Positions 1-64,000 of a stretch of 64,000 bases of DNA are shown here, piece after piece; position 1 is the stretch's first letter; each line of letters begins with the position of its first letter. The notes below the pieces were generated by a model that saw only the letters and a program-made list of their open reading frames with translations, made no database searches and was not told the DNA's origin. Source of the stretch: Acidobacteriota bacterium (GTDB taxonomy: Bacteria > Acidobacteriota > Aminicenantia > S016-38); the NCBI GenBank assembly GCA_015486055.1, contig WFSJ01000018.1, positions 98,179 to 162,178 on the forward strand, given 5' to 3'. The position numbers were made by a program, and so were the translations under genes.

Positions 1-1405
1 TCTCAAATTTCCTTCGGAACTTTGTGGGGTCCAACCCTTCTTCCCTTAAAATAGAGACAAGTATGGATGCTGCCCTTTCAAATTTTCCCTCTTTTACAAG
101 CTCCAGAAATTCCCCTGGTTTAACCCACGGTATAAAGCTTTGCTTGGGATTCAGAAGATTACTCAGTACCCAGGACCTTGGCCTCTCATAAAGAACGAGA
201 GGATACTGAATTTCATTCTTTCTCAATCGCCTCTTGAAGGTTATCCTATCCTTGCATTGTCTTATTGCCCTTATGTAGGATGGAGTGTATGGGTATGGAA
301 TAAGGAAGGGTGAGTTTGGAAGGAGATGGAATCTTTCATTTTTATACAGGAGGGAGGAAACAAAGAGAAATTCCTCTGTAAATTCCTCAAGCGTTGAAAG
401 ACAGTCTGAAAGAATCCAGTAGTGGTAATTTTCTATTCCTTCTTTCTCAAGAATTGACACAATTTCCCCTATTTCTTTTTCCCCTGCCTTTTTTCCAAGT
501 CTTTTCGCCCTTGAGGACAGAAATGCGTCCGTTCCTATCCATAAAAGAGGTTTCGAGACAAACTCGGCTATTTTTATTGAAGAAAGGGCTTTAGGATTTA
601 ACAAGCTGTCCATGGAGGTTTGTATCCCCCAGAGCTTAAAACCTTCCTCCTTTGCGATCATAAAAATCTTACCTGCATAATCGGGGTCAAGGAGTATGTC
701 ATCATCTGCAAGGTTTAGTATCTTTTGTCCCCCAAGTTCTCCAAATTCCCTCAGCCATTTTCTAAATTCCTCAGGCGGGGTTTTCCTTTGAACTTTTCCG
801 TGGACATGGGTGCAAAATATGCAGGATCTTGGGCATCCCCTTGACACAACAAGCTCAAGTCCCTTTGCTAAATTTTCTTTTGAAAAAGGGGAAAAAGAAA
901 TCGGAGTGTCCGAAAGATCTTTTCTCACCACCCTATTAAGGGATAGGAAAGTTTCCCCATTTATTCTTAATGCCCACCCTTTGGTTTCAGGGATTTCCCC
1001 TTTTCTTAAAAACTGAAGAAGTATGGGAAATTCCTTTTCACCTTCCCCTCTAAATATAATATTTGCCCTCTCAATTAAGGAGAATGTCTCAAATGGAGCC
1101 ATTGTAGGGGTTATTCCTCCAAGAGCAAGAAGAACATTCCCTGGGATATTTTCGGAAAACTCTTTTATCTCAAGAAAGAAATCATCAAAAAGGCTTATAC
1201 CTATAAGGTTATAATCGGCAAGTTTTCTCGGAGTTGAAAGGCTAAGGGATGGAACTTCAAGATAAGAAAAATCAACCTTGAAGTTTTCCCTTTCAAGTCC
1301 TCCTGTAAGAAATAAAATAGATGGTGGAATAGAAAAACTCTCCCATCTGCTCTCAATGCTTCTTGGAAAAAGAAGAAGGATTTTCTCAATATTCAGGGGC
1401 TTCAA
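1..1405 (-). CDS. B12-binding-type radical SAM protein, 3' end cut by the window
   Basis: I translated this frame by hand; it is open to the window edge, so about 468 codons are present and the C-terminus is missing. The N-terminal ~150 residues look like the Rossmann-like cobalamin-binding domain found before many radical SAM domains (motifs such as ALGGITPT and FRGEGEKEFP), but I see no DxHxxG cobalamin ligand. The radical SAM cluster motif CPRSCIFC (CxxxCxxC) follows about 40 percent into the visible part, after the segment LELVVSRG. The start is probably a TTG at 1405 with GAGGAG just upstream, overlapping the polX stop by 20 bases, so it is likely co-transcribed and translationally coupled with polX. 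The substrate cannot be inferred. Confidence 0.85.
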   Translation of the reverse strand, partial: MKPLNIEKILLLFPRSIESRWESFSIPPSILFLTGGLERENFKVDFSYLEVPSLSLSTPRKLADYNLIGISLFDDFFLEIKEFSENIPGNVLLALGGITPTMAPFETFSLIERANIIFRGEGEKEFPILLQFLRKGEIPETKGWALRINGETFLSLNRVVRKDLSDTPISFSPFSKENLAKGLELVVSRGCPRSCIFCTHVHGKVQRKTPPEEFRKWLREFGELGGQKILNLADDDILLDPDYAGKIFMIAKEEGFKLWGIQTSMDSLLNPKALSSIKIAEFVSKPLLWIGTDAFLSSRAKRLGKKAGEKEIGEIVSILEKEGIENYHYWILSDCLSTLEEFTEEFLFVSSLLYKNERFHLLPNSPFLIPYPYTPSYIRAIRQCKDRITFKRRLRKNEIQYPLVLYERPRSWVLSNLLNPKQSFIPWVKPGEFLELVKEGKFERAASILVSILREEGLDPTKFRRKFE

Positions 1406-3038
1406 ATTCTCCTCTTTTCCTGAGGAATGCCTCAAATTTTTCAAGTTCCCATGTATTTACAATCCTGTGAGGGCTAAGAGCCGTCTTTCTTGCAACCATA
1501 ATTCCGTATCTTCTTAAGGATTCAAGGGATGAAGCAGAGTGGGCATCAGTGGATATAATAAAGTAGATTTTGTATTTCTTAGCTTTTTCTATGAGCCAAT
1601 AGGGAAGATCAAGTCTCTGTGGCTGGCAGTTGATCTCAATGGCGATTTTTTTCTCTTCTGCCTTTTTGAAAATTTTATTCCAATCTATTTCTGCTGGCGG
1701 TCTTTTACCGATTAATCTCCCTGTTGGATGACCAAGAATAACGACATAAGGATTTTCCATTGCCCTGAGAACCCTTCTTGTCATTTCCTCTCTTCCCATA
1801 TCCAGCTTTATATGCGAAGATGCTATAACATAATCTAATTTTGAAAGCACAAGGTCCGAATAATCGAGCCTTCCATCTTCTAAAATATCCACCTCTGAGC
1901 CAGCGAAGGTCTTTATTGGATAACTGCTTTTCCTTATTGTTTCAATCTGTTCAAGTATTCTCTCCTCACTAAGGCCATTCGCTATTCTCGAGGAAAAGGA
2001 ATGGTCGGATATGCCAATGTAAGAATATCCAAGAGATGATGCTTTGCGAATCATCCTTTCCAATGTGTCCTTTCCATCAGTCCAGTCAGTATGAAGATGG
2101 AGATCACCCTTCATCATTCCTGTATCAATCAAAGGAGGAACTTCCTCAGGGTTTTTATGCCTTATTTCCGGGGGAATCCACGGCAGTGAAAGGGCAGAAT
2201 AAATCTCCTCCTCAGTTTTGTAAAAAGCCTTTCCATTTATGAAGAGACCATCATACCTGAGTTCTCCCCCTATTTTTTTTGCTCTTTTCTTCAGGAATTC
2301 TATGTGATGAGGAGGGCCTGTAAGGAAAAGCTTCCATATTCCCCTCCTCCTCTTTTCAAAGAAATCAACAGGAATTCCTAAGGGAAAAAGGAACCTTGTC
2401 TTTTCCTTTGTTACTATCCTTTGCCATGGTAATTTCAGCGGTTTTCCAAAAAAAATTATGTCAACATCGTCGTAAATTTCATCCCATCTCCGGAAACTTC
2501 CAACTGGTTCGGAGCCCTCAATTTCTTCAAGGGCTAAGGAAACTGCCTCTTCTGCTTCCTCTATGGTAAATTTCCCAAGATATGGCTTCATTTTCTCTGT
2601 GGACTTAAGAATATTCTCTCTTTTCTTTTTTCCAAATTTGGGAATTTCCTTTGCCCTTTCCGAATTCATGAATTCAACTAACTCCTCCACATTTTTTATC
2701 CCGTAGGAAGAATAAAGGATTCCAACGGTCTTTGGGCCAAGTTTTGGTATTCTTAAAAGGGAAAGCAAAGTATACGGCATTTCTCCAAGAAGCCTTCGGT
2801 GAAGGTTACAGTCTCCGGTGTCAAGAATTTCCATTATTTTTTTCTTTATAGCTTCACCAACCCCTTTAATTTTCTCTAAATCTCCTCCTTCTTTTACATA
2901 TTTCTCTATGGGTTGGGGAAATGAGGAGATGGTCTTAGCTACATTTTTATATGAACGGATTTTGAATGGATTCTCCCCCTTAATCTCAAGGAAATCAGCG
3001 ATTTCCTCAAAAATCCTTGAAATTGTTCTGTTTTTCAT
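1386..3038 (-). CDS. polX: DNA polymerase X family protein with PHP domain
   Basis: 550 residues, the usual length of bacterial PolX. The N-terminal half carries helix-hairpin-helix segments (IKGVGEAIKKKI, IPKLGPKTVGIL) and the nucleotidyltransferase motif GSFRRW...DDVDIIFF, with a further acidic position at GIPVDFF. The C-terminal half is a PHP phosphoesterase with its metal ligands in order: DLHLHTDWTDG, GISDHS, GSEVDIL, ASSH, GHPTGR and STDAH. The family fills gaps in DNA base-excision repair; in bacterial members the PHP domain gives Mn-dependent 3'-5' exonuclease activity. It has no Shine-Dalgarno site: ATG lies 6 bases after a TATAAT box. Its stop overlaps the start of the radical SAM gene. 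Confidence 0.95.
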   Translation of the reverse strand: MKNRTISRIFEEIADFLEIKGENPFKIRSYKNVAKTISSFPQPIEKYVKEGGDLEKIKGVGEAIKKKIMEILDTGDCNLHRRLLGEMPYTLLSLLRIPKLGPKTVGILYSSYGIKNVEELVEFMNSERAKEIPKFGKKKRENILKSTEKMKPYLGKFTIEEAEEAVSLALEEIEGSEPVGSFRRWDEIYDDVDIIFFGKPLKLPWQRIVTKEKTRFLFPLGIPVDFFEKRRRGIWKLFLTGPPHHIEFLKKRAKKIGGELRYDGLFINGKAFYKTEEEIYSALSLPWIPPEIRHKNPEEVPPLIDTGMMKGDLHLHTDWTDGKDTLERMIRKASSLGYSYIGISDHSFSSRIANGLSEERILEQIETIRKSSYPIKTFAGSEVDILEDGRLDYSDLVLSKLDYVIASSHIKLDMGREEMTRRVLRAMENPYVVILGHPTGRLIGKRPPAEIDWNKIFKKAEEKKIAIEINCQPQRLDLPYWLIEKAKKYKIYFIISTDAHSASSLESLRRYGIMVARKTALSPHRIVNTWELEKFEAFLRKRGEFEAPEY

Positions 3039-3044
3039 AAATAA

Positions 3045-3073
3045 ATTATATTAAGAGAATATCCCAGAGTTAA
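3045..3073 (-). promoter_or_regulatory. Promoter of polX, predicted leaderless
   Basis: On the minus strand TTAACT (3073-3068), a 17-base spacer and TATAAT (3050-3045) precede the polX ATG at 3038 by only 6 bases. Transcription would start at or next to the start codon. No Shine-Dalgarno sequence lies between. Confidence 0.6.
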
Positions 3074-4648
3074 TTAAATTTCCTCTTCATTCTCCTTTAG
3101 GAAATGTGCCCCAAGGCTCTTTTTGTTTCTTATGGCGGACCTCACCACGAGGAGGGCCACCCTTATTCCGTTTCTTAAACCTATTATCTCATCGTTTATC
3201 CTGGCTGTTCTGTAAAAGCTTTCTATTCTGTGTGATAAATATTCAAGATCCGATAATGCTCTCTTTAATCTCCTTCCTGTCCTTATTATGCCTGCATAGT
3301 TCCACATGGTGTGCTTTATGTTTACCCAATCCTGGACTATAAGGGCAGGATCTACATAATATTCTCTTTTCGGCCGCTTCCAAGGCGGTATATCTTCAAA
3401 GGGCAAGTCCCCGGTGTCCCTTTTCCTCATGTCCTCAGCCCCCCGCCATCCCCATGTTAATCCTTCAAGAAGGGATGTTGATGCCAATCTGTTAGCACCG
3501 TGCACCCCCGTGCAACTTACCTCACCCACAGCATAAAGTCCGTCCAAGGATGTTCTTCCCCATGTATCAACAAGGACTCCACCAATTGTATAATGGGCAG
3601 CAGGAACAACAGGTATAGGCCTTTTGCTTATGTCTATTCCAAGTTCAAGGCATTTTTCATGTATTTGAGGAAACCTTGAGGAGATATTGAAGTCTGCATG
3701 GGAAGCAAGATCAAGAAGAACATAATTGTCTCCTCTTTGGTGCATTTCCTCATATATGGCTCTGGAAACTATATCTCTTGGTGCAAGCTCTTCTTCCTCT
3801 GTGTATTTCCCAAGGAATGGCTTTCCTTCCCTTGTTAATAGTTTTGCACCTTCTCCTCTCACTGCTTCGGAGATAAGAAATCCATCTGCATCCCTATGGA
3901 AAAGACTCGTGGGATGGAATTGGATATATTCCATATGAGCTGTCCTTGCCCCTGTCCTTGAAGCCATGGCATATCCATCTCCCCTTGCTCCTTCAGGATT
4001 TGTTGTGTGAAGATATATTCTTCCAAGGCCTCCTGTAGCAAGTGCTGTAAATTTTGAGAAAAACCTCTTTATTTCCCCTGTTTCTCTATCAAGGACATAA
4101 GCGCCAAGACATCTTGGTTTTCGGTAAATTTCTAATGGGTCTTTTGAATGGTGGGTGTTCGTTATGAGGTCAATGGCTGTATGGTTTGTAAATATCTTTA
4201 TGTTTTGATGGGAAGAAACAGCTGAGGAAAGCGCTTCCATTATAGCCTTTCCTGTCTCATCTCCAACGAAGAGAATTCTTCTTCTTGAATGGGCTGCTTC
4301 CCTTGTGTATTTCAGCTTCCCATTCTCTGAGGCGAATTGGATTTTCAGCTTTTCTATGAGGAACTTCTTTACAATTTTTGGCCCTTCTTCAGAAATTACC
4401 TTTACAGCTTCCATATTGTTTATGCCTGAGCCTGCCCTTATTATGTCTTTTCTTAGAAGTTCTGGTTTGTCATCCTCGCCAAGTGTAACTATGCCTCCCT
4501 GAGCATAATAGGAATTTCCTTCATATGGTTCTTTACCCCTTGTTATGAGGGTCACCTTAAGCCCCATTTCTGCTGCTCTATAAGCTAAAGTTGCCCCCGC
4601 TATCCCGGACCCGATGATAAGGACATCTGAATAAAATATTTCACTCAT
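3074..4648 (-). CDS. nadB: L-aspartate oxidase
   Basis: FAD enzyme that oxidises L-aspartate to iminoaspartate, the first step of de novo NAD synthesis; in anaerobes fumarate can serve as electron acceptor. The dinucleotide-binding motif IIGSGIAGATLAYRA is at the N-terminus, followed by SYYAQGGI, the substrate-site segment IQFHPTSL and the C-terminal FAD segment VGEVSCTGVHGANRLAS. About 524 residues, normal for the family. A TTG at 4660 would add four residues, but the ATG at 4648 is the better start. The gene overlaps the nadC stop by 8 bases, so the two are one operon. Quinolinate synthase (nadA), which acts between them, is not in this window. Confidence 0.96.
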   Translation of the reverse strand: MSEIFYSDVLIIGSGIAGATLAYRAAEMGLKVTLITRGKEPYEGNSYYAQGGIVTLGEDDKPELLRKDIIRAGSGINNMEAVKVISEEGPKIVKKFLIEKLKIQFASENGKLKYTREAAHSRRRILFVGDETGKAIMEALSSAVSSHQNIKIFTNHTAIDLITNTHHSKDPLEIYRKPRCLGAYVLDRETGEIKRFFSKFTALATGGLGRIYLHTTNPEGARGDGYAMASRTGARTAHMEYIQFHPTSLFHRDADGFLISEAVRGEGAKLLTREGKPFLGKYTEEEELAPRDIVSRAIYEEMHQRGDNYVLLDLASHADFNISSRFPQIHEKCLELGIDISKRPIPVVPAAHYTIGGVLVDTWGRTSLDGLYAVGEVSCTGVHGANRLASTSLLEGLTWGWRGAEDMRKRDTGDLPFEDIPPWKRPKREYYVDPALIVQDWVNIKHTMWNYAGIIRTGRRLKRALSDLEYLSHRIESFYRTARINDEIIGLRNGIRVALLVVRSAIRNKKSLGAHFLKENEEEI

Positions 4649-5468
4649 CTTGGTATCCAAGTATAAGGCTTATATCCGAGGACTGGAAAGAGTGGGTTAG
4701 GTAACCTATGGATATCATGTCGAGGCCTGTATTTGCTATTTCCTCAATATTCTCAAGCTTTACCCCTCCTGAAACTTCTATTTCTACTTTGCCCTTGGCC
4801 ATCTTCGCCGCTTCTTTTATTTTCTCAAGAGTGAAATTGTCCAGCATTACCCTTGAGACTCCTTCTTCAAGAACAATTTTTAGTTCTTCAAGGTTTTTTA
4901 CCTCAACTTCAATAAATTTTCCGCTCCTTTTTGCCTTTCTTATAGCATTCCTCAAGCTTCCCGCTGCAGTGATGTGATTCTCCTTTATTAGAACCATTTC
5001 CTCAAGGTCAAATCTATGGTTTAGTCCACCTCCTGCTCTCACTGCATATTTTTCAAGGGTTCTTAGAAGAGGTGTTGTTTTTCTTGTATCCATTATTTTT
5101 ACTCCTGTCCCCTTCACTTTCTCAACAAAAGTTGAAGTTACGGTCGCTATTCCGCACATTCTTTGAAGGAAATTAAGGGCTACTCTTTCTCCCTTCAAAA
5201 TTGAGGATATTTCTCCTTCTACTTCGAAAAGGATTTCTCCCTTTTTAAAAGCCTCTCCCTCCTCTTTCTTTTGAGAGAAAAACAAAGTCGGATCAAGGTT
5301 TGAAAAAACCTTCTGGGCAACCCATCCTCCTGCCATTATGCCATCGGATTTTGCGATACCATAAGCCTTTCCCTTTTTCCCCTGTTCCAAAATATAGGCA
5401 GTTGTTACATCGTGGAAGGCTTTGTCTTCTTCTAAAGCGTATTTAATAATCTCATCAAGACTCAGCAT
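4641..5468 (-). CDS. nadC: Nicotinate-nucleotide diphosphorylase (carboxylating)
   Basis: Converts quinolinate and phosphoribosyl pyrophosphate to nicotinate mononucleotide. 275 residues, full length. Family hallmarks are MDTRKTTPLLR, the AGGGLNHRF segment, LIKENHI, and EVEVKNLEEL near the barrel end. First gene of a nadC-nadB-polX-radical SAM run on the minus strand, divergent from panBCD. No Shine-Dalgarno sequence is visible; TATAAT ends 6 bases before the ATG, so the transcript is probably leaderless. Confidence 0.97.
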   Translation of the reverse strand: MLSLDEIIKYALEEDKAFHDVTTAYILEQGKKGKAYGIAKSDGIMAGGWVAQKVFSNLDPTLFFSQKKEEGEAFKKGEILFEVEGEISSILKGERVALNFLQRMCGIATVTSTFVEKVKGTGVKIMDTRKTTPLLRTLEKYAVRAGGGLNHRFDLEEMVLIKENHITAAGSLRNAIRKAKRSGKFIEVEVKNLEELKIVLEEGVSRVMLDNFTLEKIKEAAKMAKGKVEIEVSGGVKLENIEEIANTGLDMISIGYLTHSFQSSDISLILGYQDE

Positions 5469-5474
5469 AGAAAA

Positions 5475-5480
5475 ATTATA
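5475..5480 (-). promoter_or_regulatory. -10 element of nadC, predicted leaderless
   Basis: Minus-strand TATAAT at 5480-5475 is followed by 6 bases and the nadC ATG (5468). The layout matches the polX promoter (TTAATATAATTT in both nearby contexts). I see no convincing -35 box; a second TATAAT at 5499-5494 is an alternative. Confidence 0.5.
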
Positions 5481-5519
5481 TTAACAAATTAATATTATAA
5501 ATAAAAGTTTTAATATTTT

Positions 5520-5548
5520 TTGCCTTTTTCCTATTTTTCTTTTATAAT
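5520..5548 (+). promoter_or_regulatory. Sigma-70-type promoter of panBCD
   Basis: TTGCCT (5520-5525), a 17-base spacer and TATAAT (5543-5548). This would give a leader of about 44 bases that contains the hairpin and Shine-Dalgarno site of panB. It faces away from the nadC promoter in the same 130-base divergent region. Confidence 0.6.
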
Positions 5549-5560
5549 TGTAATGAAATT

Positions 5561-5594
5561 CCCCCTAACCTGCCTGAGGCAGGAGGGGAGGAGG
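5561..5594 (+). promoter_or_regulatory. Hairpin next to the panB ribosome-binding site
   Basis: CCTGCC-TGA-GGCAGG (5569-5583) is a perfect 6-bp stem. It can be extended by pairing CCCC at 5561-5565 with GGGG at 5585-5588 around a small bulge. The 3' arm covers the first part of a long purine tract; GGAGG at 5590-5594, four bases before the ATG, stays free. It could modulate translation of panB, but no ligand is implied. Confidence 0.35.
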
Positions 5595-5598
5595 AAAA

Positions 5599-6435
5599 AT
5601 GGAAAAAGTTACCTCTAAACTCATATTTTCTCTCAAGGGAAAGAGGAAAATCACCGCAATCACCGCTTATGATTACCCTTCTGCTTTCTATGCAGATAGG
5701 GCAGGAGTAGATATTATTCTCGTGGGGGATTCCCTTGGAATGATTATAAAAGGGGAGAAAAACACTCTGAAAGTCAGTGTGGAGGAGATTGAGTACCATG
5801 TAAAAGCAGTATCTAAGGGTGCTAAAAGGAGCCTTATTATTGCAGATTTCCCCTTTCTTTCCTATTCTTCCGTGGAAGAAGCTTTGAGGAATTCTAAGAA
5901 GTTTATCATGGCAGGTGCGGATGCTGTAAAGCTTGAGGGCTCGAGGCCAGAACAGATAAGAGCGATAGTGAAAGAAGGGGTGCCCGTTATGGGGCACATA
6001 GGGCTTACCCCTCAGCAATACTTGAAAATTGGTTTTAAAAAGCAGGGAAGAGAAGCCAGTTCTGCGCTGAGGCTTTTTAAAGAAGCTCTGATTATCCAAG
6101 AGGCAGGAGCATTCTCAATCGTTCTTGAATCCATTCCCATGGAAGTGGCAAAGGAGATAACCTCGAGGTTATCTATTCCAACAATAGGAATAGGGGCAGG
6201 GACTTTCTGTGATGGGCAAATTCTGGTCTTTCATGACCTTCTTGGAATGTATCCTGGAATAACTCCCAGTTTTGTTAGAAGATACGGTGAGCTTGGGAAG
6301 CTTATGGAAAAGGGAGTGAGAAATTACATTGAGGATGTAATTTCAGGAAGTTTTCCAGGGGAAGAAGAGAGCTTTAGAATGAAGGATGAGGAATTTCAAG
6401 AGTTCTTAGGGGAGGTAAAAAATGGAAATTTTTAG
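5599..6435 (+). CDS. panB: 3-methyl-2-oxobutanoate hydroxymethyltransferase
   Basis: Transfers a hydroxymethyl group from 5,10-methylenetetrahydrofolate to 2-oxoisovalerate, giving ketopantoate, the first committed step to pantothenate and CoA. 278 residues, full length. Recognisable segments are ITAYDYPSAF, ILVGDSLGM (metal-binding region), VMGHIGLTPQ and IPTIGIGAGTFCDGQ. The ATG at 5599 follows GGAGG by four bases. It overlaps panC by 14 bases. Its one-carbon donor may be supplied by the glycine cleavage genes further along the window. No ketopantoate reductase (panE) is seen here. Confidence 0.97.
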   Translation: MEKVTSKLIFSLKGKRKITAITAYDYPSAFYADRAGVDIILVGDSLGMIIKGEKNTLKVSVEEIEYHVKAVSKGAKRSLIIADFPFLSYSSVEEALRNSKKFIMAGADAVKLEGSRPEQIRAIVKEGVPVMGHIGLTPQQYLKIGFKKQGREASSALRLFKEALIIQEAGAFSIVLESIPMEVAKEITSRLSIPTIGIGAGTFCDGQILVFHDLLGMYPGITPSFVRRYGELGKLMEKGVRNYIEDVISGSFPGEEESFRMKDEEFQEFLGEVKNGNF

Positions 6436-7267
6436 GGAAGTAAATAAAGTTCAAAAGAAAAGCTTGGAGGAGAAGTGCAAAGGGAATGTAATAGGATTTG
6501 TTCCCACCATGGGTTATCTCCACGAAGGGCATTTAAGCCTTGTGAGGAAATGCAGGGAAAATACAGATTTCTGTGTTGTCAGTATATTTGTCAACCCAAC
6601 ACAATTTGTAGCGGGAGAAGACTACAGTGTTTATCCAAGGGATGAGGAAAGGGATAAAGCTATTTTAGAGAGGGAAAGAGTTGATCTTCTTTTTATGCCA
6701 GAAGTTAAGGAAATGTACAAGGAAGGCTATCAAACCAATGTTGAAGTTCTTAAGTTTACAAAGCCTCTGTGCGGAAAATTCAGGCCAGGTCATTTTAAAG
6801 GGGTAACGACGGTGGTTTCTAAATTGTTCAACGCTGTTCTTCCTAATATTGCTTATTTTGGCCAGAAGGATTATCAGCAGTATATTGTTATAAAAAGGAT
6901 GGCAAGAGATCTGAATTTCCCTGTTAAAATTCAAATGATGCCAATAGTAAGAGAAAAAGATGGACTTGCCATGAGCTCAAGGAATTCATACCTGAATGAA
7001 GCAGAAAGGGAACAAGCTGTTGCCCTTTACAGCTCGCTTAAGAGGGGAGAAGAGCTTTATAATTCAGGCGAAAGGAATTCAAGTAAAATAAAAAAGGAAA
7101 TGGGAAAAGTCTTCAGCCAATTCCCTCTTGTAAAGCCCCAGTACATAGAAGTAGTAGGAGCAGAGGAACTTGATTCTATAGAAAAAATACAAGGCAAAGT
7201 CCTTATAGCTGTTGCAGCCTTTGTTGGGAAGGTAAGGCTTATAGATAATATGTTGTTAGGAGGATAA
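6422..7267 (+). CDS. panC: Pantoate--beta-alanine ligase
   Basis: ATP-dependent condensation of pantoate and beta-alanine to pantothenate. 281 residues, normal length. Motifs of the nucleotidyltransferase-fold ligases are present: PTMGYLHEGHLSL (HxGH), FVNPTQF, FGQKDYQQ and the KMSKS-like segment LAMSSRNSYL. Overlaps panB by 14 bases with GGAGG inside the panB end, and is followed directly by panD. Confidence 0.97.
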   Translation: MEIFREVNKVQKKSLEEKCKGNVIGFVPTMGYLHEGHLSLVRKCRENTDFCVVSIFVNPTQFVAGEDYSVYPRDEERDKAILERERVDLLFMPEVKEMYKEGYQTNVEVLKFTKPLCGKFRPGHFKGVTTVVSKLFNAVLPNIAYFGQKDYQQYIVIKRMARDLNFPVKIQMMPIVREKDGLAMSSRNSYLNEAEREQAVALYSSLKRGEELYNSGERNSSKIKKEMGKVFSQFPLVKPQYIEVVGAEELDSIEKIQGKVLIAVAAFVGKVRLIDNMLLGG

Positions 7268-7624
7268 ATGGTAATTCATATTCTTAAAGCGAAACTTCAC
7301 AATCTTAAGGTTACCGATTCAAACTTGAATTATCAGGGAAGTATTGGACTTGATGGAAGATGGATCAAAGAGGTCGGGATATTTCCCTATGAGAAGGTTC
7401 AGGTATATAACATATCCAATGGGGAAAGGTTTGAGACCTATATGATTGAGGAAGAAGCAGGTTCTAAGAGGGTTGTTATGAACGGAGCTGCTGCAAGGAA
7501 AGCTCAGATAGGGGATAAGATAATAGTTGCTTGCTATGCCATTCTGGACGAGTTAGAGGTCGCAAAATTTAAGCCGAGAATACTGATATTCGATTCTGAA
7601 AATGAGATAAAAGAGAGGAAGTAA
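7268..7624 (+). CDS. panD: Aspartate 1-decarboxylase (pyruvoyl-dependent)
   Basis: Makes beta-alanine from aspartate for PanC. 118 residues. The self-cleavage site is visible as NYQGSIGLD: cleavage between Gly and Ser would create the pyruvoyl group. Further family segments are ISNGERFETY, MNGAAARKAQIGD and ACYA. It starts one base after the panC stop with AGGAGG upstream, completing a panBCD operon. Its stop is separated by only three bases from the end of mazG on the other strand. Confidence 0.97.
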   Translation: MVIHILKAKLHNLKVTDSNLNYQGSIGLDGRWIKEVGIFPYEKVQVYNISNGERFETYMIEEEAGSKRVVMNGAAARKAQIGDKIIVACYAILDELEVAKFKPRILIFDSENEIKERK

Positions 7625-7627
7625 GCT

Positions 7628-8398
7628 TCAAGGCTCAGAGGGCTTTGTCTTTTCCCATATTTTGTTCATTTCTTTAGGGGAAATGTCCTTCAATGCCTTC
7701 CCTTCTTTTTCTGCTTCCTCCTCTATCTTTTTGAATCTATTCCTGAACTTTTTAGTTGTCAGTTTCAACGCTTCCTCGGGATTTACACCGAGAAGCCTGG
7801 CCGCATTTACCACTGAGAAAAGGATATCCCCAAGTTCCTCATCAATTCCTTTCCCCTTTTCTATTGCATTCTTAAGCTCTGCAGTCTCTTCATCTATTTT
7901 CTCAAGGGCACCTTCTGAGCTTTTCCAATCGAACCCGACCCTTGACACTCTTTCTCCTATGAGGAAGGCTTCTAAAAGGGCAGGGGCAAATTTTGGGATA
8001 CCATCAAGTAGGCCCTTCTTTTCCTTCTTTTTAAAGCTGTCCCAGTGTTTGAGAACTTCCTCCGCAGTTTCGTATTTTTCATTTCCGAATACATGGGGGT
8101 GGCGGGAGATCAGTTTTTCTGAGACGAAATCCGCCACTTCCTGGGCAGTAAATTCCCCCTTTTCCTTGGCTATCTGTGAGAGGAAAACGACCTGAAGTAA
8201 AAGGTCACCAAGCTCTTCCTTTAACTTCTCGTAATTTTCCTCTTCTATGGCGTCTACAACTTCATATGTTTCTTCCGAAAGGTATTTTATGAGACTTTTC
8301 TCTGTCTGTTTCCTATCCCATGGACAGCCTTCAGGGCCTCTGAGTTTTTCCATAATATTTATGAGTTTGCAAAAAGCTCTACAATTTTTGTTTTCCAT
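7628..8398 (-). CDS. mazG: Nucleoside triphosphate pyrophosphohydrolase
   Basis: Two-domain all-alpha NTP pyrophosphatase that hydrolyses (d)NTPs to monophosphates, a house-cleaning role. The first domain carries GCPWDRKQTEKSL and the metal-binding EELGDLLLQVVF; the second repeats the fold with EELGDILFSVVNAARL. 256 residues from the ATG at 8398; an upstream in-frame ATG at 8422 directly abuts the ATG of the divergent gene and would lie on the wrong side of the -10 box, so I prefer 8398. No Shine-Dalgarno site; predicted leaderless from the shared box at 8408-8415. Confidence 0.93.
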   Translation of the reverse strand: MENKNCRAFCKLINIMEKLRGPEGCPWDRKQTEKSLIKYLSEETYEVVDAIEEENYEKLKEELGDLLLQVVFLSQIAKEKGEFTAQEVADFVSEKLISRHPHVFGNEKYETAEEVLKHWDSFKKKEKKGLLDGIPKFAPALLEAFLIGERVSRVGFDWKSSEGALEKIDEETAELKNAIEKGKGIDEELGDILFSVVNAARLLGVNPEEALKLTTKKFRNRFKKIEEEAEKEGKALKDISPKEMNKIWEKTKPSEP

Positions 8399-8407
8399 AG
8401 CTTTGTT

Positions 8408-8415
8408 ATTATAAT
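8408..8415. promoter_or_regulatory. Symmetric bidirectional -10 element ATTATAAT
   Basis: ATTATAAT reads as TATAAT on both strands. On the plus strand the box ends 7 bases before the ATG of the DUF1844 gene (8423); on the minus strand it ends 9 bases before the mazG ATG (8398). A weak plus-strand -35 (TTGTTT, 16-base spacer) is present. Neither gene has a Shine-Dalgarno sequence. Confidence 0.6.
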
Positions 8416-8422
8416 TGTTCAT

Positions 8423-8683
8423 ATGGGAAAAAAGGAAGTTATACCTCCTCTTGAATTCTCTTCTATCTTACTTCCATTTTACACAAAAGCGCTGGAAGCT
8501 TTGGGTGAGATTGAAAAGGGTGGAGTAAATCTTCCCTTAGCTTCAAGACTTATTGAACTTATAGACCTTCTTGAAGAAAAGACGAGGGGAAATCTTTCAA
8601 AGGAAGAAAAGGAAATGATAACTTCAATTTCAGCCCAATTGAAGATTATCTATTTTAAGAGGAGTAAGGGAAATGAAGCTTAG
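8423..8683 (+). CDS. DUF1844 family small protein
   Basis: 86 residues matching the DUF1844 pattern: an N-terminal FSSILLPFYTKALEALGEI segment, then LPLASRLIELIDLLEEKT, RGNLSKEEKEMI and a final helix. The family's function is unknown; it is predicted to be a helical soluble protein. It probably starts leaderless at 8423. It overlaps the next gene by 11 bases, so it heads an operon with the TPR/zinc-ribbon membrane protein and the PATAN protein. Confidence 0.8.
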   Translation: MGKKEVIPPLEFSSILLPFYTKALEALGEIEKGGVNLPLASRLIELIDLLEEKTRGNLSKEEKEMITSISAQLKIIYFKRSKGNEA

Positions 8684-10421
8684 GTTTATTTCGATTTTTG
8701 TTTTTTTAGGCTTTTTATTCAGTGGAGAGATCGCTCGAGTCGATAAAGCTCTAAAGCTCTTTTATCTTACAGACAACCATTGTGCTTTTGAATTGGAGAA
8801 GCAGCACCTTTTAAATTTGATGAAATTTAGGGGCATGAATTTCTCAAGAGGGACTACTGAGACTTTACTTCCTGTTGCAATTTCGAGGGGAGATGTAAAG
8901 ATAATGGAGTTTTTAAGGAGAATAGATGGGGAAAATTATAGAATTTACTTTGAGGAAGGGAAAATCTTCTTGAGGAAAGGAAAGATTATAAAAGCTTTAA
9001 GTTTATTTTGGATTTCCTATAAGAAATATGTTAACCAAGGAAGAGGATTGGTAAAAGCGATATATATTTATACAAGGGTCATTCCTCTTTCCTTTTTGAT
9101 ATTTCTTCTTTTCTTATCCTTAGCTCTTTTTGCTTGGTATTATCCTCTTTTGTTTCACGATTTAAAGGAGACAGCCGGGGGCAGAGTGAAGGGATTGTTC
9201 CTTTTCATAGCTGCGCTTTTGTTTCCCTTTGTCCTGCTTTCAGGTCCAGGGTATATAGTTTTCTATATACCAGCCCTGTTTTCCCTTTATCTTGAAGAAG
9301 GTTTTTCGAAAAGACTTCTTATACTTACACTTATTTTCGCTCTGGTTTCGGTGGTTATCCCGAAAAGAGAGATTGTGAAAAAGAATCCTGAGGCTTCTAT
9401 AATGGAGAAACTGTATTATTATGGGGAAGATGCTGAAAATTTGAGAGAGGCAGAGAAATATTTACAGAAAGATTGGGATGAAGATGTTGCATACTTTCTT
9501 GCATTGTCTTACGAGAAGCTTGGAAAATTAAAAAAAACTGTATCAATTTACAATAGAATCTTAAAAAGGAATAGGAATCATGTTAGATCTCTTGTCGCCC
9601 TTGCGAATATAAGATTCAAATCGGGGGAAATTCAGAACTCAATTGACTTGTTAAGAAGAGCGATAAATGTTTCCGGCAGCAAATTAATTCCTCTTCATGA
9701 CTTGTCCTATATCTTTGAAAACATGGGGAGGGTAAACGAATCCTCAAAATTTTCTACTGAGGGGTGGAAATTATATGGGAGAAAATGGGATGAGTTTTCA
9801 AAAACCAATCCTGATTTTGTTATTTACGGATGGGGGATAAGAGATATATTCTGGAAATTTTTTGGAAGAGGGGTTACTTCTTTAAACTCTGCTCCCCGAG
9901 GACTGGCGACGATTTATGCATTTTCCAAGCCAGTTCTAATTTCCCCTTTAATTTTAGGTTTTCTTCTTATGCTCTTTGTATTTTACTTAAAGGAAAAGTT
10001 CCCCTCAAACTTGGGAAGTGCAATTTACTGCCAGGGATGTGAGAAACCGATATGTGAAAGGTGTTCCCATTATTATTACAAAGGATATTGTAATGAATGT
10101 ATGGGTAGGATTGAACTTCTAAAGGGCAATGCAGGCGACACATCTTCGGTAATTATGGGAAATATAAAGAAAAAAAGATTGAGGAGATTGCCGAGGGAAA
10201 TTGTTTTGAGCATTTTGGATTTTCTCTATCCTGGCTCCAGCCTGTTTCCGAAGGGAAAGATATATACTCCACTGTTTTCCATGCTGTATGTATATTCTTT
10301 GAGCATCTTCTTTTTTGGACTTAAAATTGGATTTCCACTTTCCCTCCATTTTTTATTTCTTGCATTCCTTTTTTATGTGTTATCGGTAGTTTATATTTAC
10401 ATCGTTGAGCGGAGGTCATAA
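8673..10421 (+). CDS. Membrane protein with TPR repeats and a zinc-ribbon-like motif
   Basis: 582 residues, no confident family. An N-terminal signal-like helix is followed by several hydrophobic segments around residues 125-235. A soluble stretch of about 245-370 has TPR-like helix pairs (AYFLALSYEKLGKLKKTVSIYN, split over residues of the repeat). Another membrane helix lies near residue 425, then four CxxC-type pairs: C453/C456, C461/C464 and C473/C476, the last two around a His, resembling a B-box or zinc ribbon. The C-terminus has two to three more membrane helices. Ends with a TAATG overlap with the PATAN gene. Probably a scaffold at the membrane; role unknown. Confidence 0.75.
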   Translation: MKLRFISIFVFLGFLFSGEIARVDKALKLFYLTDNHCAFELEKQHLLNLMKFRGMNFSRGTTETLLPVAISRGDVKIMEFLRRIDGENYRIYFEEGKIFLRKGKIIKALSLFWISYKKYVNQGRGLVKAIYIYTRVIPLSFLIFLLFLSLALFAWYYPLLFHDLKETAGGRVKGLFLFIAALLFPFVLLSGPGYIVFYIPALFSLYLEEGFSKRLLILTLIFALVSVVIPKREIVKKNPEASIMEKLYYYGEDAENLREAEKYLQKDWDEDVAYFLALSYEKLGKLKKTVSIYNRILKRNRNHVRSLVALANIRFKSGEIQNSIDLLRRAINVSGSKLIPLHDLSYIFENMGRVNESSKFSTEGWKLYGRKWDEFSKTNPDFVIYGWGIRDIFWKFFGRGVTSLNSAPRGLATIYAFSKPVLISPLILGFLLMLFVFYLKEKFPSNLGSAIYCQGCEKPICERCSHYYYKGYCNECMGRIELLKGNAGDTSSVIMGNIKKKRLRRLPREIVLSILDFLYPGSSLFPKGKIYTPLFSMLYVYSLSIFFFGLKIGFPLSLHFLFLAFLFYVLSVVYIYIVERRS

Positions 10422-11365
10422 TGGGGAAAAATGCTGTTAAATTCAAGGGTATAGATTTTACAGGAGTTCTCCAGACTATCGGGATGCAAAAATCCACAGG
10501 GGTGCTTAGGATAGATGGAGGAAAGGATACCCATTTCTTTATTTTCATAGAGAGAGGAAGAATTGTTGGCGCCGATACATTCCCGAAGCGGCTTGATGAA
10601 AGACTCGGGAATATATTGATGCTTCAGGGATACATAGACAGGGAGGAACTTTCAAATGCTATAAAACTTCAGAAATCCACCAAGAAAAAGCTGGGGCAGG
10701 TCCTTGTCAAATATGGATTGGTAGATGAAGATGTAGTTGAGAATACTTTAAGGAGGCAGATAGAGAGGATTTTCTTTAAGCTTTATACATCACCAATTCA
10801 AAAATATGTTTTTGAAACAATAGATGAAATAGAGGAAGCCAACAGGATGATAAAACCGATACCCATTGAAAACTTTATCTTAGAAATCGCTGCAAATATT
10901 GATGAACTTCCCGAGATAAGGAAAGAGATTTCCTCCGACTCAGTGGTTTTTGAAGCTTCAACTGATTTTGATAGGACAAAGGTGGAATTGGTTTGGGGAG
11001 AAGAAGCGACAGTGGACGATCCGGGGAAACTTACCTCAGTTGAACTTCATGTTCTGAACCTTATTGATGGTATAAATCCTGTTGAGAGAATTCTTCTCAT
11101 GAGTTCCTACGATGAATTCACCACACTAAAGGCACTCTGTTCTCTCAAGAAAAAAGGAGCCATAGTAATGACTGGGGAAGAAAAGGAGATTGAAACCATA
11201 ATAAAGAGCATGGAAAGGCAGGAGATTAAGACAGGATCTTCCACATCCCTTATTATTGTATCGATTTTGATAATAATCTTGTCCATACTCTCTCTGACAA
11301 TTTCTCAATTTTCTCTCTTCTGTACATATTTTAAGGATTTTTCTTCCTATTTTCTTTTCAAATGA
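10421..11365 (+). CDS. PATAN (DUF4388) domain protein with C-terminal membrane anchor
   Basis: 314 residues. The N-terminal ~90 residues fit the PATAN/DUF4388 domain (TGVLRIDGG, FIERGRIVGADT) known from bacterial signalling and motility proteins. Next is a segment like the N-terminal domain of type II secretion ATPases (LGQVLVKYGLVDEDVVENTL), then a winged-helix-like stretch (LLMSSYDEFTTLKALCSLKKKGAIV). A single hydrophobic helix closes the protein. Start overlaps the upstream stop as TAATG and the stop overlaps ribF by 4 bases. A regulatory or scaffolding role with the two upstream genes is an inference. Confidence 0.8.
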   Translation: MGKNAVKFKGIDFTGVLQTIGMQKSTGVLRIDGGKDTHFFIFIERGRIVGADTFPKRLDERLGNILMLQGYIDREELSNAIKLQKSTKKKLGQVLVKYGLVDEDVVENTLRRQIERIFFKLYTSPIQKYVFETIDEIEEANRMIKPIPIENFILEIAANIDELPEIRKEISSDSVVFEASTDFDRTKVELVWGEEATVDDPGKLTSVELHVLNLIDGINPVERILLMSSYDEFTTLKALCSLKKKGAIVMTGEEKEIETIIKSMERQEIKTGSSTSLIIVSILIIILSILSLTISQFSLFCTYFKDFSSYFLFK

Positions 11366-12264
11366 AATTATTTATGGAGCCTCCTGAAAAGAAGGGATCT
11401 TATATAACCATAGGGAATTTTGATGGAATTCATATAGGCCATAAGGAAGTAATAAGGGCTGCTAAAGCCAGATCGATTGCTCTCCGGCATCCTCTTGTAG
11501 CTGTTACATTTTGGCCACATCCTTCAGAATTTTTTGGAAAGAGAGTAAAACTAATTCAAACTCTGGAACAGAGGCTCCTTTCCCTAAGGGAAATGGTAGA
11601 TGAGACCCTTGTCCTTCCATTTGGGAAGGTGCTCTCAGGAATGAACCCTTTAGAATTTGTGAAGTACCTCCGAGATAGGATGAATTTTAAGGAGATATTT
11701 GTCGGAAAGGGCTTTAGATTTGGGAAGGGAAGGGTAGGGGATGCTTTCCTTCTTGAGAATTTTGGAAGGGAAATTGGATTTAGGGTTTGGGCCTTAGAGA
11801 AAGTTTATTGTGGGGGTGAGAAGGTATCCAGCACAAGGATAAGGAAACTTCTGCAAGAGGGAAAGGTAAAAGAAGCATCTCCATTGTTAGGGAAGCCCTA
11901 TTCCATAGAAGGGTTCAAAGTTAGTGGGGAAGGCCTCGGTAAGAAGCTCGGATTTCCCACTGTGAACATAATTCCCCTCAATGAAATCCTTCCCAAAGGG
12001 ATTTACAAAGGATATGTAAAGATAAGAAAGAAATTCCTGAGGTCTGCAATTTACATAGGTAATAGACCTACCTTCGGAGGGAAGGAAGTTATATTGGAGG
12101 CATATTCAATAGATTCAGAAGTTGAAGTGGAAGAAGGAGAAAAGGTTGAAGCATTTCTCTTAAAAAGAATAAGGGATGAGAGGAAATTTTCCGGGGCCGA
12201 GGAGCTTAGGAAATATGTTCAGAGGGATGTAAAGAAAATAATAGACAGTGAAGATATAATTTAA
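11362..12264 (+). CDS. ribF: Bifunctional riboflavin kinase / FAD synthetase
   Basis: Makes FMN from riboflavin and FAD from FMN. 300 residues, normal for RibF. The N-terminal adenylyltransferase has GNFDGIHIGHKEVI and VSSTRIRKLLQ; the C-terminal kinase has GKKLGFPTVNI, GIYKGYV and YIGNRPTF. It starts by ATGA overlap with the PATAN gene. FMN and FAD made here would serve NadB, the Rnf flavoproteins and ApbE. The last codons contain a TATAAT that likely drives the transporter genes. Confidence 0.97.
   Translation: MKLFMEPPEKKGSYITIGNFDGIHIGHKEVIRAAKARSIALRHPLVAVTFWPHPSEFFGKRVKLIQTLEQRLLSLREMVDETLVLPFGKVLSGMNPLEFVKYLRDRMNFKEIFVGKGFRFGKGRVGDAFLLENFGREIGFRVWALEKVYCGGEKVSSTRIRKLLQEGKVKEASPLLGKPYSIEGFKVSGEGLGKKLGFPTVNIIPLNEILPKGIYKGYVKIRKKFLRSAIYIGNRPTFGGKEVILEAYSIDSEVEVEEGEKVEAFLLKRIRDERKFSGAEELRKYVQRDVKKIIDSEDII
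12255..12260 (+). promoter_or_regulatory. -10 element for znuACB inside the ribF tail
   Basis: TATAAT at 12255-12260 lies in the last ribF codons and ends 6 bases before the znuA ATG at 12267. No Shine-Dalgarno sequence precedes znuA. This predicts an internal leaderless start for the metal transporter operon. No clear -35 box is seen. Confidence 0.45.
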
Positions 12265-12266
12265 GT

Positions 12267-13046
12267 ATGAAGAAAATAATTTTCCTCTTTTTTTTTCTTT
12301 CTCTTTGTTTTGCTTCCAATGAGGTTATAGCTTCTATCAAACCCCTTTCTCTCCTAGTGGCCGAGATTTACGGAGGGAAAATTTTAACCCTTCTTCCTCC
12401 TAATAGATCTCCTCATTTTTTTTCCCCAGAGCCAGCTGTAATAAAAAAGATTTCTCAGGCAAAGCTTCTTTTTGAAATAGGAGCAGGGCTGGAATTCTGG
12501 AATATAGAAGGCATAAAAAAGATAGATCTTTCTAATTCAGTGAGACTTATAAAAGATTATGGCAGAGTTAATCCTCATTACTGGCTTTCCCCAAGGAGAA
12601 TTCTCCCAGCGATTTATAAGATAGGAAAGGTTCTGAGTGAGACATTTCCCCAAAAAAGGGAGGGAATTATTAGAAGACAGATGGAGGTAAAAGAGAAAAT
12701 CATTGCTCTTGATGCAGAAATTGCCTTGGAGGCATCAGGGTTGAAAAAGAAAGAAGTGCTTCTTTACCATCCTGCTTGGGAATATTTTTTCAAGGATTAT
12801 GGATTCAAGATAAAGGGAATTCTTTCAGAGAATCCTGCTGAACCGCCGAGCCCCCGAAGACTGCAAGATCTTGAGGCTGATCTTCTTGTTCTTGAACCTT
12901 CTGTTCCCAAAAGATATGCTAAATTGATATGCAAGGGAAAGAATATGAAATATGTTTATCTTGATCCCCTTGCCCGAGGAAATTTCAAAACATATGAGGG
13001 TTTTATTCTCTGGAATTTCAATAAGATAAAAGGTGCTTTGAAATGA
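12267..13046 (+). CDS. znuA: Metal ABC transporter substrate-binding protein (ZnuA/TroA type)
   Basis: 259 residues with an N-terminal signal peptide (KKIIFLFFFLSLCFAS). Binds zinc or manganese outside the membrane and delivers it to the permease. Candidate ligands are the His in SPHFFSPEP, the His in NPHYWLSP, the His in YHPAWEYF and an acidic residue in LVLEPS. The long His-rich loop of many zinc-specific ZnuA proteins is absent. It overlaps the ATPase gene by 4 bases. Zinc versus manganese cannot be decided from sequence. Confidence 0.88.
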   Translation: MKKIIFLFFFLSLCFASNEVIASIKPLSLLVAEIYGGKILTLLPPNRSPHFFSPEPAVIKKISQAKLLFEIGAGLEFWNIEGIKKIDLSNSVRLIKDYGRVNPHYWLSPRRILPAIYKIGKVLSETFPQKREGIIRRQMEVKEKIIALDAEIALEASGLKKKEVLLYHPAWEYFFKDYGFKIKGILSENPAEPPSPRRLQDLEADLLVLEPSVPKRYAKLICKGKNMKYVYLDPLARGNFKTYEGFILWNFNKIKGALK

Positions 13047-13813
13047 ATATTCTCCAGATAAAGGATCTGTGGTTTTCCTATGATACAGAGGAAGTGCTTG
13101 AAAACATAAATTTTGAGGTTGAAGAGGGAAGCCTCATTGCGATATTGGGTCCTAACGGTGCGGGGAAAACTACCCTCCTTAAGATAATCCTCGGCCTACT
13201 TATGCCACAGAAAGGTGAAGTGAAAGTATTCGGTAAGCCTCCATGGGAGCTAAGGGAGGAGAGAAGGCTTATCGGATATGTTCCCCAGAACCTTTCCCCA
13301 AATAGGAAGATGCCAATAAAGGTAAAGTCTATCGTAATGATGGGGAAGTATAGGGGACTACTGAAGTTATCGGGATTGGAAGATAGACAGGTAGCGAGGG
13401 AAACCCTTGAGATGGTAGGGATGGAAGGGACTGAAGAGAAATTGTTTAACCACCTTTCAGGGGGACAGAGGCAGAGAGTTCTAATAGCAAGGGCTCTGGT
13501 CTCAAAACCGAAACTGCTCATTCTGGATGAACCTGAAACTGGCCTTGATCCCTCTTTTCAGGAAGGCTTTTACAGGATGCTCACGAGGATAAAGAAAAAG
13601 TTAGGCACTACTATAATAATTGTTTCCCATGATGTTATGGCTGTTTCCCAAGTTGTTACGAAAATAGCGTGTATCAACAGAAAGCTTTTTGCCCACGGAA
13701 GACCAGAAGAAGTGCTAAGTGGTGAAAATCTCGAGTGTCTTTATGGAAGGGGAGCAGCTTATTTTGGACATGGTCCAACTCCACACATAGTTGTTAAGAA
13801 ACACGATGGGTAA
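13043..13813 (+). CDS. znuC: Metal ABC transporter ATP-binding protein
   Basis: 256 residues. Walker A GPNGAGKTT, signature LSGGQRQRV, Walker B LLILDEPETGLDP and the switch His in IVSHD are all present. The downstream permease overlaps it by 8 bases, so the ATPase, permease and binding protein are one translationally coupled unit. Confidence 0.94.
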   Translation: MNILQIKDLWFSYDTEEVLENINFEVEEGSLIAILGPNGAGKTTLLKIILGLLMPQKGEVKVFGKPPWELREERRLIGYVPQNLSPNRKMPIKVKSIVMMGKYRGLLKLSGLEDRQVARETLEMVGMEGTEEKLFNHLSGGQRQRVLIARALVSKPKLLILDEPETGLDPSFQEGFYRMLTRIKKKLGTTIIIVSHDVMAVSQVVTKIACINRKLFAHGRPEEVLSGENLECLYGRGAAYFGHGPTPHIVVKKHDG

Positions 13814-14600
13814 TTTTCTTTCGTTTTCTTTTATGCAGAGAGCCCTTTTAGCTGGAATTCTGGTTGGTATCTCTGCTTCTCTTTTAGGAAGCTTTATTGT
13901 CGTAAGAAAAATGAGCTTCATAGGGGCTGGCATAGCCCATTCATCCTTTGCGGGGGTTGTAATTGGCTTTCTTGTTGGGATGGAGCCGCTCCTTTCAGCT
14001 CTGATATTTGCAGCTGTTGTAGGCCTTTCCATTGGCTTATTTTCAAAGAAGTATAGAATTGAGGAAGAAAGCGCGGTGGGGGTATTTTTCCCATTTTCGA
14101 TGGCCTTGGGCGTGCTTCTCCTGGGATTTATCAAAGGATATACACCAAATGTAATGGGGTATCTTTTCGGGGATATATTAATGGTTGGGAAGCAGGAAGT
14201 GGCACTTTCGATTCTTGCATTTATTCTTACCCTGATCTTTTTTGCCCTTTTTTTTAGAGAAATGGTATATTCCACCTTTGATGAGGAAACCTGCAAGGTT
14301 ATGGGGATGAAGGTAAACTTGGTGTATTATTTATTCCTTTTTCTTACTTCCTTCGTGATAGTTGTATCCATCAAAATAGTCGGGATAATACTTTTTTCCG
14401 GGCTTCTCGTGATTCCTCCGCTTGTTTCCCTTTTTTTCTCAAGGGATATGAAAATTTATGTAATCCTTTCAGCCATTGTAGGACTTATCTCTACAAGCTT
14501 TGGACTTATCCTTTCCTATTATCTTAATCTTCCCTCTGGGGCTACGATAATAACTTTTTCCTTTGTTCTTCTTGTTATCACAGCGCTTATTAAGGGGTAA
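13806..14600 (+). CDS. znuB: Metal ABC transporter permease
   Basis: About 264 residues with some eight membrane helices, ABC-3 family. Typical segments are MQRALLAGILVGISASLLGSF (split in the first helix) and SFIGAGIAHSSFAGV, the cytoplasmic loop that contacts the ATPase. I start it at the ATG at 13806 overlapping the znuC stop; an upstream TTG at 13791 is less likely. Its 3' end overlaps the convergent aminotransferase by 11 bases. Confidence 0.93.
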   Translation: MGNFLSFSFMQRALLAGILVGISASLLGSFIVVRKMSFIGAGIAHSSFAGVVIGFLVGMEPLLSALIFAAVVGLSIGLFSKKYRIEEESAVGVFFPFSMALGVLLLGFIKGYTPNVMGYLFGDILMVGKQEVALSILAFILTLIFFALFFREMVYSTFDEETCKVMGMKVNLVYYLFLFLTSFVIVVSIKIVGIILFSGLLVIPPLVSLFFSRDMKIYVILSAIVGLISTSFGLILSYYLNLPSGATIITFSFVLLVITALIKG

Positions 14601-15834
14601 TTACTGTGCTCTCCTTTCTCTTTATCTCGGTTTCGTAGTGCCTTATTGATTCGGCAAGCCTTTTTATTCCTTCCTCTATCTGGTCAAAGGAAGAATAAGA
14701 AAAGTTCAACCTTAGAGAATTCTCACATTTTTCGTGTGGATGAAAGGCAGGACCGACTACAAATGCGACTTTTTTCTCAACTGCCCTTACGAACAGCTCC
14801 CTTGAATTCATATATTCTGGAAGGGTTACCCAGAGGAAAAGACCCCCCTTGGGTTTAGTCCATTTCAAGCCTTTTAATTTTGGCATGTGTCTTTTCAGCA
14901 TATTAAGCATATGGTCCCTTTTCTTTCTGTATTGGTCTACTATTAGGGATATTTGCTTATTCATTGATCCCTTCTTTAAGAACCTATAAGTGATGGCCTG
15001 AACAAATGGCGAGGTACATAGATCCGCAGACTGTTTTGCCATTACCAGTTTTTCTATGACTTTCTCAGGAGCGACTATCCATCCAAGCCTGAATCCTGGC
15101 AATAGAATTTTTGAGAATGTGAACAGGGAAATAACCCTACCGTTTTTATCCATTGCCTTCAGTGGAGGCTCTGACTTTCCCTCAAATCTAAGCTGTCTAT
15201 AAGGAGTATCCTCCACTATTATCATCCTGTATTTTTCAGCAATTTCCAGTATTTCCTCCCTTCTTTCTTTTGGTAAGGTAACGCCCGATGGATTCTGAAA
15301 ATCAGGAATTAGATATACGAACTTGGGCTTTATTCCCTTCTCAAATAGAAACCTGAGTTTCTCATCAAGGGCTTCTGGCACCATTCCATCTTCATCACAT
15401 TCAACAGTTTCCATATGGGCACTATAGGCATTAAAAGCCTGAATTGCTCCTACATATGTCGGGGATTCTGTTACAACGGTGTCCTTTCTGTCTATGAATA
15501 TTTTTCCCAGGAGATCGAGTCCCTGTTGGGATGCGGTAATTATTAATATATTATCAGGAGTTGTAGAAATTCCTTCCTTGGCCATGAGTTTTACTAATTC
15601 TTCTTTCAGTCTTGGATCTCCTTCAGTTGGTCCGTACTGAAGAGCTTTTCTCCCTTCTTGTTCGAGGACTTCATCAGTTATATCCTTTAACTCATCTACA
15701 GGGAAAACATCAGGAGCTGGAAGACCTCCAGCCAAGGATATCATATCAGGTTGGTTTACAAGCTTAAGGAGTTCCCTTATTTCAGACCTCTTCATTCTCA
15801 AGGCATTCTTTGAAAAATAAGGTGTATAATCCAT
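14590..15834 (-). CDS. PLP-dependent aminotransferase, class I fold (2-aminoadipate/LysN-like)
   Basis: 414 residues. The N-terminal signature MISLAGGLPAPDVFPVDEL and YGPTEGDPRLKEEL are those of the LysN/aromatic aminotransferase group. PLP-site segments include PDFQNPSGVTL, EDTPYRQLRF and the lysine in FTFSKILLPGFRLGW. The N-terminal MocR-type DNA-binding domain is absent, so this is an enzyme, not a regulator. The substrate is probably 2-oxoadipate, aromatic or branched-chain 2-oxo acids; sequence alone cannot choose. It has a strong Shine-Dalgarno site and a near-consensus promoter. Confidence 0.9.
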   Translation of the reverse strand: MDYTPYFSKNALRMKRSEIRELLKLVNQPDMISLAGGLPAPDVFPVDELKDITDEVLEQEGRKALQYGPTEGDPRLKEELVKLMAKEGISTTPDNILIITASQQGLDLLGKIFIDRKDTVVTESPTYVGAIQAFNAYSAHMETVECDEDGMVPEALDEKLRFLFEKGIKPKFVYLIPDFQNPSGVTLPKERREEILEIAEKYRMIIVEDTPYRQLRFEGKSEPPLKAMDKNGRVISLFTFSKILLPGFRLGWIVAPEKVIEKLVMAKQSADLCTSPFVQAITYRFLKKGSMNKQISLIVDQYRKKRDHMLNMLKRHMPKLKGLKWTKPKGGLFLWVTLPEYMNSRELFVRAVEKKVAFVVGPAFHPHEKCENSLRLNFSYSSFDQIEEGIKRLAESIRHYETEIKRKESTVITP

Positions 15835-15863
15835 TTTTCCTCCTTTTTATCAATCTCAAAAGA

Positions 15864-15892
15864 ATTTTATTTCTCTGGGTTACCCTTGTCAA
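15864..15892 (-). promoter_or_regulatory. Near-consensus promoter of the aminotransferase
   Basis: Minus-strand TTGACA (15892-15887), 17-base spacer, TAAAAT (15869-15864), then a leader with AGGAGG before the ATG at 15834. The spacer contains the inverted repeat GGGT-A-ACCC (15877-15885), a possible operator site. Confidence 0.7.
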
Positions 15893-15933
15893 TTCTCATA
15901 TTTTGGGTTTTAAGCTCAAGCTTTGCTGGATTT

Positions 15934-17076
15934 TTATTCCACGAAAGGGTTGTCAAAAGAAAGTATGGTCTTTGCAACTTCGGGTCTCATAAGGAGTTCG
16001 GAAGGCATTTTCCCTTCTATCAGGAGTTTTCTTATGGCCGTTCCTGAAAAATTTACATGGTCCTCCTCTCTATGGGGACAGGTTTTTTCGTTGGCAATGG
16101 AACCGCATTTTTTACAATAAAAGAAGGAACGAAAGAATACGGGCTCTATACTTAGATCAGGAAAATGCTCAAATATTTCCTGGGCTTCGTATGGACCGTA
16201 ATAATTTCCTACCCCAGCATGGTCCCTTCCAACTATAAAGTGGGTGCACCCGAAGTTCTTCCTTATTATGGCATGATGAATTGCTTCTTTTGGTCCTGCA
16301 TATCTCATTTCCATGGGTAGGATTGAAAGGGCTATTCTGTCTCTCGGGTAATAGTTTTCCATAAGTGCCTTGTAAGCTTCTATTATCACCCTATCTTTAA
16401 AATCCCCTTTCTTTTTCTTCCCTATGACGGGATTTATGAAAAGCCCATCCACAAAGGTAAGAGCTGTTTTCTGGATATATTCGTGACCTATATGGGGAAC
16501 ATTTCTTGTCTGAAATCCAACAACTTTTTTCCATCCCTTTTCCTCAAATAGGACCCTTGTTTCTTTCGGGGATAGATTGAACTCCGGGAATGGCTCCTGT
16601 ATTCCTTCGAGAAGAAAGATGTCCCCGGAGAGAAAATAATCCTTAAGCCCATATGTCCTTGAAACCCCTGGATGAGCCCTATCCCTTGTTCTATAAACCT
16701 TCTCTGCAAAATCTTCCTTGTCCCATTGAAAGATGCTTTCTATTTCAAGGAATGCTGTTTTTCTTCCTTTATGTGTAAGGATAACCCCTTCTTCTGAGAT
16801 GAGCTCCTTCCTTTCCTTCTCGCTTATATCAAGGACAATGGGAATCGTCCATGGGATTCCATTTGGAAGTCTCGAATTGTTAAGGACAGAAATAAGCTCC
16901 TTTTTACCCATAAATCCTGTTAAAGGGGAAAAAAGCCCTTTTGATATATTTACTGCTTCCTGTGCTCTATCATAGCTTATTTCTATTTCTCTGTATCCCT
17001 TTGATAGGATTTCTTCCCTCTCCTTTTCATTTATAAACCTTTCTATTAGTTTTCCACCATGGGGTTTTGGTAACAT
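15934..17076 (-). CDS. sat: Sulfate adenylyltransferase
   Basis: Activates sulfate with ATP to adenosine 5'-phosphosulfate (APS), or runs in reverse. 380 residues, the single-polypeptide Sat type. Visible motifs are GFQTRNVPHIGHEYIQ (RNxxHxGH nucleotide-binding segment), the GRDHAGVGNYYGPYEAQ segment and a C-terminal pair CKKCG...CPH that may bind a metal. It follows the APS kinase gene by 6 bases. No APS or PAPS reductase, sulfite reductase or sulfotransferase lies in the window, so direction and pathway are open. Confidence 0.93.
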   Translation of the reverse strand: MLPKPHGGKLIERFINEKEREEILSKGYREIEISYDRAQEAVNISKGLFSPLTGFMGKKELISVLNNSRLPNGIPWTIPIVLDISEKERKELISEEGVILTHKGRKTAFLEIESIFQWDKEDFAEKVYRTRDRAHPGVSRTYGLKDYFLSGDIFLLEGIQEPFPEFNLSPKETRVLFEEKGWKKVVGFQTRNVPHIGHEYIQKTALTFVDGLFINPVIGKKKKGDFKDRVIIEAYKALMENYYPRDRIALSILPMEMRYAGPKEAIHHAIIRKNFGCTHFIVGRDHAGVGNYYGPYEAQEIFEHFPDLSIEPVFFRSFFYCKKCGSIANEKTCPHREEDHVNFSGTAIRKLLIEGKMPSELLMRPEVAKTILSFDNPFVE

Positions 17077-17082
17077 TTTATC

Positions 17083-17820
17083 TCACTCTATATATCCTAA
17101 CTTGCGGAGTCTTTCTTTTATCTTCTCCTTTTCATCCTTGGAGAGGGTCTTTGGGCCCTGGAATGAATTCATAGACTTTACTATCATTTTAAGGAGGAGA
17201 TCGTCTATGCTCTCATACCCTTCCTTATCTGCTATTTCTTGAAGTTCTTTTAGAAGGTAAAGGGGAAGCTTAAAGAAGTATGGTTTGCTTTCCTCTATAT
17301 ATCCCATTTCCTCAAGTTTTTCTATAACCTTTGTTGCAGATTCTTCAATGCTTTCCTTATCTGTGTCAACTATCACCTCAGGATCCTCAGGTTCTTCGTA
17401 TGGGTCAGATATTCCCGTGAAGTTCTTTATTTCTCCTGCGATAGCTTTTTTATACATACCTTTAACATCTCTTTTTATGCAAACCTCAACTGGACATCGG
17501 ACATAGACTTCCACGAAGTTCCCTATCTGGTTCCTTATCTCCTTCCGAATTGCCCTATAAGGCGATACAAAGGCAGCAGTTGATATAGACCCTGCTTTCG
17601 TTAAGAGAGAACACACGAATCCCACCCTTCTTATGTTTTCGTCTCTGTCTTCTTTTGAAAATCCCAGTCCCTTCGATAAATATTTTCTCGTAACATCTCC
17701 GTCAAGGGCTTCCACATAATACCCTCTTTTGTTGAGCTTATCCCTTACTGCACTTGCAAGGCTCGTCTTCCCCGAGCAAGGAAGCCCTGTAAACCAAATT
17801 GTAACTCCTTTCCAGCTCAT
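17083..17820 (-). CDS. cysC: APS kinase with an extra C-terminal domain
   Basis: Phosphorylates APS to PAPS. Residues 1-175 are a normal APS kinase: Walker A GLPCSGKTSLA, ALDGDVTRKYLSKGLGFS, DENIRRVGFV, AFVSPYRAIR and GISDPYEEPEDPE. About 65 further residues are not part of the usual enzyme. They contain LPLYLLKELQEIADKEGYES, which looks like a ribbon-helix-helix or similar small helical fold, and end with RLRKLGYIE, echoing EKLEEMGYIE at the kinase end. The start has GAGGGGAAAAC upstream. Co-transcribed with sat. Confidence 0.92.
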   Translation of the reverse strand: MSWKGVTIWFTGLPCSGKTSLASAVRDKLNKRGYYVEALDGDVTRKYLSKGLGFSKEDRDENIRRVGFVCSLLTKAGSISTAAFVSPYRAIRKEIRNQIGNFVEVYVRCPVEVCIKRDVKGMYKKAIAGEIKNFTGISDPYEEPEDPEVIVDTDKESIEESATKVIEKLEEMGYIEESKPYFFKLPLYLLKELQEIADKEGYESIDDLLLKMIVKSMNSFQGPKTLSKDEKEKIKERLRKLGYIE

Positions 17821-17894
17821 GTTTTCCCCTCTTTATTTTTTAAAGAGAGAATTATACCCATTTAACTTCTTTAAATCAAGGAAGGCTCGGATGT

Positions 17895-17900
17895 TAAAAT
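17895..17900 (+). promoter_or_regulatory. Possible -10 element for the 17907 gene
   Basis: TAAAAT at 17895-17900 ends 6 bases before an in-frame ATG at 17907, the same spacing seen at other predicted leaderless genes. No -35 box is convincing. Confidence 0.35.
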
Positions 17901-17906
17901 ATGAAC

Positions 17907-19277
17907 ATGGAAAAAGAAAGATTTGCAGAAATGCTGATAAATGGGAAGGCGAGCGAAGCCTTGAACATTGCTTTGAGATATTATAAAGGGTTGAAAAGTA
18001 AAGCGGAAAAAGTTCTTGATAGAATAGACTTAATTTCCGTAGAGGAATTAGAGCCTTTTTTGGAAGCTTTCCCCTATGATTTTGGAACAAGGATTCTTAT
18101 TTACATGGCATTGAAAGGGACAAAAGGTCTTGAAAACATTATTCTTGATAGAGTAGGATACCTTGATTTTAAGGAACCAGATATCAGAGCTCTTGAAAGC
18201 CTGGGATTTTTCCAATCAAGTTTTAAGTCCTCAAATCCGGATAGATATCTGAGATACCTTAGGGAATCTTTCGTTCCGTTTAGGCTCCCGATTTGCTCTT
18301 TAACAGCCACTGCGGTTTCTATCTTATTAAAGGAAGGGACAAATTCTGTGCCTCTTTTCTCAAGGACATTAAGCCTTCTCAAGGAATGCAGGGATGATTT
18401 TAAAAAGGCCAAACTTGTTGTAGAGCTTATTAAGTCTATGAAAGGGAAAAAGGAAGCAAAACTTCTCTCAGGAGAAATAATAGAGCTTCAGAGAGGCATC
18501 CTTTATGACCACGAAAGAGGAAAAATCCTTGTAAATCTTTGCCATGTAGTTTCAGAGGACAAAATGCTTGACCGGGATTTTTCTAAATCGCTTCTTCTTA
18601 TGGCAAGAGAAATTGAGACGCCTTCCTTTAAGTATTGGACGATGATGGAGATAGCAAAAGATATGAAAAAAGCAGGATTGGGGGAAACCGCAATGGGCTT
18701 CCTAAGGAGGATAGAAAATCCTTTCTGGCAGGGAGCCATTGCTTACGAGCTATTGAAGAACGGAGATTTAAACCTTTTCCATGAAGCTTTATCCTTTGTG
18801 AAAGACCCTTTTTGGAAGCTTCTTATAGAACTTAAAGATAGTTCTCGTCCTGAAAAGGAAGAGAAGATTATAAGGGATTTCATCAGCAATGATTTCATTC
18901 CCCCGAGCATCAGGCTTGAATCACTGAGAATAGTTAAGGATAAGCTTTCTGATAAAACAAGGAAAATTACTGATAATTTTCTCAAGAGCTATTCTAATTA
19001 TGAAGTGGGTTTTGAAGAGCAGGAGGATATAGAAAAAGCAGGAGATATTGAAGAGGAGGTAAATATTTTTTTGTCCTTATCCCAACCTGAGAGAGAAGCC
19101 ATTGCGGATTCCTTGGTGCGAAAGGTTATAGTTCACCCCATGAAGAGAAGGTTTAAAAAATTCTTTTCAGCACTTCTCCAGCATCCGGGAGCTGTTGAAA
19201 CTATCATTTCTGAAATGGTAAAGAAAGATGGCAAGCAGGAGGCCGAAAGGGTTGTTGAGATAATCGGGATTAAATAA
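17907..19277 (+). CDS. Helical-repeat protein of unknown function
   Basis: 456 residues from the ATG at 17907; an ATG at 17901 is also in frame. It is almost entirely predicted helix with amphipathic helix pairs resembling HEAT or TPR solenoids (for example KYWTMMEIAKDMKKAGLGET), no signal peptide and no membrane segment. A short acidic linker (EEQEDIEKAGDIEEE) precedes a C-terminal helical part rich in basic residues (VHPMKRRFKKFF). I do not recognise the family. Its stop overlaps the start of a 52-residue protein as TAATG. Confidence 0.7.
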   Translation: MEKERFAEMLINGKASEALNIALRYYKGLKSKAEKVLDRIDLISVEELEPFLEAFPYDFGTRILIYMALKGTKGLENIILDRVGYLDFKEPDIRALESLGFFQSSFKSSNPDRYLRYLRESFVPFRLPICSLTATAVSILLKEGTNSVPLFSRTLSLLKECRDDFKKAKLVVELIKSMKGKKEAKLLSGEIIELQRGILYDHERGKILVNLCHVVSEDKMLDRDFSKSLLLMAREIETPSFKYWTMMEIAKDMKKAGLGETAMGFLRRIENPFWQGAIAYELLKNGDLNLFHEALSFVKDPFWKLLIELKDSSRPEKEEKIIRDFISNDFIPPSIRLESLRIVKDKLSDKTRKITDNFLKSYSNYEVGFEEQEDIEKAGDIEEEVNIFLSLSQPEREAIADSLVRKVIVHPMKRRFKKFFSALLQHPGAVETIISEMVKKDGKQEAERVVEIIGIK

Positions 19278-19435
19278 TGCCCAATCCTCAGCTGAATTTT
19301 CCCAGGGCTAAGAAGGAAAAAATAGAAGAGGAAGACATCGGAATTCGTATGATAAAAGCCCGGCCATTCCCTCAATCACTTGGATTTCTGCCATTTTACA
19401 TGGCAAAGGGTGCCGGGCTATACTTATTAAGATAG
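19277..19435 (+). CDS. Small protein of 52 residues, translationally coupled
   Basis: Hand-found frame: its ATG shares a base with the stop of the upstream gene (TAATG at 19275-19279). The product starts MPNPQLNFPRAKKEKIEEED and ends FYMAKGAGLYLLR. The first half is charged; the second half is rich in Pro, Phe, Gly and Leu and may associate with a membrane or partner protein. The coupling, full use of the gap and end overlap of 9 bases with the rhomboid gene support it. No family is recognised. Confidence 0.5.
   Translation: MPNPQLNFPRAKKEKIEEEDIGIRMIKARPFPQSLGFLPFYMAKGAGLYLLR
19354..19419 (-). terminator. Branched terminator-like structure downstream of the rhomboid gene
   Basis: On the minus strand AGCCCGGC (19419-19412) pairs with GCCGGGCT (19364-19357), followed by TTTT. 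Between the arms an inner hairpin TGCCAT-5-ATGGCA forms. It lies just past the rhomboid stop and would end the minus-strand operon. It falls inside the 52-residue gene of the other strand. Confidence 0.35.
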
Positions 19436-20128
19436 AACATTTTTTCTATTTTTCAACCTTCTTTTCTTTTTAAAAATGAAAACCATAAAAATCCCCCCTA
19501 TAAAACCTCCTATATGTGCCCACCATGCCACTCCTCCAGCACCTTTTAAAACAAGAGAAGCGCTTCCACTAAATATCTGGATAAGGAACCAAAAAATTAT
19601 GTATAAAAAGGCAGGAATAGGAATAATGTCCACGAAGATGAAAAAGAAAACTAAGGTAAAAACCCTTGCTCTTGGATATAAGATAAAATATGCGCCAAGC
19701 ACTCCTGCAATAGCTCCTGAAGCTCCTATCATTGGAGCCTTGGAAAAAGGATGAATTAAGTACTGGAGAATTGCTGCCGCAAGTCCTGAGAGAAGGTAGA
19801 AGATCAAGTATTTTAGATGGCCGAGAGCATCTTCGATATTGTCTCCAAAAATGTAAAGGAAAAGCATGTTTCCGAGTATGTGAAGCCACCCGCCGTGGAT
19901 AAACATTGAGCTTAATGGAGGTAAAAGCGCATCAGAGAGTGGGCAGATTGAGCACTTCAGGATGTAAGTAAATTTATAGGGGACAAAGCCGAAATTGTAT
20001 ATGAATTTGGAAAGAGCTTCTGCCCCGAGTGAGATCTCATAGAAAAATATTATGAAATTTAGCCCGATTATTCCATAATTTACGAAGGGAAAAGTTTCTG
20101 AAGGAATGTCGTCCTTTAATGGTATCAC
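19427..20128 (-). CDS. Rhomboid family intramembrane serine protease
   Basis: 233 residues with six or seven membrane helices. The hallmark segments are FIHGGWLHILGNMLFLYIFG (split), the catalytic serine in GASGAIAGVLGAY and the catalytic His in WWAHIGGFIGG. Cleaves transmembrane substrates inside the membrane; the substrate is unknown. ATGA overlap with the upstream helicase-C-like gene. Confidence 0.92.
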   Translation of the reverse strand: MIPLKDDIPSETFPFVNYGIIGLNFIIFFYEISLGAEALSKFIYNFGFVPYKFTYILKCSICPLSDALLPPLSSMFIHGGWLHILGNMLFLYIFGDNIEDALGHLKYLIFYLLSGLAAAILQYLIHPFSKAPMIGASGAIAGVLGAYFILYPRARVFTLVFFFIFVDIIPIPAFLYIIFWFLIQIFSGSASLVLKGAGGVAWWAHIGGFIGGIFMVFIFKKKRRLKNRKNVLS

Positions 20129-21306
20129 AGCCTTTCCAGTATTTCTTCTATTACCACATTGAATGGAAAATTCAGTTCAGGGGAGAGCTTTGACAATATT
20201 CCCTTTAACACCTCTTTTTCTTCCTCACTCAGGTAGAGTATCTTTTTAACTTTCCAGCTTTTCGGAATCTCGGCATAATAATTTTCAGCCTTTAAGTGTT
20301 TCTTCAATTTCTCAAGGTTATCTATTGTAATGAGGCCGTATTTTTCATCTATTGGCTTAATTATATCTTTTATCCCTTCTATTCCCAGGATTTCCTTCAT
20401 TAAATAAGGGTCTTCAAATTCAATGATTCCGCCAAACCTGAGTTTTATCTTTGAGAATCTTGCACCCCATATTTTTATATTTTCTTTTAGGTTATCTGGT
20501 GCCCCCCAGCTTTTCAGTATTTTAAGAATTTCCTTTGGGTTCATTCCCTTTTCAATGATATTAGTTATTGTTTCCTTTGATATTCTATAGATGTATATTC
20601 CATCACAGGATACGGGTTCTGCTATTGTCTCTAAAAAATAAAGAGACTTTGGATGAATGGCGAAGCCTGCAACCACCTCATAATCAGGTTTCACCAAAGG
20701 TTTTTCAAACTGGAACTCAGGTTCTCTCCCGTTCATTATTTCCTTTCCGAGAGACGAAAATTCTATGTTTTCGTCGTTTTTTATCACATTGAGCCATTCC
20801 AGCTCTTTTAAAAAGAGATCGATCAACTTGGTCTCAAGCTCATCCCAAAGAGGTTTTTTCCTTTCTCTCCTTAGTTTCCATATGCCTCCTTTCCTGTAAA
20901 AATTGGGGTTTTCTTCTCTAATCCTTCTTATAAAAGCAGCCCTTCTTTCTCCTTCTCTTAATGAGGAAAAAAGGAAAGTTCTCGCCTTATTTGGAGCTTC
21001 TCTTTCCCCCATTGCTTTGAGCCTTATTATATGCGGAAGCTCATCCCAACGCTGGGAGTTGAGGAACACAGAAATAAGCTGGTTATAATATTTTCCAACC
21101 TTTCCTTCTATGAGTTCTGTAAAGTTTTCCCCTTTTCTCCACCCTTTACCAACAGTAGAGAGTAAACCAGCCTCTTCTGCAAGTGATAGGACGAATTCGA
21201 ATCTGTCCTCAGATAAATTCAGGATAAGGTTTTTGTCCCTGTGGAGAAAGTCCGAAGGATGTGCCCCGAGCCTTACTATATCATTGATAATTAGAGGGTA
21301 ATCCAT
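20125..21306 (-). CDS. Helicase-associated (XPB/Ssl2-like C-terminal) domain protein
   Basis: 393 residues without helicase ATPase motifs. The C-terminal half (KPDYEVVAGFAIHPKSLYF, then YRISKETITNIIEKGMNPKE and ILKSWGAP) matches the helicase_C_3-type domain found in stand-alone bacterial proteins and in XPB relatives. The N-terminal half is helical with winged-helix-like parts. Function unknown, possibly nucleic-acid related. It has no Shine-Dalgarno site; a TATAAT ends 7 bases before the ATG and overlaps the stop of the preceding gene. Confidence 0.7.
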   Translation of the reverse strand: MDYPLIINDIVRLGAHPSDFLHRDKNLILNLSEDRFEFVLSLAEEAGLLSTVGKGWRKGENFTELIEGKVGKYYNQLISVFLNSQRWDELPHIIRLKAMGEREAPNKARTFLFSSLREGERRAAFIRRIREENPNFYRKGGIWKLRRERKKPLWDELETKLIDLFLKELEWLNVIKNDENIEFSSLGKEIMNGREPEFQFEKPLVKPDYEVVAGFAIHPKSLYFLETIAEPVSCDGIYIYRISKETITNIIEKGMNPKEILKILKSWGAPDNLKENIKIWGARFSKIKLRFGGIIEFEDPYLMKEILGIEGIKDIIKPIDEKYGLITIDNLEKLKKHLKAENYYAEIPKSWKVKKILYLSEEEKEVLKGILSKLSPELNFPFNVVIEEILERL

Positions 21307-21313
21307 TCAATAA

Positions 21314-21319
21314 ATTATA
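21314..21319 (-). promoter_or_regulatory. -10 element for the 21306 gene, predicted leaderless
   Basis: Minus-strand TATAAT (21319-21314), 7 bases, then the ATG at 21306. It touches the last base of the DUF72 stop codon. It would be an internal operon promoter. No clear -35. Confidence 0.4.
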
Positions 21320-22093
21320 TCATGGAGTGAGCAGGGAAAGAACCTTTTCCCTGAGGTAATATGAATTTTCAATAGCATATCCATGGAAATCATTATTGAA
21401 GAGAGCATACTTTCTTCCTGGAAGGGAAACCAGCCTTTCGGCAAGGGAATCGAGATAATCCTTCGGATAATTAGAGGAATATCTGGTGGTCGGTCCATGT
21501 CGCCTTATATAATATGTGGAGAAACCTTCAGGATATTCATCGGGCATCCCTTTCCAGTCAGTTATTACAATGCCCGCCCTTTTTTCTTTTAGCAGACAGA
21601 AAGCCTTCTCGTTCCACCATGTGGGGCTTCTAAATTCAAAGGCGAAGCTTAGGTCTTCTGGTAGGAAGGAGAGGAAATTTTTAAGAAGCTCTATATCAAA
21701 TTTCAGACTGGATGGAAGCTGAACGAGAATAAGCTCGAGCTTATTATCGAGTATCCTGTAATTTTTCAAATGCCTTTCTATTTCCTCCCTTTTTGCCTTT
21801 AATTTTCTTAAATGCGTAATTGTCCTTGATAATTTCACAATGTAGCTGAAGTAAGGTTTTGCCCTCTTTCTCCAGGAAATAAAAGTTTCCTCTTTTGGAA
21901 GGCGGTAGAAAGTCACATTCAACTCTACAATAGAAAAATACAGCATGTAATGTTCAAGCCAGGAAGATTGATTTAATTTTTCAGGATAAAAAATTCCTTT
22001 CCAATGAGGGTATGAAAACCCTGAGGTCCCGATCCTTATCTTTGCCTTATCCAATCTCTCAAGCTGGGAATGTCCAACCTTTTTATACACCAT
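21320..22093 (-). CDS. DUF72 family protein
   Basis: 257 residues of TIM-barrel-like DUF72 (YecE-type). Typical segments are IGTSGFSYPHWKGIFYPEKL, VELNVTFYRLP, FAFEFRSPTWW, VITDWKGMP, TYYIRRHGP and YALFNNDFHGYA. The biochemical role is not known. The ATG at 22093 has AAGGAAGGGG two bases upstream, although it lies 58 bases inside the preceding gene. Confidence 0.9.
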   Translation of the reverse strand: MVYKKVGHSQLERLDKAKIRIGTSGFSYPHWKGIFYPEKLNQSSWLEHYMLYFSIVELNVTFYRLPKEETFISWRKRAKPYFSYIVKLSRTITHLRKLKAKREEIERHLKNYRILDNKLELILVQLPSSLKFDIELLKNFLSFLPEDLSFAFEFRSPTWWNEKAFCLLKEKRAGIVITDWKGMPDEYPEGFSTYYIRRHGPTTRYSSNYPKDYLDSLAERLVSLPGRKYALFNNDFHGYAIENSYYLREKVLSLLTP

Positions 22094-22497
22094 TTCCCCT
22101 TCCTTTTGAGGAAAAAAATCTCCCCCGATTCATATCCAAAGGAGGAACCTGCAAGGAGATACAATTTTCCCTGTATTTTTCCAACAGCCCTTACCTTTAT
22201 CTTTGCTTTTGCCCAATAATTTCTTGTTTCTATGTCATATAGGATATATCTTATGGATATTTTCTGGAAATCTTCCCTGTATGTATTCCAATCTTTTTCT
22301 GCCTCCTTTATCCCATATCCCAGTTCAGAAAAGTCCTGACACAAACAGGATGGAGCTGAGGGAGAAAACTTTTTCACCAATTTCACGCAATTTTTCATTG
22401 TTTTCCTAATTTTTGAGGACTCTGTAAAAAGGATTTCATACCCTGTAATAATTATGGAAATTCCCAAAATCAGAGCAAAAAAATTCTTAAACCTCAT
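22036..22497 (-). CDS. Small signal-anchored protein of unknown function
   Basis: 153 residues. A hydrophobic N-terminal helix (FFALILGISIIITGYEILF) suggests export or membrane anchoring. The rest is mixed with two Cys close together (SCLC) and a beta-rich C-terminal half ending WIRQR. No family is recognised. It is divergent from the NtrC-type regulator and shares its -10 element, and it overlaps DUF72 by 58 bases. Confidence 0.65.
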   Translation of the reverse strand: MRFKNFFALILGISIIITGYEILFTESSKIRKTMKNCVKLVKKFSPSAPSCLCQDFSELGYGIKEAEKDWNTYREDFQKISIRYILYDIETRNYWAKAKIKVRAVGKIQGKLYLLAGSSFGYESGEIFFLKRKGKWCIKRLDIPSLRDWIRQR

Positions 22498-22504
22498 CCT
22501 TTCT

Positions 22505-22512
22505 ATTATAAT
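22505..22512. promoter_or_regulatory. Symmetric bidirectional -10 element ATTATAAT
   Basis: A second ATTATAAT. On the plus strand it ends 6 bases before the ATG of the NtrC-type gene (22519); on the minus strand it ends 7 bases before the ATG at 22497. The whole space between the two start codons is 21 bases. Neither gene has a normal Shine-Dalgarno site. Confidence 0.6.
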
Positions 22513-22518
22513 AAACCT

Positions 22519-23829
22519 ATGGGAAAAGTTCTTATGCTCTCCAGTAAAAAAGAGATAAAAGATTTTTTGAAGGGCTATGAAATAGAAACTGTAAGCTCTT
22601 CTCCTGAAGCTTTTTCAAAGATTTTCTCTTCGAATCCAGAGGTGATAATCGCAGAGGAAGAGGGATGGATAGGGGATCTTCTGGAAGCATCAGAAGATGA
22701 GGGAATACCTGTTGTAGTTATAACCCTGGACCGGAATATTTCACATTCCGTTGACCTTATAAGAGAAGGGGCCTTTGACGTTCTTATATATCCTTTTAAA
22801 AAAGAGGAGCTTATACTCTCTGTGGAGAAAGCAGTGAATAGAACGAAGGTTCACGGGAAAGGGAAATGGGGGTTTTCCCTTGTGGGAGAGGCAGAGGTAA
22901 TGCAAAAACTATGGGAGGATATTAGAAGAGTCTCAAGAGCGGACACGACTGTTCTTATAAAGGGGGAAAGCGGAAGCGGAAAGGAACTTGTTGCTAGGGC
23001 AATTCACCTTCTTTCTGCGAGGAAAAAAGCTCCTTTTGTAAGCCTTAACTGCGCGGCTATACCTGAAGAGTTGATAGAAAGCGAGCTTTTTGGACATGAA
23101 AGGGGCTCATTTACAGGAGCGACGGAGAGAAAGATAGGTAAATTTGAAGCAGCGAATAGGGGGATTCTCTTTCTGGATGAGATAGGAGAAATGAGTTTAA
23201 AAACTCAGGTAAGACTCCTGAGGGCAATAGAAACAGGTGAAATAGAAAGGATTGGCTCGAATAAAATGATATATGTTGATGTAAGAATAATAGCTGCCAC
23301 CAACAGGAATTTAGAGCGCCTTGTAAAAGAAGGTAGGTTTAGAGAGGACCTTTATTACAGAATAGGTGTGGTGATAATAAAAGTTCCCCCTCTAAGAAAG
23401 AGGAAGGAGGATATACCCATCCTTTTTAATTATTTTATGAAGAAGTTCTGCGAGGAGAATAATTATCCTGAAAAGGAAATATCCCAGAAGGCAATGGATG
23501 TTTTAAGAAGTTATTCTTGGCCCGGTAATGTTAGGGAGCTTAAAAATCTTGTGGAAAGGCTTATGACCATGGTGAATTCCTCTGTAATAGATATAAAAGA
23601 TATCCCTGATTACATTCTTGTAGGAGTTGACGAGGAAAAATCCGCTGTTTTCGGGGCAGATAATCTAAAGGATTTCAAGCAGAGGGCAGAAAAACTCTTC
23701 ATACTCCAGAAGTTGAAGGAAAACGATTGGAATATCAAGAAGACAGCAGAAGTCCTTGGCACCCCCAGGAGTAATCTTTATAGAAAGCTCATGCAATATG
23801 GGATAATAAAAGGCGAGGAAAAGGAGTAA
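22519..23829 (+). CDS. Sigma-54-dependent regulator (NtrC family) with a degenerate receiver
   Basis: 436 residues: receiver-like domain (1-115), AAA+ sigma-54 activation domain (about 125-360), Fis-type helix-turn-helix (about 390-432, [21 protein letters not shown] region). The AAA+ part has Walker A GESGSGKE, Walker [12 protein letters not shown] and the sigma-54-contact loop as GSFTGA instead of GAFTGA. The receiver has lost its chemistry: the acidic pair is S8 S9, the phospho-acceptor Asp is E46, and the usual Lys before PF is Tyr. Activity is therefore likely independent of phosphorylation. No histidine kinase gene is nearby. Start predicted leaderless. Confidence 0.9.
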
Positions 23830-23832
23830 AAT
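23827..23832 (+). promoter_or_regulatory. -10 element for RNase P RNA
   Basis: TAAAAT at 23827-23832 overlaps the stop of the regulator gene and lies 7 bases before the predicted 5' end of the RNA at about 23840. No clear -35 box is seen. Confidence 0.4.
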
Positions 23833-23839
23833 ATAGCAT

Positions 23840-24172
23840 GGGGAGTAGGTGTGTCATCGCTCGTCTTATGACGGGAGGAAAGTCCGAACTCCGAAGGGCA
23901 GGACGATCCGTAACACAGATCGGGCGCAAGCTCAGGGAAAGTGCCACAGAAAACATACCGCCTTGTTTCAAACAAAGTAAGGGTGAAAAGGTGGGGTAAG
24001 AGCCCACCGCCCCGGTGGTGACACTGGGGGCACGGTAAACCCCGTCCGGAGCAATGCCAAAAGGGGTAGCTTGCCCGGCGTTAACCCCTGGTGGGCAGCT
24101 TGAGGTGGCAGGTAATTGCCATCCAAGTCAAATGATGACTTTAACAGAATTCGGCTTACAGCCTGCTCCCTT
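23840..24172 (+). ncRNA. rnpB: RNase P RNA, bacterial type A-like
   Basis: Catalytic RNA that matures tRNA 5' ends. The outer P1 helix is visible: GGGAGTAGG (23841-23849) pairs with CCTGCTCCC (24162-24170). Conserved core blocks are GAGGAAAGTCCGAACTCC, CAGGGAAAGTGCCACAGAAA, the GGTGAAAAGGTGGGGTAAGA segment and the 3' core ACAGAATTCGGCTTACAG. No long ORF covers it. A T-rich tract follows (24171-24194) before the gcvT ribosome-binding site. The exact ends are estimated from P1. Confidence 0.95.
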
Positions 24173-24217
24173 TGACTAATTTTTCTTTTTTTATTATCCT
24201 TGCTGAAGGAGGAAATT

Positions 24218-25306
24218 ATGAAAAGAACGCCTTTATATGAAATTCACAAAAAGCTCGGGGGAAAATTAATTGAGTTTGCGGGCTTTGAAATGCCTGTTAT
24301 GTATTCCTCTATTATAGAGGAACACTTAGCTGTAAGGGAAAGAGCAGGGATTTTTGATGTAAGCCACATGGGTGAGATCTTTGTAAAAGGAGAAGAGGCG
24401 ACTAAATTTCTCCAGTGGGTTACTTCTAATGAGGTTGAGAAAATGAAAAAAGGAAGAGCAAGATATTCTTCCTTTCCTACAGAAAAGGGAACTGTAGTGG
24501 ACGACCTTCTGGTTTACAAACTTGACGAGGATGAATACATGCTTGTTGTTAATGCTTCCAACACCGACAAAGACTTCAGGTGGATTGTAGAAAAGGGCAA
24601 GGGATTTGATGTAAAACTTGAGAATAAAAGCGCAGAGATCGCTCAGATAGCCATTCAGGGTCCAAGGTCACAGGAAATACTCCAGAAAATTACAGATTAC
24701 GAACTTTCGAGTATAAGATACTACCACTTCGCAGTGATAGAACTTCTCGGGGAGAAAGTTATAGTTTCAAGAACCGGCTACACAGGAGAAGATGGATTTG
24801 AAATTTACAGTCCGGCAGAGCTCGGTGTGAAATACTGGAATGCACTTATGGAAGCAGGGAGAAGCTATGGGCTTAAACCAGCAGGACTTGGTGCAAGGGA
24901 CACATTAAGGCTTGAGGCAGGGATGAACCTGTATGGTAACGATATGGATGAGACTACCACATTGCTTGAAGCTGACCTTGAGTGGATAATAAAATGGGGT
25001 AAGAAATTCATAGGGGAGAGTGCTCTTGCAAAGCAGAAGGAAGAGGGTTTGGAGAGAAAGCTCGCAGGATTTGAAATGCTTGAAAAGGCTGTTCCCCGCC
25101 ATGGGTATAAACTCTTCGTTGATGGGAAGGAATATGGGAAACTTGCAAGCGGAAGCTATGCCCCTTACCTCAAAAAGAACATCGGCAATGCTTACCTTCC
25201 CATAGAGAAAACAAAACTGGGAAGTGAATTCGAGATAGAGATAAGGGGAAGGAAATACAAGGCAGTGGTTGTTCCAAGGCAATTTTATAAAAGAGAGAAA
25301 AAATAG
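24218..25306 (+). CDS. gcvT: Glycine cleavage system T protein (aminomethyltransferase)
   Basis: Transfers the methylene group from the aminomethyl-lipoyl H protein to tetrahydrofolate, releasing ammonia. About 362 residues. Typical segments are FAGFEMPVMY, FDVSHMGEI, GYTGEDGFEIY and LGARDTLRLEAGMNLYG. The start is ATG at 24218 with AAGGAGGA upstream; an upstream TTG at 24200 would sit before that site. First gene of gcvT-gcvH-gcvPA-gcvPB, directly downstream of the RNase P RNA. The 45 bases between leave no room for a glycine riboswitch. Confidence 0.97.
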   Translation: MKRTPLYEIHKKLGGKLIEFAGFEMPVMYSSIIEEHLAVRERAGIFDVSHMGEIFVKGEEATKFLQWVTSNEVEKMKKGRARYSSFPTEKGTVVDDLLVYKLDEDEYMLVVNASNTDKDFRWIVEKGKGFDVKLENKSAEIAQIAIQGPRSQEILQKITDYELSSIRYYHFAVIELLGEKVIVSRTGYTGEDGFEIYSPAELGVKYWNALMEAGRSYGLKPAGLGARDTLRLEAGMNLYGNDMDETTTLLEADLEWIIKWGKKFIGESALAKQKEEGLERKLAGFEMLEKAVPRHGYKLFVDGKEYGKLASGSYAPYLKKNIGNAYLPIEKTKLGSEFEIEIRGRKYKAVVVPRQFYKREKK

Positions 25307-25316
25307 GAGGTAAGTC

Positions 25317-25700
25317 ATGATATTGGATGAACTCTATTACACAAAATCCCACGAATGGGTGAGGGTTGAGGGAGAAAAGGGGACTGTGGGTATAACGGAT
25401 TTTGCTCAGAGTGAGCTTCAAGACATAGTATATGTAGAGCTTCCAGAAGTTGGGAAAAAGCTCAAGGCAGGAGAGGTTCTCTGCTCTATAGATTCTGTAA
25501 AGTCTTCAGCAGAAATTTATACTCCTGTAAGCGGAGAGGTAATTGAGGTAAACGAGAAACTTTCCTCAGAGCCTGAACTTGTAAATAAGGATCCTTATGG
25601 AGAAGGATGGATAGCTATTGTAAAACTCGCCGATTCAAATGAGATCTCCAATCTCCTATCTGCCAAGGAATATGAGGAAATGTTAGAAGGCGAAAAATGA
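25317..25700 (+). CDS. gcvH: Glycine cleavage system H protein
   Basis: Lipoyl carrier shuttling the aminomethyl group between P and T proteins. 127 residues. The lipoylated lysine is K62 in SIDSVKSSAEIYTPVSG. N-terminal YYTKSHEWVRVEG is typical. AGGAGG precedes the ATG, and the stop overlaps gcvPA by 4 bases. Confidence 0.97.
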   Translation: MILDELYYTKSHEWVRVEGEKGTVGITDFAQSELQDIVYVELPEVGKKLKAGEVLCSIDSVKSSAEIYTPVSGEVIEVNEKLSSEPELVNKDPYGEGWIAIVKLADSNEISNLLSAKEYEEMLEGEK

Positions 25701-27037
25701 GCAGATATATTCCCCTTACCGAAAGGGACAGGGAGGAAATGCTCAAGGAAATGGGAATTTCCTCCATAGAAGATCTTTTTTCCTCAATTCCAGAGGAGTT
25801 GAAGTTCAAAGGGAAATTAAATATTAGCCCTATAAAGGATGAAAGAGCCCTTGTGGACTATTTCAGGAATATAGACGCGCAGAACAGGTTTGCAGACAAG
25901 AAGATTTTCCTTGGTGCAGGTGCTTACAATCATTACATTCCTTATGCGGTTGATTACATATCAATGAGATCAGAATACTTGACTCCCTATACTCCTTATC
26001 AGCCAGAAGTAAGCCAGGGGAATCTTACGGCAGCCTTTGAGTATCAAACCTATATTTCAGCCCTCACTGGACTCGAGGTTGCCAATGTCTCAATGTATGA
26101 AGGAGCAACTGCGACAGCAGAAGCAGCCCTTATGGCTCTCAGGGTAAAAAAGGGGAAAATTGCAGTTGCGAGATCACTTAATCCGCAATACAAGGAAGTG
26201 ATGGAAACTTACCTGAGGAAACAAGGCATAGATATTGTAGAGATCGGATATAACCGGGATGGGAGGATTAATATCAGGGAGGTTGAGGAAAAAATAGATA
26301 ATAACACCACTGGATTTATAGTTGGTTATCCCAATTTCTTCGGAGTAATAGAGGAGTTGGAGACTGTATATGAGAATATAAAGGATAAGAAAGTTCTTCT
26401 TATAACCTCAACTTGGGAACCGCTTTCCCTTGCAATCCTCAAATCCCCCGGTGATTCAGGAGCAGAGATTGCAGCAGGAGAAACCCAGAGCTTTGGCCTT
26501 CCCCTTGCTTATGGCGGTCCTTATCTGGGCTTTTTTGCAACAACAAAGAAATACATGTGGAAAATGCCTGGAAGACTTGTTGGAATGACAAAAGATATTG
26601 AGGGAAAGGAAGGATTTGTTCTTACATTATCCGCAAGGGAACAACACATAAGGAGGCAGCGGGCAACTTCAAATATATGTTCAAATGAAGCATGGTGCAC
26701 TGTCAGGGTTGCTATTTACCTTTCCCTCCTTGGAAGGAAAGGACTGAGGAAGCTGGCTCTTTTGAACCACAAAAGAGCTGTGAGGGCAGCCTCGATGCTT
26801 GAGGATAAAGGATTTAAGCTCAAATTCAATGGCCCGTTCTTTAACGAATTTGTTGTTGATGTTGGAACTGACGGAGAGAAATTCAGAGACGCTCTTCTAA
26901 GCGGAGGAATTGTGGCAGGATATCCCCTTGGAAAGGAATTCCCAGAACTTAGCAATTCACTTCTCCTAACATTTACCGAGATGAATTCCCTCTCAGACAT
27001 AGATGCCCTTGTTAAGGGAATGGAGGCTTCAAAATGA
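25697..27037 (+). CDS. gcvPA: Glycine dehydrogenase (decarboxylating) subunit 1
   Basis: N-terminal half of the split P protein. 446 residues, with YIPLTERDREEML, FLGAGAYNHYIPY, YTPYQPEVSQGNL and SMYEGATATAEAALMA. It lacks the PLP lysine, which is on the partner subunit. Overlaps both neighbours by 4 bases, consistent with a heterodimer of tightly coupled subunits. The two-subunit form is common in thermophiles and Gram-positive lineages. Confidence 0.96.
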   Translation: MSRYIPLTERDREEMLKEMGISSIEDLFSSIPEELKFKGKLNISPIKDERALVDYFRNIDAQNRFADKKIFLGAGAYNHYIPYAVDYISMRSEYLTPYTPYQPEVSQGNLTAAFEYQTYISALTGLEVANVSMYEGATATAEAALMALRVKKGKIAVARSLNPQYKEVMETYLRKQGIDIVEIGYNRDGRINIREVEEKIDNNTTGFIVGYPNFFGVIEELETVYENIKDKKVLLITSTWEPLSLAILKSPGDSGAEIAAGETQSFGLPLAYGGPYLGFFATTKKYMWKMPGRLVGMTKDIEGKEGFVLTLSAREQHIRRQRATSNICSNEAWCTVRVAIYLSLLGRKGLRKLALLNHKRAVRAASMLEDKGFKLKFNGPFFNEFVVDVGTDGEKFRDALLSGGIVAGYPLGKEFPELSNSLLLTFTEMNSLSDIDALVKGMEASK

Positions 27038-28440
27038 AATTAATATTTGAACTTTCAAAAGAGGGAAAGGAAGGTTTTTTCGTAAGGGAAGAGGCAGGCG
27101 AGGTGAGAATTCCATCAGATCTCATGAGAGGCGAGATAAAGGAGCTACCAGAGGTTTCAGAGAGGGAGGTCGTTTCCCACTATCTAAAGCTCTCTATTAT
27201 GAACTATTCCGAGGACTGGGGGATATATCCGCTTGGTTCCTGCACAATGAAATACAACCCAAAGGTCAACGAATTGGTTGCTTCTATTTTTACAGATGCC
27301 CATCCCCTTCTTCCCGAGGAACTTGTTCAGGGGAACCTCAGAATATTCAGGGAACTTGAAGAAGTTCTCAAAGAAATAACAGGTCTTGATGCTTTTACCC
27401 TTGCCCCTTCCGCAGGTGCCCATGGTGAGTTTACGGGGATAACGACGATAAGGAACTACCTTGAAAGCAAGGGTGAAAGAAGGGAGATAGTTCTCATTCC
27501 TGACTCTGCTCATGGCACAAACCCTGCTTCATCAACCCTTGCTGGATACAGGGCTGTCGAGATTCCATCTGGTCCAGATGGAATGATAGATCTTGAGAAA
27601 TTCAAGGAGGCATTGAACCAAAAGGTAGCGGCCCTCATGATTACAAACCCGAATACATTGGGGATATTTGAGCGCGATATAAAAAAGATAGCAGAACTCC
27701 TCCACAGCAAGGGTGCTCTCCTTTATATGGATGGAGCAAATATGAATGCACTTCTTGGAAAGGTTAAGGTGGCTGACTTTGGCGTTGATGTTATGCACCT
27801 AAATCTCCATAAGACCTTTTCTACTCCCCATGGCGGAGGAGGACCGGGGAGTGGACCTGTGGGTGCAGTTAAAGAAGTTGCTCCCTTCCTTCCAGGTCCG
27901 AGACTTATTGGAGAAGAGGGCAGGCTTCATTGGGAAAAAGGAGGAGACAGAATAAGGAGCTTCTTTGGGAACTTTCTCGTCCTTGTAAAAGCCCTTGCTT
28001 ATATAAGAGAGCTTGGGGGAGAAGGACTTAAAGAAGCCGCAGAGCTTGCAGTTCTAAATGCGAATTACCTCAGAGCAAAGCTCAGTAAAAAATTCAAAAT
28101 GTCATACAGTACACCTACTCTTCACGAGTTTGTTCTTTCAGAAGAAAGCTTTAGGGATAAAACATCAACTCTTGATATAGCAAAGAGGCTACTTGATTAT
28201 GGTTTTCATCCTCCAACGATATATTTCCCTCTCATAGTTCACGGTGCACTTATGATAGAGCCAACAGAGACGGAGTCTAAGGAAAGCTTGGATGACTTCG
28301 CAGGGGCATTGCTCAGGATAGTAGAAGAAGCAAAGAAGGAACCCAAGCTTCTCCATTCAGCTCCCCACAATACTCCTATAAGAAGGCTTGACGAAGTAGG
28401 CGCTGCGAGAAATCCAATATTGCGTTGGCAAAAAAGCTAA
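27034..28440 (+). CDS. gcvPB: Glycine dehydrogenase (decarboxylating) subunit 2
   Basis: C-terminal half of the P protein, which decarboxylates glycine and loads the H protein. 468 residues. The PLP-binding lysine is in HLNLHKTFSTPHGGGGPGSG; other marks are PLGSCTMKYNPK, PSAGAHGEFTG and DSAHGTNPAS. Its end overlaps the convergent membrane protein gene by 4 bases. No dihydrolipoamide dehydrogenase (L protein) is in the window. Confidence 0.96.
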   Translation: MKLIFELSKEGKEGFFVREEAGEVRIPSDLMRGEIKELPEVSEREVVSHYLKLSIMNYSEDWGIYPLGSCTMKYNPKVNELVASIFTDAHPLLPEELVQGNLRIFRELEEVLKEITGLDAFTLAPSAGAHGEFTGITTIRNYLESKGERREIVLIPDSAHGTNPASSTLAGYRAVEIPSGPDGMIDLEKFKEALNQKVAALMITNPNTLGIFERDIKKIAELLHSKGALLYMDGANMNALLGKVKVADFGVDVMHLNLHKTFSTPHGGGGPGSGPVGAVKEVAPFLPGPRLIGEEGRLHWEKGGDRIRSFFGNFLVLVKALAYIRELGGEGLKEAAELAVLNANYLRAKLSKKFKMSYSTPTLHEFVLSEESFRDKTSTLDIAKRLLDYGFHPPTIYFPLIVHGALMIEPTETESKESLDDFAGALLRIVEEAKKEPKLLHSAPHNTPIRRLDEVGAARNPILRWQKS

Positions 28441-29246
28441 GCGGGTGTAGAATACTTAATTATTGAATTCTCGCCGTAGTAAAGGCTTATTTTAGAAAAA
28501 GCTTTTATGAATATGAGAATCTGAAACGCTGTAAATGAGATAAAAGGTCCCAAGCTTGAAAATGGATGCGCTAAGAACAGATATGGGATGAACCAGAGGG
28601 CAAGGGCAAAGATCCCCATTATTATTGAGGAGAACCAGAACTTGAAAGAAATACCGATGGCCTTTACCATGGAGTTAATAGAACCTCTGTTTTCCTTTAC
28701 AACCCATATCTTTGAATAATCTTTTGCAACAGATGCAAGAATAAAGAACAGGATGAAGAATATAGCAGAGACCAACATGGACTGGGAGAAAGATTTTTCT
28801 TTATAATAAGGGATTCCAACCGCTACAAATATTCCTGGTATGGCTCCTACAATAAGAAATGGAATGTATAGGATCGGGGATAGGAGCTCAATTTTTACAA
28901 ATCTCCATAAATATCTTTTCCAAGCTGAAAAATCTTCCCTAACTACAATTCCACTCAGTATTCCGGCTTCTACTATAAGTGAGGCTATGTAGAAAATTAT
29001 GAACATAGAAAATATTGCTCCCCAGAGGGTCTGGCCATTGCTGTAGATAAAGCCAGAAGCATAATCAGGATGTTTTAAAAGGTATAAAGCGTCAGGAAAA
29101 TGTCCTACCCTGGATAAAAGGAACTTTTTTGCGGGTATGTAAATGAAAAGGGAAAAACCTAAGGACAAAAGCCAAAGGTAAAGGCTGTATCTTAAATTCC
29201 ACACAGCTTCCCTTATTCCTGAAATGAAATATATTATTCCTCTCAT
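28437..29246 (-). CDS. Multi-pass membrane protein of unknown function
   Basis: 269 residues with about six hydrophobic helices (for example YLWLLSLGFSLFIYIP and ILYIPFLIVGAIPGIFVAVG). Conserved catalytic motifs are not seen. It follows the M1 peptidase gene by 9 bases with TTAGGAGGAAAAA before the ATG, so they probably form an operon. Confidence 0.75.
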   Translation of the reverse strand: MRGIIYFISGIREAVWNLRYSLYLWLLSLGFSLFIYIPAKKFLLSRVGHFPDALYLLKHPDYASGFIYSNGQTLWGAIFSMFIIFYIASLIVEAGILSGIVVREDFSAWKRYLWRFVKIELLSPILYIPFLIVGAIPGIFVAVGIPYYKEKSFSQSMLVSAIFFILFFILASVAKDYSKIWVVKENRGSINSMVKAIGISFKFWFSSIIMGIFALALWFIPYLFLAHPFSSLGPFISFTAFQILIFIKAFSKISLYYGENSIIKYSTPA

Positions 29247-29255
29247 TTTTTCCTC

Positions 29256-31043
29256 CTAAGGTAACAAATTGAGAAACACGATCTGGAGCTTATCCAGGAA
29301 TGACGAGATAAGTTTGTTTGCTAAAGGTGAAGATTTGCTCCACCAATTGTCAAAAGGATTTGAATCTATCATCAGTTTCTCTTCTGGATCTATCCTTACT
29401 TCTTTTATGTTTAAGCCGAATTTTTTCTTCATCCACCTTGTAGACCATTTAAACTTCTTCTCCTTTCCCCCAGAAAGCTTTACGACAACATCCACGGGAA
29501 TTTCAACATCAACTCCCTCTCTTAGGAGAACAAGAGTTTTTTTCCTAACCGAGTATACTTTCCAGTTAACTTTTCCTGGCTTGTAGAACATTGGTTTCCA
29601 TAGTCCTGACCAATCTTTTCCCAAGCTTTCATCCATCGTTTGGAAGAAATCCTTTGAGTGGGGGTGTTTGTAGGCATATTTGTAAAAATAATTACTTAGG
29701 GCCTTAAAGAATTTTTTCTCCCCTACGAGTCTCTTCCACGTTTCAAGAGTCAAAGTTGCCTTTGTATAGACAGAATTGGAGTATGTCCCAGGGAAGAATT
29801 TCCAAGAAGGGGTTATTATCGGGTCAGCATATGTTGTTTTTGAATAGGTTACCCTCTGCCTTTCGGCGTCCTTGGACTTAAAGAATAGATAATTGAACAT
29901 CCATTTGTATGTGGCCATTATGTTTACTTCAAAAAATGTGTTTATTCCCTCATCAAGCCATGCTTCATCTGTCTCATCATTTGCAACCACTCCGTACCAA
30001 TACTGATGGCCGAATTCATGAACAGTCACCTCTTCTTGGAATCTTATTCCTTTTGGCATTAAATAGAGGGTACCAGTGGAAATCATAGTTGGATATTCCA
30101 TGCCTGATGTTCTTATCCCTGAGATGTCAGGGTCAACAATTGTTATTCTTCTGTAAGGATATGGGGCAATCCTTTCGGAGTAGAACTTCAGTGCCCTTTT
30201 TACTGACTCAAAATATCTTTGAGCCTGATTTTTGTGAGCGGGCTGGACAAAGAGGAGAATCTTTACTCTTGGCTGGACAGGGCTTTCGTAGAACTCTTTC
30301 ATCTTTATAAAATCATTGTCTGCAACAAATGCAAAATCGTGGATTTTCTCCTGATGAAAGAGAAGAATCTGATGGGCACCTTTCTTCTTCCTCTCAATTA
30401 TTTCCCCTGTGGCAGCAACCTTTAGTTCTTCTGGAAGGGCAATTTTAACATCATAAGTTGAAAAATCAGCGTAGAATTCACCATTTCTGTGGTATTGATG
30501 ACATACCCAGGTTCCGTCCTCCTCAAGAACTGCAAATTTAGGAAACCACTGGGAAACGAAATAATAGCCCTTTCCCACACCTGAACGGGCAAAAGCTTTG
30601 GGGAGTTTAGTCTCAAATTCAATTTCTATGTTTGCCTTTTTACCCGCAGGTATTGCCTTTGGAAGAGAAACAACTGCGACAGTCTTATCCTTCTTGTTTC
30701 CATCATCAGGCGAAACATAGGAGAGATTAGCGGTTAAGTCCTGCCCATCTACCAATATTTTAATTATCTTTTCTTTGCCCCACCATTCATTATGCTTTTT
30801 CCATTTGTCGGGCATTCCCCCCATATCCTCCATAAAGCTTGCCCCTTCCCTGAATGCGTTCTGGTATAGGTGGAAATAGAATGATGAAACGGGCTTTGTG
30901 GAATTATTCTCCCAGACAATTATTTCCTTGCCGTTTACATAAGCGCCCCATTTCCCCTTGAGCTTAAGCCCAACATTCATATTATAGCTGAGTGCACCCG
31001 CAAATATAAACCAGGGTAGAAAGATGCTTAGAATCTTTTTCAT
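29256..31043 (-). CDS. Exported M1 family metallopeptidase
   Basis: 595 residues. An N-terminal signal peptide (KKILSIFLPWFIFAGALS) is followed by the M1 beta-rich domain and the gluzincin zinc site: HEFGHQYWYG, then the third ligand Glu in DEAWLDEGINTF. The GxMEN-type motif appears as SGMEYPTM. The distal helical domain of long aminopeptidases is reduced. It would be a secreted or surface aminopeptidase, in line with peptide use. A promoter and a strong Shine-Dalgarno site precede it. Confidence 0.92.
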   Translation of the reverse strand: MKKILSIFLPWFIFAGALSYNMNVGLKLKGKWGAYVNGKEIIVWENNSTKPVSSFYFHLYQNAFREGASFMEDMGGMPDKWKKHNEWWGKEKIIKILVDGQDLTANLSYVSPDDGNKKDKTVAVVSLPKAIPAGKKANIEIEFETKLPKAFARSGVGKGYYFVSQWFPKFAVLEEDGTWVCHQYHRNGEFYADFSTYDVKIALPEELKVAATGEIIERKKKGAHQILLFHQEKIHDFAFVADNDFIKMKEFYESPVQPRVKILLFVQPAHKNQAQRYFESVKRALKFYSERIAPYPYRRITIVDPDISGIRTSGMEYPTMISTGTLYLMPKGIRFQEEVTVHEFGHQYWYGVVANDETDEAWLDEGINTFFEVNIMATYKWMFNYLFFKSKDAERQRVTYSKTTYADPIITPSWKFFPGTYSNSVYTKATLTLETWKRLVGEKKFFKALSNYFYKYAYKHPHSKDFFQTMDESLGKDWSGLWKPMFYKPGKVNWKVYSVRKKTLVLLREGVDVEIPVDVVVKLSGGKEKKFKWSTRWMKKKFGLNIKEVRIDPEEKLMIDSNPFDNWWSKSSPLANKLISSFLDKLQIVFLNLLP

Positions 31044-31059
31044 TTTTCCCTCCTTTTTC

Positions 31060-31088
31060 CTTATACGAGATTTTGGAAGAAAAGTAAA
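31060..31088 (-). promoter_or_regulatory. Promoter of the M1 peptidase gene
   Basis: Minus-strand TTTACT (31088-31083), 17-base spacer, TATAAG (31065-31060), then a short leader with AAGGAGGG before the ATG at 31043. Confidence 0.5.
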
Positions 31089-31110
31089 GGAAAGATAAAA
31101 GACGCTTTCC

Positions 31111-31983
31111 TCAGTGGCTGAAGATGAAGGGCTGGGGTATAAATGTCAGGAGAAATACTAAAAGGACAAACAGAGCAATGATATATCTTTTAGGGTCAAG
31201 TTTATCTTCATAGACGAATTCTGGATGATATACTCCGATTATCATGATGAGTCCGGCCCATATCAACCATACCCACCATTTGAAGGCACCGAGATACAAG
31301 AGAAAAGCGAAAATTGCAAAGGAGAGCTTTTTTGAGTCCTTTCCAAGTACCGCATAGCTTATATGTCCTCCATCAAGCTGGCTTACAGGGAGAAGATTCA
31401 GGGATGTTACGAAGAGACCTACCCAGGCTGCAAAACCTACGGGATGAATGAATATAAGATCAGAAGAAATCCCTGGATAGTAAATCTTGCAGATCAGTTT
31501 AAAAATCAATGGTTCTCCAAGTGATAATCCCCCTTTTGGAATGTTTGTTAATATCCTTGAATTTGCAAGCCCGTAAATTAAGAAGGGAAGCGAGACTATA
31601 AACCCTGTTATTGGACCTGCTGCCCCAACATCAAAAAGGGCTTTTCTTGAGGGGATATGCCCTTTTATCTTTATAACTGCGCCAAAAGTCCCTATTATAT
31701 TGGGAGCAGGGATAAAATATGGAAGAGTGGTATCTATACCATATGTCCTTGCAGCTATGTAATGCCCCATTTCGTGGGAAAGAAGAATGAGCATTATTGA
31801 AAGAGAAAAGGGAAGCCCGAGATAGAGAAATCTGAAGGACTTAAAAATTTCCATTATTTCCTTTCCTCCTGCCTGAGGATTATAAAAACCTATCCAGTGA
31901 ACCGCACCCCAGATGAGAGTGGAAAGGAAAGTGAGAACGAAAAGGGTTAAGTGAAGATAGGGAAACCTACTGGATGGGTTCAA
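31111..31983 (-). CDS. Site-2-protease family (M50) membrane metallopeptidase
   Basis: 290 residues, about six or seven membrane helices. The zinc site is HEMGHYIAA in an early helix and LLPVSQLDGGH in a later one. Closest in type to the FtsH-less EGY1-like/cyanobacterial S2P group without a PDZ domain. Overlaps the mrp stop by 17 bases. Might process membrane-bound regulators; substrate unknown. Confidence 0.9.
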   Translation of the reverse strand: MNPSSRFPYLHLTLFVLTFLSTLIWGAVHWIGFYNPQAGGKEIMEIFKSFRFLYLGLPFSLSIMLILLSHEMGHYIAARTYGIDTTLPYFIPAPNIIGTFGAVIKIKGHIPSRKALFDVGAAGPITGFIVSLPFLIYGLANSRILTNIPKGGLSLGEPLIFKLICKIYYPGISSDLIFIHPVGFAAWVGLFVTSLNLLPVSQLDGGHISYAVLGKDSKKLSFAIFAFLLYLGAFKWWVWLIWAGLIMIIGVYHPEFVYEDKLDPKRYIIALFVLLVFLLTFIPQPFIFSH

Positions 31984-33049
31984 TACATTCAGTTTCCTTC
32001 ACCACAGTATCTGCAAGTTTAGCAAAAGCTTTGGATTGTTCAAAATCGGGGTAATAGAGAACCACTGGCCTTCCCTGATCTGATCCTTCTGCTGCCTTTG
32101 GTTCAAAGGGGATTTCCCCTAAAAATTTTGTCTCCATTTCCTTTGCCGCCCTTTCGCTACCTGCCTTTGGGAAAAGATCAATTCTTTCTCCGCAATGAGG
32201 ACACACAAGGTAACTCATATTCTCGATTATTCCTATAACAGGAACATTTACATCCATGAACATTTTTGCTCCCTTCCTTGCATCCTGAAGAGCAAGTTCC
32301 TGGGGAGTGGTTACCACTACTCCACCGTTAACAGGAACTTTTTGAACAAGGGAAAGTTGGATGTCCCCTGTTCCTGGGGGAAGGTCAACTATAAGGATAT
32401 CTAATGGTTTCCAAACTACATCTCTGAGGAATTGTTCTATTAGCTTTGATACAAGAGGACCTCTCCATATAAGCGGTTGGTCTTTCTGAATGAAAAAGCC
32501 TATGCTTATCACCTTTATTCCTCCAACATCAACAGGGATAATTTTATTGCCTTCTGTAACTCTTGGAACTGCTCCTTCAATTCCCATCATAGTTGGAACA
32601 TTGGGTCCGTAAGCATCCGCATCCATTATTCCAACCTTATATCCCTTCTTTGCCAGAGCCAGAGCAAGGTTTACCGCAACTGTTGTTTTTCCAACCCCTC
32701 CTTTTCCAGATGCCACAGCTATCACACATTTTACACCTTCAATCTTTTTCTGGTCCGCAAAGGGAGATGCCTTTGACTGGGCACTTGTCTTTGGAGAAGG
32801 AGGTTTCTTTCCTACCAAAGACTCAATTTTTACTTCTGTTTTTAGAATTCCTTCCAATTTGGAAACTTTTTCTTCCACCTCTTTTCTTATACTTTCAACG
32901 GTTTCCTTGTTCCGTGTGTTTATGGAAAGGTCTATTTCAGCTTTTCCATCCTTGAATTCCACCCTTTTTACCATGCCGAAGGAAACTATATCCCTTGTGT
33001 ATCCAGGATATTTTATTCCTTTTAAAAGAGACAAAATCTTATCTTTCAT
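31967..33049 (-). CDS. mrp: Mrp/ApbC family iron-sulfur cluster carrier ATPase
   Basis: 360 residues. N-terminal MIP18/DUF59-like domain (residues 1-75), then the P-loop domain with VASGKGGVGKTTVAVNLA, MDADAYGPN, DLPPGTGD and the cluster-binding CPHCG. Such proteins bind and hand over 4Fe-4S clusters. It follows a ferredoxin gene. The ATG at 33049 has its Shine-Dalgarno site 26 bases upstream with a perfect hairpin between them, described separately. Confidence 0.95.
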   Translation of the reverse strand: MKDKILSLLKGIKYPGYTRDIVSFGMVKRVEFKDGKAEIDLSINTRNKETVESIRKEVEEKVSKLEGILKTEVKIESLVGKKPPSPKTSAQSKASPFADQKKIEGVKCVIAVASGKGGVGKTTVAVNLALALAKKGYKVGIMDADAYGPNVPTMMGIEGAVPRVTEGNKIIPVDVGGIKVISIGFFIQKDQPLIWRGPLVSKLIEQFLRDVVWKPLDILIVDLPPGTGDIQLSLVQKVPVNGGVVVTTPQELALQDARKGAKMFMDVNVPVIGIIENMSYLVCPHCGERIDLFPKAGSERAAKEMETKFLGEIPFEPKAAEGSDQGRPVVLYYPDFEQSKAFAKLADTVVKETECIEPIQ

Positions 33050-33082
33050 TGTTTTTCGGGGGGCTTATGCCCCCCTCCTCCT
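33050..33082 (-). promoter_or_regulatory. Shine-Dalgarno site separated from the mrp start by a hairpin
   Basis: Minus strand: AGGAGGA (33082-33076), then GGGGGGC-ATAA-GCCCCCC (33075-33058), then GAAAAACA and ATG (33049). Linear spacing is far too long, but with the hairpin folded the spacing falls to about 8 bases. No T-run follows on this strand, which argues against a terminator. Confidence 0.55.
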
Positions 33083-33094
33083 TTTAATTATTGG

Positions 33095-33403
<309 letters not shown>

Positions 33404-35605
33404 TCAAAGCAGGTGATAGGCAACTACAAGACCTGCTACTACCACCGAAACCATGCTCATCAATTTTATAAGTATATTCAGAGATGGGCCTGCGGTGTCT
33501 TTAAGTGGGTCACCAACTGTATCTCCAACAACACCCGCTTTGTGTGGATCTGAACCCTTGCCGCCGTAATTTCCTTCTTCTATGAATTTCTTGGCATTAT
33601 CCCAAGCACCTCCTGCGTTTGCCATGAATATTGCCATTATAAATCCAGAACCCAGAGCACCTATGAGGAGGCCCATGACTCCTGAGACTCCGAGTATTAA
33701 CCCTGTAATTATAGGAGCAAGAACAGCGGATGTTGCAGGAAGAATCATGGCCTTTTGGGCTCCCCTCGTTGATATCTTCACGCATGTTGCATAATCAGGC
33801 TTTGCTTTTCCTTGAAGGAGTCCCTTTATTTCTTTGAACTGGCGTCTCACTTCTTCTACCATCTGGGAAGCAGCCTTACCCACAGCCTTTATTGCAAGTC
33901 CCGAGAAGAGGAAAGTCATCATTGCCCCTATGAATATTCCCACGATCACTTTTGGGTTCATAAGATTTACTGCAAAGAGTCTCATAAAATCAGCTATTGT
34001 TGCGTGGTGCAACCATTGAAGGATATTCTCAGTATTATTTGTCCCTGCAGCCTTAACAATGTCAGAAAATTGCCACCCATTTCCCACGAGTCTCAGCAGA
34101 CCTCCTCTTACCTCTTCTATATAAGCAGCAAGAAGGGCAAGAGCAGTGAGAGCTGCAGAGCCTATCGCAAATCCCTTGCCTGTTGCAGCTGTTGTATTTC
34201 CAAGAGCATCAAGAGCATCAGTCTTCTTCCTTACCTCAGGTGGAAGATCTGACATTTGTGCATTTCCACCTGCATTATCAGCAACGGGCCCATAAGCATC
34301 GGTGGCAAGGGTTATCCCTAAGGTTGATAGCATTCCAACTGCAGCTATTCCTATTCCGTATAAGCCTAAAATCGGGGTTAAGAATCCTCCTGCTGCCCAA
34401 AAGGCTACTATAATTCCTGTGGCTACAGCAAAAACAGGAATGTAAGTTGAAATCATTCCAGTGGATAGCCCGGCAAGGATTGTTGTAGCAGGACCAGTCA
34501 AGGACTGAGAGGCTATATACTTTGTCGGATTGTAACTTGAACTTGTATAGTACTCTGTGGATTTTCCTATTATAAGCCCTACAATCAGTCCGGTTATTAC
34601 AGAGCCAAATATTCCTATGTTTCCGGGCAGCAATAGTTTTATCGCGAAAAAGGTGGCAATAAGAATTAATATTGAAGCGCCGTAAATTCCCCTGTTTAGT
34701 GCGTTGAGAAGATTTTTCTGGGTTGCTTCTTCTCTGGATTTTACAAGAAATATTCCTATTATTGATGCTACCATTCCAATTGCAGCTATTACCATTGGTA
34801 AAATCACAGCGTTGAGGGTGTATTTAGAAGCGTAGAACGCAGAAGCTCCGAGGGCAGCTGATGAAAGAATTGAACCTGTATAGGATTCATAAAGGTCCGC
34901 TCCCATCCCTGCCACGTCCCCAACATTATCTCCAACATTATCGGCTATAACAGCAGGATTTCTTGGGTCATCCTCTGGGATTCCTGCCTCAATTTTACCA
35001 ACGAGGTCTGCTCCAACATCAGCAGCCTTCGTGAATATTCCTCCTCCTACCCTTGCGAAAAGAGCTTGAAGAGAAGCGCCCATTCCAAATGAGAGAAGGG
35101 TTACAGTTGTGAGCCTCAGGTCATATTTTACTAAGTAATGCAGGACAGAAAACCAGATAGAAATGTCTATAAGACCCAGCCCAACGACCACGAGACCCAT
35201 TATTGAACCTGCCCTAAAAGCGACCCTAAGGGCCCTGTTGAGGGAATCCTTGGCAGCATTTGCTGTCCTTGCAGAAGAAGCCGTTGCGGCCATCATCCCT
35301 AAATATCCTGAGAGAGCAGAGAAGAAACCTCCTGTGAGGAAAGCAAAGGCGGTCCACCTTGACTGAACCCTCAAGACAAATGAGAGAAAAACAAGCAAAA
35401 GGCTTGTAAGTATAAAAAATATGGCAACAATTACATATTGCCTTTTTAAATAAGCCTTGGCTCCTATCCTTACAGCTTCGGCTATTTCTTTCATTTTTTC
35501 AGTCCCTTCTGGATACTTTATGATTTGCTTATAGAAAATGTAAGAAAACAGAAGGGCAAGTGCAGCTGCCAGAGGCGCTGAAATAAAAATCCAGTTAAAC
35601 TCCAT
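33404..35605 (-). CDS. hppA: Membrane-bound ion-pumping pyrophosphatase
   Basis: About 733 residues with 15-16 membrane helices. Couples pyrophosphate hydrolysis to proton or sodium transport. The active-site block EDDPRNPAVIADNVGDNVGD is present. In GNTTAATGKGFAIGSA the Ala at the K+-specificity position marks the potassium-dependent group, which includes both proton and sodium pumps. The start is the ATG at 35605 with AAGGAGG; an upstream start at 35641 would precede it. A -35/-10 pair lies upstream. Confidence 0.96.
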   Translation of the reverse strand: MEFNWIFISAPLAAALALLFSYIFYKQIIKYPEGTEKMKEIAEAVRIGAKAYLKRQYVIVAIFFILTSLLLVFLSFVLRVQSRWTAFAFLTGGFFSALSGYLGMMAATASSARTANAAKDSLNRALRVAFRAGSIMGLVVVGLGLIDISIWFSVLHYLVKYDLRLTTVTLLSFGMGASLQALFARVGGGIFTKAADVGADLVGKIEAGIPEDDPRNPAVIADNVGDNVGDVAGMGADLYESYTGSILSSAALGASAFYASKYTLNAVILPMVIAAIGMVASIIGIFLVKSREEATQKNLLNALNRGIYGASILILIATFFAIKLLLPGNIGIFGSVITGLIVGLIIGKSTEYYTSSSYNPTKYIASQSLTGPATTILAGLSTGMISTYIPVFAVATGIIVAFWAAGGFLTPILGLYGIGIAAVGMLSTLGITLATDAYGPVADNAGGNAQMSDLPPEVRKKTDALDALGNTTAATGKGFAIGSAALTALALLAAYIEEVRGGLLRLVGNGWQFSDIVKAAGTNNTENILQWLHHATIADFMRLFAVNLMNPKVIVGIFIGAMMTFLFSGLAIKAVGKAASQMVEEVRRQFKEIKGLLQGKAKPDYATCVKISTRGAQKAMILPATSAVLAPIITGLILGVSGVMGLLIGALGSGFIMAIFMANAGGAWDNAKKFIEEGNYGGKGSDPHKAGVVGDTVGDPLKDTAGPSLNILIKLMSMVSVVVAGLVVAYHLL

Positions 35606-35632
35606 TTTTTCCTCCTTTTTTATTGAAGGGGA

Positions 35633-35661
35633 ATTATACAATTATTATCTTATTTCCTCAA
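35633..35661 (-). promoter_or_regulatory. Promoter of hppA
   Basis: Minus-strand TTGAGG (35661-35656), 17-base spacer, TATAAT (35638-35633), then a leader with AAGGAGG before the ATG at 35605. Confidence 0.6.
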
Positions 35662-35675
35662 TGTTCCCCAAATTT

Positions 35676-36332
35676 TCAAGGAATTAAGAGCCTTATTTGG
35701 ACTCTATCGCTGTAACGAAAGCCATATTTGAAAGCAAGAAGAGCAACCTTTTTTGCATTACTTTCAAGCTCTTCCTTTGAGGATGATAAGGGCATGAGAA
35801 ATATCCTGTCTTTCGGAATCTTCAGTCTATACCTCAATTCTTGAACCTCCCTGACTTCTTTCTCATTCTTCACAACGAACTTGAATATTGAATTAAGACT
35901 CAGGAACTTTGAGAGCACAGAAGGGATTATCCTTTTTTCCTTCTTTACCCCGGAATTTGAGAGCTTTGGAGATACGTTATATTTTAGCCCTTTGAGAGAG
36001 AGGGGAGGAAGAGTCCCATTTGTCTCGATTTCTATAGATGAAAATTCCCCTTTTAATACAGCAAGGAGAGAAGATAACCCTTCCCTTTGAAGAAGAGGCT
36101 CTCCTCCAGTTACAATGAGATTATAGGCTTTACCCTTTATTCCCAAGATTTTTTTTTCTGCCTTCTCCAAACTTATTCCCTTTCCCTTTTCTAAGGCTTC
36201 AATGGTATCGCAAAATGAGCATGCCAGATTACATCCCGAAAGGCGAAGAAAAACTGATGGGGTACCTACTAAAGGGCCTTCGCCCTGAATTGACTTAAAA
36301 ATTGAGTGGTAAAAAAGGCTATCCCCTTTCAA
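35676..36332 (-). CDS. queE: 7-carboxy-7-deazaguanine synthase
   Basis: Radical SAM enzyme of queuosine/7-deazaguanine synthesis acting after QueD. 218 residues. N-terminal FKSIQGEGPLVGTPSVFLRL and cluster motif CNLACSFCDT, with GGEPLLQ and IEIETNGTLP. Overlaps queD by 14 bases. queC and queF are not in the window. Confidence 0.94.
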   Translation of the reverse strand: MKGDSLFYHSIFKSIQGEGPLVGTPSVFLRLSGCNLACSFCDTIEALEKGKGISLEKAEKKILGIKGKAYNLIVTGGEPLLQREGLSSLLAVLKGEFSSIEIETNGTLPPLSLKGLKYNVSPKLSNSGVKKEKRIIPSVLSKFLSLNSIFKFVVKNEKEVREVQELRYRLKIPKDRIFLMPLSSSKEELESNAKKVALLAFKYGFRYSDRVQIRLLIP

Positions 36333-36741
36333 AGCTTATCTTTTCCTCCCTCCCCTTTTCCATTCTTGCAAAGCCGCTCTGGTTTTCTGTCTCGAAAACT
36401 TCAACCTCTGCCCAATTCAAGCCAAGTTCTGAAATTAACCTCCAAGCAATAAGGATAGAGAGGTTTTCAGCTGTGGGATTTCTGTCAAGCAAGAAGAGCC
36501 TCTGACCTGCATCCTTAAGCACAGGAACGAGTGGATCCTTGTTGAAGAGTATTACTCTGTGGTCAAGCTCGTCCACTATTTTTTTTACAGTCCCAAAATC
36601 GGCTACCATTCCCCAGTTGTTCAATTCCCCTTCAGTTCTTATCCTTACCTTGTAAGAATGACCGTGGAGATACCTGCATTTTTCTCGGTGTTGCCATATG
36701 CGATGAGCAGCGTGAAAACTTCTCTGGACCCTTATTTCCAT
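36319..36741 (-). CDS. queD: 6-carboxytetrahydropterin synthase
   Basis: Converts dihydroneopterin triphosphate to 6-carboxytetrahydropterin. 140 residues. Zinc ligands are in FHAAHRI and LHGHSYKV; further marks are DFGTVKKIVDELDH and a Glu in EVEVFET. No Shine-Dalgarno; the ATG lies 6 bases after a TATAAT, so it is predicted leaderless. Confidence 0.94.
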   Translation of the reverse strand: MEIRVQRSFHAAHRIWQHREKCRYLHGHSYKVRIRTEGELNNWGMVADFGTVKKIVDELDHRVILFNKDPLVPVLKDAGQRLFLLDRNPTAENLSILIAWRLISELGLNWAEVEVFETENQSGFARMEKGREEKISFERG

Positions 36742-36747
36742 ACTCTT

Positions 36748-36753
36748 ATTATA
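36748..36753 (-). promoter_or_regulatory. -10 element of queD-queE, predicted leaderless
   Basis: Minus-strand TATAAT (36753-36748), 6 bases, then ATG (36741). No convincing -35. It sits next to the -35 box of the divergent MerR-like gene. Confidence 0.5.
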
Positions 36754-36757
36754 CCTC

Positions 36758-36786
36758 TTGATTTACCTGCGAATGGGATTTAACAT
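36758..36786 (+). promoter_or_regulatory. Promoter of the MerR-like gene, predicted leaderless
   Basis: TTGATT (36758-36763), 17-base spacer, TAACAT (36781-36786), 8 bases, then ATG (36795). No Shine-Dalgarno site intervenes. Confidence 0.5.
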
Positions 36787-36794
36787 TTATTGGT

Positions 36795-37079
36795 ATGAAT
36801 CTTAAAGAAGCTGCTGAAAAACTTAAAATACCTCTCAGAAAGGTTGAAGAGTGGAGAGAAAATTATGAATGGTTGAAGCGTGAGAAAATAACAGAAATGC
36901 ATATTAATGTTCTCAAGAGGATCCAGGAATTCGAGAAAGAGGGATACACCCTCGCAGGAATAAGGAGAAGGCTTTTTGAGGAATTCGGTCCTCCGATGAG
37001 TCACTTTTCTCTTTTGAAAATAAGGGAAGGACTCGCAGATTTATTGACTTTCCTTCGTTCCAATGGTAATATGCACTGA
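36795..37079 (+). CDS. Small MerR-like helix-turn-helix protein
   Basis: 94 residues. The N-terminal part (NLKEAAEKLKIPLRKVEEW, ITEMHINVLKRIQEFEKEG, YTLAGIRRRLFEEFG) follows the MerR winged-helix pattern, without an effector-binding domain. Short MerR-like proteins like this are common near tRNA and integration-host-factor type genes in several phyla; the target is unknown. It opens a long plus-strand run, and its tail carries the promoter of the following tRNA. Confidence 0.75.
   Translation: MNLKEAAEKLKIPLRKVEEWRENYEWLKREKITEMHINVLKRIQEFEKEGYTLAGIRRRLFEEFGPPMSHFSLLKIREGLADLLTFLRSNGNMH
37044..37072 (+). promoter_or_regulatory. Promoter of tRNA-Pro(GGG)
   Basis: TTGACT (37044-37049), 17-base spacer, TAATAT (37067-37072), inside the end of the MerR-like gene and 11 bases before the tRNA. 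Confidence 0.65.
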
Positions 37080-37083
37080 GGTT

Positions 37084-37160
37084 CGGGACGTGGCGCAGCC
37101 TGGTAGCGCACACGCTTGGGGTGCGTGGGGTCAGCGGTTCAAATCCGCTCGTCCCGACCA
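37084..37160 (+). tRNA. tRNA-Pro (anticodon GGG), CCA encoded
   Basis: 77 bases. Acceptor stem CGGGACG/CGTCCCG, D-arm GCGC...GCGC, anticodon stem-loop CACGC-TTGGGGT-GCGTG giving GGG, T-arm AGCGG-TTCAAAT-CCGCT, discriminator A followed by CCA. It starts 4 bases after the MerR-like stop, and surE begins 9 bases after its CCA. Confidence 0.96.
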
Positions 37161-37169
37161 TTTTTTATT

Positions 37170-37910
37170 ATGAGGGTAGTTTTAACCAATGATGATGGAT
37201 ATTTATCCCCTGGGGTAAACTCCTTGAGGAAAGTATTGATGTTCTTAGGCCACAGAGTCATAGTGGTTGCCCCTGACAAGGAACGCTCTGCTGTGAGTAA
37301 AGCCCTTACCCTGCACAGGCCCCTCAGACTTAGGAAAATTGAGAAGGACTTTTACGCATCCGATGGAACTCCAAATGACTGCATTTATTTGGCCCTTGGT
37401 GCTATTCTCAAGGAATGGCCCGATATGGTTGTTTCAGGGATAAATCATGGACCCAATCTTGGTGACGATGTTATATACTCAGGAACAGTAGGGGCTGCAA
37501 TTCTCGCCACCCATTTTAGGATACCCTCAGTCGCATTTTCCCTTGCTTATTCCAGGTGCAGGGAGATCGAAAAGATTGCCCGTAAGGCAGGGCAAATATT
37601 TACTGTCCTTGCTAAAAAACCCTTGAAGAATGTAACGATAAATGTGAATTTCCCTTCACCCCCTTGGAAGGGAATAAAGATAACAAAGATGGGGAAAAAG
37701 AAATATACTCCTGAGATAATAAAAAGAGAAGACCCGAGGGGAGAGCCCTATTACTGGATAGGCATGGGAAATCCTGTTTCAACCCCTGAGGAGGAATCTG
37801 ATATAAAGGCAGTTATGGAAGGTTATATTTCAATAACCCCTATTTATTCGGATATGACCTGTTATTCTGTTATGGAAAAATTGAGGGTTATTACGGGTGA
37901 AATGGCTTAA
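37170..37910 (+). CDS. surE: 5'/3'-nucleotidase SurE
   Basis: Metal-dependent nucleoside monophosphate phosphatase. About 246 residues. Catalytic Asp pair in LTNDDGYLSPG, then VAPDKERSAVSKALT, SDGTPNDC and SGINHGPNLGDDVIYSGTVGAA. The ATG at 37170 is the true start, since an upstream in-frame ATG at 37116 lies inside the tRNA. There is no Shine-Dalgarno site; tRNA 3' processing would leave a 5' leader of about 9-10 bases. Overlaps the next gene by 14 bases. Confidence 0.96.
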   Translation: MRVVLTNDDGYLSPGVNSLRKVLMFLGHRVIVVAPDKERSAVSKALTLHRPLRLRKIEKDFYASDGTPNDCIYLALGAILKEWPDMVVSGINHGPNLGDDVIYSGTVGAAILATHFRIPSVAFSLAYSRCREIEKIARKAGQIFTVLAKKPLKNVTINVNFPSPPWKGIKITKMGKKKYTPEIIKREDPRGEPYYWIGMGNPVSTPEEESDIKAVMEGYISITPIYSDMTCYSVMEKLRVITGEMA

Positions 37911-38487
37911 AAAGCTCTACAATTGGGTTTTAGGCTGGGCAGATACTCCTTACGGTACGCCTGCTCTTTTTATCCTTGCCTTTGCAGAAAGCAGTTTTTT
38001 CCCGGTTCCTCCTGATGTTCTTTTAATACCTCTTGACCTCTCGAAACCAAAGAAATCCTTTTATTATGCGAGTATATCCTCTATAGGTTCGGTTATAGGT
38101 GGTTCTTTTGGATATCTTATAGGCTTTCTTCTACTTGATTCAATAGGAATGCCAATAATCAAGGCTTACGGGCTTTTGGAGAAATATAAATATGTGAGTG
38201 CTCTTTACAACCAGTATAACGCCATTGCTGTGGGGATTGCAGGTTTCACCCCCCTACCATATAAACTTTTTACAATTGCAGCAGGGGCGTGTAAAATAGA
38301 CTTTCTCATTTTCATTATAGCCTCTTTTTTTAGCAGGAGTGCCAGATTCTTCATAGTATCTGCCCTTTTGTTTGTGTTTGGGGAAAGAGCAAAGGGTTTC
38401 ATAGAAAGGCATTTCAACTTTCTTGCCTTTGCCTTTGGGGTTCTTCTTGTCGGAGGTTTCTTGGTGATAAAGTTTGCGGTAAAATAG
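37897..38487 (+). CDS. YqaA/DedA-like membrane protein
   Basis: 196 residues, four or five membrane helices. The N-terminal half (ESSFFPVPPDVLLIPL, GSFGYLIGFLL) and GFTPLPYKLFTIAAGA follow the SNARE-associated/VTT-type proteins of the YqaA branch, which relate to lipid scramblases and transporters. Function here is not known. Overlaps surE by 14 bases. Confidence 0.85.
   Translation: MKWLKKLYNWVLGWADTPYGTPALFILAFAESSFFPVPPDVLLIPLDLSKPKKSFYYASISSIGSVIGGSFGYLIGFLLLDSIGMPIIKAYGLLEKYKYVSALYNQYNAIAVGIAGFTPLPYKLFTIAAGACKIDFLIFIIASFFSRSARFFIVSALLFVFGERAKGFIERHFNFLAFAFGVLLVGGFLVIKFAVK
38457..38485 (+). promoter_or_regulatory. Possible promoter of tRNA-Pro(CGG)
   Basis: TAAAAT (38480-38485), 8 bases before the tRNA, with a weak -35 TTTCTT (38457-38462) at a 17-base spacer, all inside the end of the membrane protein gene. 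Confidence 0.4.
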
Positions 38488-38493
38488 AGAATG

Positions 38494-38568
38494 CGGGGCG
38501 TGGCTCAGCCTGGTTAGAGCGCCTGCTTCGGGAGCAGGAGGCCGGTGGTTCGAATCCACTCGCCCCGA
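38494..38568 (+). tRNA. tRNA-Pro (anticodon CGG)
   Basis: 75 bases to the discriminator. Acceptor CGGGGCG/CGCCCCG, anticodon stem-loop CCTGC-TTCGGGA-GCAGG giving CGG, T-arm GGTGG-TTCGAAT-CCACT. The CCA end is not encoded (CAT follows the discriminator A). The acyP ATG begins 7 bases after the discriminator. Confidence 0.96.
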
Positions 38569-38575
38569 CATTACC

Positions 38576-38851
38576 ATGGAAGCGAAAAGGTATTACATAT
38601 CAGGCATAGTTCAGGGAGTGGGCTATAGGTATTTTGCAAAGAGAAGAGCTGAGCTTTACGGAATCGTTGGTTATGTTAAAAACTTGCCCGACGGCAGGGT
38701 GGAGGTTTTTGCCCAGGGAGATGAGGAAGTCCTTTGGCAATTTGAAAGGGAATTGAGAGAAGGTCCCGCGCTCTGCAAGGTAAATCATGTAGATGTCCAG
38801 AGGGAAGAGCTGACCATTGGCCTACGTTCATTTGAAATAAAATACTGGTAG
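38576..38851 (+). CDS. acyP: Acylphosphatase
   Basis: Hydrolyses acyl phosphates. 91 residues. Catalytic Arg in VQGVGYRYFAKR and catalytic Asn in GYVKNLPDGRVEV are present. The ATG is 7 bases from the end of tRNA-Pro(CGG) with no Shine-Dalgarno site, so its mRNA 5' end is probably set by tRNA processing. Followed by mtnP 9 bases later. Confidence 0.95.
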   Translation: MEAKRYYISGIVQGVGYRYFAKRRAELYGIVGYVKNLPDGRVEVFAQGDEEVLWQFERELREGPALCKVNHVDVQREELTIGLRSFEIKYW

Positions 38852-38860
38852 GAGGTTTAT

Positions 38861-39724
38861 ATGAAACAGGCTGAAATAGGAATAATCGGAGGTTCTGGAT
38901 TTTACCAGATGGAGGGTATACAAGATGTGGAAGAGGTTAAAATAGATACACCCTTCGGGTCTCCCTCGGATTCTATAATAATTGGCAGGCTGGAGGGAAG
39001 AGAGCTGGCCTTTCTTGCGAGGCATGGAAGAGGTCACCTTCTCCTTCCAACAGAGGTTCCTTTCAGGGCTAATGTATATGCTATGAAAGTCTTAGGGGTG
39101 GAGAGAATAATATCAGTCTCTGCAGTGGGTTCTTTGAAGGAGAAGATAAAACCTCTGGATATGGTTCTTCCAGATTATTTCTTTGATCTCACGAAGAAGA
39201 GGAAATCAACCTTTTTCGGAGGAGGGATAGCTGCGCATGTTTCCTTCTCAGAGCCAACCTGTCCTGTCCTTAAGGGTGCTATTTCAAGAGCCGCTCTGGA
39301 AGAAAATGTGAGTATGGTAAAAGGCGGGACATATATGTGCATAGAGGGCCCTCAGTTTTCCACCAAGGCAGAGAGTGAGTTTTACAGAAAGATGGGGTTT
39401 GATGTTATCGGCATGACAAACGCGACAGAGGCAAAGCTGGCAAGGGAAGCGGAGCTTTGCTATGTAAGCCTCTCTATGGTTACAGATTATGATTGCTGGC
39501 ACAAGGAGGAGGAAGAAGTTAGTGTTGAGCTTGTAGTGAAGAACCTCAACAGGAACGTAGAGACGGCAAAGAGAGTGATAAGAAATGCCCTTAAATATAT
39601 TCCTAAGGAAAGGAGAAATTGTCCCTGCAGCAATGCCTTGGAAAATGCAATAATAACAGCTAAGGATAGAATTTCTCAGGAAACGAAGGAAAAATTGAAG
39701 CCAATAATAGGGAAATACCTATGA
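38861..39724 (+). CDS. mtnP: S-methyl-5'-thioadenosine phosphorylase
   Basis: Phosphorolysis of methylthioadenosine, a by-product of S-adenosylmethionine use, to adenine and methylthioribose 1-phosphate. 287 residues. Marks are [49 protein letters not shown] and [10 protein letters not shown] Shine-Dalgarno AGGAGGT lies upstream. The PfkB kinase gene overlaps it by 4 bases. Close relatives act on other purine nucleosides, so some breadth of substrate is possible. Confidence 0.92.
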
Positions 39725-40632
39725 GAGATATAGTTGCAATAGGTTCGATAGCCCTTGACGATGTTGAGACCCCCTTCGGGAGAAGAGAAGGAACAGTTGG
39801 AGGCTCATTGGTTTATTTTTCCTATGCTGCCTCCATTTTCTCCAAGGTAAGCCTTGTGGGAGTTGTCGGGAGAGATTTCCCGAAGGAAATTCTCAATGAA
39901 CTTAAAGAAAGGGGTTGTTCCATTGAAGGGATTGAGGTCAAGGATGGAAAATCCTTCAGATGGGCAGGGGTATATCAAAAGGGAAGGGAGGACCCGAAAA
40001 CCCTAAAAACAGAGCTGGGACTTTTCGGGGAATTCAATCCTGAGCCCCCGAAATCCTTCAAAAGGGCAAAAATCCTATATCTTGGTAATCTAACACCACA
40101 GCTTCAGGGAGGACTGCTTAAAAAGATAGACGCTGATATAGTTGCAATGGATACAATGAATCACTGGATCCAAAGCTCAAGGGAGGAGCTTTTAAAAATC
40201 CTTCCTTCGATTGATGTCTTTTTTCTCAACAGGCAGGAAGCAGAGATGCTCACAGGGGAAAGCGGTAGTTATCCTTCCTGTAAGAGACTGCTGAGTATGG
40301 GGCCAAAAACTGTTGTATTGAAGAGAGGAGAGGCAGGCGCTATGATGTGCAATCATAATGAAGTATCTATCGTGCCAGGTTATCCTATAGAAAAAGTAGT
40401 GGACCCAACAGGAGCAGGCGATAGCTTTGCAGGTGGTTTCCTCGGTTATTTTGCCTCGGGTGGAACCATGAGAAGAGCACTTGCGACTGCTATTGCAGTA
40501 TCCTCTTTTTCAGTAGAAAGTTTTTCAGTGGAGAGACTGAGGGAAGTAAAAACCTCAGATGTGGATAGAAGACTGGAAAAGCTCAAGGACATATTAAAAT
40601 TCTGGGGCTCCAAGAGGTCTTTCTTGACATAA
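39721..40632 (+). CDS. PfkB/ribokinase family sugar or nucleoside kinase
   Basis: 303 residues. N-terminal [13 protein letters not shown], the conserved GG region and the anion-hole/catalytic motif [13 protein letters not shown] are visible. Coupled by 4-base overlap to mtnP, so the substrate may be a nucleoside or a sugar from methylthioadenosine salvage, though this is only inference. The start of the tRNA-Leu promoter lies in its last codons. Confidence 0.88.
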
Positions 40633-40652
40633 AATCCCTTATATGGCAGAAT
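40624..40652 (+). promoter_or_regulatory. Promoter of tRNA-Leu(UAG)
   Basis: Consensus TTGACA (40624-40629), 17-base spacer and CAGAAT (40647-40652), 11 bases before the tRNA. The -35 overlaps the stop region of the kinase gene. Confidence 0.5.
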
Positions 40653-40663
40653 TGTAATTACCT

Positions 40664-40748
40664 GCGAAAGTGGCGGAACTGGCAGACGCGCTGGACTTAG
40701 GATCCAGTCCGCCTTGAGCGGTTGGGGGTTCGACTCCCCCCTTTCGCA
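40664..40748 (+). tRNA. tRNA-Leu (anticodon UAG)
   Basis: 85 bases to the discriminator, class II with a long variable arm (TCCGCC-TTGA-GCGG). Acceptor GCGAAAG/CTTTCGC, anticodon stem-loop CTGGA-CTTAGGA-TCCAG giving TAG, T-arm GGGGG-TTCGACT-CCCCC. CCA not encoded. tig starts 15 bases later. Confidence 0.96.
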
Positions 40749-40763
40749 CTCTGGAGTAGAACA

Positions 40764-42038
40764 ATGGAAATAAATATAGAGGAAGTTTCTGCCACAAAGA
40801 GAAAATTGGAGATGAAGCTTTCCCCAGGGGAATTTTTAGATGATTACAACAAGATTCTAAAGATATATTCCAGAACTGCTAAAGTCCCTGGCTTTCGTGT
40901 TGGGAAGGTTCCCTTAAATATAATAGAAAGGCTTTACGGGAAAGAGGCGGTTAATTATCTTTTGGATGAAAATCTTCTTCCAAGACTTAAAGAGGAAATA
41001 GACAAGAGGTCCAAGCCAGTGAGGTCACCTGTACTTAAGGATTGGAATTTTGATAAGGAGAAAGGGGTAACTCTTGTTGCAGACTATGAGGAACTCCCTG
41101 ATTTTGATGTTCAGCAATACAAGGGAATTAAAATAGAAGTTCCAAAGATACAAGTTAATAAAGAAGAACTGGTGGATAAGACTTTAAAAGAACTCAGGGA
41201 AAAGAATGCTGTTGCCCAGAAGGCCGATAGGGAAGCAGAAAAGGGAGACCAGGTTCTTATAAAGATTCAGCTTGTTGTCCCGGAGACGAAGCGCAGACTT
41301 CCAGAGCAGAGGTTCGTTCTTTCTGCGTCTGAGGAGGGAGACCTTGAGAATAGGGTCCTCGGGAAGAGAGCAGGGGATAAGTTTTCATTTGAGGAATCCT
41401 ATCCAGAGGATTACCCATCAAAGAAGATGGCAGGGAAAACATTCATTCATGAGGTTGAAATTTTAGAAGTAAGAGAAACGAAGTATCCTGAGATTGATGA
41501 TGAATTCGCTAAGAGCCTCGGGTTTAAGAGCCTTGAAGAATTAAAAAAACATCTTAGAAAGGTTGCAGAGGAAGAAACTTCTAAGAACAGGGAGGAAATG
41601 ATAAACAATGCAGTATTGAGCAAACTCATTGAAGAGAATAAGTTTCCAGCCCCTGATATCCTTGTGGACGAGGCTTACAGGGAGCTTGCAACCTCCCTAC
41701 TCATGAGCTTTTCCAACAAGGGATTGAGAATAGACAAAGAAAAATGGAGCGAGCTCTCAAAAGATGTAAGGAGAAATGCGGAGAGGAAGGTTATGGAAAC
41801 TTTACTACTCCTTAAAATAGCGGAGAAGGAAGGGTTAAAAGCTGAGGCAAAAGAGATAAATAAAGAGATAAAGAGAATTGCAAAGTCCAAGGGGATTCCT
41901 CAAGAGGTAGTAAAGTCCGATCTTGAAAAGAGGAAAAAGATGGATGAACTAAAGGAGAGCATTCTCACTAAGAAGGCCTTAAAATTGGTGGTGGAGAGTG
42001 TTATAATAGAGGAAACGGAGAAGGAAGAGGATAAATGA
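40764..42038 (+). CDS. tig: Trigger factor (ribosome-associated chaperone)
   Basis: About 424 residues. N-terminal ribosome-binding domain with [19 protein letters not shown], a central FKBP-like peptidyl-prolyl isomerase domain ([19 protein letters not shown] region) that looks divergent, and a long helical C-terminal chaperone domain. The true start is the ATG at 40764 with GGAG upstream; an in-frame upstream start lies inside tRNA-Leu. It overlaps clpP by 4 bases, the usual tig-clpP-clpX-lon order. Confidence 0.95.
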
Positions 42039-42625
42039 GTTATATACCAATTCCTTATGTAATAGAACAGACAGCAAGAGGTGAGAGGGTATATGATATT
42101 TATTCCCGCCTTCTTAAAGATAATATAATCCTCCTCGGATTTCCTGTAGATGAATCAAATGCCAATATCGTTGTGGCTCAGCTTCTTTTTCTTGAAGCTC
42201 AGGACCCTGAAAAAGATATCTATCTTTATATAAATAGTCCTGGAGGAGAAATAACCGCAGGGTTTGCCATTTATGATACAATGCAGTTTATAAAACCAGA
42301 TGTGGTTACAATCTGTATAGGGCAGGCAGCCTCTATGGCGGCAGTTCTTCTTGCTGCAGGGAAAAGGGGAAAGAGGTTTTCCCTCCCAAACTCAAGAATA
42401 ATGCTTCACCAACCCATGGGTGAGTATCAGGGACATGCCCCGGATGTGAAGATATGGTCAGATGAGATGTTAAGATTAAAGGGGAAATTAATAGAAATTC
42501 TTCATGTCCATACTGGCCAGAGCAAGGGAAAGCTCGAGAAGGATACGGAGAGGGATTATTTCATGAGTCCCAGCGAGGCTCTTCAATATGGAATAATTGA
42601 TAAGATAATCGAAAAGAGAAAATGA
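42035..42625 (+). CDS. clpP: ATP-dependent Clp protease proteolytic subunit
   Basis: 196 residues. Catalytic Ser in [11 protein letters not shown] and His in RIMLHQPMG, with the Asp further on; [20 protein letters not shown] is typical. Forms the ClpXP protease with the next gene, which it overlaps by 4 bases. Confidence 0.98.
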
Positions 42626-43839
42626 GTAAAAAAACATGCATCATTTGTGGAAGAAGTGAGGGAGAGGTGCCTGCCCTTTTTAGCGGGCCGGGCGGAAGTA
42701 TATGTTCTTACTGTATTGAGGAAATTTACAACCGTTTCTTTATCTCAAGGCCCCGTCAGAAATCCTCCATGCCTAATATAAAGCTCCTCAAACCCAAGGA
42801 AATAAAGGAAGAGCTTGATAAATATGTAATTGGACAGGAGGAAGCCAAAAAGAAGATAGCAGTTGCAGTTTACAACCATTACAAAAGGGTCCTCCACGGT
42901 GGGTCCATAGATGATGTAGAACTACAAAAGACAAATATCCTTTTGATAGGTCCAACAGGAACAGGAAAGACTCTTATTGCAGAAACTCTTGCTAAAATTT
43001 TATCCGTTCCCTTTGCAATAGCAGATGCAACAACATTGACAGAAGCAGGATACGTTGGCGAGGATGTTGAGAATATACTTCTGAGGCTATATGAAGCAGC
43101 AGATGGAGATCTTGAGCTCGCAGAAAAGGGCATAGTTTACATAGATGAGATAGATAAAATAACGAGAAAGTCCGAGAACCCCTCTATAACAAGAGATGTT
43201 TCAGGAGAAGGGGTTCAGCAAGCTCTTCTGAAGATAGTTGAAGGGACTATTGCAAACATTCCCCCTCAAGGCGGAAGGAAACACCCTCATCAAGAATTTA
43301 TAAAGATGGCAACGAAGGATATACTCTTTGTAGCCGGGGGAACATTTGTCGGACTTGAGGAAATAATATCAGATAGAATAGGAAAGAGAAGGGTTGGTTT
43401 TCACAGCGAGCCTTTCCCACAGAAGAAAGAAAAATTTAGAATCCTCAGGGAAGTAAATCCCGATGACTTTATAAAATATGGGATAATACCGGAATTGGTT
43501 GGGAGATTTCCTGCGGTGGGAATACTTCATCAACTTGAGGAAGAGGATTTAATGAGGATACTTATAGAACCTAAGAACTCCCTGACAAAGCAGTACAAGA
43601 AACTATTGGAACTTGATGGAATAGAGCTTGAATTTTCCAGTGCTGCTATTAGAGCCATAGCCTCATTAGCTTACAGAAGGAAACTGGGTGCAAGGGGGTT
43701 AAAGTCAATTATGGAGCAACTTATGGAGGATATAATGTTCAATGCCCCTTCTAAAAAGACACCAGGGAAGATTTTAATCACTAAAGAGGATGTAAAAATG
43801 GGATATTATAAATTTGAAAGGCTCAAAAAGGCGGTATGA
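42622..43839 (+). CDS. clpX: ATP-dependent Clp protease ATP-binding subunit ClpX
   Basis: 405 residues. Zinc-binding domain CIICG...CSYC at the N-terminus, Walker A GPTGTGKT, Walker [10 protein letters not shown], the pore-loop region and sensor [11 protein letters not shown]. Unfolds substrates for ClpP. Overlaps lon by 4 bases. Confidence 0.98.
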
Positions 43840-46124
43840 AGATAGATATTGAATATGTACCTTTAATCCCACTCAGGGAACTTGTTGCTTTCCCTGGAGT
43901 TGCTTTCCCATTCCTTGTCGGGAGGGAAAAATCTCTCAGGGCATTGAAAAAGGCTGCAAATTCTAATGGATATATTCTCCTCTCCACTCAGAGGGATGAG
44001 AACATAGATGACCCCTCCCCGGAGGGAGGGGATATTTTCTCAACAGGGACACTTGCGGAGGTCAAGCAGACCCTTTCAACCCCTGGTGGAAATATGAGGG
44101 TGGTGGTAGAAGGGATAGCGAGGGCAAGGATAGTAGAATTCGCTTTCGCAGAGCCTTATTTCCTTGTTGGAATAAAGAGAATTCAGGAACCCAAAATTGC
44201 TTCAAAGGATGCTTCCTCTCTTTTGATCAAAGTAAAGGAACTGTTTAAAAGTTATTCATCCAGGACACAGGAAGAGAAGGGATTGGTTATTCCGTCTTTC
44301 CAGATAATGGATCCCGGAAGATTTGCGGATTTTGTGTCAGCCTTTTTAAAGATTCCTATTCTTGAGAAACAAAATCTCCTTGAAATAATAAATCCCATAG
44401 AGAGGTTGAATTATCTTATATATATATTGAGCAGGGAGGCAAGAAAGGGAAGAAAAAGAGGGAAAAAATCCGAGTTTCCACCCCCTGAGCAAGGAAACGA
44501 AGTTGAAGAACTTAAATACAAGGTTTCAATTTCCGATATGCCAGAGAGCGTTAAAGAAAAAGCATTTAAAGAGGTGGAAAAATTTGAACATATGCCTCCC
44601 ATGAGTGCCGAGCTTGCCGTAACAAGAAGTTATATTGAATGGCTAATTTCAATGCCATGGAAGAAAAAGTCAAGGGAGAATAGAGATATAAAAAAGGCAT
44701 ATAGAATTCTGGAGGAAGACCATTATGGATTAAATAAGCCAAAAGAAAGGATAGTAGAGTATCTTGCCATAAGGAGCTTGGTAAAAAAGCCCAAGGGTGC
44801 CATACTTTGCCTTGTTGGTCCCCCAGGGGTGGGCAAAAGTTCTATAGCCAAATCAGTTGCAAGGGCGACAGGGAGGAAGTTCCAGAGGGTTTCCCTTGGT
44901 GGTATAAGGGACGAGGCTGAGATAAGGGGGCACAGGAGAACCTATGTTGGTGCATATCCAGGAAGAATAATACAAGGCATAAAAAATGCAGGAGTGAAGA
45001 ATCCTGTTTTTCTTTTAGATGAGATAGATAAACTGAACGCTGATTTCAGGGGCGATCCTGCCGCTGCTTTAATGGAGGTCCTTGATCCTGATCTTAATTC
45101 AGCATTTCTCGACCATTATTTGGATGTTGAGTTTGACCTTTCAGAAGTTATGTTTATAACGACGGCAAACTATATTGAGAGGGTTCCAAGACCACTCCTT
45201 GATAGGATGGAAGTAATAGAACTACCAGGATACACAGAAATGGAGAAGTTTTATATTGGGAAAGACTATCTCATACCAAAGCAGATAAAATCCCATGGAA
45301 TTTCTGACCTCAACATTGTTTTTTCAAGGGAAGCTCTGTTTTACATAATAAGAAATTACACCAGAGAGGCAGGGGTCAGGGAACTTGAAAGGGAGATTGG
45401 AAATATCTGCCGAAAGGTTGCGAGGAAAGTTCTTGAAGAAGGAAAGGGCTATAAGGAAGTCCTGAATATAGAGAAGGTCAAAGAATACCTTGGTCCTGAG
45501 AAATACAACAGGATGTCAGTTGAAGGGAAAAAGGAAGTTGGTTCCGCAACTGGACTTGCTTGGACTGAATATGGAGGAGATATTCTTATAATAGAGACAG
45601 CTTTCAGCAAGGGTAAAGGCGAACTCATACTTACGGGAAGGCTCGGGGAAATAATGAAAGAATCGGCACAGATAGCATTTACCTATGTAAAAACAAAACT
45701 TTCTTCACTTTCAGTGGACCTTTCAAAGTTTTCTTCTTATGACATTCATATTCATGTTCCCCATGGGGCTGTTCCTAAGGAGGGACCTTCAGCAGGAATA
45801 ACCTTGGCTTCGGCAATTCTTTCTCTCCTGACAGGGATTCCTGCGAGGTTAGACATAGCAATGACAGGGGAAGTTACCATTAAAGGGAAAGTGCTTAAAA
45901 TAGGTGGGATAAAGGAAAAACTCCTTTCCGCCTATCAGGCTGGAATAAGGGAGGTGATAATACCTAAGGAGAATGAAGGAGAGCTTGTTGAGATACCTGA
46001 GGAGGTTAGGAAGAAGCTCAAAATCACATCTGTCACCAAGATGGAAGAAGTCATTGATCTTGTGCTTACACAGGATATTAATAAAATAGATTCGCGGACT
46101 ACGATTCCTTTAATAGCTAATTGA
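43836..46124 (+). CDS. lon: ATP-dependent protease Lon
   Basis: 762 residues: N-terminal substrate-binding domain, AAA+ module with GPPGVGKSS and FLLDEIDKL, and protease domain with the catalytic Ser in [10 protein letters not shown] and the Lys in [12 protein letters not shown]. Slightly shorter than E. coli Lon in the N-domain. Overlaps engB by 4 bases. Confidence 0.98.
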
Positions 46125-46696
46125 GAATAAATTGGAGGAATCCAAAGTTTTTAAAAAGTGCATTTTCAGAGGGAGATTTTATTAAGTCAAAATTTCCAGT
46201 GTTCACGTTTTGTGGAAGATCTAATGTTGGAAAATCTTCATTATTAAACATGCTTATGCTTAACAGGAAAATGGCAAAAATAAGTTCAACACCTGGCAAA
46301 ACTATATCTATTAACTATTTTCTTGTGGATGGAAAAATAATCCTTGCCGATCTTCCTGGCTATGGATATGCTAAAAGGCTGAAGAAGGAGATAGATAGAT
46401 GGAAACTTCTTATGGAGAGCTTTTTCACCGGGCAGGAAGGTATAAAGGAAAATTTTATTCTCATAGATGCTAGAAGGGGACTTGCAGAACTTGACTTGAT
46501 AATGGTAGATTGGTTAAAATCCCTTCATCAGGAGTTTTCCTTCGTTTTTACCAAAACAGATAAGATGAAAATCCAAGAGGCTCTGAAAGGGGCAAGAGAT
46601 GTAAAGGCCGTTTTTGGGAAGGAAGTTATTCTTACCTCGGCAAAGAAGGGAATCGGAAGAAAAGAGTTAACAAATCACATAGAGAAAAAAATATAA
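46121..46696 (+). CDS. engB: Ribosome biogenesis GTPase EngB/YsxC
   Basis: 191 residues. G1 [15 protein letters not shown]2/G3 region [10 protein letters not shown] and [10 protein letters not shown]4 FTKTDKM. Needed for 50S subunit assembly in bacteria studied. Coupled to lon; 10 bases before rho with AAGGAG. Confidence 0.95.
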
Positions 46697-46706
46697 GGAG
46701 AAAGAA

Positions 46707-47969
46707 ATGCTAACACTTGAAGAATTAAAAGATAAGAAATTTCAGGACCTTATTCAGATAGCGAGGAAACTTGAAGTTTTAAGTCCTACCACAATGAGGA
46801 AGGATGAACTCGTTTTTCATATACTTGCTGCAGAAGCACAAAAGGAAGGCCAAATTTTTGCGGAAGGGGTTTTGGAAGTTCTTTCAGACGGAAAAGGGTT
46901 TCTCCGTTCGCCAAGATATAGTTATACACCCTCTTCTGAGGATGTATATGTTTCCCCCTCTCAGATAAAGAAATTTGACCTCAGGACAGGGGATACAATT
47001 TCCGGGATAGTCCGAGAACCCAAGGGAAATGAGAAGTTCTTTTCTCTTGTTAGAGTAGATGCTGTGAATTCTTTGCCGCCACATAAGGCCGTTAAAATCA
47101 GAAGAGGGAAAAGTTTTGAGAGATTGACCCCACTTTTCCCTGAGGAAAAAATAGTTCTTGAAACAGGAGCTGACAATCTATCTGCAAGAGTGATGGACCT
47201 TTTTACACCCATAGGGAAAGGTCAAAGGGCTCTTATCGTCGCTGCTCCCAGGACCGGCAAGACAACCATCCTCAAGACAATAGCTCATTCAGTTGAGATA
47301 AATCATCCTGAAATATACCTTATAGTGCTCCTAATAGATGAAAGACCAGAGGAGGTAACAGATTTTGAAAGATCTGTTAGCGCAGAGGTTGTTCACTCAA
47401 CATTTGATCAACCACCTAAGAGACATGCTCAGGTGACCGAGATAGTCTTGGAAAAGGCAAAGAGACTCGTGGAAATGGGAAAAGATGTGGTAATACTGCT
47501 TGATTCAATTACGAGGATGACCAGAGCTTACAACGTTCTTCTTCCAGCGACTGGCAAAGTCCTATCCGGTGGACTTGAATCAAATGCTCTTCACAAGCCC
47601 AAGAAATTCTTTGGTGCCGCAAGGAATATAGAAGGAGGAGGCTCTCTGACCATCATCGGTACTGCACTTATTGAGACGGGCAGCAGGATGGATGATGTAA
47701 TATTTGAGGAGTTCAAGGGAACAGGGAACTGTGAGATAAATCTGACGAGGGCCCTCTCAGATAAAAGAATATTTCCCGCAATTGACCTTAAGAAATCGGG
47801 CACAAGGAAAGAGGAACTTTTGGTGCCAAAACATTGGCTTCAGAGAATCTGGCTGCTCAGGAAAGTCCTTTCGCAGATGGACGAGGCAGAAGCCATGGAG
47901 CTTCTTCTTGACCGTCTGTCAAAGACAAAGAGCAATGAAGAATTTATCTCAAACCTTGATCAGCTTTAA
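46707..47969 (+). CDS. rho: Transcription termination factor Rho
   Basis: 420 residues. N-terminal helical domain, the RNA-binding cold-shock-like domain ([15 protein letters not shown]), Walker A APRTGKTT, Walker [17 protein letters not shown] and Q-loop/R-loop residues near [12 protein letters not shown]. The near absence of intrinsic terminators at convergent gene ends in this window fits heavy use of Rho. Its stop overlaps the convergent DUF4412-like gene by 4 bases. Confidence 0.98.
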
Positions 47970-48661
47970 TGCTGGGGCATATTCATTGAGGGCGGGGCTT
48001 TCTTTGTGTAACCCTCAGGTACTTTAAATATAGAGCTTGGTATAGAAACCTTTTTATAGGAAGAAAGGGTGGATTCTGTCACGGATGACCGACCCATAAT
48101 AGTGCTCGTTGTTTTGGAATAAACAGGAAAACCAATTTTTGATAAAGTTTCGCTCTGAGCTTCCATTTTCTCGTATAGATCTTTCGGAAAAAGAACCTCC
48201 ACAAATTTCAAATAAATCGAAAAATCAATGTTTATATCCTTCGAAAGGCATTCTTCAGTCTTCTGAAAGTTTCCCATGGTTACATAAATAACTCTGCATG
48301 TATATTTTCCTATCTTTTTTGTCTGGTCTGTTATTTGAATGTTAGGGGTGATGTCCATATTCATTTTCTTCATCATCTGGAACACCATATTCGTCATTGC
48401 GCTGAGCTGCTGAAAACTCATCTCAAAGTAGGTTTTTTTTACCATGTCTGCCATAACGGACTTTTGATTCTGAAAATCCACTATTATTATTGCTCTGTCA
48501 GTATCAACCCTTGTAAAGTTTCCCTGGATCCACATCTTCTGAACAAACGCTTTTGAATTTTCCCCTTGGTTAGTTACAACATTCTGCTCAAGGTAATAGC
48601 CAGCAAATACGAAATTAAGGAAAAATATCAAGGCTATAAACCCGAAAAAGATTTTTTTCAT
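47966..48661 (-). CDS. Exported DUF4412-like protein
   Basis: 231 residues with a signal peptide ([20 protein letters not shown]). The body ([20 protein letters not shown], then [15 protein letters not shown] and [12 protein letters not shown]) fits the DUF4412-type envelope proteins that look like outer-membrane lipoprotein carrier relatives. Two Cys flank the middle and may form a disulfide. Divergent from the transglutaminase pair. Confidence 0.7.
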
Positions 48662-48686
48662 CTTGTCCTCCTGTATATTTTTTTAG

Positions 48687-48693
48687 TAGTATA
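48687..48693. promoter_or_regulatory. Overlapping divergent -10 elements
   Basis: Plus-strand TAGTAT (48687-48692) overlaps minus-strand TATACT (48693-48688). They would serve the transglutaminase gene and the DUF4412-like gene, both with Shine-Dalgarno leaders. -35 boxes are weak. Confidence 0.35.
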
Positions 48694-48728
48694 CCAGAGT
48701 TAAAGAAAAGAATAAAAAGGGGGTTCTC

Positions 48729-50579
48729 TTGAAAAAATTAACTATCTATTTTCTCTTGTTAACTGCCCTTTTTGCCACCACTAATTATCGTATTAAAAAT
48801 CTGAATGAACACATCAGATTCCTATCAGATGGAAGCTTTACAGCAGATGAAACAAGAGAGGTAAATGTCCTCACACAAAAGGGGGCAAAGGAACTTGCAA
48901 ACAGAAAAATTCCCTACTACAGAAGATACGGGAAAGTAGAAGTGATAAAGGCAGAGATAAGGAAAAAGGATGGGAAAGTCAGGGAAATAACAGGGGATTA
49001 CATAAAGGATCAAACTCCTGCTATATTGCAGCAGATGAACATATACGAGGAAAACTTCAGGGAACTTATGATAACCTTTCCATCCCTATCTCCAGGAGAT
49101 ACTGTTTTTACCCATATCAGGTTCAGTTATAAACCACTTATAAAGGGCCATTACAATAATGAGTTTCTTCTTCAGGATTTTGAGCCAATAGACAAAATCA
49201 AAATAGAGATAGAAGGACCGCAGGACAAGAAATTGAATTACATCGTCAGGAATGGAAGACTTTCATTTAGCACGAGGAACAGGGGGAAGAATAAAATTTA
49301 TGTATGGGAGGGGAAAAATATCCCTGCCCTTGAGGAGGAACAAGGCGCATCTTCTCCAATGGATTACGGTCTTAAGCTCATCGTCTCAACCTTCAGGGAT
49401 TGGAAGGAGCTTTCGGCATACGGGGCAAAGTTAAACAGGGGAAAAATAAACTCAACCCCTGAAATGGAAAAAAAGGTAAAGGAACTTATAAAAGGCGCAA
49501 AGACCAAGAAAGAGAAGATTTTGAGGATTTTCAGATTTGTTGAGAGAAAAATCAGGTATATGGGCTCATCAATGGATGTAGGTGCCTTTGTTGAGTCTCA
49601 TAAGGCTTCCTATACCTTTAAGAAAAAATTTGGCGTCTGCAGGGACAAGTCCATACTCATGATAGCCATGCTGAGGCTTGCAGGAATAAACGCTGATGAT
49701 GTTGTGGTGAATGTCTCAAGGAAAACTGAGCCTGCCATACCTTCACTTTATTTTGAACACGCTATAGTTGCTGTAAAGTTCGGGCGAAAATACATTTACA
49801 TGGACCCAACTCTTGAACTTAGCTCTTCCTTTGGAGATCCCTACCTTGGAGATAGAAAAGTCCTTCATCTTGTAAGAGGGGGGAAGGAGCTTACTACTAT
49901 TCCCCACTCGGACCCTAAAAGGAGTCTTTTGGCGATAAATGCAGCTTCTACAATATCAGCAAGTGGGGAACTCACTTCCAGCATAAAGATAGAGGGTAAA
50001 GGTTTCAATGATCTAATCCTGAGGTCAATAGCTTCAAGATCTCCGGGAGTTGCTCTTCTCCTTTTCTACCAGAAGCTGGCGTCTTCTTTAGCTCCGGGGG
50101 CAAAGATAGAGCAGCCTCTTGCGGGAAATCCTTTCGACCTCAGCAAAAAATACTCTGTCAGTTTCAAGGTTAAGGCTGATAATTACACAACAAAGGCTGG
50201 AAAATTTCTCCTGTTTAAGATACCAATGTCAAAGGATTCCTTTGACATTTATTACACATACCTTCTGAAAAATCTTATATCCCTTGAGAAGAGGAAGTAT
50301 CCCCTTTCCCTTTTCTCCACAGCAAGCTCCCGGGTAATAGAGGAGATAAATATCCCTGAGGGCTATCAGGTATTCAGTCTTCCTAAGAATAAGGAAATCA
50401 AGGAAGGACCTTTCTATTTTAAGGGGGAGGTTGAGGAAAAGGCTGGGAAAATAGTTTTCAAAAGGAATCTTTTAATCGATACTTCCTATGTTGAGCCCAA
50501 CCAGTATTCTGAGCTTAAGAGAGTTCTTGCTGAGATGGAAAGCTTTAAAAAGCAAATGGTTATACTGGAGGAAAAATGA
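48729..50579 (+). CDS. Exported DUF3857/transglutaminase-like protein, catalytic triad intact
   Basis: 616 residues, signal peptide at the N-terminus (KKLTIYFLLLTALFA). DUF3857-type beta domain first, then a transglutaminase-like core with Cys304 (FGVCRDKS), His344 (FEHAIV) and Asp359 (YMDPT), then a beta-rich C-terminal part of DUF3858 type. TTG start with AAGGGGG upstream. Likely a periplasmic or surface protein; substrate unknown. Overlaps the next gene by 4 bases, a paralogue that lacks the triad. Confidence 0.88.
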   Translation: MKKLTIYFLLLTALFATTNYRIKNLNEHIRFLSDGSFTADETREVNVLTQKGAKELANRKIPYYRRYGKVEVIKAEIRKKDGKVREITGDYIKDQTPAILQQMNIYEENFRELMITFPSLSPGDTVFTHIRFSYKPLIKGHYNNEFLLQDFEPIDKIKIEIEGPQDKKLNYIVRNGRLSFSTRNRGKNKIYVWEGKNIPALEEEQGASSPMDYGLKLIVSTFRDWKELSAYGAKLNRGKINSTPEMEKKVKELIKGAKTKKEKILRIFRFVERKIRYMGSSMDVGAFVESHKASYTFKKKFGVCRDKSILMIAMLRLAGINADDVVVNVSRKTEPAIPSLYFEHAIVAVKFGRKYIYMDPTLELSSSFGDPYLGDRKVLHLVRGGKELTTIPHSDPKRSLLAINAASTISASGELTSSIKIEGKGFNDLILRSIASRSPGVALLLFYQKLASSLAPGAKIEQPLAGNPFDLSKKYSVSFKVKADNYTTKAGKFLLFKIPMSKDSFDIYYTYLLKNLISLEKRKYPLSLFSTASSRVIEEINIPEGYQVFSLPKNKEIKEGPFYFKGEVEEKAGKIVFKRNLLIDTSYVEPNQYSELKRVLAEMESFKKQMVILEEK

Positions 50580-52402
50580 GAAAAACAATTTTATTTTTGA
50601 TTTTTTTAACTCTGAGCGCTGGAAATATAGATAACCTTTTCAAAACTTCAAAAGTTAACTATCCAGATGCTTCTGCTGTATTCCTTCTCCAGAGAAAGAA
50701 CTTTTCTTGGGAAGGGGAGCTTAAGGAAAGTGATTCGCTTCTCATTAAGATATTGAACAAGACAGGGAGGGACAGGTATTCAGACTTAAGAGTAAGGAAA
50801 GGAAAAGGGGAGAAAGTTGAAGTTTTGAATGCTTTCACTCTGAAGGAAAATCTCAAGAGGATTCCTGTAGGGAAGGACTCCATAAACAAAGTTACTCCAC
50901 CCTTTCTTTCCGGCGTTCCCTTTTACGGGGAAGGAATCCAGGACATGGTTTACTCTTTCCCGGATGTTGAGCCGGGAGATGGACTTTATCTTGAGTTTAA
51001 AAGAAAAGGGGGCGAAAGTTTCTCTTCTGTTCAATATCCTATGGAAAGGGACCCAAAAGAAAGGGTTGAGATAGAAATAACTCCTCCTCAGGGTAGCTCC
51101 CTGAAATATAAAGTTAGGGGCTTGAAACTTTGTAAGAGAGAGGGTTCCTTTATATGGTCGGGAAAAGTTAATATGGTCTATCCTGAAGAGTTTAGACCTC
51201 CAATTAAGCTTCTTTCTCCCTTTCTTATATTTTCAACCTCAAAGGATTGGTCAAAGGAAACTTCCCATCTCAGAAATTCCTTTTATTCTCTCTTAAAAAA
51301 AGGGGGGTTTGAGTATAAGAGTGGAAAGGACCTTGGGCAGCTCTACAAATTTCTAACTGTAGAGATAAAGACGGTGGACCTTCCTCTCTGGTATGGTGGC
51401 TTTGATTTTACCCCTCTCGGGAAAATAAAGGAGAATGGGTTTGCAGACCAGAGGGACAAAGCTCTTCTTTCAGTCTTCCTGCTTCGCAAACTGGGATATA
51501 AGGCCTATCCTGTCCTTGCAAACTCAGAAGTTAATCCTGCCAAGGAAGTTTCGACCATAAAGCAATTTAATAGGTTCCTTGTTATGTTTTTTAAGGAAAA
51601 AAATTGGGTATTTTTTGACCCGGCAGACGAATATTCAATCCTTGGAAACATAAGTTTTTCAGGGAAGGAAGGGCTTGTTCTCAAGGAAAAGGGAGTTGAA
51701 TGGGTAACCATAAAAAGAAAAGGGGAAAATTCCTCTGAGTTTTCCGCTTCTTTGAACCTTGATAAGGCTGGGAATTTTTCAGGAGAATTAAAGACTCAGG
51801 GAAGGGGAATTTTTGACATAGGGATCAAGAAGACCCTGAGATATATGAAGGACAATGAGAAGGATAAATTCTTCTCTGTCATGGCGGATAAATTCCTTCC
51901 CGGAACAAAGAGTTTAAAATGGGAAATAGCAAATATAAAGAGTCCATTTAAGAGTTCTTTTATTTCCCAAAGAATTTCGGGGAAGGAGCTTGGTATAATA
52001 GAGAGAGGAAAAGAAGGCGAGGAAGTAATGATTTTGAACCTTCCTGAAAATCCTTACTACTTTACAAAGTTTCCTTACAGGACTTCTCTTCCCAAAAGGA
52101 GATATCCGCTCTATATCGGTGAGCCTCAGTCCTTCGAATCCAAAATAAAGGTGAAAATATCTGGGGGATGGGAGCCAAGTTACCTTCCTGAATCGCGGGA
52201 AAGATCAGGTAATGGATGGAAGTTCTCGGTTCATTCAAGTTTCAGGAATGGTTTTATAGAGGTAGTTTACAGGGCAAAATTGACCTCTAAGCTTGTAAAC
52301 CTTGTGGATTACAATAGGTTTATGAATGACCAGCAAATTCTCTTCGTTCCTTCGTCAAAGCTGGTAATTCTAAAAAAGAAGAGTTCCTTGACAAAGGAAT
52401 GA
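50576..52402 (+). CDS. Exported DUF3857/transglutaminase-like protein, catalytic residues lost
   Basis: 608 residues with a signal peptide (RKTILFLIFLTLSAG) and the same domain order as the upstream protein. Aligning by the RDK and DP motifs, the catalytic Cys is Gln292 (ADQRDKA), the His is Arg333 (FNRFLV) and only Asp348 (FFDPA) remains. Spacings are nearly the same (41 and 15 residues against 40 and 15), so this is a pseudoenzyme rather than a misalignment. It may be a structural partner of its neighbour. Confidence 0.85.
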   Translation: MRKTILFLIFLTLSAGNIDNLFKTSKVNYPDASAVFLLQRKNFSWEGELKESDSLLIKILNKTGRDRYSDLRVRKGKGEKVEVLNAFTLKENLKRIPVGKDSINKVTPPFLSGVPFYGEGIQDMVYSFPDVEPGDGLYLEFKRKGGESFSSVQYPMERDPKERVEIEITPPQGSSLKYKVRGLKLCKREGSFIWSGKVNMVYPEEFRPPIKLLSPFLIFSTSKDWSKETSHLRNSFYSLLKKGGFEYKSGKDLGQLYKFLTVEIKTVDLPLWYGGFDFTPLGKIKENGFADQRDKALLSVFLLRKLGYKAYPVLANSEVNPAKEVSTIKQFNRFLVMFFKEKNWVFFDPADEYSILGNISFSGKEGLVLKEKGVEWVTIKRKGENSSEFSASLNLDKAGNFSGELKTQGRGIFDIGIKKTLRYMKDNEKDKFFSVMADKFLPGTKSLKWEIANIKSPFKSSFISQRISGKELGIIERGKEGEEVMILNLPENPYYFTKFPYRTSLPKRRYPLYIGEPQSFESKIKVKISGGWEPSYLPESRERSGNGWKFSVHSSFRNGFIEVVYRAKLTSKLVNLVDYNRFMNDQQILFVPSSKLVILKKKSSLTKE

Positions 52403-52453
52403 GAACTAATTTAGGATGTGAAAGTGGAAAATCAAGTTTAAAAGAGGAGTCCA

Positions 52454-53764
52454 ATGATAAAACTCAGGATGAAAAGAGGGATTCATCCAAAGGAGAGGAA
52501 AATTTCTTCGTCGAAGGAAATTCAGGAATTCCCTCTCCCCAAGCGGGTTATTATTCCCTTTAGCCAGCACACAGGGAAGCCTGCAATTCCTATTGTGAAA
52601 AAGAGGCAGGAAGTAAAAACAGGGGAGAAAATAGGGGAAGCGTCGGGATTTATTTCTTCTCCTGTGCATTCCAGCGTTACAGGCAAGGTTAAAGCTCTTG
52701 AAACCGTCCTCCTTCCAAACGGTTCTTCCTCTCTTGCAGCCTTAATTGATGTGACAGGTGAGGATGTTTTAGCTGAGCCTACATGGCCGGTGAAGGACAT
52801 TTCCAGCTTAACCCCTGGGGAAGTAAGGAAGATTACAAGAGAGGCAGGAATAGTTGGGCTTGGGGGTGCAGTGTTTCCAACATCTGTTAAAATTTCTCCC
52901 CCAGAGGAATATCCTATAGATTCTATAATAGTGAACGGCTCAGAATGTGAACCTTTTCTTACTTCTGACCATAGGCTTATGGTTGAACATGCTGAGGAGA
53001 TATTTAAAGCAGCTCAACTCCTTAAAGAAGTTATTAAAGCTTCCCACGGTTACATAGCCATAGAGGACAATAAACCAGACGCAATAGAAGCTTTTGAAAA
53101 GCTTGTAAGCGGTTTGGAGGCGTGGGATGTTGTTTCCCTGAGGACACATTATCCACAAGGTGCAGAAAAAAGTCTTATCAAAGTCATTCTCAATCGCGAG
53201 GTTCCAATGGGCGGCCTTCCCTTTCATGTCGGCGCCCTCGTCCAGAATGTGGGGACACTTTATGCTATATATGAAGCTGCTGTTAAGGGTGTGCCTCTTA
53301 CCAAGAGGGTTGTTACGGTTACAGGGGATGGGGTCCCAAATCCATCCAATTATATGGTGCGAGTGGGAACTAACGCGAGAGAAGTTCTTGAAGCAGCGGG
53401 TGCCGAGTTAGATAATCTTGAAAAGATTATATTTGGTGGTCCCATGATGGGGCTTTCGGTAAAGACCCCTGATATTCCTGTTTTAAAGTCAACATCGGGC
53501 CTTTTGGCTATAAAAAGAGCATACAGAGGGAAGGTGTATCCCTGCCTATACTGCGGGAGATGTGTTGTCGTCTGTCCACTCCAGATAACTCCCACGAGGC
53601 TTGTGAAATATATTCAGGCAGGAATGTGGGATCAGGCGAAAAAATTCGGCCTTTTTAACTGTATGGAATGCGGGTGCTGTAGCTATGTGTGTCCTTCAAA
53701 TATTCCTCTGGTCCACTGGATAAAATACGGAAAATACATGGTTCGCCGAATGGAGACTAAATGA
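52454..53764 (+). CDS. rnfC: Rnf electron transport complex subunit C
   Basis: 436 residues. Peripheral subunit that takes electrons from or gives them to NAD(H). The N-terminal KRGIHPKERK and flavin/NAD-binding SLBB region are followed by two ferredoxin-type motifs, CLYCGRCVVVCP and CMECGCCSYVCP. First gene of rnfCDGEAB with GAGGAG upstream. Confidence 0.96.
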   Translation: MIKLRMKRGIHPKERKISSSKEIQEFPLPKRVIIPFSQHTGKPAIPIVKKRQEVKTGEKIGEASGFISSPVHSSVTGKVKALETVLLPNGSSSLAALIDVTGEDVLAEPTWPVKDISSLTPGEVRKITREAGIVGLGGAVFPTSVKISPPEEYPIDSIIVNGSECEPFLTSDHRLMVEHAEEIFKAAQLLKEVIKASHGYIAIEDNKPDAIEAFEKLVSGLEAWDVVSLRTHYPQGAEKSLIKVILNREVPMGGLPFHVGALVQNVGTLYAIYEAAVKGVPLTKRVVTVTGDGVPNPSNYMVRVGTNAREVLEAAGAELDNLEKIIFGGPMMGLSVKTPDIPVLKSTSGLLAIKRAYRGKVYPCLYCGRCVVVCPLQITPTRLVKYIQAGMWDQAKKFGLFNCMECGCCSYVCPSNIPLVHWIKYGKYMVRRMETK

Positions 53765-54708
53765 TGAGCCTTATAGTATCTTCGTCTCCTCACATTCACC
53801 ACGAGGACTCTGTCCCAAAAATAATGCTTCATGTTTTTTTCTCCCTTATTCCCGCCATTGTTGCCTCAGTATACTTTTTTGGTTCCAGGGCACTTACAGT
53901 AATGATTGCATCAATTGCCTCTGCCCTCATAACAGAATATCTTTTCTTACTACTGAGGAAGAAGGACACAGGAGCAATATTTGATGGGAGTGCATTAATC
54001 ACAGGGATTCTTTTGGCCCTTACTCTTCCTCCTTCTATAAATCTTTCCATCGTTGCAATAGGGGCTTTTGTTGCCATACTCATTGGCAAGCAAGTTTTTG
54101 GAGGATTTGGAGGGAACATTTTCAACCCCGCACTTGTGGGCAGAGCCTTCCTTCAGGCTGCATTTCCAACACAGATGGCAACATGGGTGGCCAACAAAGC
54201 TTCCCATATTGATGCCTTAACAGTAGCGACGCCACTTGGGGGTTTTAAATTCTCGCATGTTCTGACCCCCTACAAAGAGCTTTTTCTCGGGAATGTAAGC
54301 GGGAGTTTGGGTGAGACCTCTGCTCTCCTTCTTATTCTTGGGGGGATTTATCTTCTTGTTAGGAGATATATTGATTGGAGGATTCCTGTGGGAGTGCTAA
54401 GTTCCGTATTTGTTTTCAGCGGGATCCTCTGGCTTGTGAACTCAAAAAAATACCCTGACCCTGTTTTTATGCTCCTTGCAGGAGGTCTTATGCTCGGTGC
54501 TTGGTTTATGGCAACTGACCCTGTCACTTCTCCAGTAACCCCAATTGCTATATGGATATATTCAATAGGAATAGGTTTCTTCGTGGTTCTTATAAGGATA
54601 TTCGGAGGATTGCCAGAGGGTGTTATGTATTCAATTCTTATAATGAACTCTTTTGTTCCCCTTTTAGATAAATATACAAGAACAAGGATGCTTGGAGAGA
54701 GAAAATGA
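53761..54708 (+). CDS. rnfD: Rnf electron transport complex subunit D
   Basis: 315 residues, about ten membrane helices, RnfD/NqrB family. The FMN-attachment Thr is likely in DALTVATPLGG, where the usual Gly of the flavinylation motif is Val. ATG ATG start overlaps the rnfC stop by 4 bases. Confidence 0.95.
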   Translation: MMSLIVSSSPHIHHEDSVPKIMLHVFFSLIPAIVASVYFFGSRALTVMIASIASALITEYLFLLLRKKDTGAIFDGSALITGILLALTLPPSINLSIVAIGAFVAILIGKQVFGGFGGNIFNPALVGRAFLQAAFPTQMATWVANKASHIDALTVATPLGGFKFSHVLTPYKELFLGNVSGSLGETSALLLILGGIYLLVRRYIDWRIPVGVLSSVFVFSGILWLVNSKKYPDPVFMLLAGGLMLGAWFMATDPVTSPVTPIAIWIYSIGIGFFVVLIRIFGGLPEGVMYSILIMNSFVPLLDKYTRTRMLGERK

Positions 54709-55274
54709 AAGAAAGTCTGAGGATTGTAATTGTCTTAACCGTTTTTTCCATTCTTTCAGGTGGTATCTTGGGATGGTTCAATAAATATACGGAAAAACGC
54801 GTTGCTCTGAACAACCTTACAGCACTTCAGGAATCTCTTAAAGCTGTTACGAACATGAATCCAAAGATAGAAGCTTATGAATCAGTGGTGAAGGAGAAAG
54901 GCTTTGAACTTTATAAGATTTTCTCAGGGACCGAAACAGTAGCCTATGCAATAGTTGCATCAGGAAATGGGTTTCAGGATAAAATAAAACTGATCTTTGG
55001 GGTAAAGCCCGACTTTTCCAGAATAATAGACCTTAGGATACTTGAACAAAAGGAAACACCCGGCATGGGAGCCAAGATAGAGACAAAGAAATACCTTGAA
55101 CAGTGGAAGGGAAAGGGTGCAGATTCTACCCTTGAACTTGTTAAGAAAAAGCCGAATACAAAATATCAAGTTGAAGCAATAACTGGGGCGACTGTTTCCT
55201 CTACCAGCGTTTTGAATATTGTAAATAGAGCCTTGGATAGGGCCAGAAAGGCAATAAAGGAGGCAGAGAAATGA
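54705..55274 (+). CDS. rnfG: Rnf electron transport complex subunit G
   Basis: 189 residues with one N-terminal membrane helix and an FMN-binding domain outside the membrane. The covalent FMN is expected on Thr163 of TGATVSST, the ApbE target motif; apbE is in the same operon. Overlaps both neighbours by 4 bases. Confidence 0.95.
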   Translation: MKESLRIVIVLTVFSILSGGILGWFNKYTEKRVALNNLTALQESLKAVTNMNPKIEAYESVVKEKGFELYKIFSGTETVAYAIVASGNGFQDKIKLIFGVKPDFSRIIDLRILEQKETPGMGAKIETKKYLEQWKGKGADSTLELVKKKPNTKYQVEAITGATVSSTSVLNIVNRALDRARKAIKEAEK

Positions 55275-55870
55275 ACTTATTGAAAGAGTTCATAAAGGGA
55301 TGGTGGAAGGAAAATCCTGTTTTCGTAATGGTTCTTGGGACATGTCCCACTCTTGCTGTGACAAACAGCGTAAAGAATGCAATAGGTATGATAGCTGCAG
55401 TGGCTTTTGTCCTTCTGGGTTCAAGCTTCATAGTTTCCCTTATAAGAAAAATAGTCCCAAATCAGGTTAGAATAGCAACCTTTATAGTTGTAATTGCCAC
55501 CTTCGTTACCATGGCTGACAGATATCTTGCTGCCTTCTATCCCCAGCTAAGTAAGGCTCTCGGTCCCTATGTTCCTTTGATAGTGGTCAACTGTATAATA
55601 CTTGGAAGACAGGAAGCTTTTGCCTCGAAGAACGGCGTTTTGGCCTCAGTGCTTGATGCGCTTGGAATGAGTATAGGTTTTGGGATTGCTCTAATGCTAA
55701 TGGGAAGCGTAAGGGAAATTCTGGGTTCAGGAACATGGCTTGGTATGAAGGTGTTTGGAAGTTGGTATATACCCTGGCAGGTTATGATTCTTCCAGCTGG
55801 TGCCTTTTTCGTTTTTGGATTCCTCATCTGGGGATTTAATTCAATAAACAAAGCTTTTGCCAAGAGGTAA
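55271..55870 (+). CDS. rnfE: Rnf electron transport complex subunit E
   Basis: 199 residues, six membrane helices, RnfE/NqrD family. Hallmarks are NPVFVMVLGTCPTLAVT and INCIILGRQEAFA (here VVNCIILGR). Forms with RnfA the membrane core that holds an iron-sulfur cluster between Cys residues. Confidence 0.95.
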   Translation: MNLLKEFIKGWWKENPVFVMVLGTCPTLAVTNSVKNAIGMIAAVAFVLLGSSFIVSLIRKIVPNQVRIATFIVVIATFVTMADRYLAAFYPQLSKALGPYVPLIVVNCIILGRQEAFASKNGVLASVLDALGMSIGFGIALMLMGSVREILGSGTWLGMKVFGSWYIPWQVMILPAGAFFVFGFLIWGFNSINKAFAKR

Positions 55871-55873
55871 AAA

Positions 55874-56449
55874 ATGGAATTATTAATTGTTTTTATATCA
55901 GCACTTCTAATAAACAACTTCGTCCTCCATTATTTCCTTGGTATTTGTCCGTTCATAGGGGTATCGAACAGGCTTGACTCAGCAATTTCAATGGGAATGG
56001 CAGTCACATTTGTTATGACAATAGCATCTGCTGTCTCCTGGCTGATCTATTATCTAATTCTTGTCCCGTTCAGGGTAGAATTCCTTGAGATAGTTTCCTT
56101 CATCCTCGTCATAGCTTCCCTTGTTCAGGTTGTTGAGATGTTTATAAAGAAGGCTTCCCCGCCTCTTTACCAGGCCCTCGGTATTTATTTGCCTCTTATT
56201 ACTACAAACTGCGCGATTCTCGGAGTGGCTTTGATCTCGGTTCTTAAAGAATATTCATTTATAGAAACTCTTGTATTTTCCCTTGGTGCAGGTCTCGGTT
56301 TTGCCTTAGCAATAACGATAATGGCAGGCATAAGGGAGGAACTTGAGTTTGCAGATGTGCCTGAAACATTAAAAGGTCCCGGAATAACCTTGATCACGGC
56401 TGGAATTCTTGCCCTTGCTTTTATGGGATTTTCAGGACTGATAAAATGA
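55874..56449 (+). CDS. rnfA: Rnf electron transport complex subunit A
   Basis: 191 residues, six membrane helices, RnfA/NqrE family. NNFVLHYFLGICPFIGVS and TTNCAILGVAL are typical and mirror RnfE as expected for inverted homologues. Seven bases separate it from rnfB. Confidence 0.96.
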   Translation: MELLIVFISALLINNFVLHYFLGICPFIGVSNRLDSAISMGMAVTFVMTIASAVSWLIYYLILVPFRVEFLEIVSFILVIASLVQVVEMFIKKASPPLYQALGIYLPLITTNCAILGVALISVLKEYSFIETLVFSLGAGLGFALAITIMAGIREELEFADVPETLKGPGITLITAGILALAFMGFSGLIK

Positions 56450-56456
56450 GGCAGAA

Positions 56457-57242
56457 ATGAGCACACCGATACTCTCTATAATTACGATGGGTTCAATAGC
56501 TGCGATTTTTTCATTAATAATAGCAATAGCCTATAGAAAACTCAAGGTCAAGGTTGACCCAAGAGTTGAGGAAATTTTCAGTGTTCTCCCAGGGGTGAAC
56601 TGTGGAGCCTGCGGTTATCCTGGATGTCAGAACTATGCAGAGGCAGTAGCCTCAGGTGCTGCCCCTCCGAATAAATGCACAGTTGGGGGAGCTGAAGTGG
56701 CGGCCCTCGTGGCGAAAATTATGGGTCTTGAAGCGGGAGAAGTTGAGAGAAAAGTAGCAAGGGTTCTCTGTATAGGTGATAGAGAGAAATCAGTCTGGAC
56801 AGCGGGTTATGAAGGTCCTCAGACCTGTGCAGCTGCTAATGTTGCAGGAGGTGCAGGGAAAGCATGCTCCTATGGATGCCTTGGTTTTGGAGACTGTGTT
56901 AAGGCATGTCCATTTGATGCTATACGTATGAATGATAAAGGCCTCCCGGTTGTTTATGAGGAGAAATGCACAGGTTGCGGTCTGTGTGCAGAGGCTTGCC
57001 CCAGAGATATCATTGTTATAGAACCTATAGAAAAAAGAACCTATGTTTTCTGCAGTTCTCATGATTCTCCAAAGAGATCAAGGGAGGTTTGCTCAGTTTC
57101 ATGTATAGCCTGCGGAATATGTGTGAGGCTTTCACCCGAAGGTCTTGAGATGAAAGATAACCTTGCAATTGTGACAGACCCCGAAAAGGTCTCTGACCAA
57201 GCAATAGAAAAATGTCCAACAAAGGTGCTGTTTAAAATATGA
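56457..57242 (+). CDS. rnfB: Rnf electron transport complex subunit B
   Basis: 261 residues. An N-terminal membrane helix is followed by the 4Fe-4S domain CGACGYPGCQNYAEAV and further cluster motifs (CSYGCLGFGDCVKACP, CTGCGLCAEACP, CIACGICVRL). It is the likely ferredoxin-docking subunit. Last of the six core rnf genes and overlaps the RseC-like gene by 4 bases. Confidence 0.96.
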   Translation: MSTPILSIITMGSIAAIFSLIIAIAYRKLKVKVDPRVEEIFSVLPGVNCGACGYPGCQNYAEAVASGAAPPNKCTVGGAEVAALVAKIMGLEAGEVERKVARVLCIGDREKSVWTAGYEGPQTCAAANVAGGAGKACSYGCLGFGDCVKACPFDAIRMNDKGLPVVYEEKCTGCGLCAEACPRDIIVIEPIEKRTYVFCSSHDSPKRSREVCSVSCIACGICVRLSPEGLEMKDNLAIVTDPEKVSDQAIEKCPTKVLFKI

Positions 57243-57658
57243 GATATGAGAAGGCAATTGTCATAAAGGTTGAGGGTAGTTTTGCCCATCTTGTAGCAGA
57301 GCCATCTGAGTCCTGTGAGCACTGTGTCTTTAAGGAACTTTGTTTGGGAAACACAGAAGGGAAGTTAAAAGCTATAAATAGAGTTAATGCTAAGGAAGGG
57401 GATCTTGTTGAATTTGAGATAGACATCCTCTCTCTTAATAAGAAACTGATTCTCCTCTCATCTGTAGGACTTATTCTCCTTTTCGTAGGAGCTTTAATAG
57501 GATATTATATAAATCCTTTCAAAATGAATCCTTCCCTTTCGGGTGGAACATTTGCTTTAGTTTTCTCATTCCTGACTTTTCCCATTCTTAAAGGGAAGAG
57601 ATTTTCGTCAAAGGGGCTTTATCCAGAAATTAAAAGAATAATAAGGAGGGAAAAATGA
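57239..57658 (+). CDS. RseC-like membrane protein
   Basis: 139 residues. A small N-terminal domain with the Cys motif CEHCVFKELC, then two membrane helices (LILLSSVGLILLFVGALIGYY split, and GGTFALVFSFLTFPIL). RseC/RnfH-adjacent proteins are linked with Rnf/Rsx function and SoxR reduction in proteobacteria. Embedded in the rnf operon with 4-base overlaps on both sides. Confidence 0.85.
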   Translation: MRYEKAIVIKVEGSFAHLVAEPSESCEHCVFKELCLGNTEGKLKAINRVNAKEGDLVEFEIDILSLNKKLILLSSVGLILLFVGALIGYYINPFKMNPSLSGGTFALVFSFLTFPILKGKRFSSKGLYPEIKRIIRREK

Positions 57659-58320
57659 CGAGGAGGGAATTTTTTGCCCTTGCAGCTTCAGTCTTAGGAG
57701 TATCCGCTTTTAAATTAAAAGCACAGGGGACAAGAGGAAGCATGATTTTTACTTCTGCGAATCCAGCAGAGGCACTCAAAAGATTGATAAGACAGCTCGG
57801 CTCAATTAAACTTGTTCCTGCTGATAAGGAAACAAGAAGACTCCTTTCCATTTCGGGAAATCAAGGCTTTGGAAAGAGGGCAATTGTATTTGCGAGGGAA
57901 CTAAAAGCGCCAGTGGAAACAGATTTTACTGTGGTTGAGGCAGGGAAGATAAGGGACCCAAGGAAGAAATATTCAAAGTTCTATTCATATCTGAGAAAGG
58001 AGAGAAAAGGAAAGTATCTTGTTTCTTTAGTATTTGAAAATATAAGATTCGGCTCATCAAAAGCAGTTGTTGAGCTTGGCGGAAGAAGAATAGCGGAGTT
58101 TAGCCTTAAGAAGGATGGAGAATACAGGATAAGGGGATATCAGGGAGATATGCTGATAAATGTAAAGGGCGGAAGAGTAGCAGTCGCTGAAAGTTCATGT
58201 CAGAAGAAAATATGTGTCAAGACAGGATATATTTCTTCCCCCCATGAAAAAATAGTATGTGTTCCAAACAGGGTGGTAGTTTCAATAGAAGGGAAAGGCC
58301 TAGATGGAGTAAGCTTCTAA
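57655..58320 (+). CDS. NusG domain II-type exported protein of the rnf operon
   Basis: 221 residues. The N-terminus MTRREFFALAASVLGVSAF resembles a twin-arginine signal. The C-terminal domain with SSCQKKICVKTGYISSPHEK and IVCVPNRVVVSI fits the NusG_II family that often sits next to rnf or FMN-binding genes. A role in cofactor loading or electron transfer is inferred from position. The middle region is not recognised. Confidence 0.78.
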   Translation: MTRREFFALAASVLGVSAFKLKAQGTRGSMIFTSANPAEALKRLIRQLGSIKLVPADKETRRLLSISGNQGFGKRAIVFARELKAPVETDFTVVEAGKIRDPRKKYSKFYSYLRKERKGKYLVSLVFENIRFGSSKAVVELGGRRIAEFSLKKDGEYRIRGYQGDMLINVKGGRVAVAESSCQKKICVKTGYISSPHEKIVCVPNRVVVSIEGKGLDGVSF

Positions 58321-59243
58321 TTTTGACCTTTCTGATTTCCCTCCCTTTCTGCGGGAAATCTGGAAAGTGGCGGGAGTTTTCACGGACCGAGTTTCTTCTT
58401 GGCACTTATGTTACTTTAAGGGTGTATTACAATGGAGAAGTTGAGCCCATTTTCAAAAAGGCCTTTTCAGAGATAAGAAGAATTTCCCAGAAATACTCCT
58501 TTGAGGAGGAAAATAGCTATTTAAATAAGCTTAACAGAGGGGAAATCACCTTGGATGAAGAAACAGAGTTTCTTCTTAAATTTGCAAAGGAACTTCACAA
58601 AGGATCTAAAGGAGCCTTCGATCCAACAATAGGGGAGCTAAAACTTCTCTGGGGCTTCAACAAGAAGCCGAGACTTCCTTTCCCTGTGGAGATAAAAGAG
58701 GCACTTAAATATGTAGGATACGGGAAATTAGTGTTTAAGGAAGGATTTAAGAAAGACCCGAAAATTCTACTTGATTTTTCCTCTTTCGCTAAGGGATATG
58801 CTGTGGATAGAGCTACTGAGATATTGAGAAAAGCAGGGATAAACTCAGCCCTTGTAGATGCTGGTGGGGATATAAGATTATTAGGAGAGAAACCAGATGG
58901 CTGTCCATGGAGGATAGGGATAAAGAATCCAAGAGGAGAAGGGATTATCAGAGTTTTGGAACTGAGAAACACGGCAATAGCCACATCAGGTGATTACGAA
59001 AACTTTTTTATAAAGGATGGGATTAGGTATTGTCATCTTCTTGATCCAGAGACAGGATACCCTCCGAGGTCACTGAGAAGCGCATCTGTTATAGCCCCAA
59101 CCGCGATAGAGGCTGATGGATACGCAACAGCGCTTTTCATTATGGGAAGGAAGGATGGATTTAAACTTGTGAGGAAAGAGGGTTTAAGAGGTATAGTTGT
59201 GGACAGGGAAGGAAGACTATGGGATACAAAGGAGGGAAAATGA
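58257..59243 (+). CDS. apbE: FAD:protein FMN transferase, lipoprotein
   Basis: 328 residues. Attaches FMN from FAD to Thr of target motifs, here probably RnfG and RnfD. Lipoprotein signal LLILTFLISLPFC with the lipobox Cys; later LDFSSFAKGYAVDRA, DAGGDIRLLG and IEADGYATALF are family marks. The start at 58257 overlaps the previous gene by 64 bases because the signal peptide needs this N-terminus; the exact codon is uncertain. Confidence 0.93.
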   Translation: MCSKQGGSFNRRERPRWSKLLILTFLISLPFCGKSGKWREFSRTEFLLGTYVTLRVYYNGEVEPIFKKAFSEIRRISQKYSFEEENSYLNKLNRGEITLDEETEFLLKFAKELHKGSKGAFDPTIGELKLLWGFNKKPRLPFPVEIKEALKYVGYGKLVFKEGFKKDPKILLDFSSFAKGYAVDRATEILRKAGINSALVDAGGDIRLLGEKPDGCPWRIGIKNPRGEGIIRVLELRNTAIATSGDYENFFIKDGIRYCHLLDPETGYPPRSLRSASVIAPTAIEADGYATALFIMGRKDGFKLVRKEGLRGIVVDREGRLWDTKEGK

Positions 59244-60736
59244 GAAAATTCCTTGTTTTATTAGTGCTTGCATTTTCATTGTTCTCTTTTAGATGTCCAT
59301 GCAACTGCTTTTCCATAGTGGTCGGGAAAAAAGCTTCATACAATGGTGCTGTGCTTTTCGGCCATAATGAGGACGATTTGGGCGATGATATTTTAAGACT
59401 ATGGAAGATTCCAGAAAAAAGATACAACGAAGAGTTTAAACTTCTCAATGGAGGAAAGGAAAGGGCAGGAGAGAGCTTTTCCCTTGTATGGATAGAACTT
59501 AAGAAGCAGAAGGTTGCAGATACATTCCTGAATCAATATGGTGTTGGAGTGGCATCCGATGCATGCCCTTCAAAAATAAAGGGAAGCAAAAAAGGGATAA
59601 TTTATTTCCTAAGAAGACTTGTGGCAGAAAGGGCAAAGAGTGCAAGGGAGGGAGTAAAAATAGCTGGGCAGTTGATAGAAAAACATGAATACCCCCAGGG
59701 AAGAACTTTGATAATAGTTGACCCCAACGAAGGATGGCTTCTTCATGTAATTGGGGGTAAACACTGGTTAGCGTGGAGAGTTCCTGACGATGCTGTTGCA
59801 ACAATACCAAATTTCTATACCTTAAAAAATTTAGATATAAAGAACAATAAAAATGTCCTCTCCTCTGAGGATATAAAGAAATTTGCCAGAAGTGAGGGGC
59901 TTTACAATTTTTCCAGGGATGGAAAATTCAATTTTGCAAAGGTTTTCTCAGCGGAAGAAGCCTATAAGTCAGAATACAATGTTAACAGGCAGTGGAGAGC
60001 TATAGAGCTGCTTTCAGGGAGAAAATGGCCACGGAAAGTAGGGCTTCCCCCTTATTTTAAACCATCAAGGAAGCTCAGCCCTCAGGATCTTTTCAGGGTT
60101 TTGAGGGATCATTATGAAGGAACAGAGCTTGATTTAAGTAATGGGTACAGGAATGGCTCTCCAAATATGAGTAGGAAAAGGCCAATATGCTATAAAACAA
60201 CAAAATATTCTTTCGTTATGGAATTGAGATCGAAGCTTCCAGGGGATATAGGAAATCTAATATGGTTTTCTCCCTCCAGGCCAGATGAGTCTCCTTACAT
60301 ACCAATTTACTTTGGGATAAAGCAATTCAAAGATCCTGGGATGGATAACATTCCTAAAGTCCACAGTGAGATACTACGAAGGCATTTCTATCCACCTCCC
60401 ATTCTAAGGCTTAAGCTCAGTGAGCTTTTCTATTACCCGTTCAGAGTGCTTGCAAGCTCAGTAGAGCTCAATTACATAAAAAGAATTTCCTTGGTGAGGA
60501 CAAAATGGGACGAGGTAGAGCACAGTTTCTTTTCCCTTCAGCCCTATGTCGAAAACACTGCCATCAATATTTACAGGGGAAAAGGTGAAAAGGAAGCAGA
60601 TAATTTTCTCACTGATTATGTCCTTGGCATAATGGAAAGGGTTCGGCTTGAGGCAATCAGGCTTATAAAGTACCTCTCATCCTTTGAAGAAGATAAAAAT
60701 AGAGAACCCGAGCAAAATCATATCTCTCAAAATTAA
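59240..60736 (+). CDS. Exported peptidase C69-type Ntn-hydrolase
   Basis: 498 residues from the ATG at 59240, which overlaps the apbE stop (ATGA) and follows GGAGGG. A signal peptide (RKFLVLLVLAFSLFSF) is followed by CPCNCFSIVVGKKASYNGAV; in family C69 dipeptidases the Cys before SIVVG (Cys23 here) becomes the N-terminal nucleophile after processing. HNEDDLGD and the ANFYTL-like NFYTLK segment support it. It may release dipeptides into amino acids outside the cell. Confidence 0.85.
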   Translation: MRKFLVLLVLAFSLFSFRCPCNCFSIVVGKKASYNGAVLFGHNEDDLGDDILRLWKIPEKRYNEEFKLLNGGKERAGESFSLVWIELKKQKVADTFLNQYGVGVASDACPSKIKGSKKGIIYFLRRLVAERAKSAREGVKIAGQLIEKHEYPQGRTLIIVDPNEGWLLHVIGGKHWLAWRVPDDAVATIPNFYTLKNLDIKNNKNVLSSEDIKKFARSEGLYNFSRDGKFNFAKVFSAEEAYKSEYNVNRQWRAIELLSGRKWPRKVGLPPYFKPSRKLSPQDLFRVLRDHYEGTELDLSNGYRNGSPNMSRKRPICYKTTKYSFVMELRSKLPGDIGNLIWFSPSRPDESPYIPIYFGIKQFKDPGMDNIPKVHSEILRRHFYPPPILRLKLSELFYYPFRVLASSVELNYIKRISLVRTKWDEVEHSFFSLQPYVENTAINIYRGKGEKEADNFLTDYVLGIMERVRLEAIRLIKYLSSFEEDKNREPEQNHISQN

Positions 60737-60739
60737 AGA

Positions 60740-60753
60740 AGGAAATATTTCCT
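60740..60753. repeat. Perfect 14-base palindrome after the C69 gene
   Basis: AGGAAATATTTCCT lies four bases past the stop at 60736. The remaining gap to 60921 is AT-rich and holds no ORF that I can support; it also has a small hairpin GCATA-GTCT-TATGC (60909-60922) at the end of the convergent gene and a short direct repeat GATTAAC. Confidence 0.3.
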
Positions 60754-60921
60754 CACTGAATGCTTCATCCATGTTGAATTACTGAAGGCCGATGGAAGTT
60801 CCCTTTCCTTCTTGCTTAAAATATAGAGGATTTTTTCAAATATAAAACTGCAGTTTCTAAACTACCTGCAACGACGATGATTAACACTATGAAGATTAAC
60901 TTTTTAACGCATAGTCTTATG

Positions 60922-61467
60922 CTAAAGTCCTAAATCATTTGCAATACCCTTCATTGCCTCAAGGCAGGTTTCAAGGAAATCATCAAGGGTAATTCCAATA
61001 TTTTCGCATTTGCTTATCTGTTCCCTGCTTGCCCCTGCTGCAAATCTCTTTTCCTTGAATCTCTTCTTCAGAAATCTCAGGTCAACTCCCTCAAGCTTTT
61101 TTGTAGGATGCATGAGAGCAGCTGCCACAATCAGCCCTGTTAATGGATCTGAAGAATAAAGGGCCCATGCCATTTTTGTCATAGGCTCCTCCTTGTAAGC
61201 GTGTGCTCTTATTGCATGAAGTATTTCCTGATCCTCTATTTTCCCTTTAAGGATGTTCATTGCCTCAAGGCCGTGTCTTTCAGGATGGTCCATTGTTTTT
61301 TCATAGTCAATGTCATGGAGGAGTCCTGCCAATGCCCATTTTTTAGGATCGCCTCCAAGTTTTTCTGCAAGGGCTTTCATGCAGGCTTCAACAGCAAGGC
61401 TATGCTTCACTAAGTTTTTGTGCTTTAGATGACTCTCCAGGAGCTTAAAAGCCTCATTCCTTTCCAT
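60922..61467 (-). CDS. HD-domain hydrolase
   Basis: 181 residues. HSLAVEACMKAL, GLLHDIDYEKT with the HD pair, and DPLTGLIVAAALMHP match the HDIG-type metal-dependent phosphohydrolases of unknown substrate that are common in anaerobes. AGGAGGAAAT precedes the ATG. Divergent from the DUF2085 gene. Confidence 0.88.
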   Translation of the reverse strand: MERNEAFKLLESHLKHKNLVKHSLAVEACMKALAEKLGGDPKKWALAGLLHDIDYEKTMDHPERHGLEAMNILKGKIEDQEILHAIRAHAYKEEPMTKMAWALYSSDPLTGLIVAAALMHPTKKLEGVDLRFLKKRFKEKRFAAGASREQISKCENIGITLDDFLETCLEAMKGIANDLGL

Positions 61468-61483
61468 ATTTCCTCCTATTTCT

Positions 61484-61519
61484 ATATTAATTGATTTTGT
61501 CTCTTTAGTAAATTAAAAT
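61484..61519. promoter_or_regulatory. Interleaved divergent promoters
   Basis: Plus: TTGATT (61491-61496), 17 bases, TAAAAT (61514-61519), then 8 bases to the GTG at 61528 (leaderless). Minus: TTTACT (61512-61507), 17 bases, TAATAT (61489-61484), then a Shine-Dalgarno leader to the ATG at 61467. The two promoters occupy the same 36 bases. Confidence 0.55.
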
Positions 61520-61527
61520 CTCAAATA

Positions 61528-61962
61528 GTGAGTATTGCCTATATCATTTCGTTGTTTCTTTCATTTTTATGGGTGGGAGGAATTTTTGCGGCTCCTCTGT
61601 TAGACTACATGGGAAATGACGCATCTTTTATTTATTTTATATATTCCAATGTTTGCCACCAAGACCCAGCAAGGAGCTTCTTTATAATGGGAAGGAAACT
61701 TGCTGTCTGTTCAAGGTGCACAGGGATTTACATTGGGTCCTTTGCTTTTCTCGTTTTATATTCCATTTGGAAGCCAAAGCTAAATCTTAAAAATGTTATA
61801 ATCTTTTCTTCTCCAATTTTTTTTGGGAAGCTAATTGAGAATCTTTTGGACTTTTCCTCAAACATTGAGAGATTTTTTACGGGGTTTCCCTTTGGGTTCC
61901 TTTTAGGAATGGGTTTTCTTTATGGCATTAGTTCTTTAGCCGGGGAAGAAAATGAAGGGTGA
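61528..61962 (+). CDS. DUF2085 membrane protein
   Basis: 144 residues, about four membrane helices. The DUF2085 marks are SNVCHQDPARSFFIMG and AVCSRCTGIYIG, a set of Cys/His that may bind metal. Function unknown. GTG start, no Shine-Dalgarno. Overlaps the next gene by 11 bases. Confidence 0.85.
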   Translation: MSIAYIISLFLSFLWVGGIFAAPLLDYMGNDASFIYFIYSNVCHQDPARSFFIMGRKLAVCSRCTGIYIGSFAFLVLYSIWKPKLNLKNVIIFSSPIFFGKLIENLLDFSSNIERFFTGFPFGFLLGMGFLYGISSLAGEENEG

Positions 61963-62395
61963 TATATATATAGCGGCAATGCTTGGTGGTATTTTTAGCG
62001 GTCTGCTGAGCGGTATCCCTGGATTTAACCTGGGGAATTGCCTTTGCTGTCTCTGGGTAATTTCAGGGGGAATATTTTCCATTTTTCTCTATCAGAAAAG
62101 CTCCACTATTAAGCTTGATGCAGGGGATGGATTTGCAGTGGGAGCCCTTGCCGGAGTAATAGGTGCCCTTGTTGCAACACCTCTGGACCTTATTTTCTCT
62201 TACTGGACAAGGGGCATGATTATGAAATTTTTAGAGGCTTACGGAGGGGAAATAAGAGCCTATCAGAATTATTTCACCGCTCATTCCTTCGCAGCCAATC
62301 TTTCATTGAGACTGATAATTTTTGCAATCTTTAGCGCCATAGGAGGTGCAATTGGAACTGCTCTCTTTAAACCAAAGGCCGACAGCAATAGTTAA
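61952..62395 (+). CDS. Small multi-pass membrane protein
   Basis: 147 residues with about four Gly-rich hydrophobic helices (AMLGGIFSGLLSGIPGF, GFAVGALAGVIGALVA, SAIGGAIGTALF). A Cys pair sits in GNCLCCLW. Not assigned to a family. Coupled to DUF2085 upstream and overlapping the lipid kinase by about 44 bases. Confidence 0.65.
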   Translation: MKGDIYIAAMLGGIFSGLLSGIPGFNLGNCLCCLWVISGGIFSIFLYQKSSTIKLDAGDGFAVGALAGVIGALVATPLDLIFSYWTRGMIMKFLEAYGGEIRAYQNYFTAHSFAANLSLRLIIFAIFSAIGGAIGTALFKPKADSNS

Positions 62396-63236
62396 TCCTG
62401 TTTCTGGAAGGGGAAAGACTTATAGAAACTGGGGGAATATTAAAACCTTCCTAAGGAGGAAGTTTAAGGATATAAAGGAAAGATTCACAGAGGCCCCGAA
62501 GCATGCAATAGAAATAGCAAAGGAGGAGATAAGGAGAGGAACAGAGCACCTGATCTCCGTGGGTGGGGATGGGACATTAAATGAGGTGGTGAATGGATGT
62601 TTTGAGGGAGGGTTCCCTATAAACCCGGAAGTTAAGGTATCAGTTTTCCCATCAGGAAGGGGAAACGATTTCTCAAGGTCCCTAAAAATTAGAAGGGGGA
62701 ATATGGACTTTTCTAAAAGTTTAAAGATTGATCTCGTTGATATGGGAGATAAGTTCTTCATAAATGTTCTTGATCTCGGGCTTGGAGGAGAAATAGTTAA
62801 AAGACTTTCCCGAAAAGAAGGAGCCCATTCTGGAATAGCCTATTCTTTTTCACTCTTGAAGGAGTTCTTCAAATATCAGCCGAAGGAGTACATAATAAGG
62901 ACTGGGAGGGAAGAAATAAAAGGTAAGTTTTTAACCGTTATCGTTGCCAATGGAACCACCTTCGGGGGAGGGATGAAGATAGCTCCAGAAGCCTCAGTTT
63001 CGGATGGATTCTTAGAAGTTATCGCTGTGCGAGAAATGTCTCCTATGAGATTTTTGCTCAGCTTATGGAGACTTTACACAGGAAAGCTTCTTTCCCATCC
63101 TAAGGTAATACACAGAAGAGTAAAATCATTGGAAATAGAGACCCGGGAACAATTTGGTGAATACGATGGGGAGCTTTTTAGCGCATCTAAATTATGGCTC
63201 AAAGTTAAAACAGGAGCACTGGGACTTCTGGTATGA
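62352..63236 (+). CDS. YegS/diacylglycerol kinase-like lipid kinase
   Basis: About 294 residues. NPVSGRGKTYRNW near the N-terminus and VGGDGTLNEVVNG are the nucleotide-binding marks of the DAGK catalytic domain; VFPSGRGNDFSRSL and NGTTFGGGMKIAP follow. Start chosen at TTG 62352 because AGGAGG (62341-62346) lies five bases before it; GTG at 62346 overlaps that site. Probably phosphorylates a lipid such as diacylglycerol. Confidence 0.88.
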   Translation: MELLSLNQRPTAIVNPVSGRGKTYRNWGNIKTFLRRKFKDIKERFTEAPKHAIEIAKEEIRRGTEHLISVGGDGTLNEVVNGCFEGGFPINPEVKVSVFPSGRGNDFSRSLKIRRGNMDFSKSLKIDLVDMGDKFFINVLDLGLGGEIVKRLSRKEGAHSGIAYSFSLLKEFFKYQPKEYIIRTGREEIKGKFLTVIVANGTTFGGGMKIAPEASVSDGFLEVIAVREMSPMRFLLSLWRLYTGKLLSHPKVIHRRVKSLEIETREQFGEYDGELFSASKLWLKVKTGALGLLV

Positions 63237-63322
63237 GACTTTCAAAGCTCAGATATTACCCGGCGAAGGAGAAGCTGCATGTTTCTTTTCTGTGTAGAAA
63301 AGGAGTATTTCAATGCAATTGA
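63233..63322 (+). CDS. Possible 29-residue ORF after the lipid kinase gene
   Basis: An ATG overlaps the kinase stop (ATGA at 63233-63236) and opens a frame starting MRLSKLRYYPAKEKLH and ending at 63322. It is basic and lacks a family. It may be a small peptide, a remnant of a truncated gene, or chance. Confidence 0.2.
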   Translation: MRLSKLRYYPAKEKLHVSFLCRKGVFQCN

Positions 63323-63382
63323 TCCTCACGGAGACTCAACTGTTAGTTTTGCTGTATTAATATATTAAATAAGGAGGAGAGA

Positions 63383-64000
63383 ATGAAAGTTCCAAGAATG
63401 AGACCTCCAATGGGATGGTTTCCTATACCTGAATATGTTAAAAGGAGTGTAGAGAAACATCCTGAAAGGAAAGCCCTTCAGATAAGAAGGGGGAAAGATT
63501 GGTTCTATTACACCTATGGGGAGCTTTTGGAAAAGATAAGGAAGCTCTCCTCTTTTATGAGAGATGAAGGGATAAGGCATGGGGATAAGGTCTCAGTCCT
63601 CGGTGAAAACAGACCTGAATGGGGGTTATGCTATCTGGCGATTCAATGGAGCGGTGCAACCGTTGTCCCTTTAGATGCAAGGCTAAAACCTCCAGAATAC
63701 CTACATATCATGAACGATTCCGAGGTGAAGATGCTCTTCGTTTCAACGTCTAAGTTAGGAGATATTGAAGAGATAAAGGATAGGACTCCATCCCTGAAGA
63801 AAATAGTTACAATGGATGAGGTAAATGGATATCTCAGCCTTGAGAAGATATTTGACAGTTTTTCCGAAGAGGCACAAATGGAGAAGATCTTGCTGGACGA
63901 TGTTGCGGTCATTCTTTATACGTCAGGCACAACCGGTTCTTCAAAAGGGGTTGTGCTCTCACACAAGAACATCGCATCAAATATTGATGCTATTTATCAG
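63383..64000 (+). CDS. Acyl-CoA synthetase (AMP-binding), 3' end beyond the window
   Basis: 206 codons are visible. The N-terminal region contains SVLGENRPEWGLCYLAI and the adenylation P-loop VILYTSGTTGSSKGVVLSH, the pattern of long-chain fatty acid--CoA ligases. ATG start with AGGAGGAGA upstream. The product activates fatty acids for membrane lipid or degradation use. Confidence 0.92.
   Translation, partial: MKVPRMRPPMGWFPIPEYVKRSVEKHPERKALQIRRGKDWFYYTYGELLEKIRKLSSFMRDEGIRHGDKVSVLGENRPEWGLCYLAIQWSGATVVPLDARLKPPEYLHIMNDSEVKMLFVSTSKLGDIEEIKDRTPSLKKIVTMDEVNGYLSLEKIFDSFSEEAQMEKILLDDVAVILYTSGTTGSSKGVVLSHKNIASNIDAIYQ

Follow-up and report, generated by a model that had tools for sequence, protein, structure and literature searches.

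The two genes mazG and DUF1844 stand back to back with so little DNA between them that their arrangement raises the question of how either one is transcribed. In the window analysed here, a stretch of 64,000 nucleotides on contig C18 of a 1.86-Mb assembly (G000) from an uncultured Candidatus Aminicenantes bacterium, the two start codons are separated by 24 bases (8399-8422), and a box within them reads TATAAT on both strands, 7 and 9 bases from the respective ATGs. On these points our reading of the sequence agreed with a preliminary description of the locus. The features concerned are the following:

7628-8398, minus strand: mazG, nucleoside triphosphate pyrophosphohydrolase, 256 amino acids from the ATG at 8398 (Pfam PF03819, E=1.8e-39; start chosen via relatives)
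8408-8413, minus strand: TATAAT, candidate -10 element toward mazG, 9 nt 5' of the ATG in two family genomes (G000, G001) and 10 nt in five
8408-8415, no strand assigned: symmetric box ATTATAAT, proposed shared -10 element, identical in 7/7 family genomes
8410-8415, plus strand: TATAAT, candidate -10 element toward DUF1844, 7 nt 5' of the ATG in 7/7 genomes
8423-8683, plus strand: DUF1844 gene, 86 amino acids (Pfam PF08899, E=1.8e-13)

We consider it likely that ATTATAAT at 8408-8415 acts as a bidirectional sigma70-type promoter for both mazG and DUF1844.

The extent of the gap was defined by comparing G000 with six other genomes of its family (G001-G006; two genera, g1 and g2), whose MazG proteins are 65-74% identical to that of the window. 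In G000 and G001 a second in-frame mazG ATG is found at 8422, directly abutting the DUF1844 ATG (CATATG, 8420-8425 in the window), and a start there would place the box inside the mazG frame. This upstream start is lost in five of the seven genomes, with G002 having no ATG at the position and the frame of G003-G006 being closed by TAA, and we therefore take 8398 as the right mazG start. On the other side, the gene at 8673-10421 overlaps the 3' end of the DUF1844 gene and is followed by genes at 10421-11365 and 11362-12264 (RibF-like), and all four are probably carried on one transcript, a linkage drawn from gene overlap and sequence, as is the RibF name. At its far end mazG (minus strand, ending at 7628) converges with a panD-like gene (plus strand, ending at 7624), three bases apart, and is thus boxed in on both sides.

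Leaderless (TA-led) bacterial genes are known to carry a TANNNT motif about 10 bp before the start codon and no Shine-Dalgarno sequence (PMC3160421; Deinococcus-Thermus, PMC12340547), with the second base of the motif lying 8-14 nt before the start codon (PMC3160421). We surveyed 1266 long genes of G000, in stretches covering 1.78 of its 1.86 Mb, and found that the last T of TATAAT peaks sharply before ATGs, at -7 in 27 genes, -8 in 10 and -9 in 10 over a background of ~1-3, with a weak enrichment at -10 and -11 (3 and 3 genes), while permuted hexamers gave no comparable peak in the same genes. Genes were called by a simple longest-ORF procedure, in which misplaced starts would blur the -7 peak and not create it. 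Nearly all of the genes listed under this peak were without a Shine-Dalgarno sequence; perfect TTGACA peaked at -30 and -32, where a -35 element belonging to such boxes would lie, and TG preceded many of the boxes, as in extended -10 promoters. In most genomes of the class, TGnTATAAT-N6-ATG was likewise more frequent than its control. Given this sharp peak before ATGs lacking a Shine-Dalgarno sequence, G000 has a genuine class of leaderless TATAAT promoters. The genome-wide spacer statistics are those of G000; the sister genus was sampled by 400 kb of G004, where the leaderless peak was weak and only four short both-sided pairs appeared at a loose threshold. Our literature search returned no paper containing both the words leaderless and Aminicenantes, and the mazG/DUF1844 case points to such promoters in this group.

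Neither side of the gap carries a Shine-Dalgarno sequence. For DUF1844, the second base of TANNNT (A at 8411) lies 12 nt before 8423, within the 8-14 nt range, and the spacing of 7 nt falls inside the genome-wide leaderless peak, so that by its sequence the gene fits the leaderless class. For mazG, the corresponding base lies 14 nt from the ATG in G000 and G001, at the limit of the range, and 15 nt in the other five genomes, and the spacing of 9-10 nt is outside the main leaderless peak. Since a -10 element usually lies 6-8 nt from the start site and the box lies 9-10 nt from the mazG ATG, the mazG message would begin 1-4 nt before its ATG, and a leader of about this length is probably a better description than a strictly leaderless transcript. 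Both genes had initially been proposed to be leaderless, which the sequence supports for DUF1844 and which should probably be relaxed to a very short leader for mazG. A -35 element was sought on either side of the box, and no match exceeded 3/6, a weak TTGTTT lying on the DUF1844 side; the palindrome, moreover, excludes the extended -10 TG that is common among leaderless promoters of G000. Both directions are therefore expected to be weak to moderate.

The box was also compared with the other divergent genes of G000. Among 48 divergent ATG/ATG pairs lying 12-70 bp apart, boxes matching at least 5/6 positions were found 6-9 nt from the ATG on both sides in 8 pairs, where dinucleotide shuffles gave 0.27 (at most 2); 30 pairs had such a box on one side or both, compared with 6.1 in the shuffles. 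Two pairs of the window are compared here with the mazG/DUF1844 locus:

22036-22497, minus strand: left gene of a second pair, 153 amino acids, no Pfam match; G001 and G002 have similar genes at this position
22505-22512, no strand assigned: second shared ATTATAAT, 7 nt to the left ATG and 6 nt to the right ATG, gap of 21 bp
22519-23829, plus strand: NtrC-like sigma-54 activator, to the right in the second pair (Pfam PF00158)
36319-36741, minus strand: queD-like gene (6-pyruvoyl-tetrahydropterin synthase-like; named from sequence), with separate boxes here and a gap of 53 bp
36795-37079, plus strand: partner gene divergent to queD, 94 amino acids, from the divergent-pair survey

The queD orthologs in G003 and G006 share one ATTATAAT with their partner genes, again with spacings of 6-7 nt and a gap of 21 bp. 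The preliminary description knew of no leaderless pair as compact as mazG/DUF1844; the second pair of the window is tighter, and the queD pair of two relatives provides another.

Conservation of the box was then assessed across the family. All six other genomes keep the divergent pair, a gap of 24-25 bp and the exact ATTATAAT, and in an alignment of the seven gaps invariance is confined to the octamer, a base that flanks it and a single isolated position, leaving the box as the sole conserved block. Silent sites of mazG are near saturation over the same genomes: of the 32 fourfold sites at which all seven proteins agree in residue, only 2 are invariant and 30 vary (pairwise identity 22-83%). 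G004 keeps the exact octamer though its sampled 400 kb have a GC content of 53.6%. An AT-rich spacer that carries the octamer by accident and serves no function could be entertained for a single genome, as such an octamer is expected in ~0.5% of 24-bp spacers of similar composition. Two genera whose silent sites are near saturation retain it exactly, one genome of higher GC content included, which makes chance untenable and in practice excludes it. The seven genomes represent one family and do not count as seven independent tests.

The pattern of conservation further bears on whether one or both directions are used. The two hexamers share TATA and have two private bases each, and those belonging to the mazG direction only (8408-8409) are as fixed (7/7) as those belonging to the DUF1844 direction only (8414-8415). 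At one-way leaderless promoters of G000 the two bases 5' of TATAAT are free or TG-like, being AT in only 2/53 cases, both of which come from the second shared box at 22505-22512. In 7/7 genomes the NtrC-like gene has likewise kept its TATAAT, and the bases 5' of it vary; the hexamer lies 6 nt before the ATG in G000-G005 and 7 nt in G006 (TATAAT-AATCCCT-ATG). As the bases before a one-way TATAAT are free and almost never AT, and yet are fixed at mazG/DUF1844, a one-way promoter fails to explain the palindrome, and the data support selection for the palindromic form of the box throughout the seven-genome family. This makes it unlikely that the box is the leaderless -10 element of the DUF1844 operon only, with mazG transcribed from elsewhere and its side of the palindrome incidental. 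Such an arrangement would account for the spacing, which is fixed at 7 nt toward DUF1844 and drifts between 9 and 10 nt toward mazG, and for the position of the weak TTGTTT; it would leave the fixed mazG-only bases without a reason, and the alignment offers no other conserved -10-like element 5' of mazG, itself devoid of a Shine-Dalgarno sequence.

A perfect palindrome could also suggest that the box is mainly the operator of a dimeric regulator, such as a 7-1-7 box of the Fur/PerR type, instead of or besides a -10 element. In g2 a longer stretch, TAATTATTATAA, looks to us like part of a PerR box. The conserved 7-1-7 inverted repeat of a Fur/PerR operator was, however, not found: the octamer alone is conserved, and beyond it the second arm is not, reading CTTTGTT in G000 and thus differing in g1. 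As the octamer by itself is short for such operators and is placed much like the leaderless -10 elements of the genome, we regard an operator as highly improbable.

We return, then, to the bidirectional promoter. Experiments have established promoters that fire in both directions from symmetric -10 elements, and such promoters occur across prokaryotes (Warman, Grainger, Wade and colleagues; PMC10268837, PMC12825309). In these, the commonest distance between the two start sites is 18 bp, with 10 and 23 bp also represented; a reciprocal pairing of positions -7 and -11 is stressed, and other spacings occur (PMC10268837, PMC12825309). In E. coli, 24% of bidirectional promoters lie between divergent genes and produce two mRNAs (PMC10268837, PMC12825309). 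The mazG/DUF1844 box resembles them, as judged from its sequence, in that -10 hexamers on both strands overlap within one short element. It differs from them in its overlap: the two -7 positions of ATTATAAT are 7 bp apart, which would set optimal starts 21 bp apart, a distance outside the three that are commonest in E. coli, and both hexamers match the consensus at 6/6 positions. The 18-bp geometry, with its reciprocal -7/-11 pairs, is absent at the box; it is typical of bidirectional promoters and not required. A further difference from the promoters of PMC12825309 is that both start codons would coincide with the predicted starts or be only a few bases away, and the word leaderless does not occur in that 2026 paper. 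From TA-led genes (PMC3160421, PMC12340547), with which it shares a TANNNT near the start codon and the lack of a Shine-Dalgarno sequence, the locus differs in that those genes are described as one-way and here one element would serve two genes; the word divergent is absent from the main text of both papers. The box is thus best read as a known type of bidirectional promoter that is unusually compact and has two full-consensus -10 elements, and not as a new mechanism.

From this arrangement we infer transcription in both directions, with start sites and mutual exclusion as follows. Two full-consensus hexamers on opposite strands overlap by four bases (TATA), and RNA polymerase would open the same DNA whichever way it is oriented. 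Rightward transcription would begin no more than one nucleotide from the DUF1844 ATG, yielding a leaderless mRNA that probably runs into the downstream genes, whereas the leftward start would fall 1-4 nt before the mazG ATG and give an almost leaderless message. Both directions would depend on the consensus -10 element, and output would probably be modest. Occupation of one orientation would sterically block the other, in keeping with the early proposal that polymerase fires in one direction at a time. The orientations are indeed mutually exclusive at E. coli bidirectional promoters, but the five that were tested fired too weakly at baseline for the two directions to compete (PMC12825309). If read correctly, the mazG/DUF1844 box extends bidirectional promoters to leaderless pairs near the shortest possible spacer, which for two full-consensus boxes in the ATTATAAT overlap is 6+8+6 = 20 bp.

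As to how such a box comes about, the NtrC and queD pairs, unlike mazG/DUF1844, have family relatives with two separate leaderless boxes. In G001 and G002, where the ATGs of the counterparts of the 153-amino-acid gene and the NtrC-like gene stand 81 and 73 bp apart, the left gene has its own ATTATA at 7 nt and the right gene its own TATAAT at 6 nt, and in G000 the fused ATTATAAT has spacings that are likewise 7 and 6 nt. The gap of the queD pair is 53 bp in G000, 37 bp in G004 and 36 bp in G005. In G004 and G005 the boxes are separate and stand at distances of 6 and 6-7 nt from their ATGs; G003 and G006, with a gap of 21 bp, have a fused ATTATAAT spaced at 6 and 7 nt. A deletion running from the TATA of ATTATA to the TATA of TATAAT gives exactly ATTATAAT and preserves both spacings, and the existence of two-box relatives with the same or nearly the same spacings suggests that deletions between the TATA cores fuse promoters. 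Leaderless -10 elements lie right against the coding sequence, and a deletion can therefore fuse two of them with both start spacings kept. By the same route the mazG/DUF1844 box may have originated from back-to-back leaderless promoters (ATTATA...TATAAT), an origin suggested by the related pairs, with no two-box version of mazG/DUF1844 seen among the seven family genomes. An insertion duplicating TATA would give the same picture in reverse. On the tree G000 is sister to G001 and G002, which leaves the NtrC pair unpolarised; the queD pair alone is polarised toward fusion, and fusion would be its simpler history. We tentatively propose, as a possibility that falls somewhat short of even odds, that deletions between divergent leaderless genes have fused promoters at TATA into ATTATAAT at least two and perhaps three times in this family. 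Candidate cases are queD in G003/G006, NtrC in G000 and, earlier, mazG/DUF1844, and each fusion would tie two genes to either-or transcription. If true, fusion would be a specific birth route of bidirectional promoters, unlike the view that single -10 elements are inherently near-symmetric, and it is the part that a specialist might not expect. The seven shared-box genomes and the two-box related pairs make a natural before-and-after set for the origin of bidirectional promoters and for whether exclusive firing matters.

Relatives had been proposed at the outset as a check on the mazG/DUF1844 box, and they bore it out within the family only. In relatives of the class outside the family, mazG and DUF1844 are still divergent, with spacers that are mostly longer (~30-330 bp, measured to the mazG match) and leaders that are often Shine-Dalgarno-like, and no shared box was found at the pair. 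As these relatives keep the pair without the box, the shared box is limited to one family and most likely arose on its stem.

Several further arrangements were noted in passing. Five sites in G000 have the form CAT-N-ATTATAAT-N-ATG, three of which (C16, C18:220114, C21) were dropped because they did not have an open frame on each side. On contig C47 of G000, ATTATAAT lies exactly centred (21/21) in a 50-bp gap between divergent genes (end/start at 56863 and about 56899-56914), both with Shine-Dalgarno-like leaders, making it a shared box in a Shine-Dalgarno-led pair. In seven divergent pairs of G000 with boxes at leaderless distance (on C18, C24, C53 and others) 33-35 bp separate the two -10 elements (gap ~52-57 bp). 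This looks like a second preferred geometry, and it would put each -35 region into the spacer of the other promoter. In G005 (L187) and G004 (L188) the left neighbour opposite the NtrC-like gene is another one (MFRRLTE..., judged DUF72-like by eye), and the two boxes lie one base apart (ATTATAcTATAAT). Finally, TGgTATAATTtCCCCATG / TGgTATAATTCCCCCATG recurs near many contig ends in G003, as a leaderless mobile gene would if it were present in multiple copies and interrupted the assembly.
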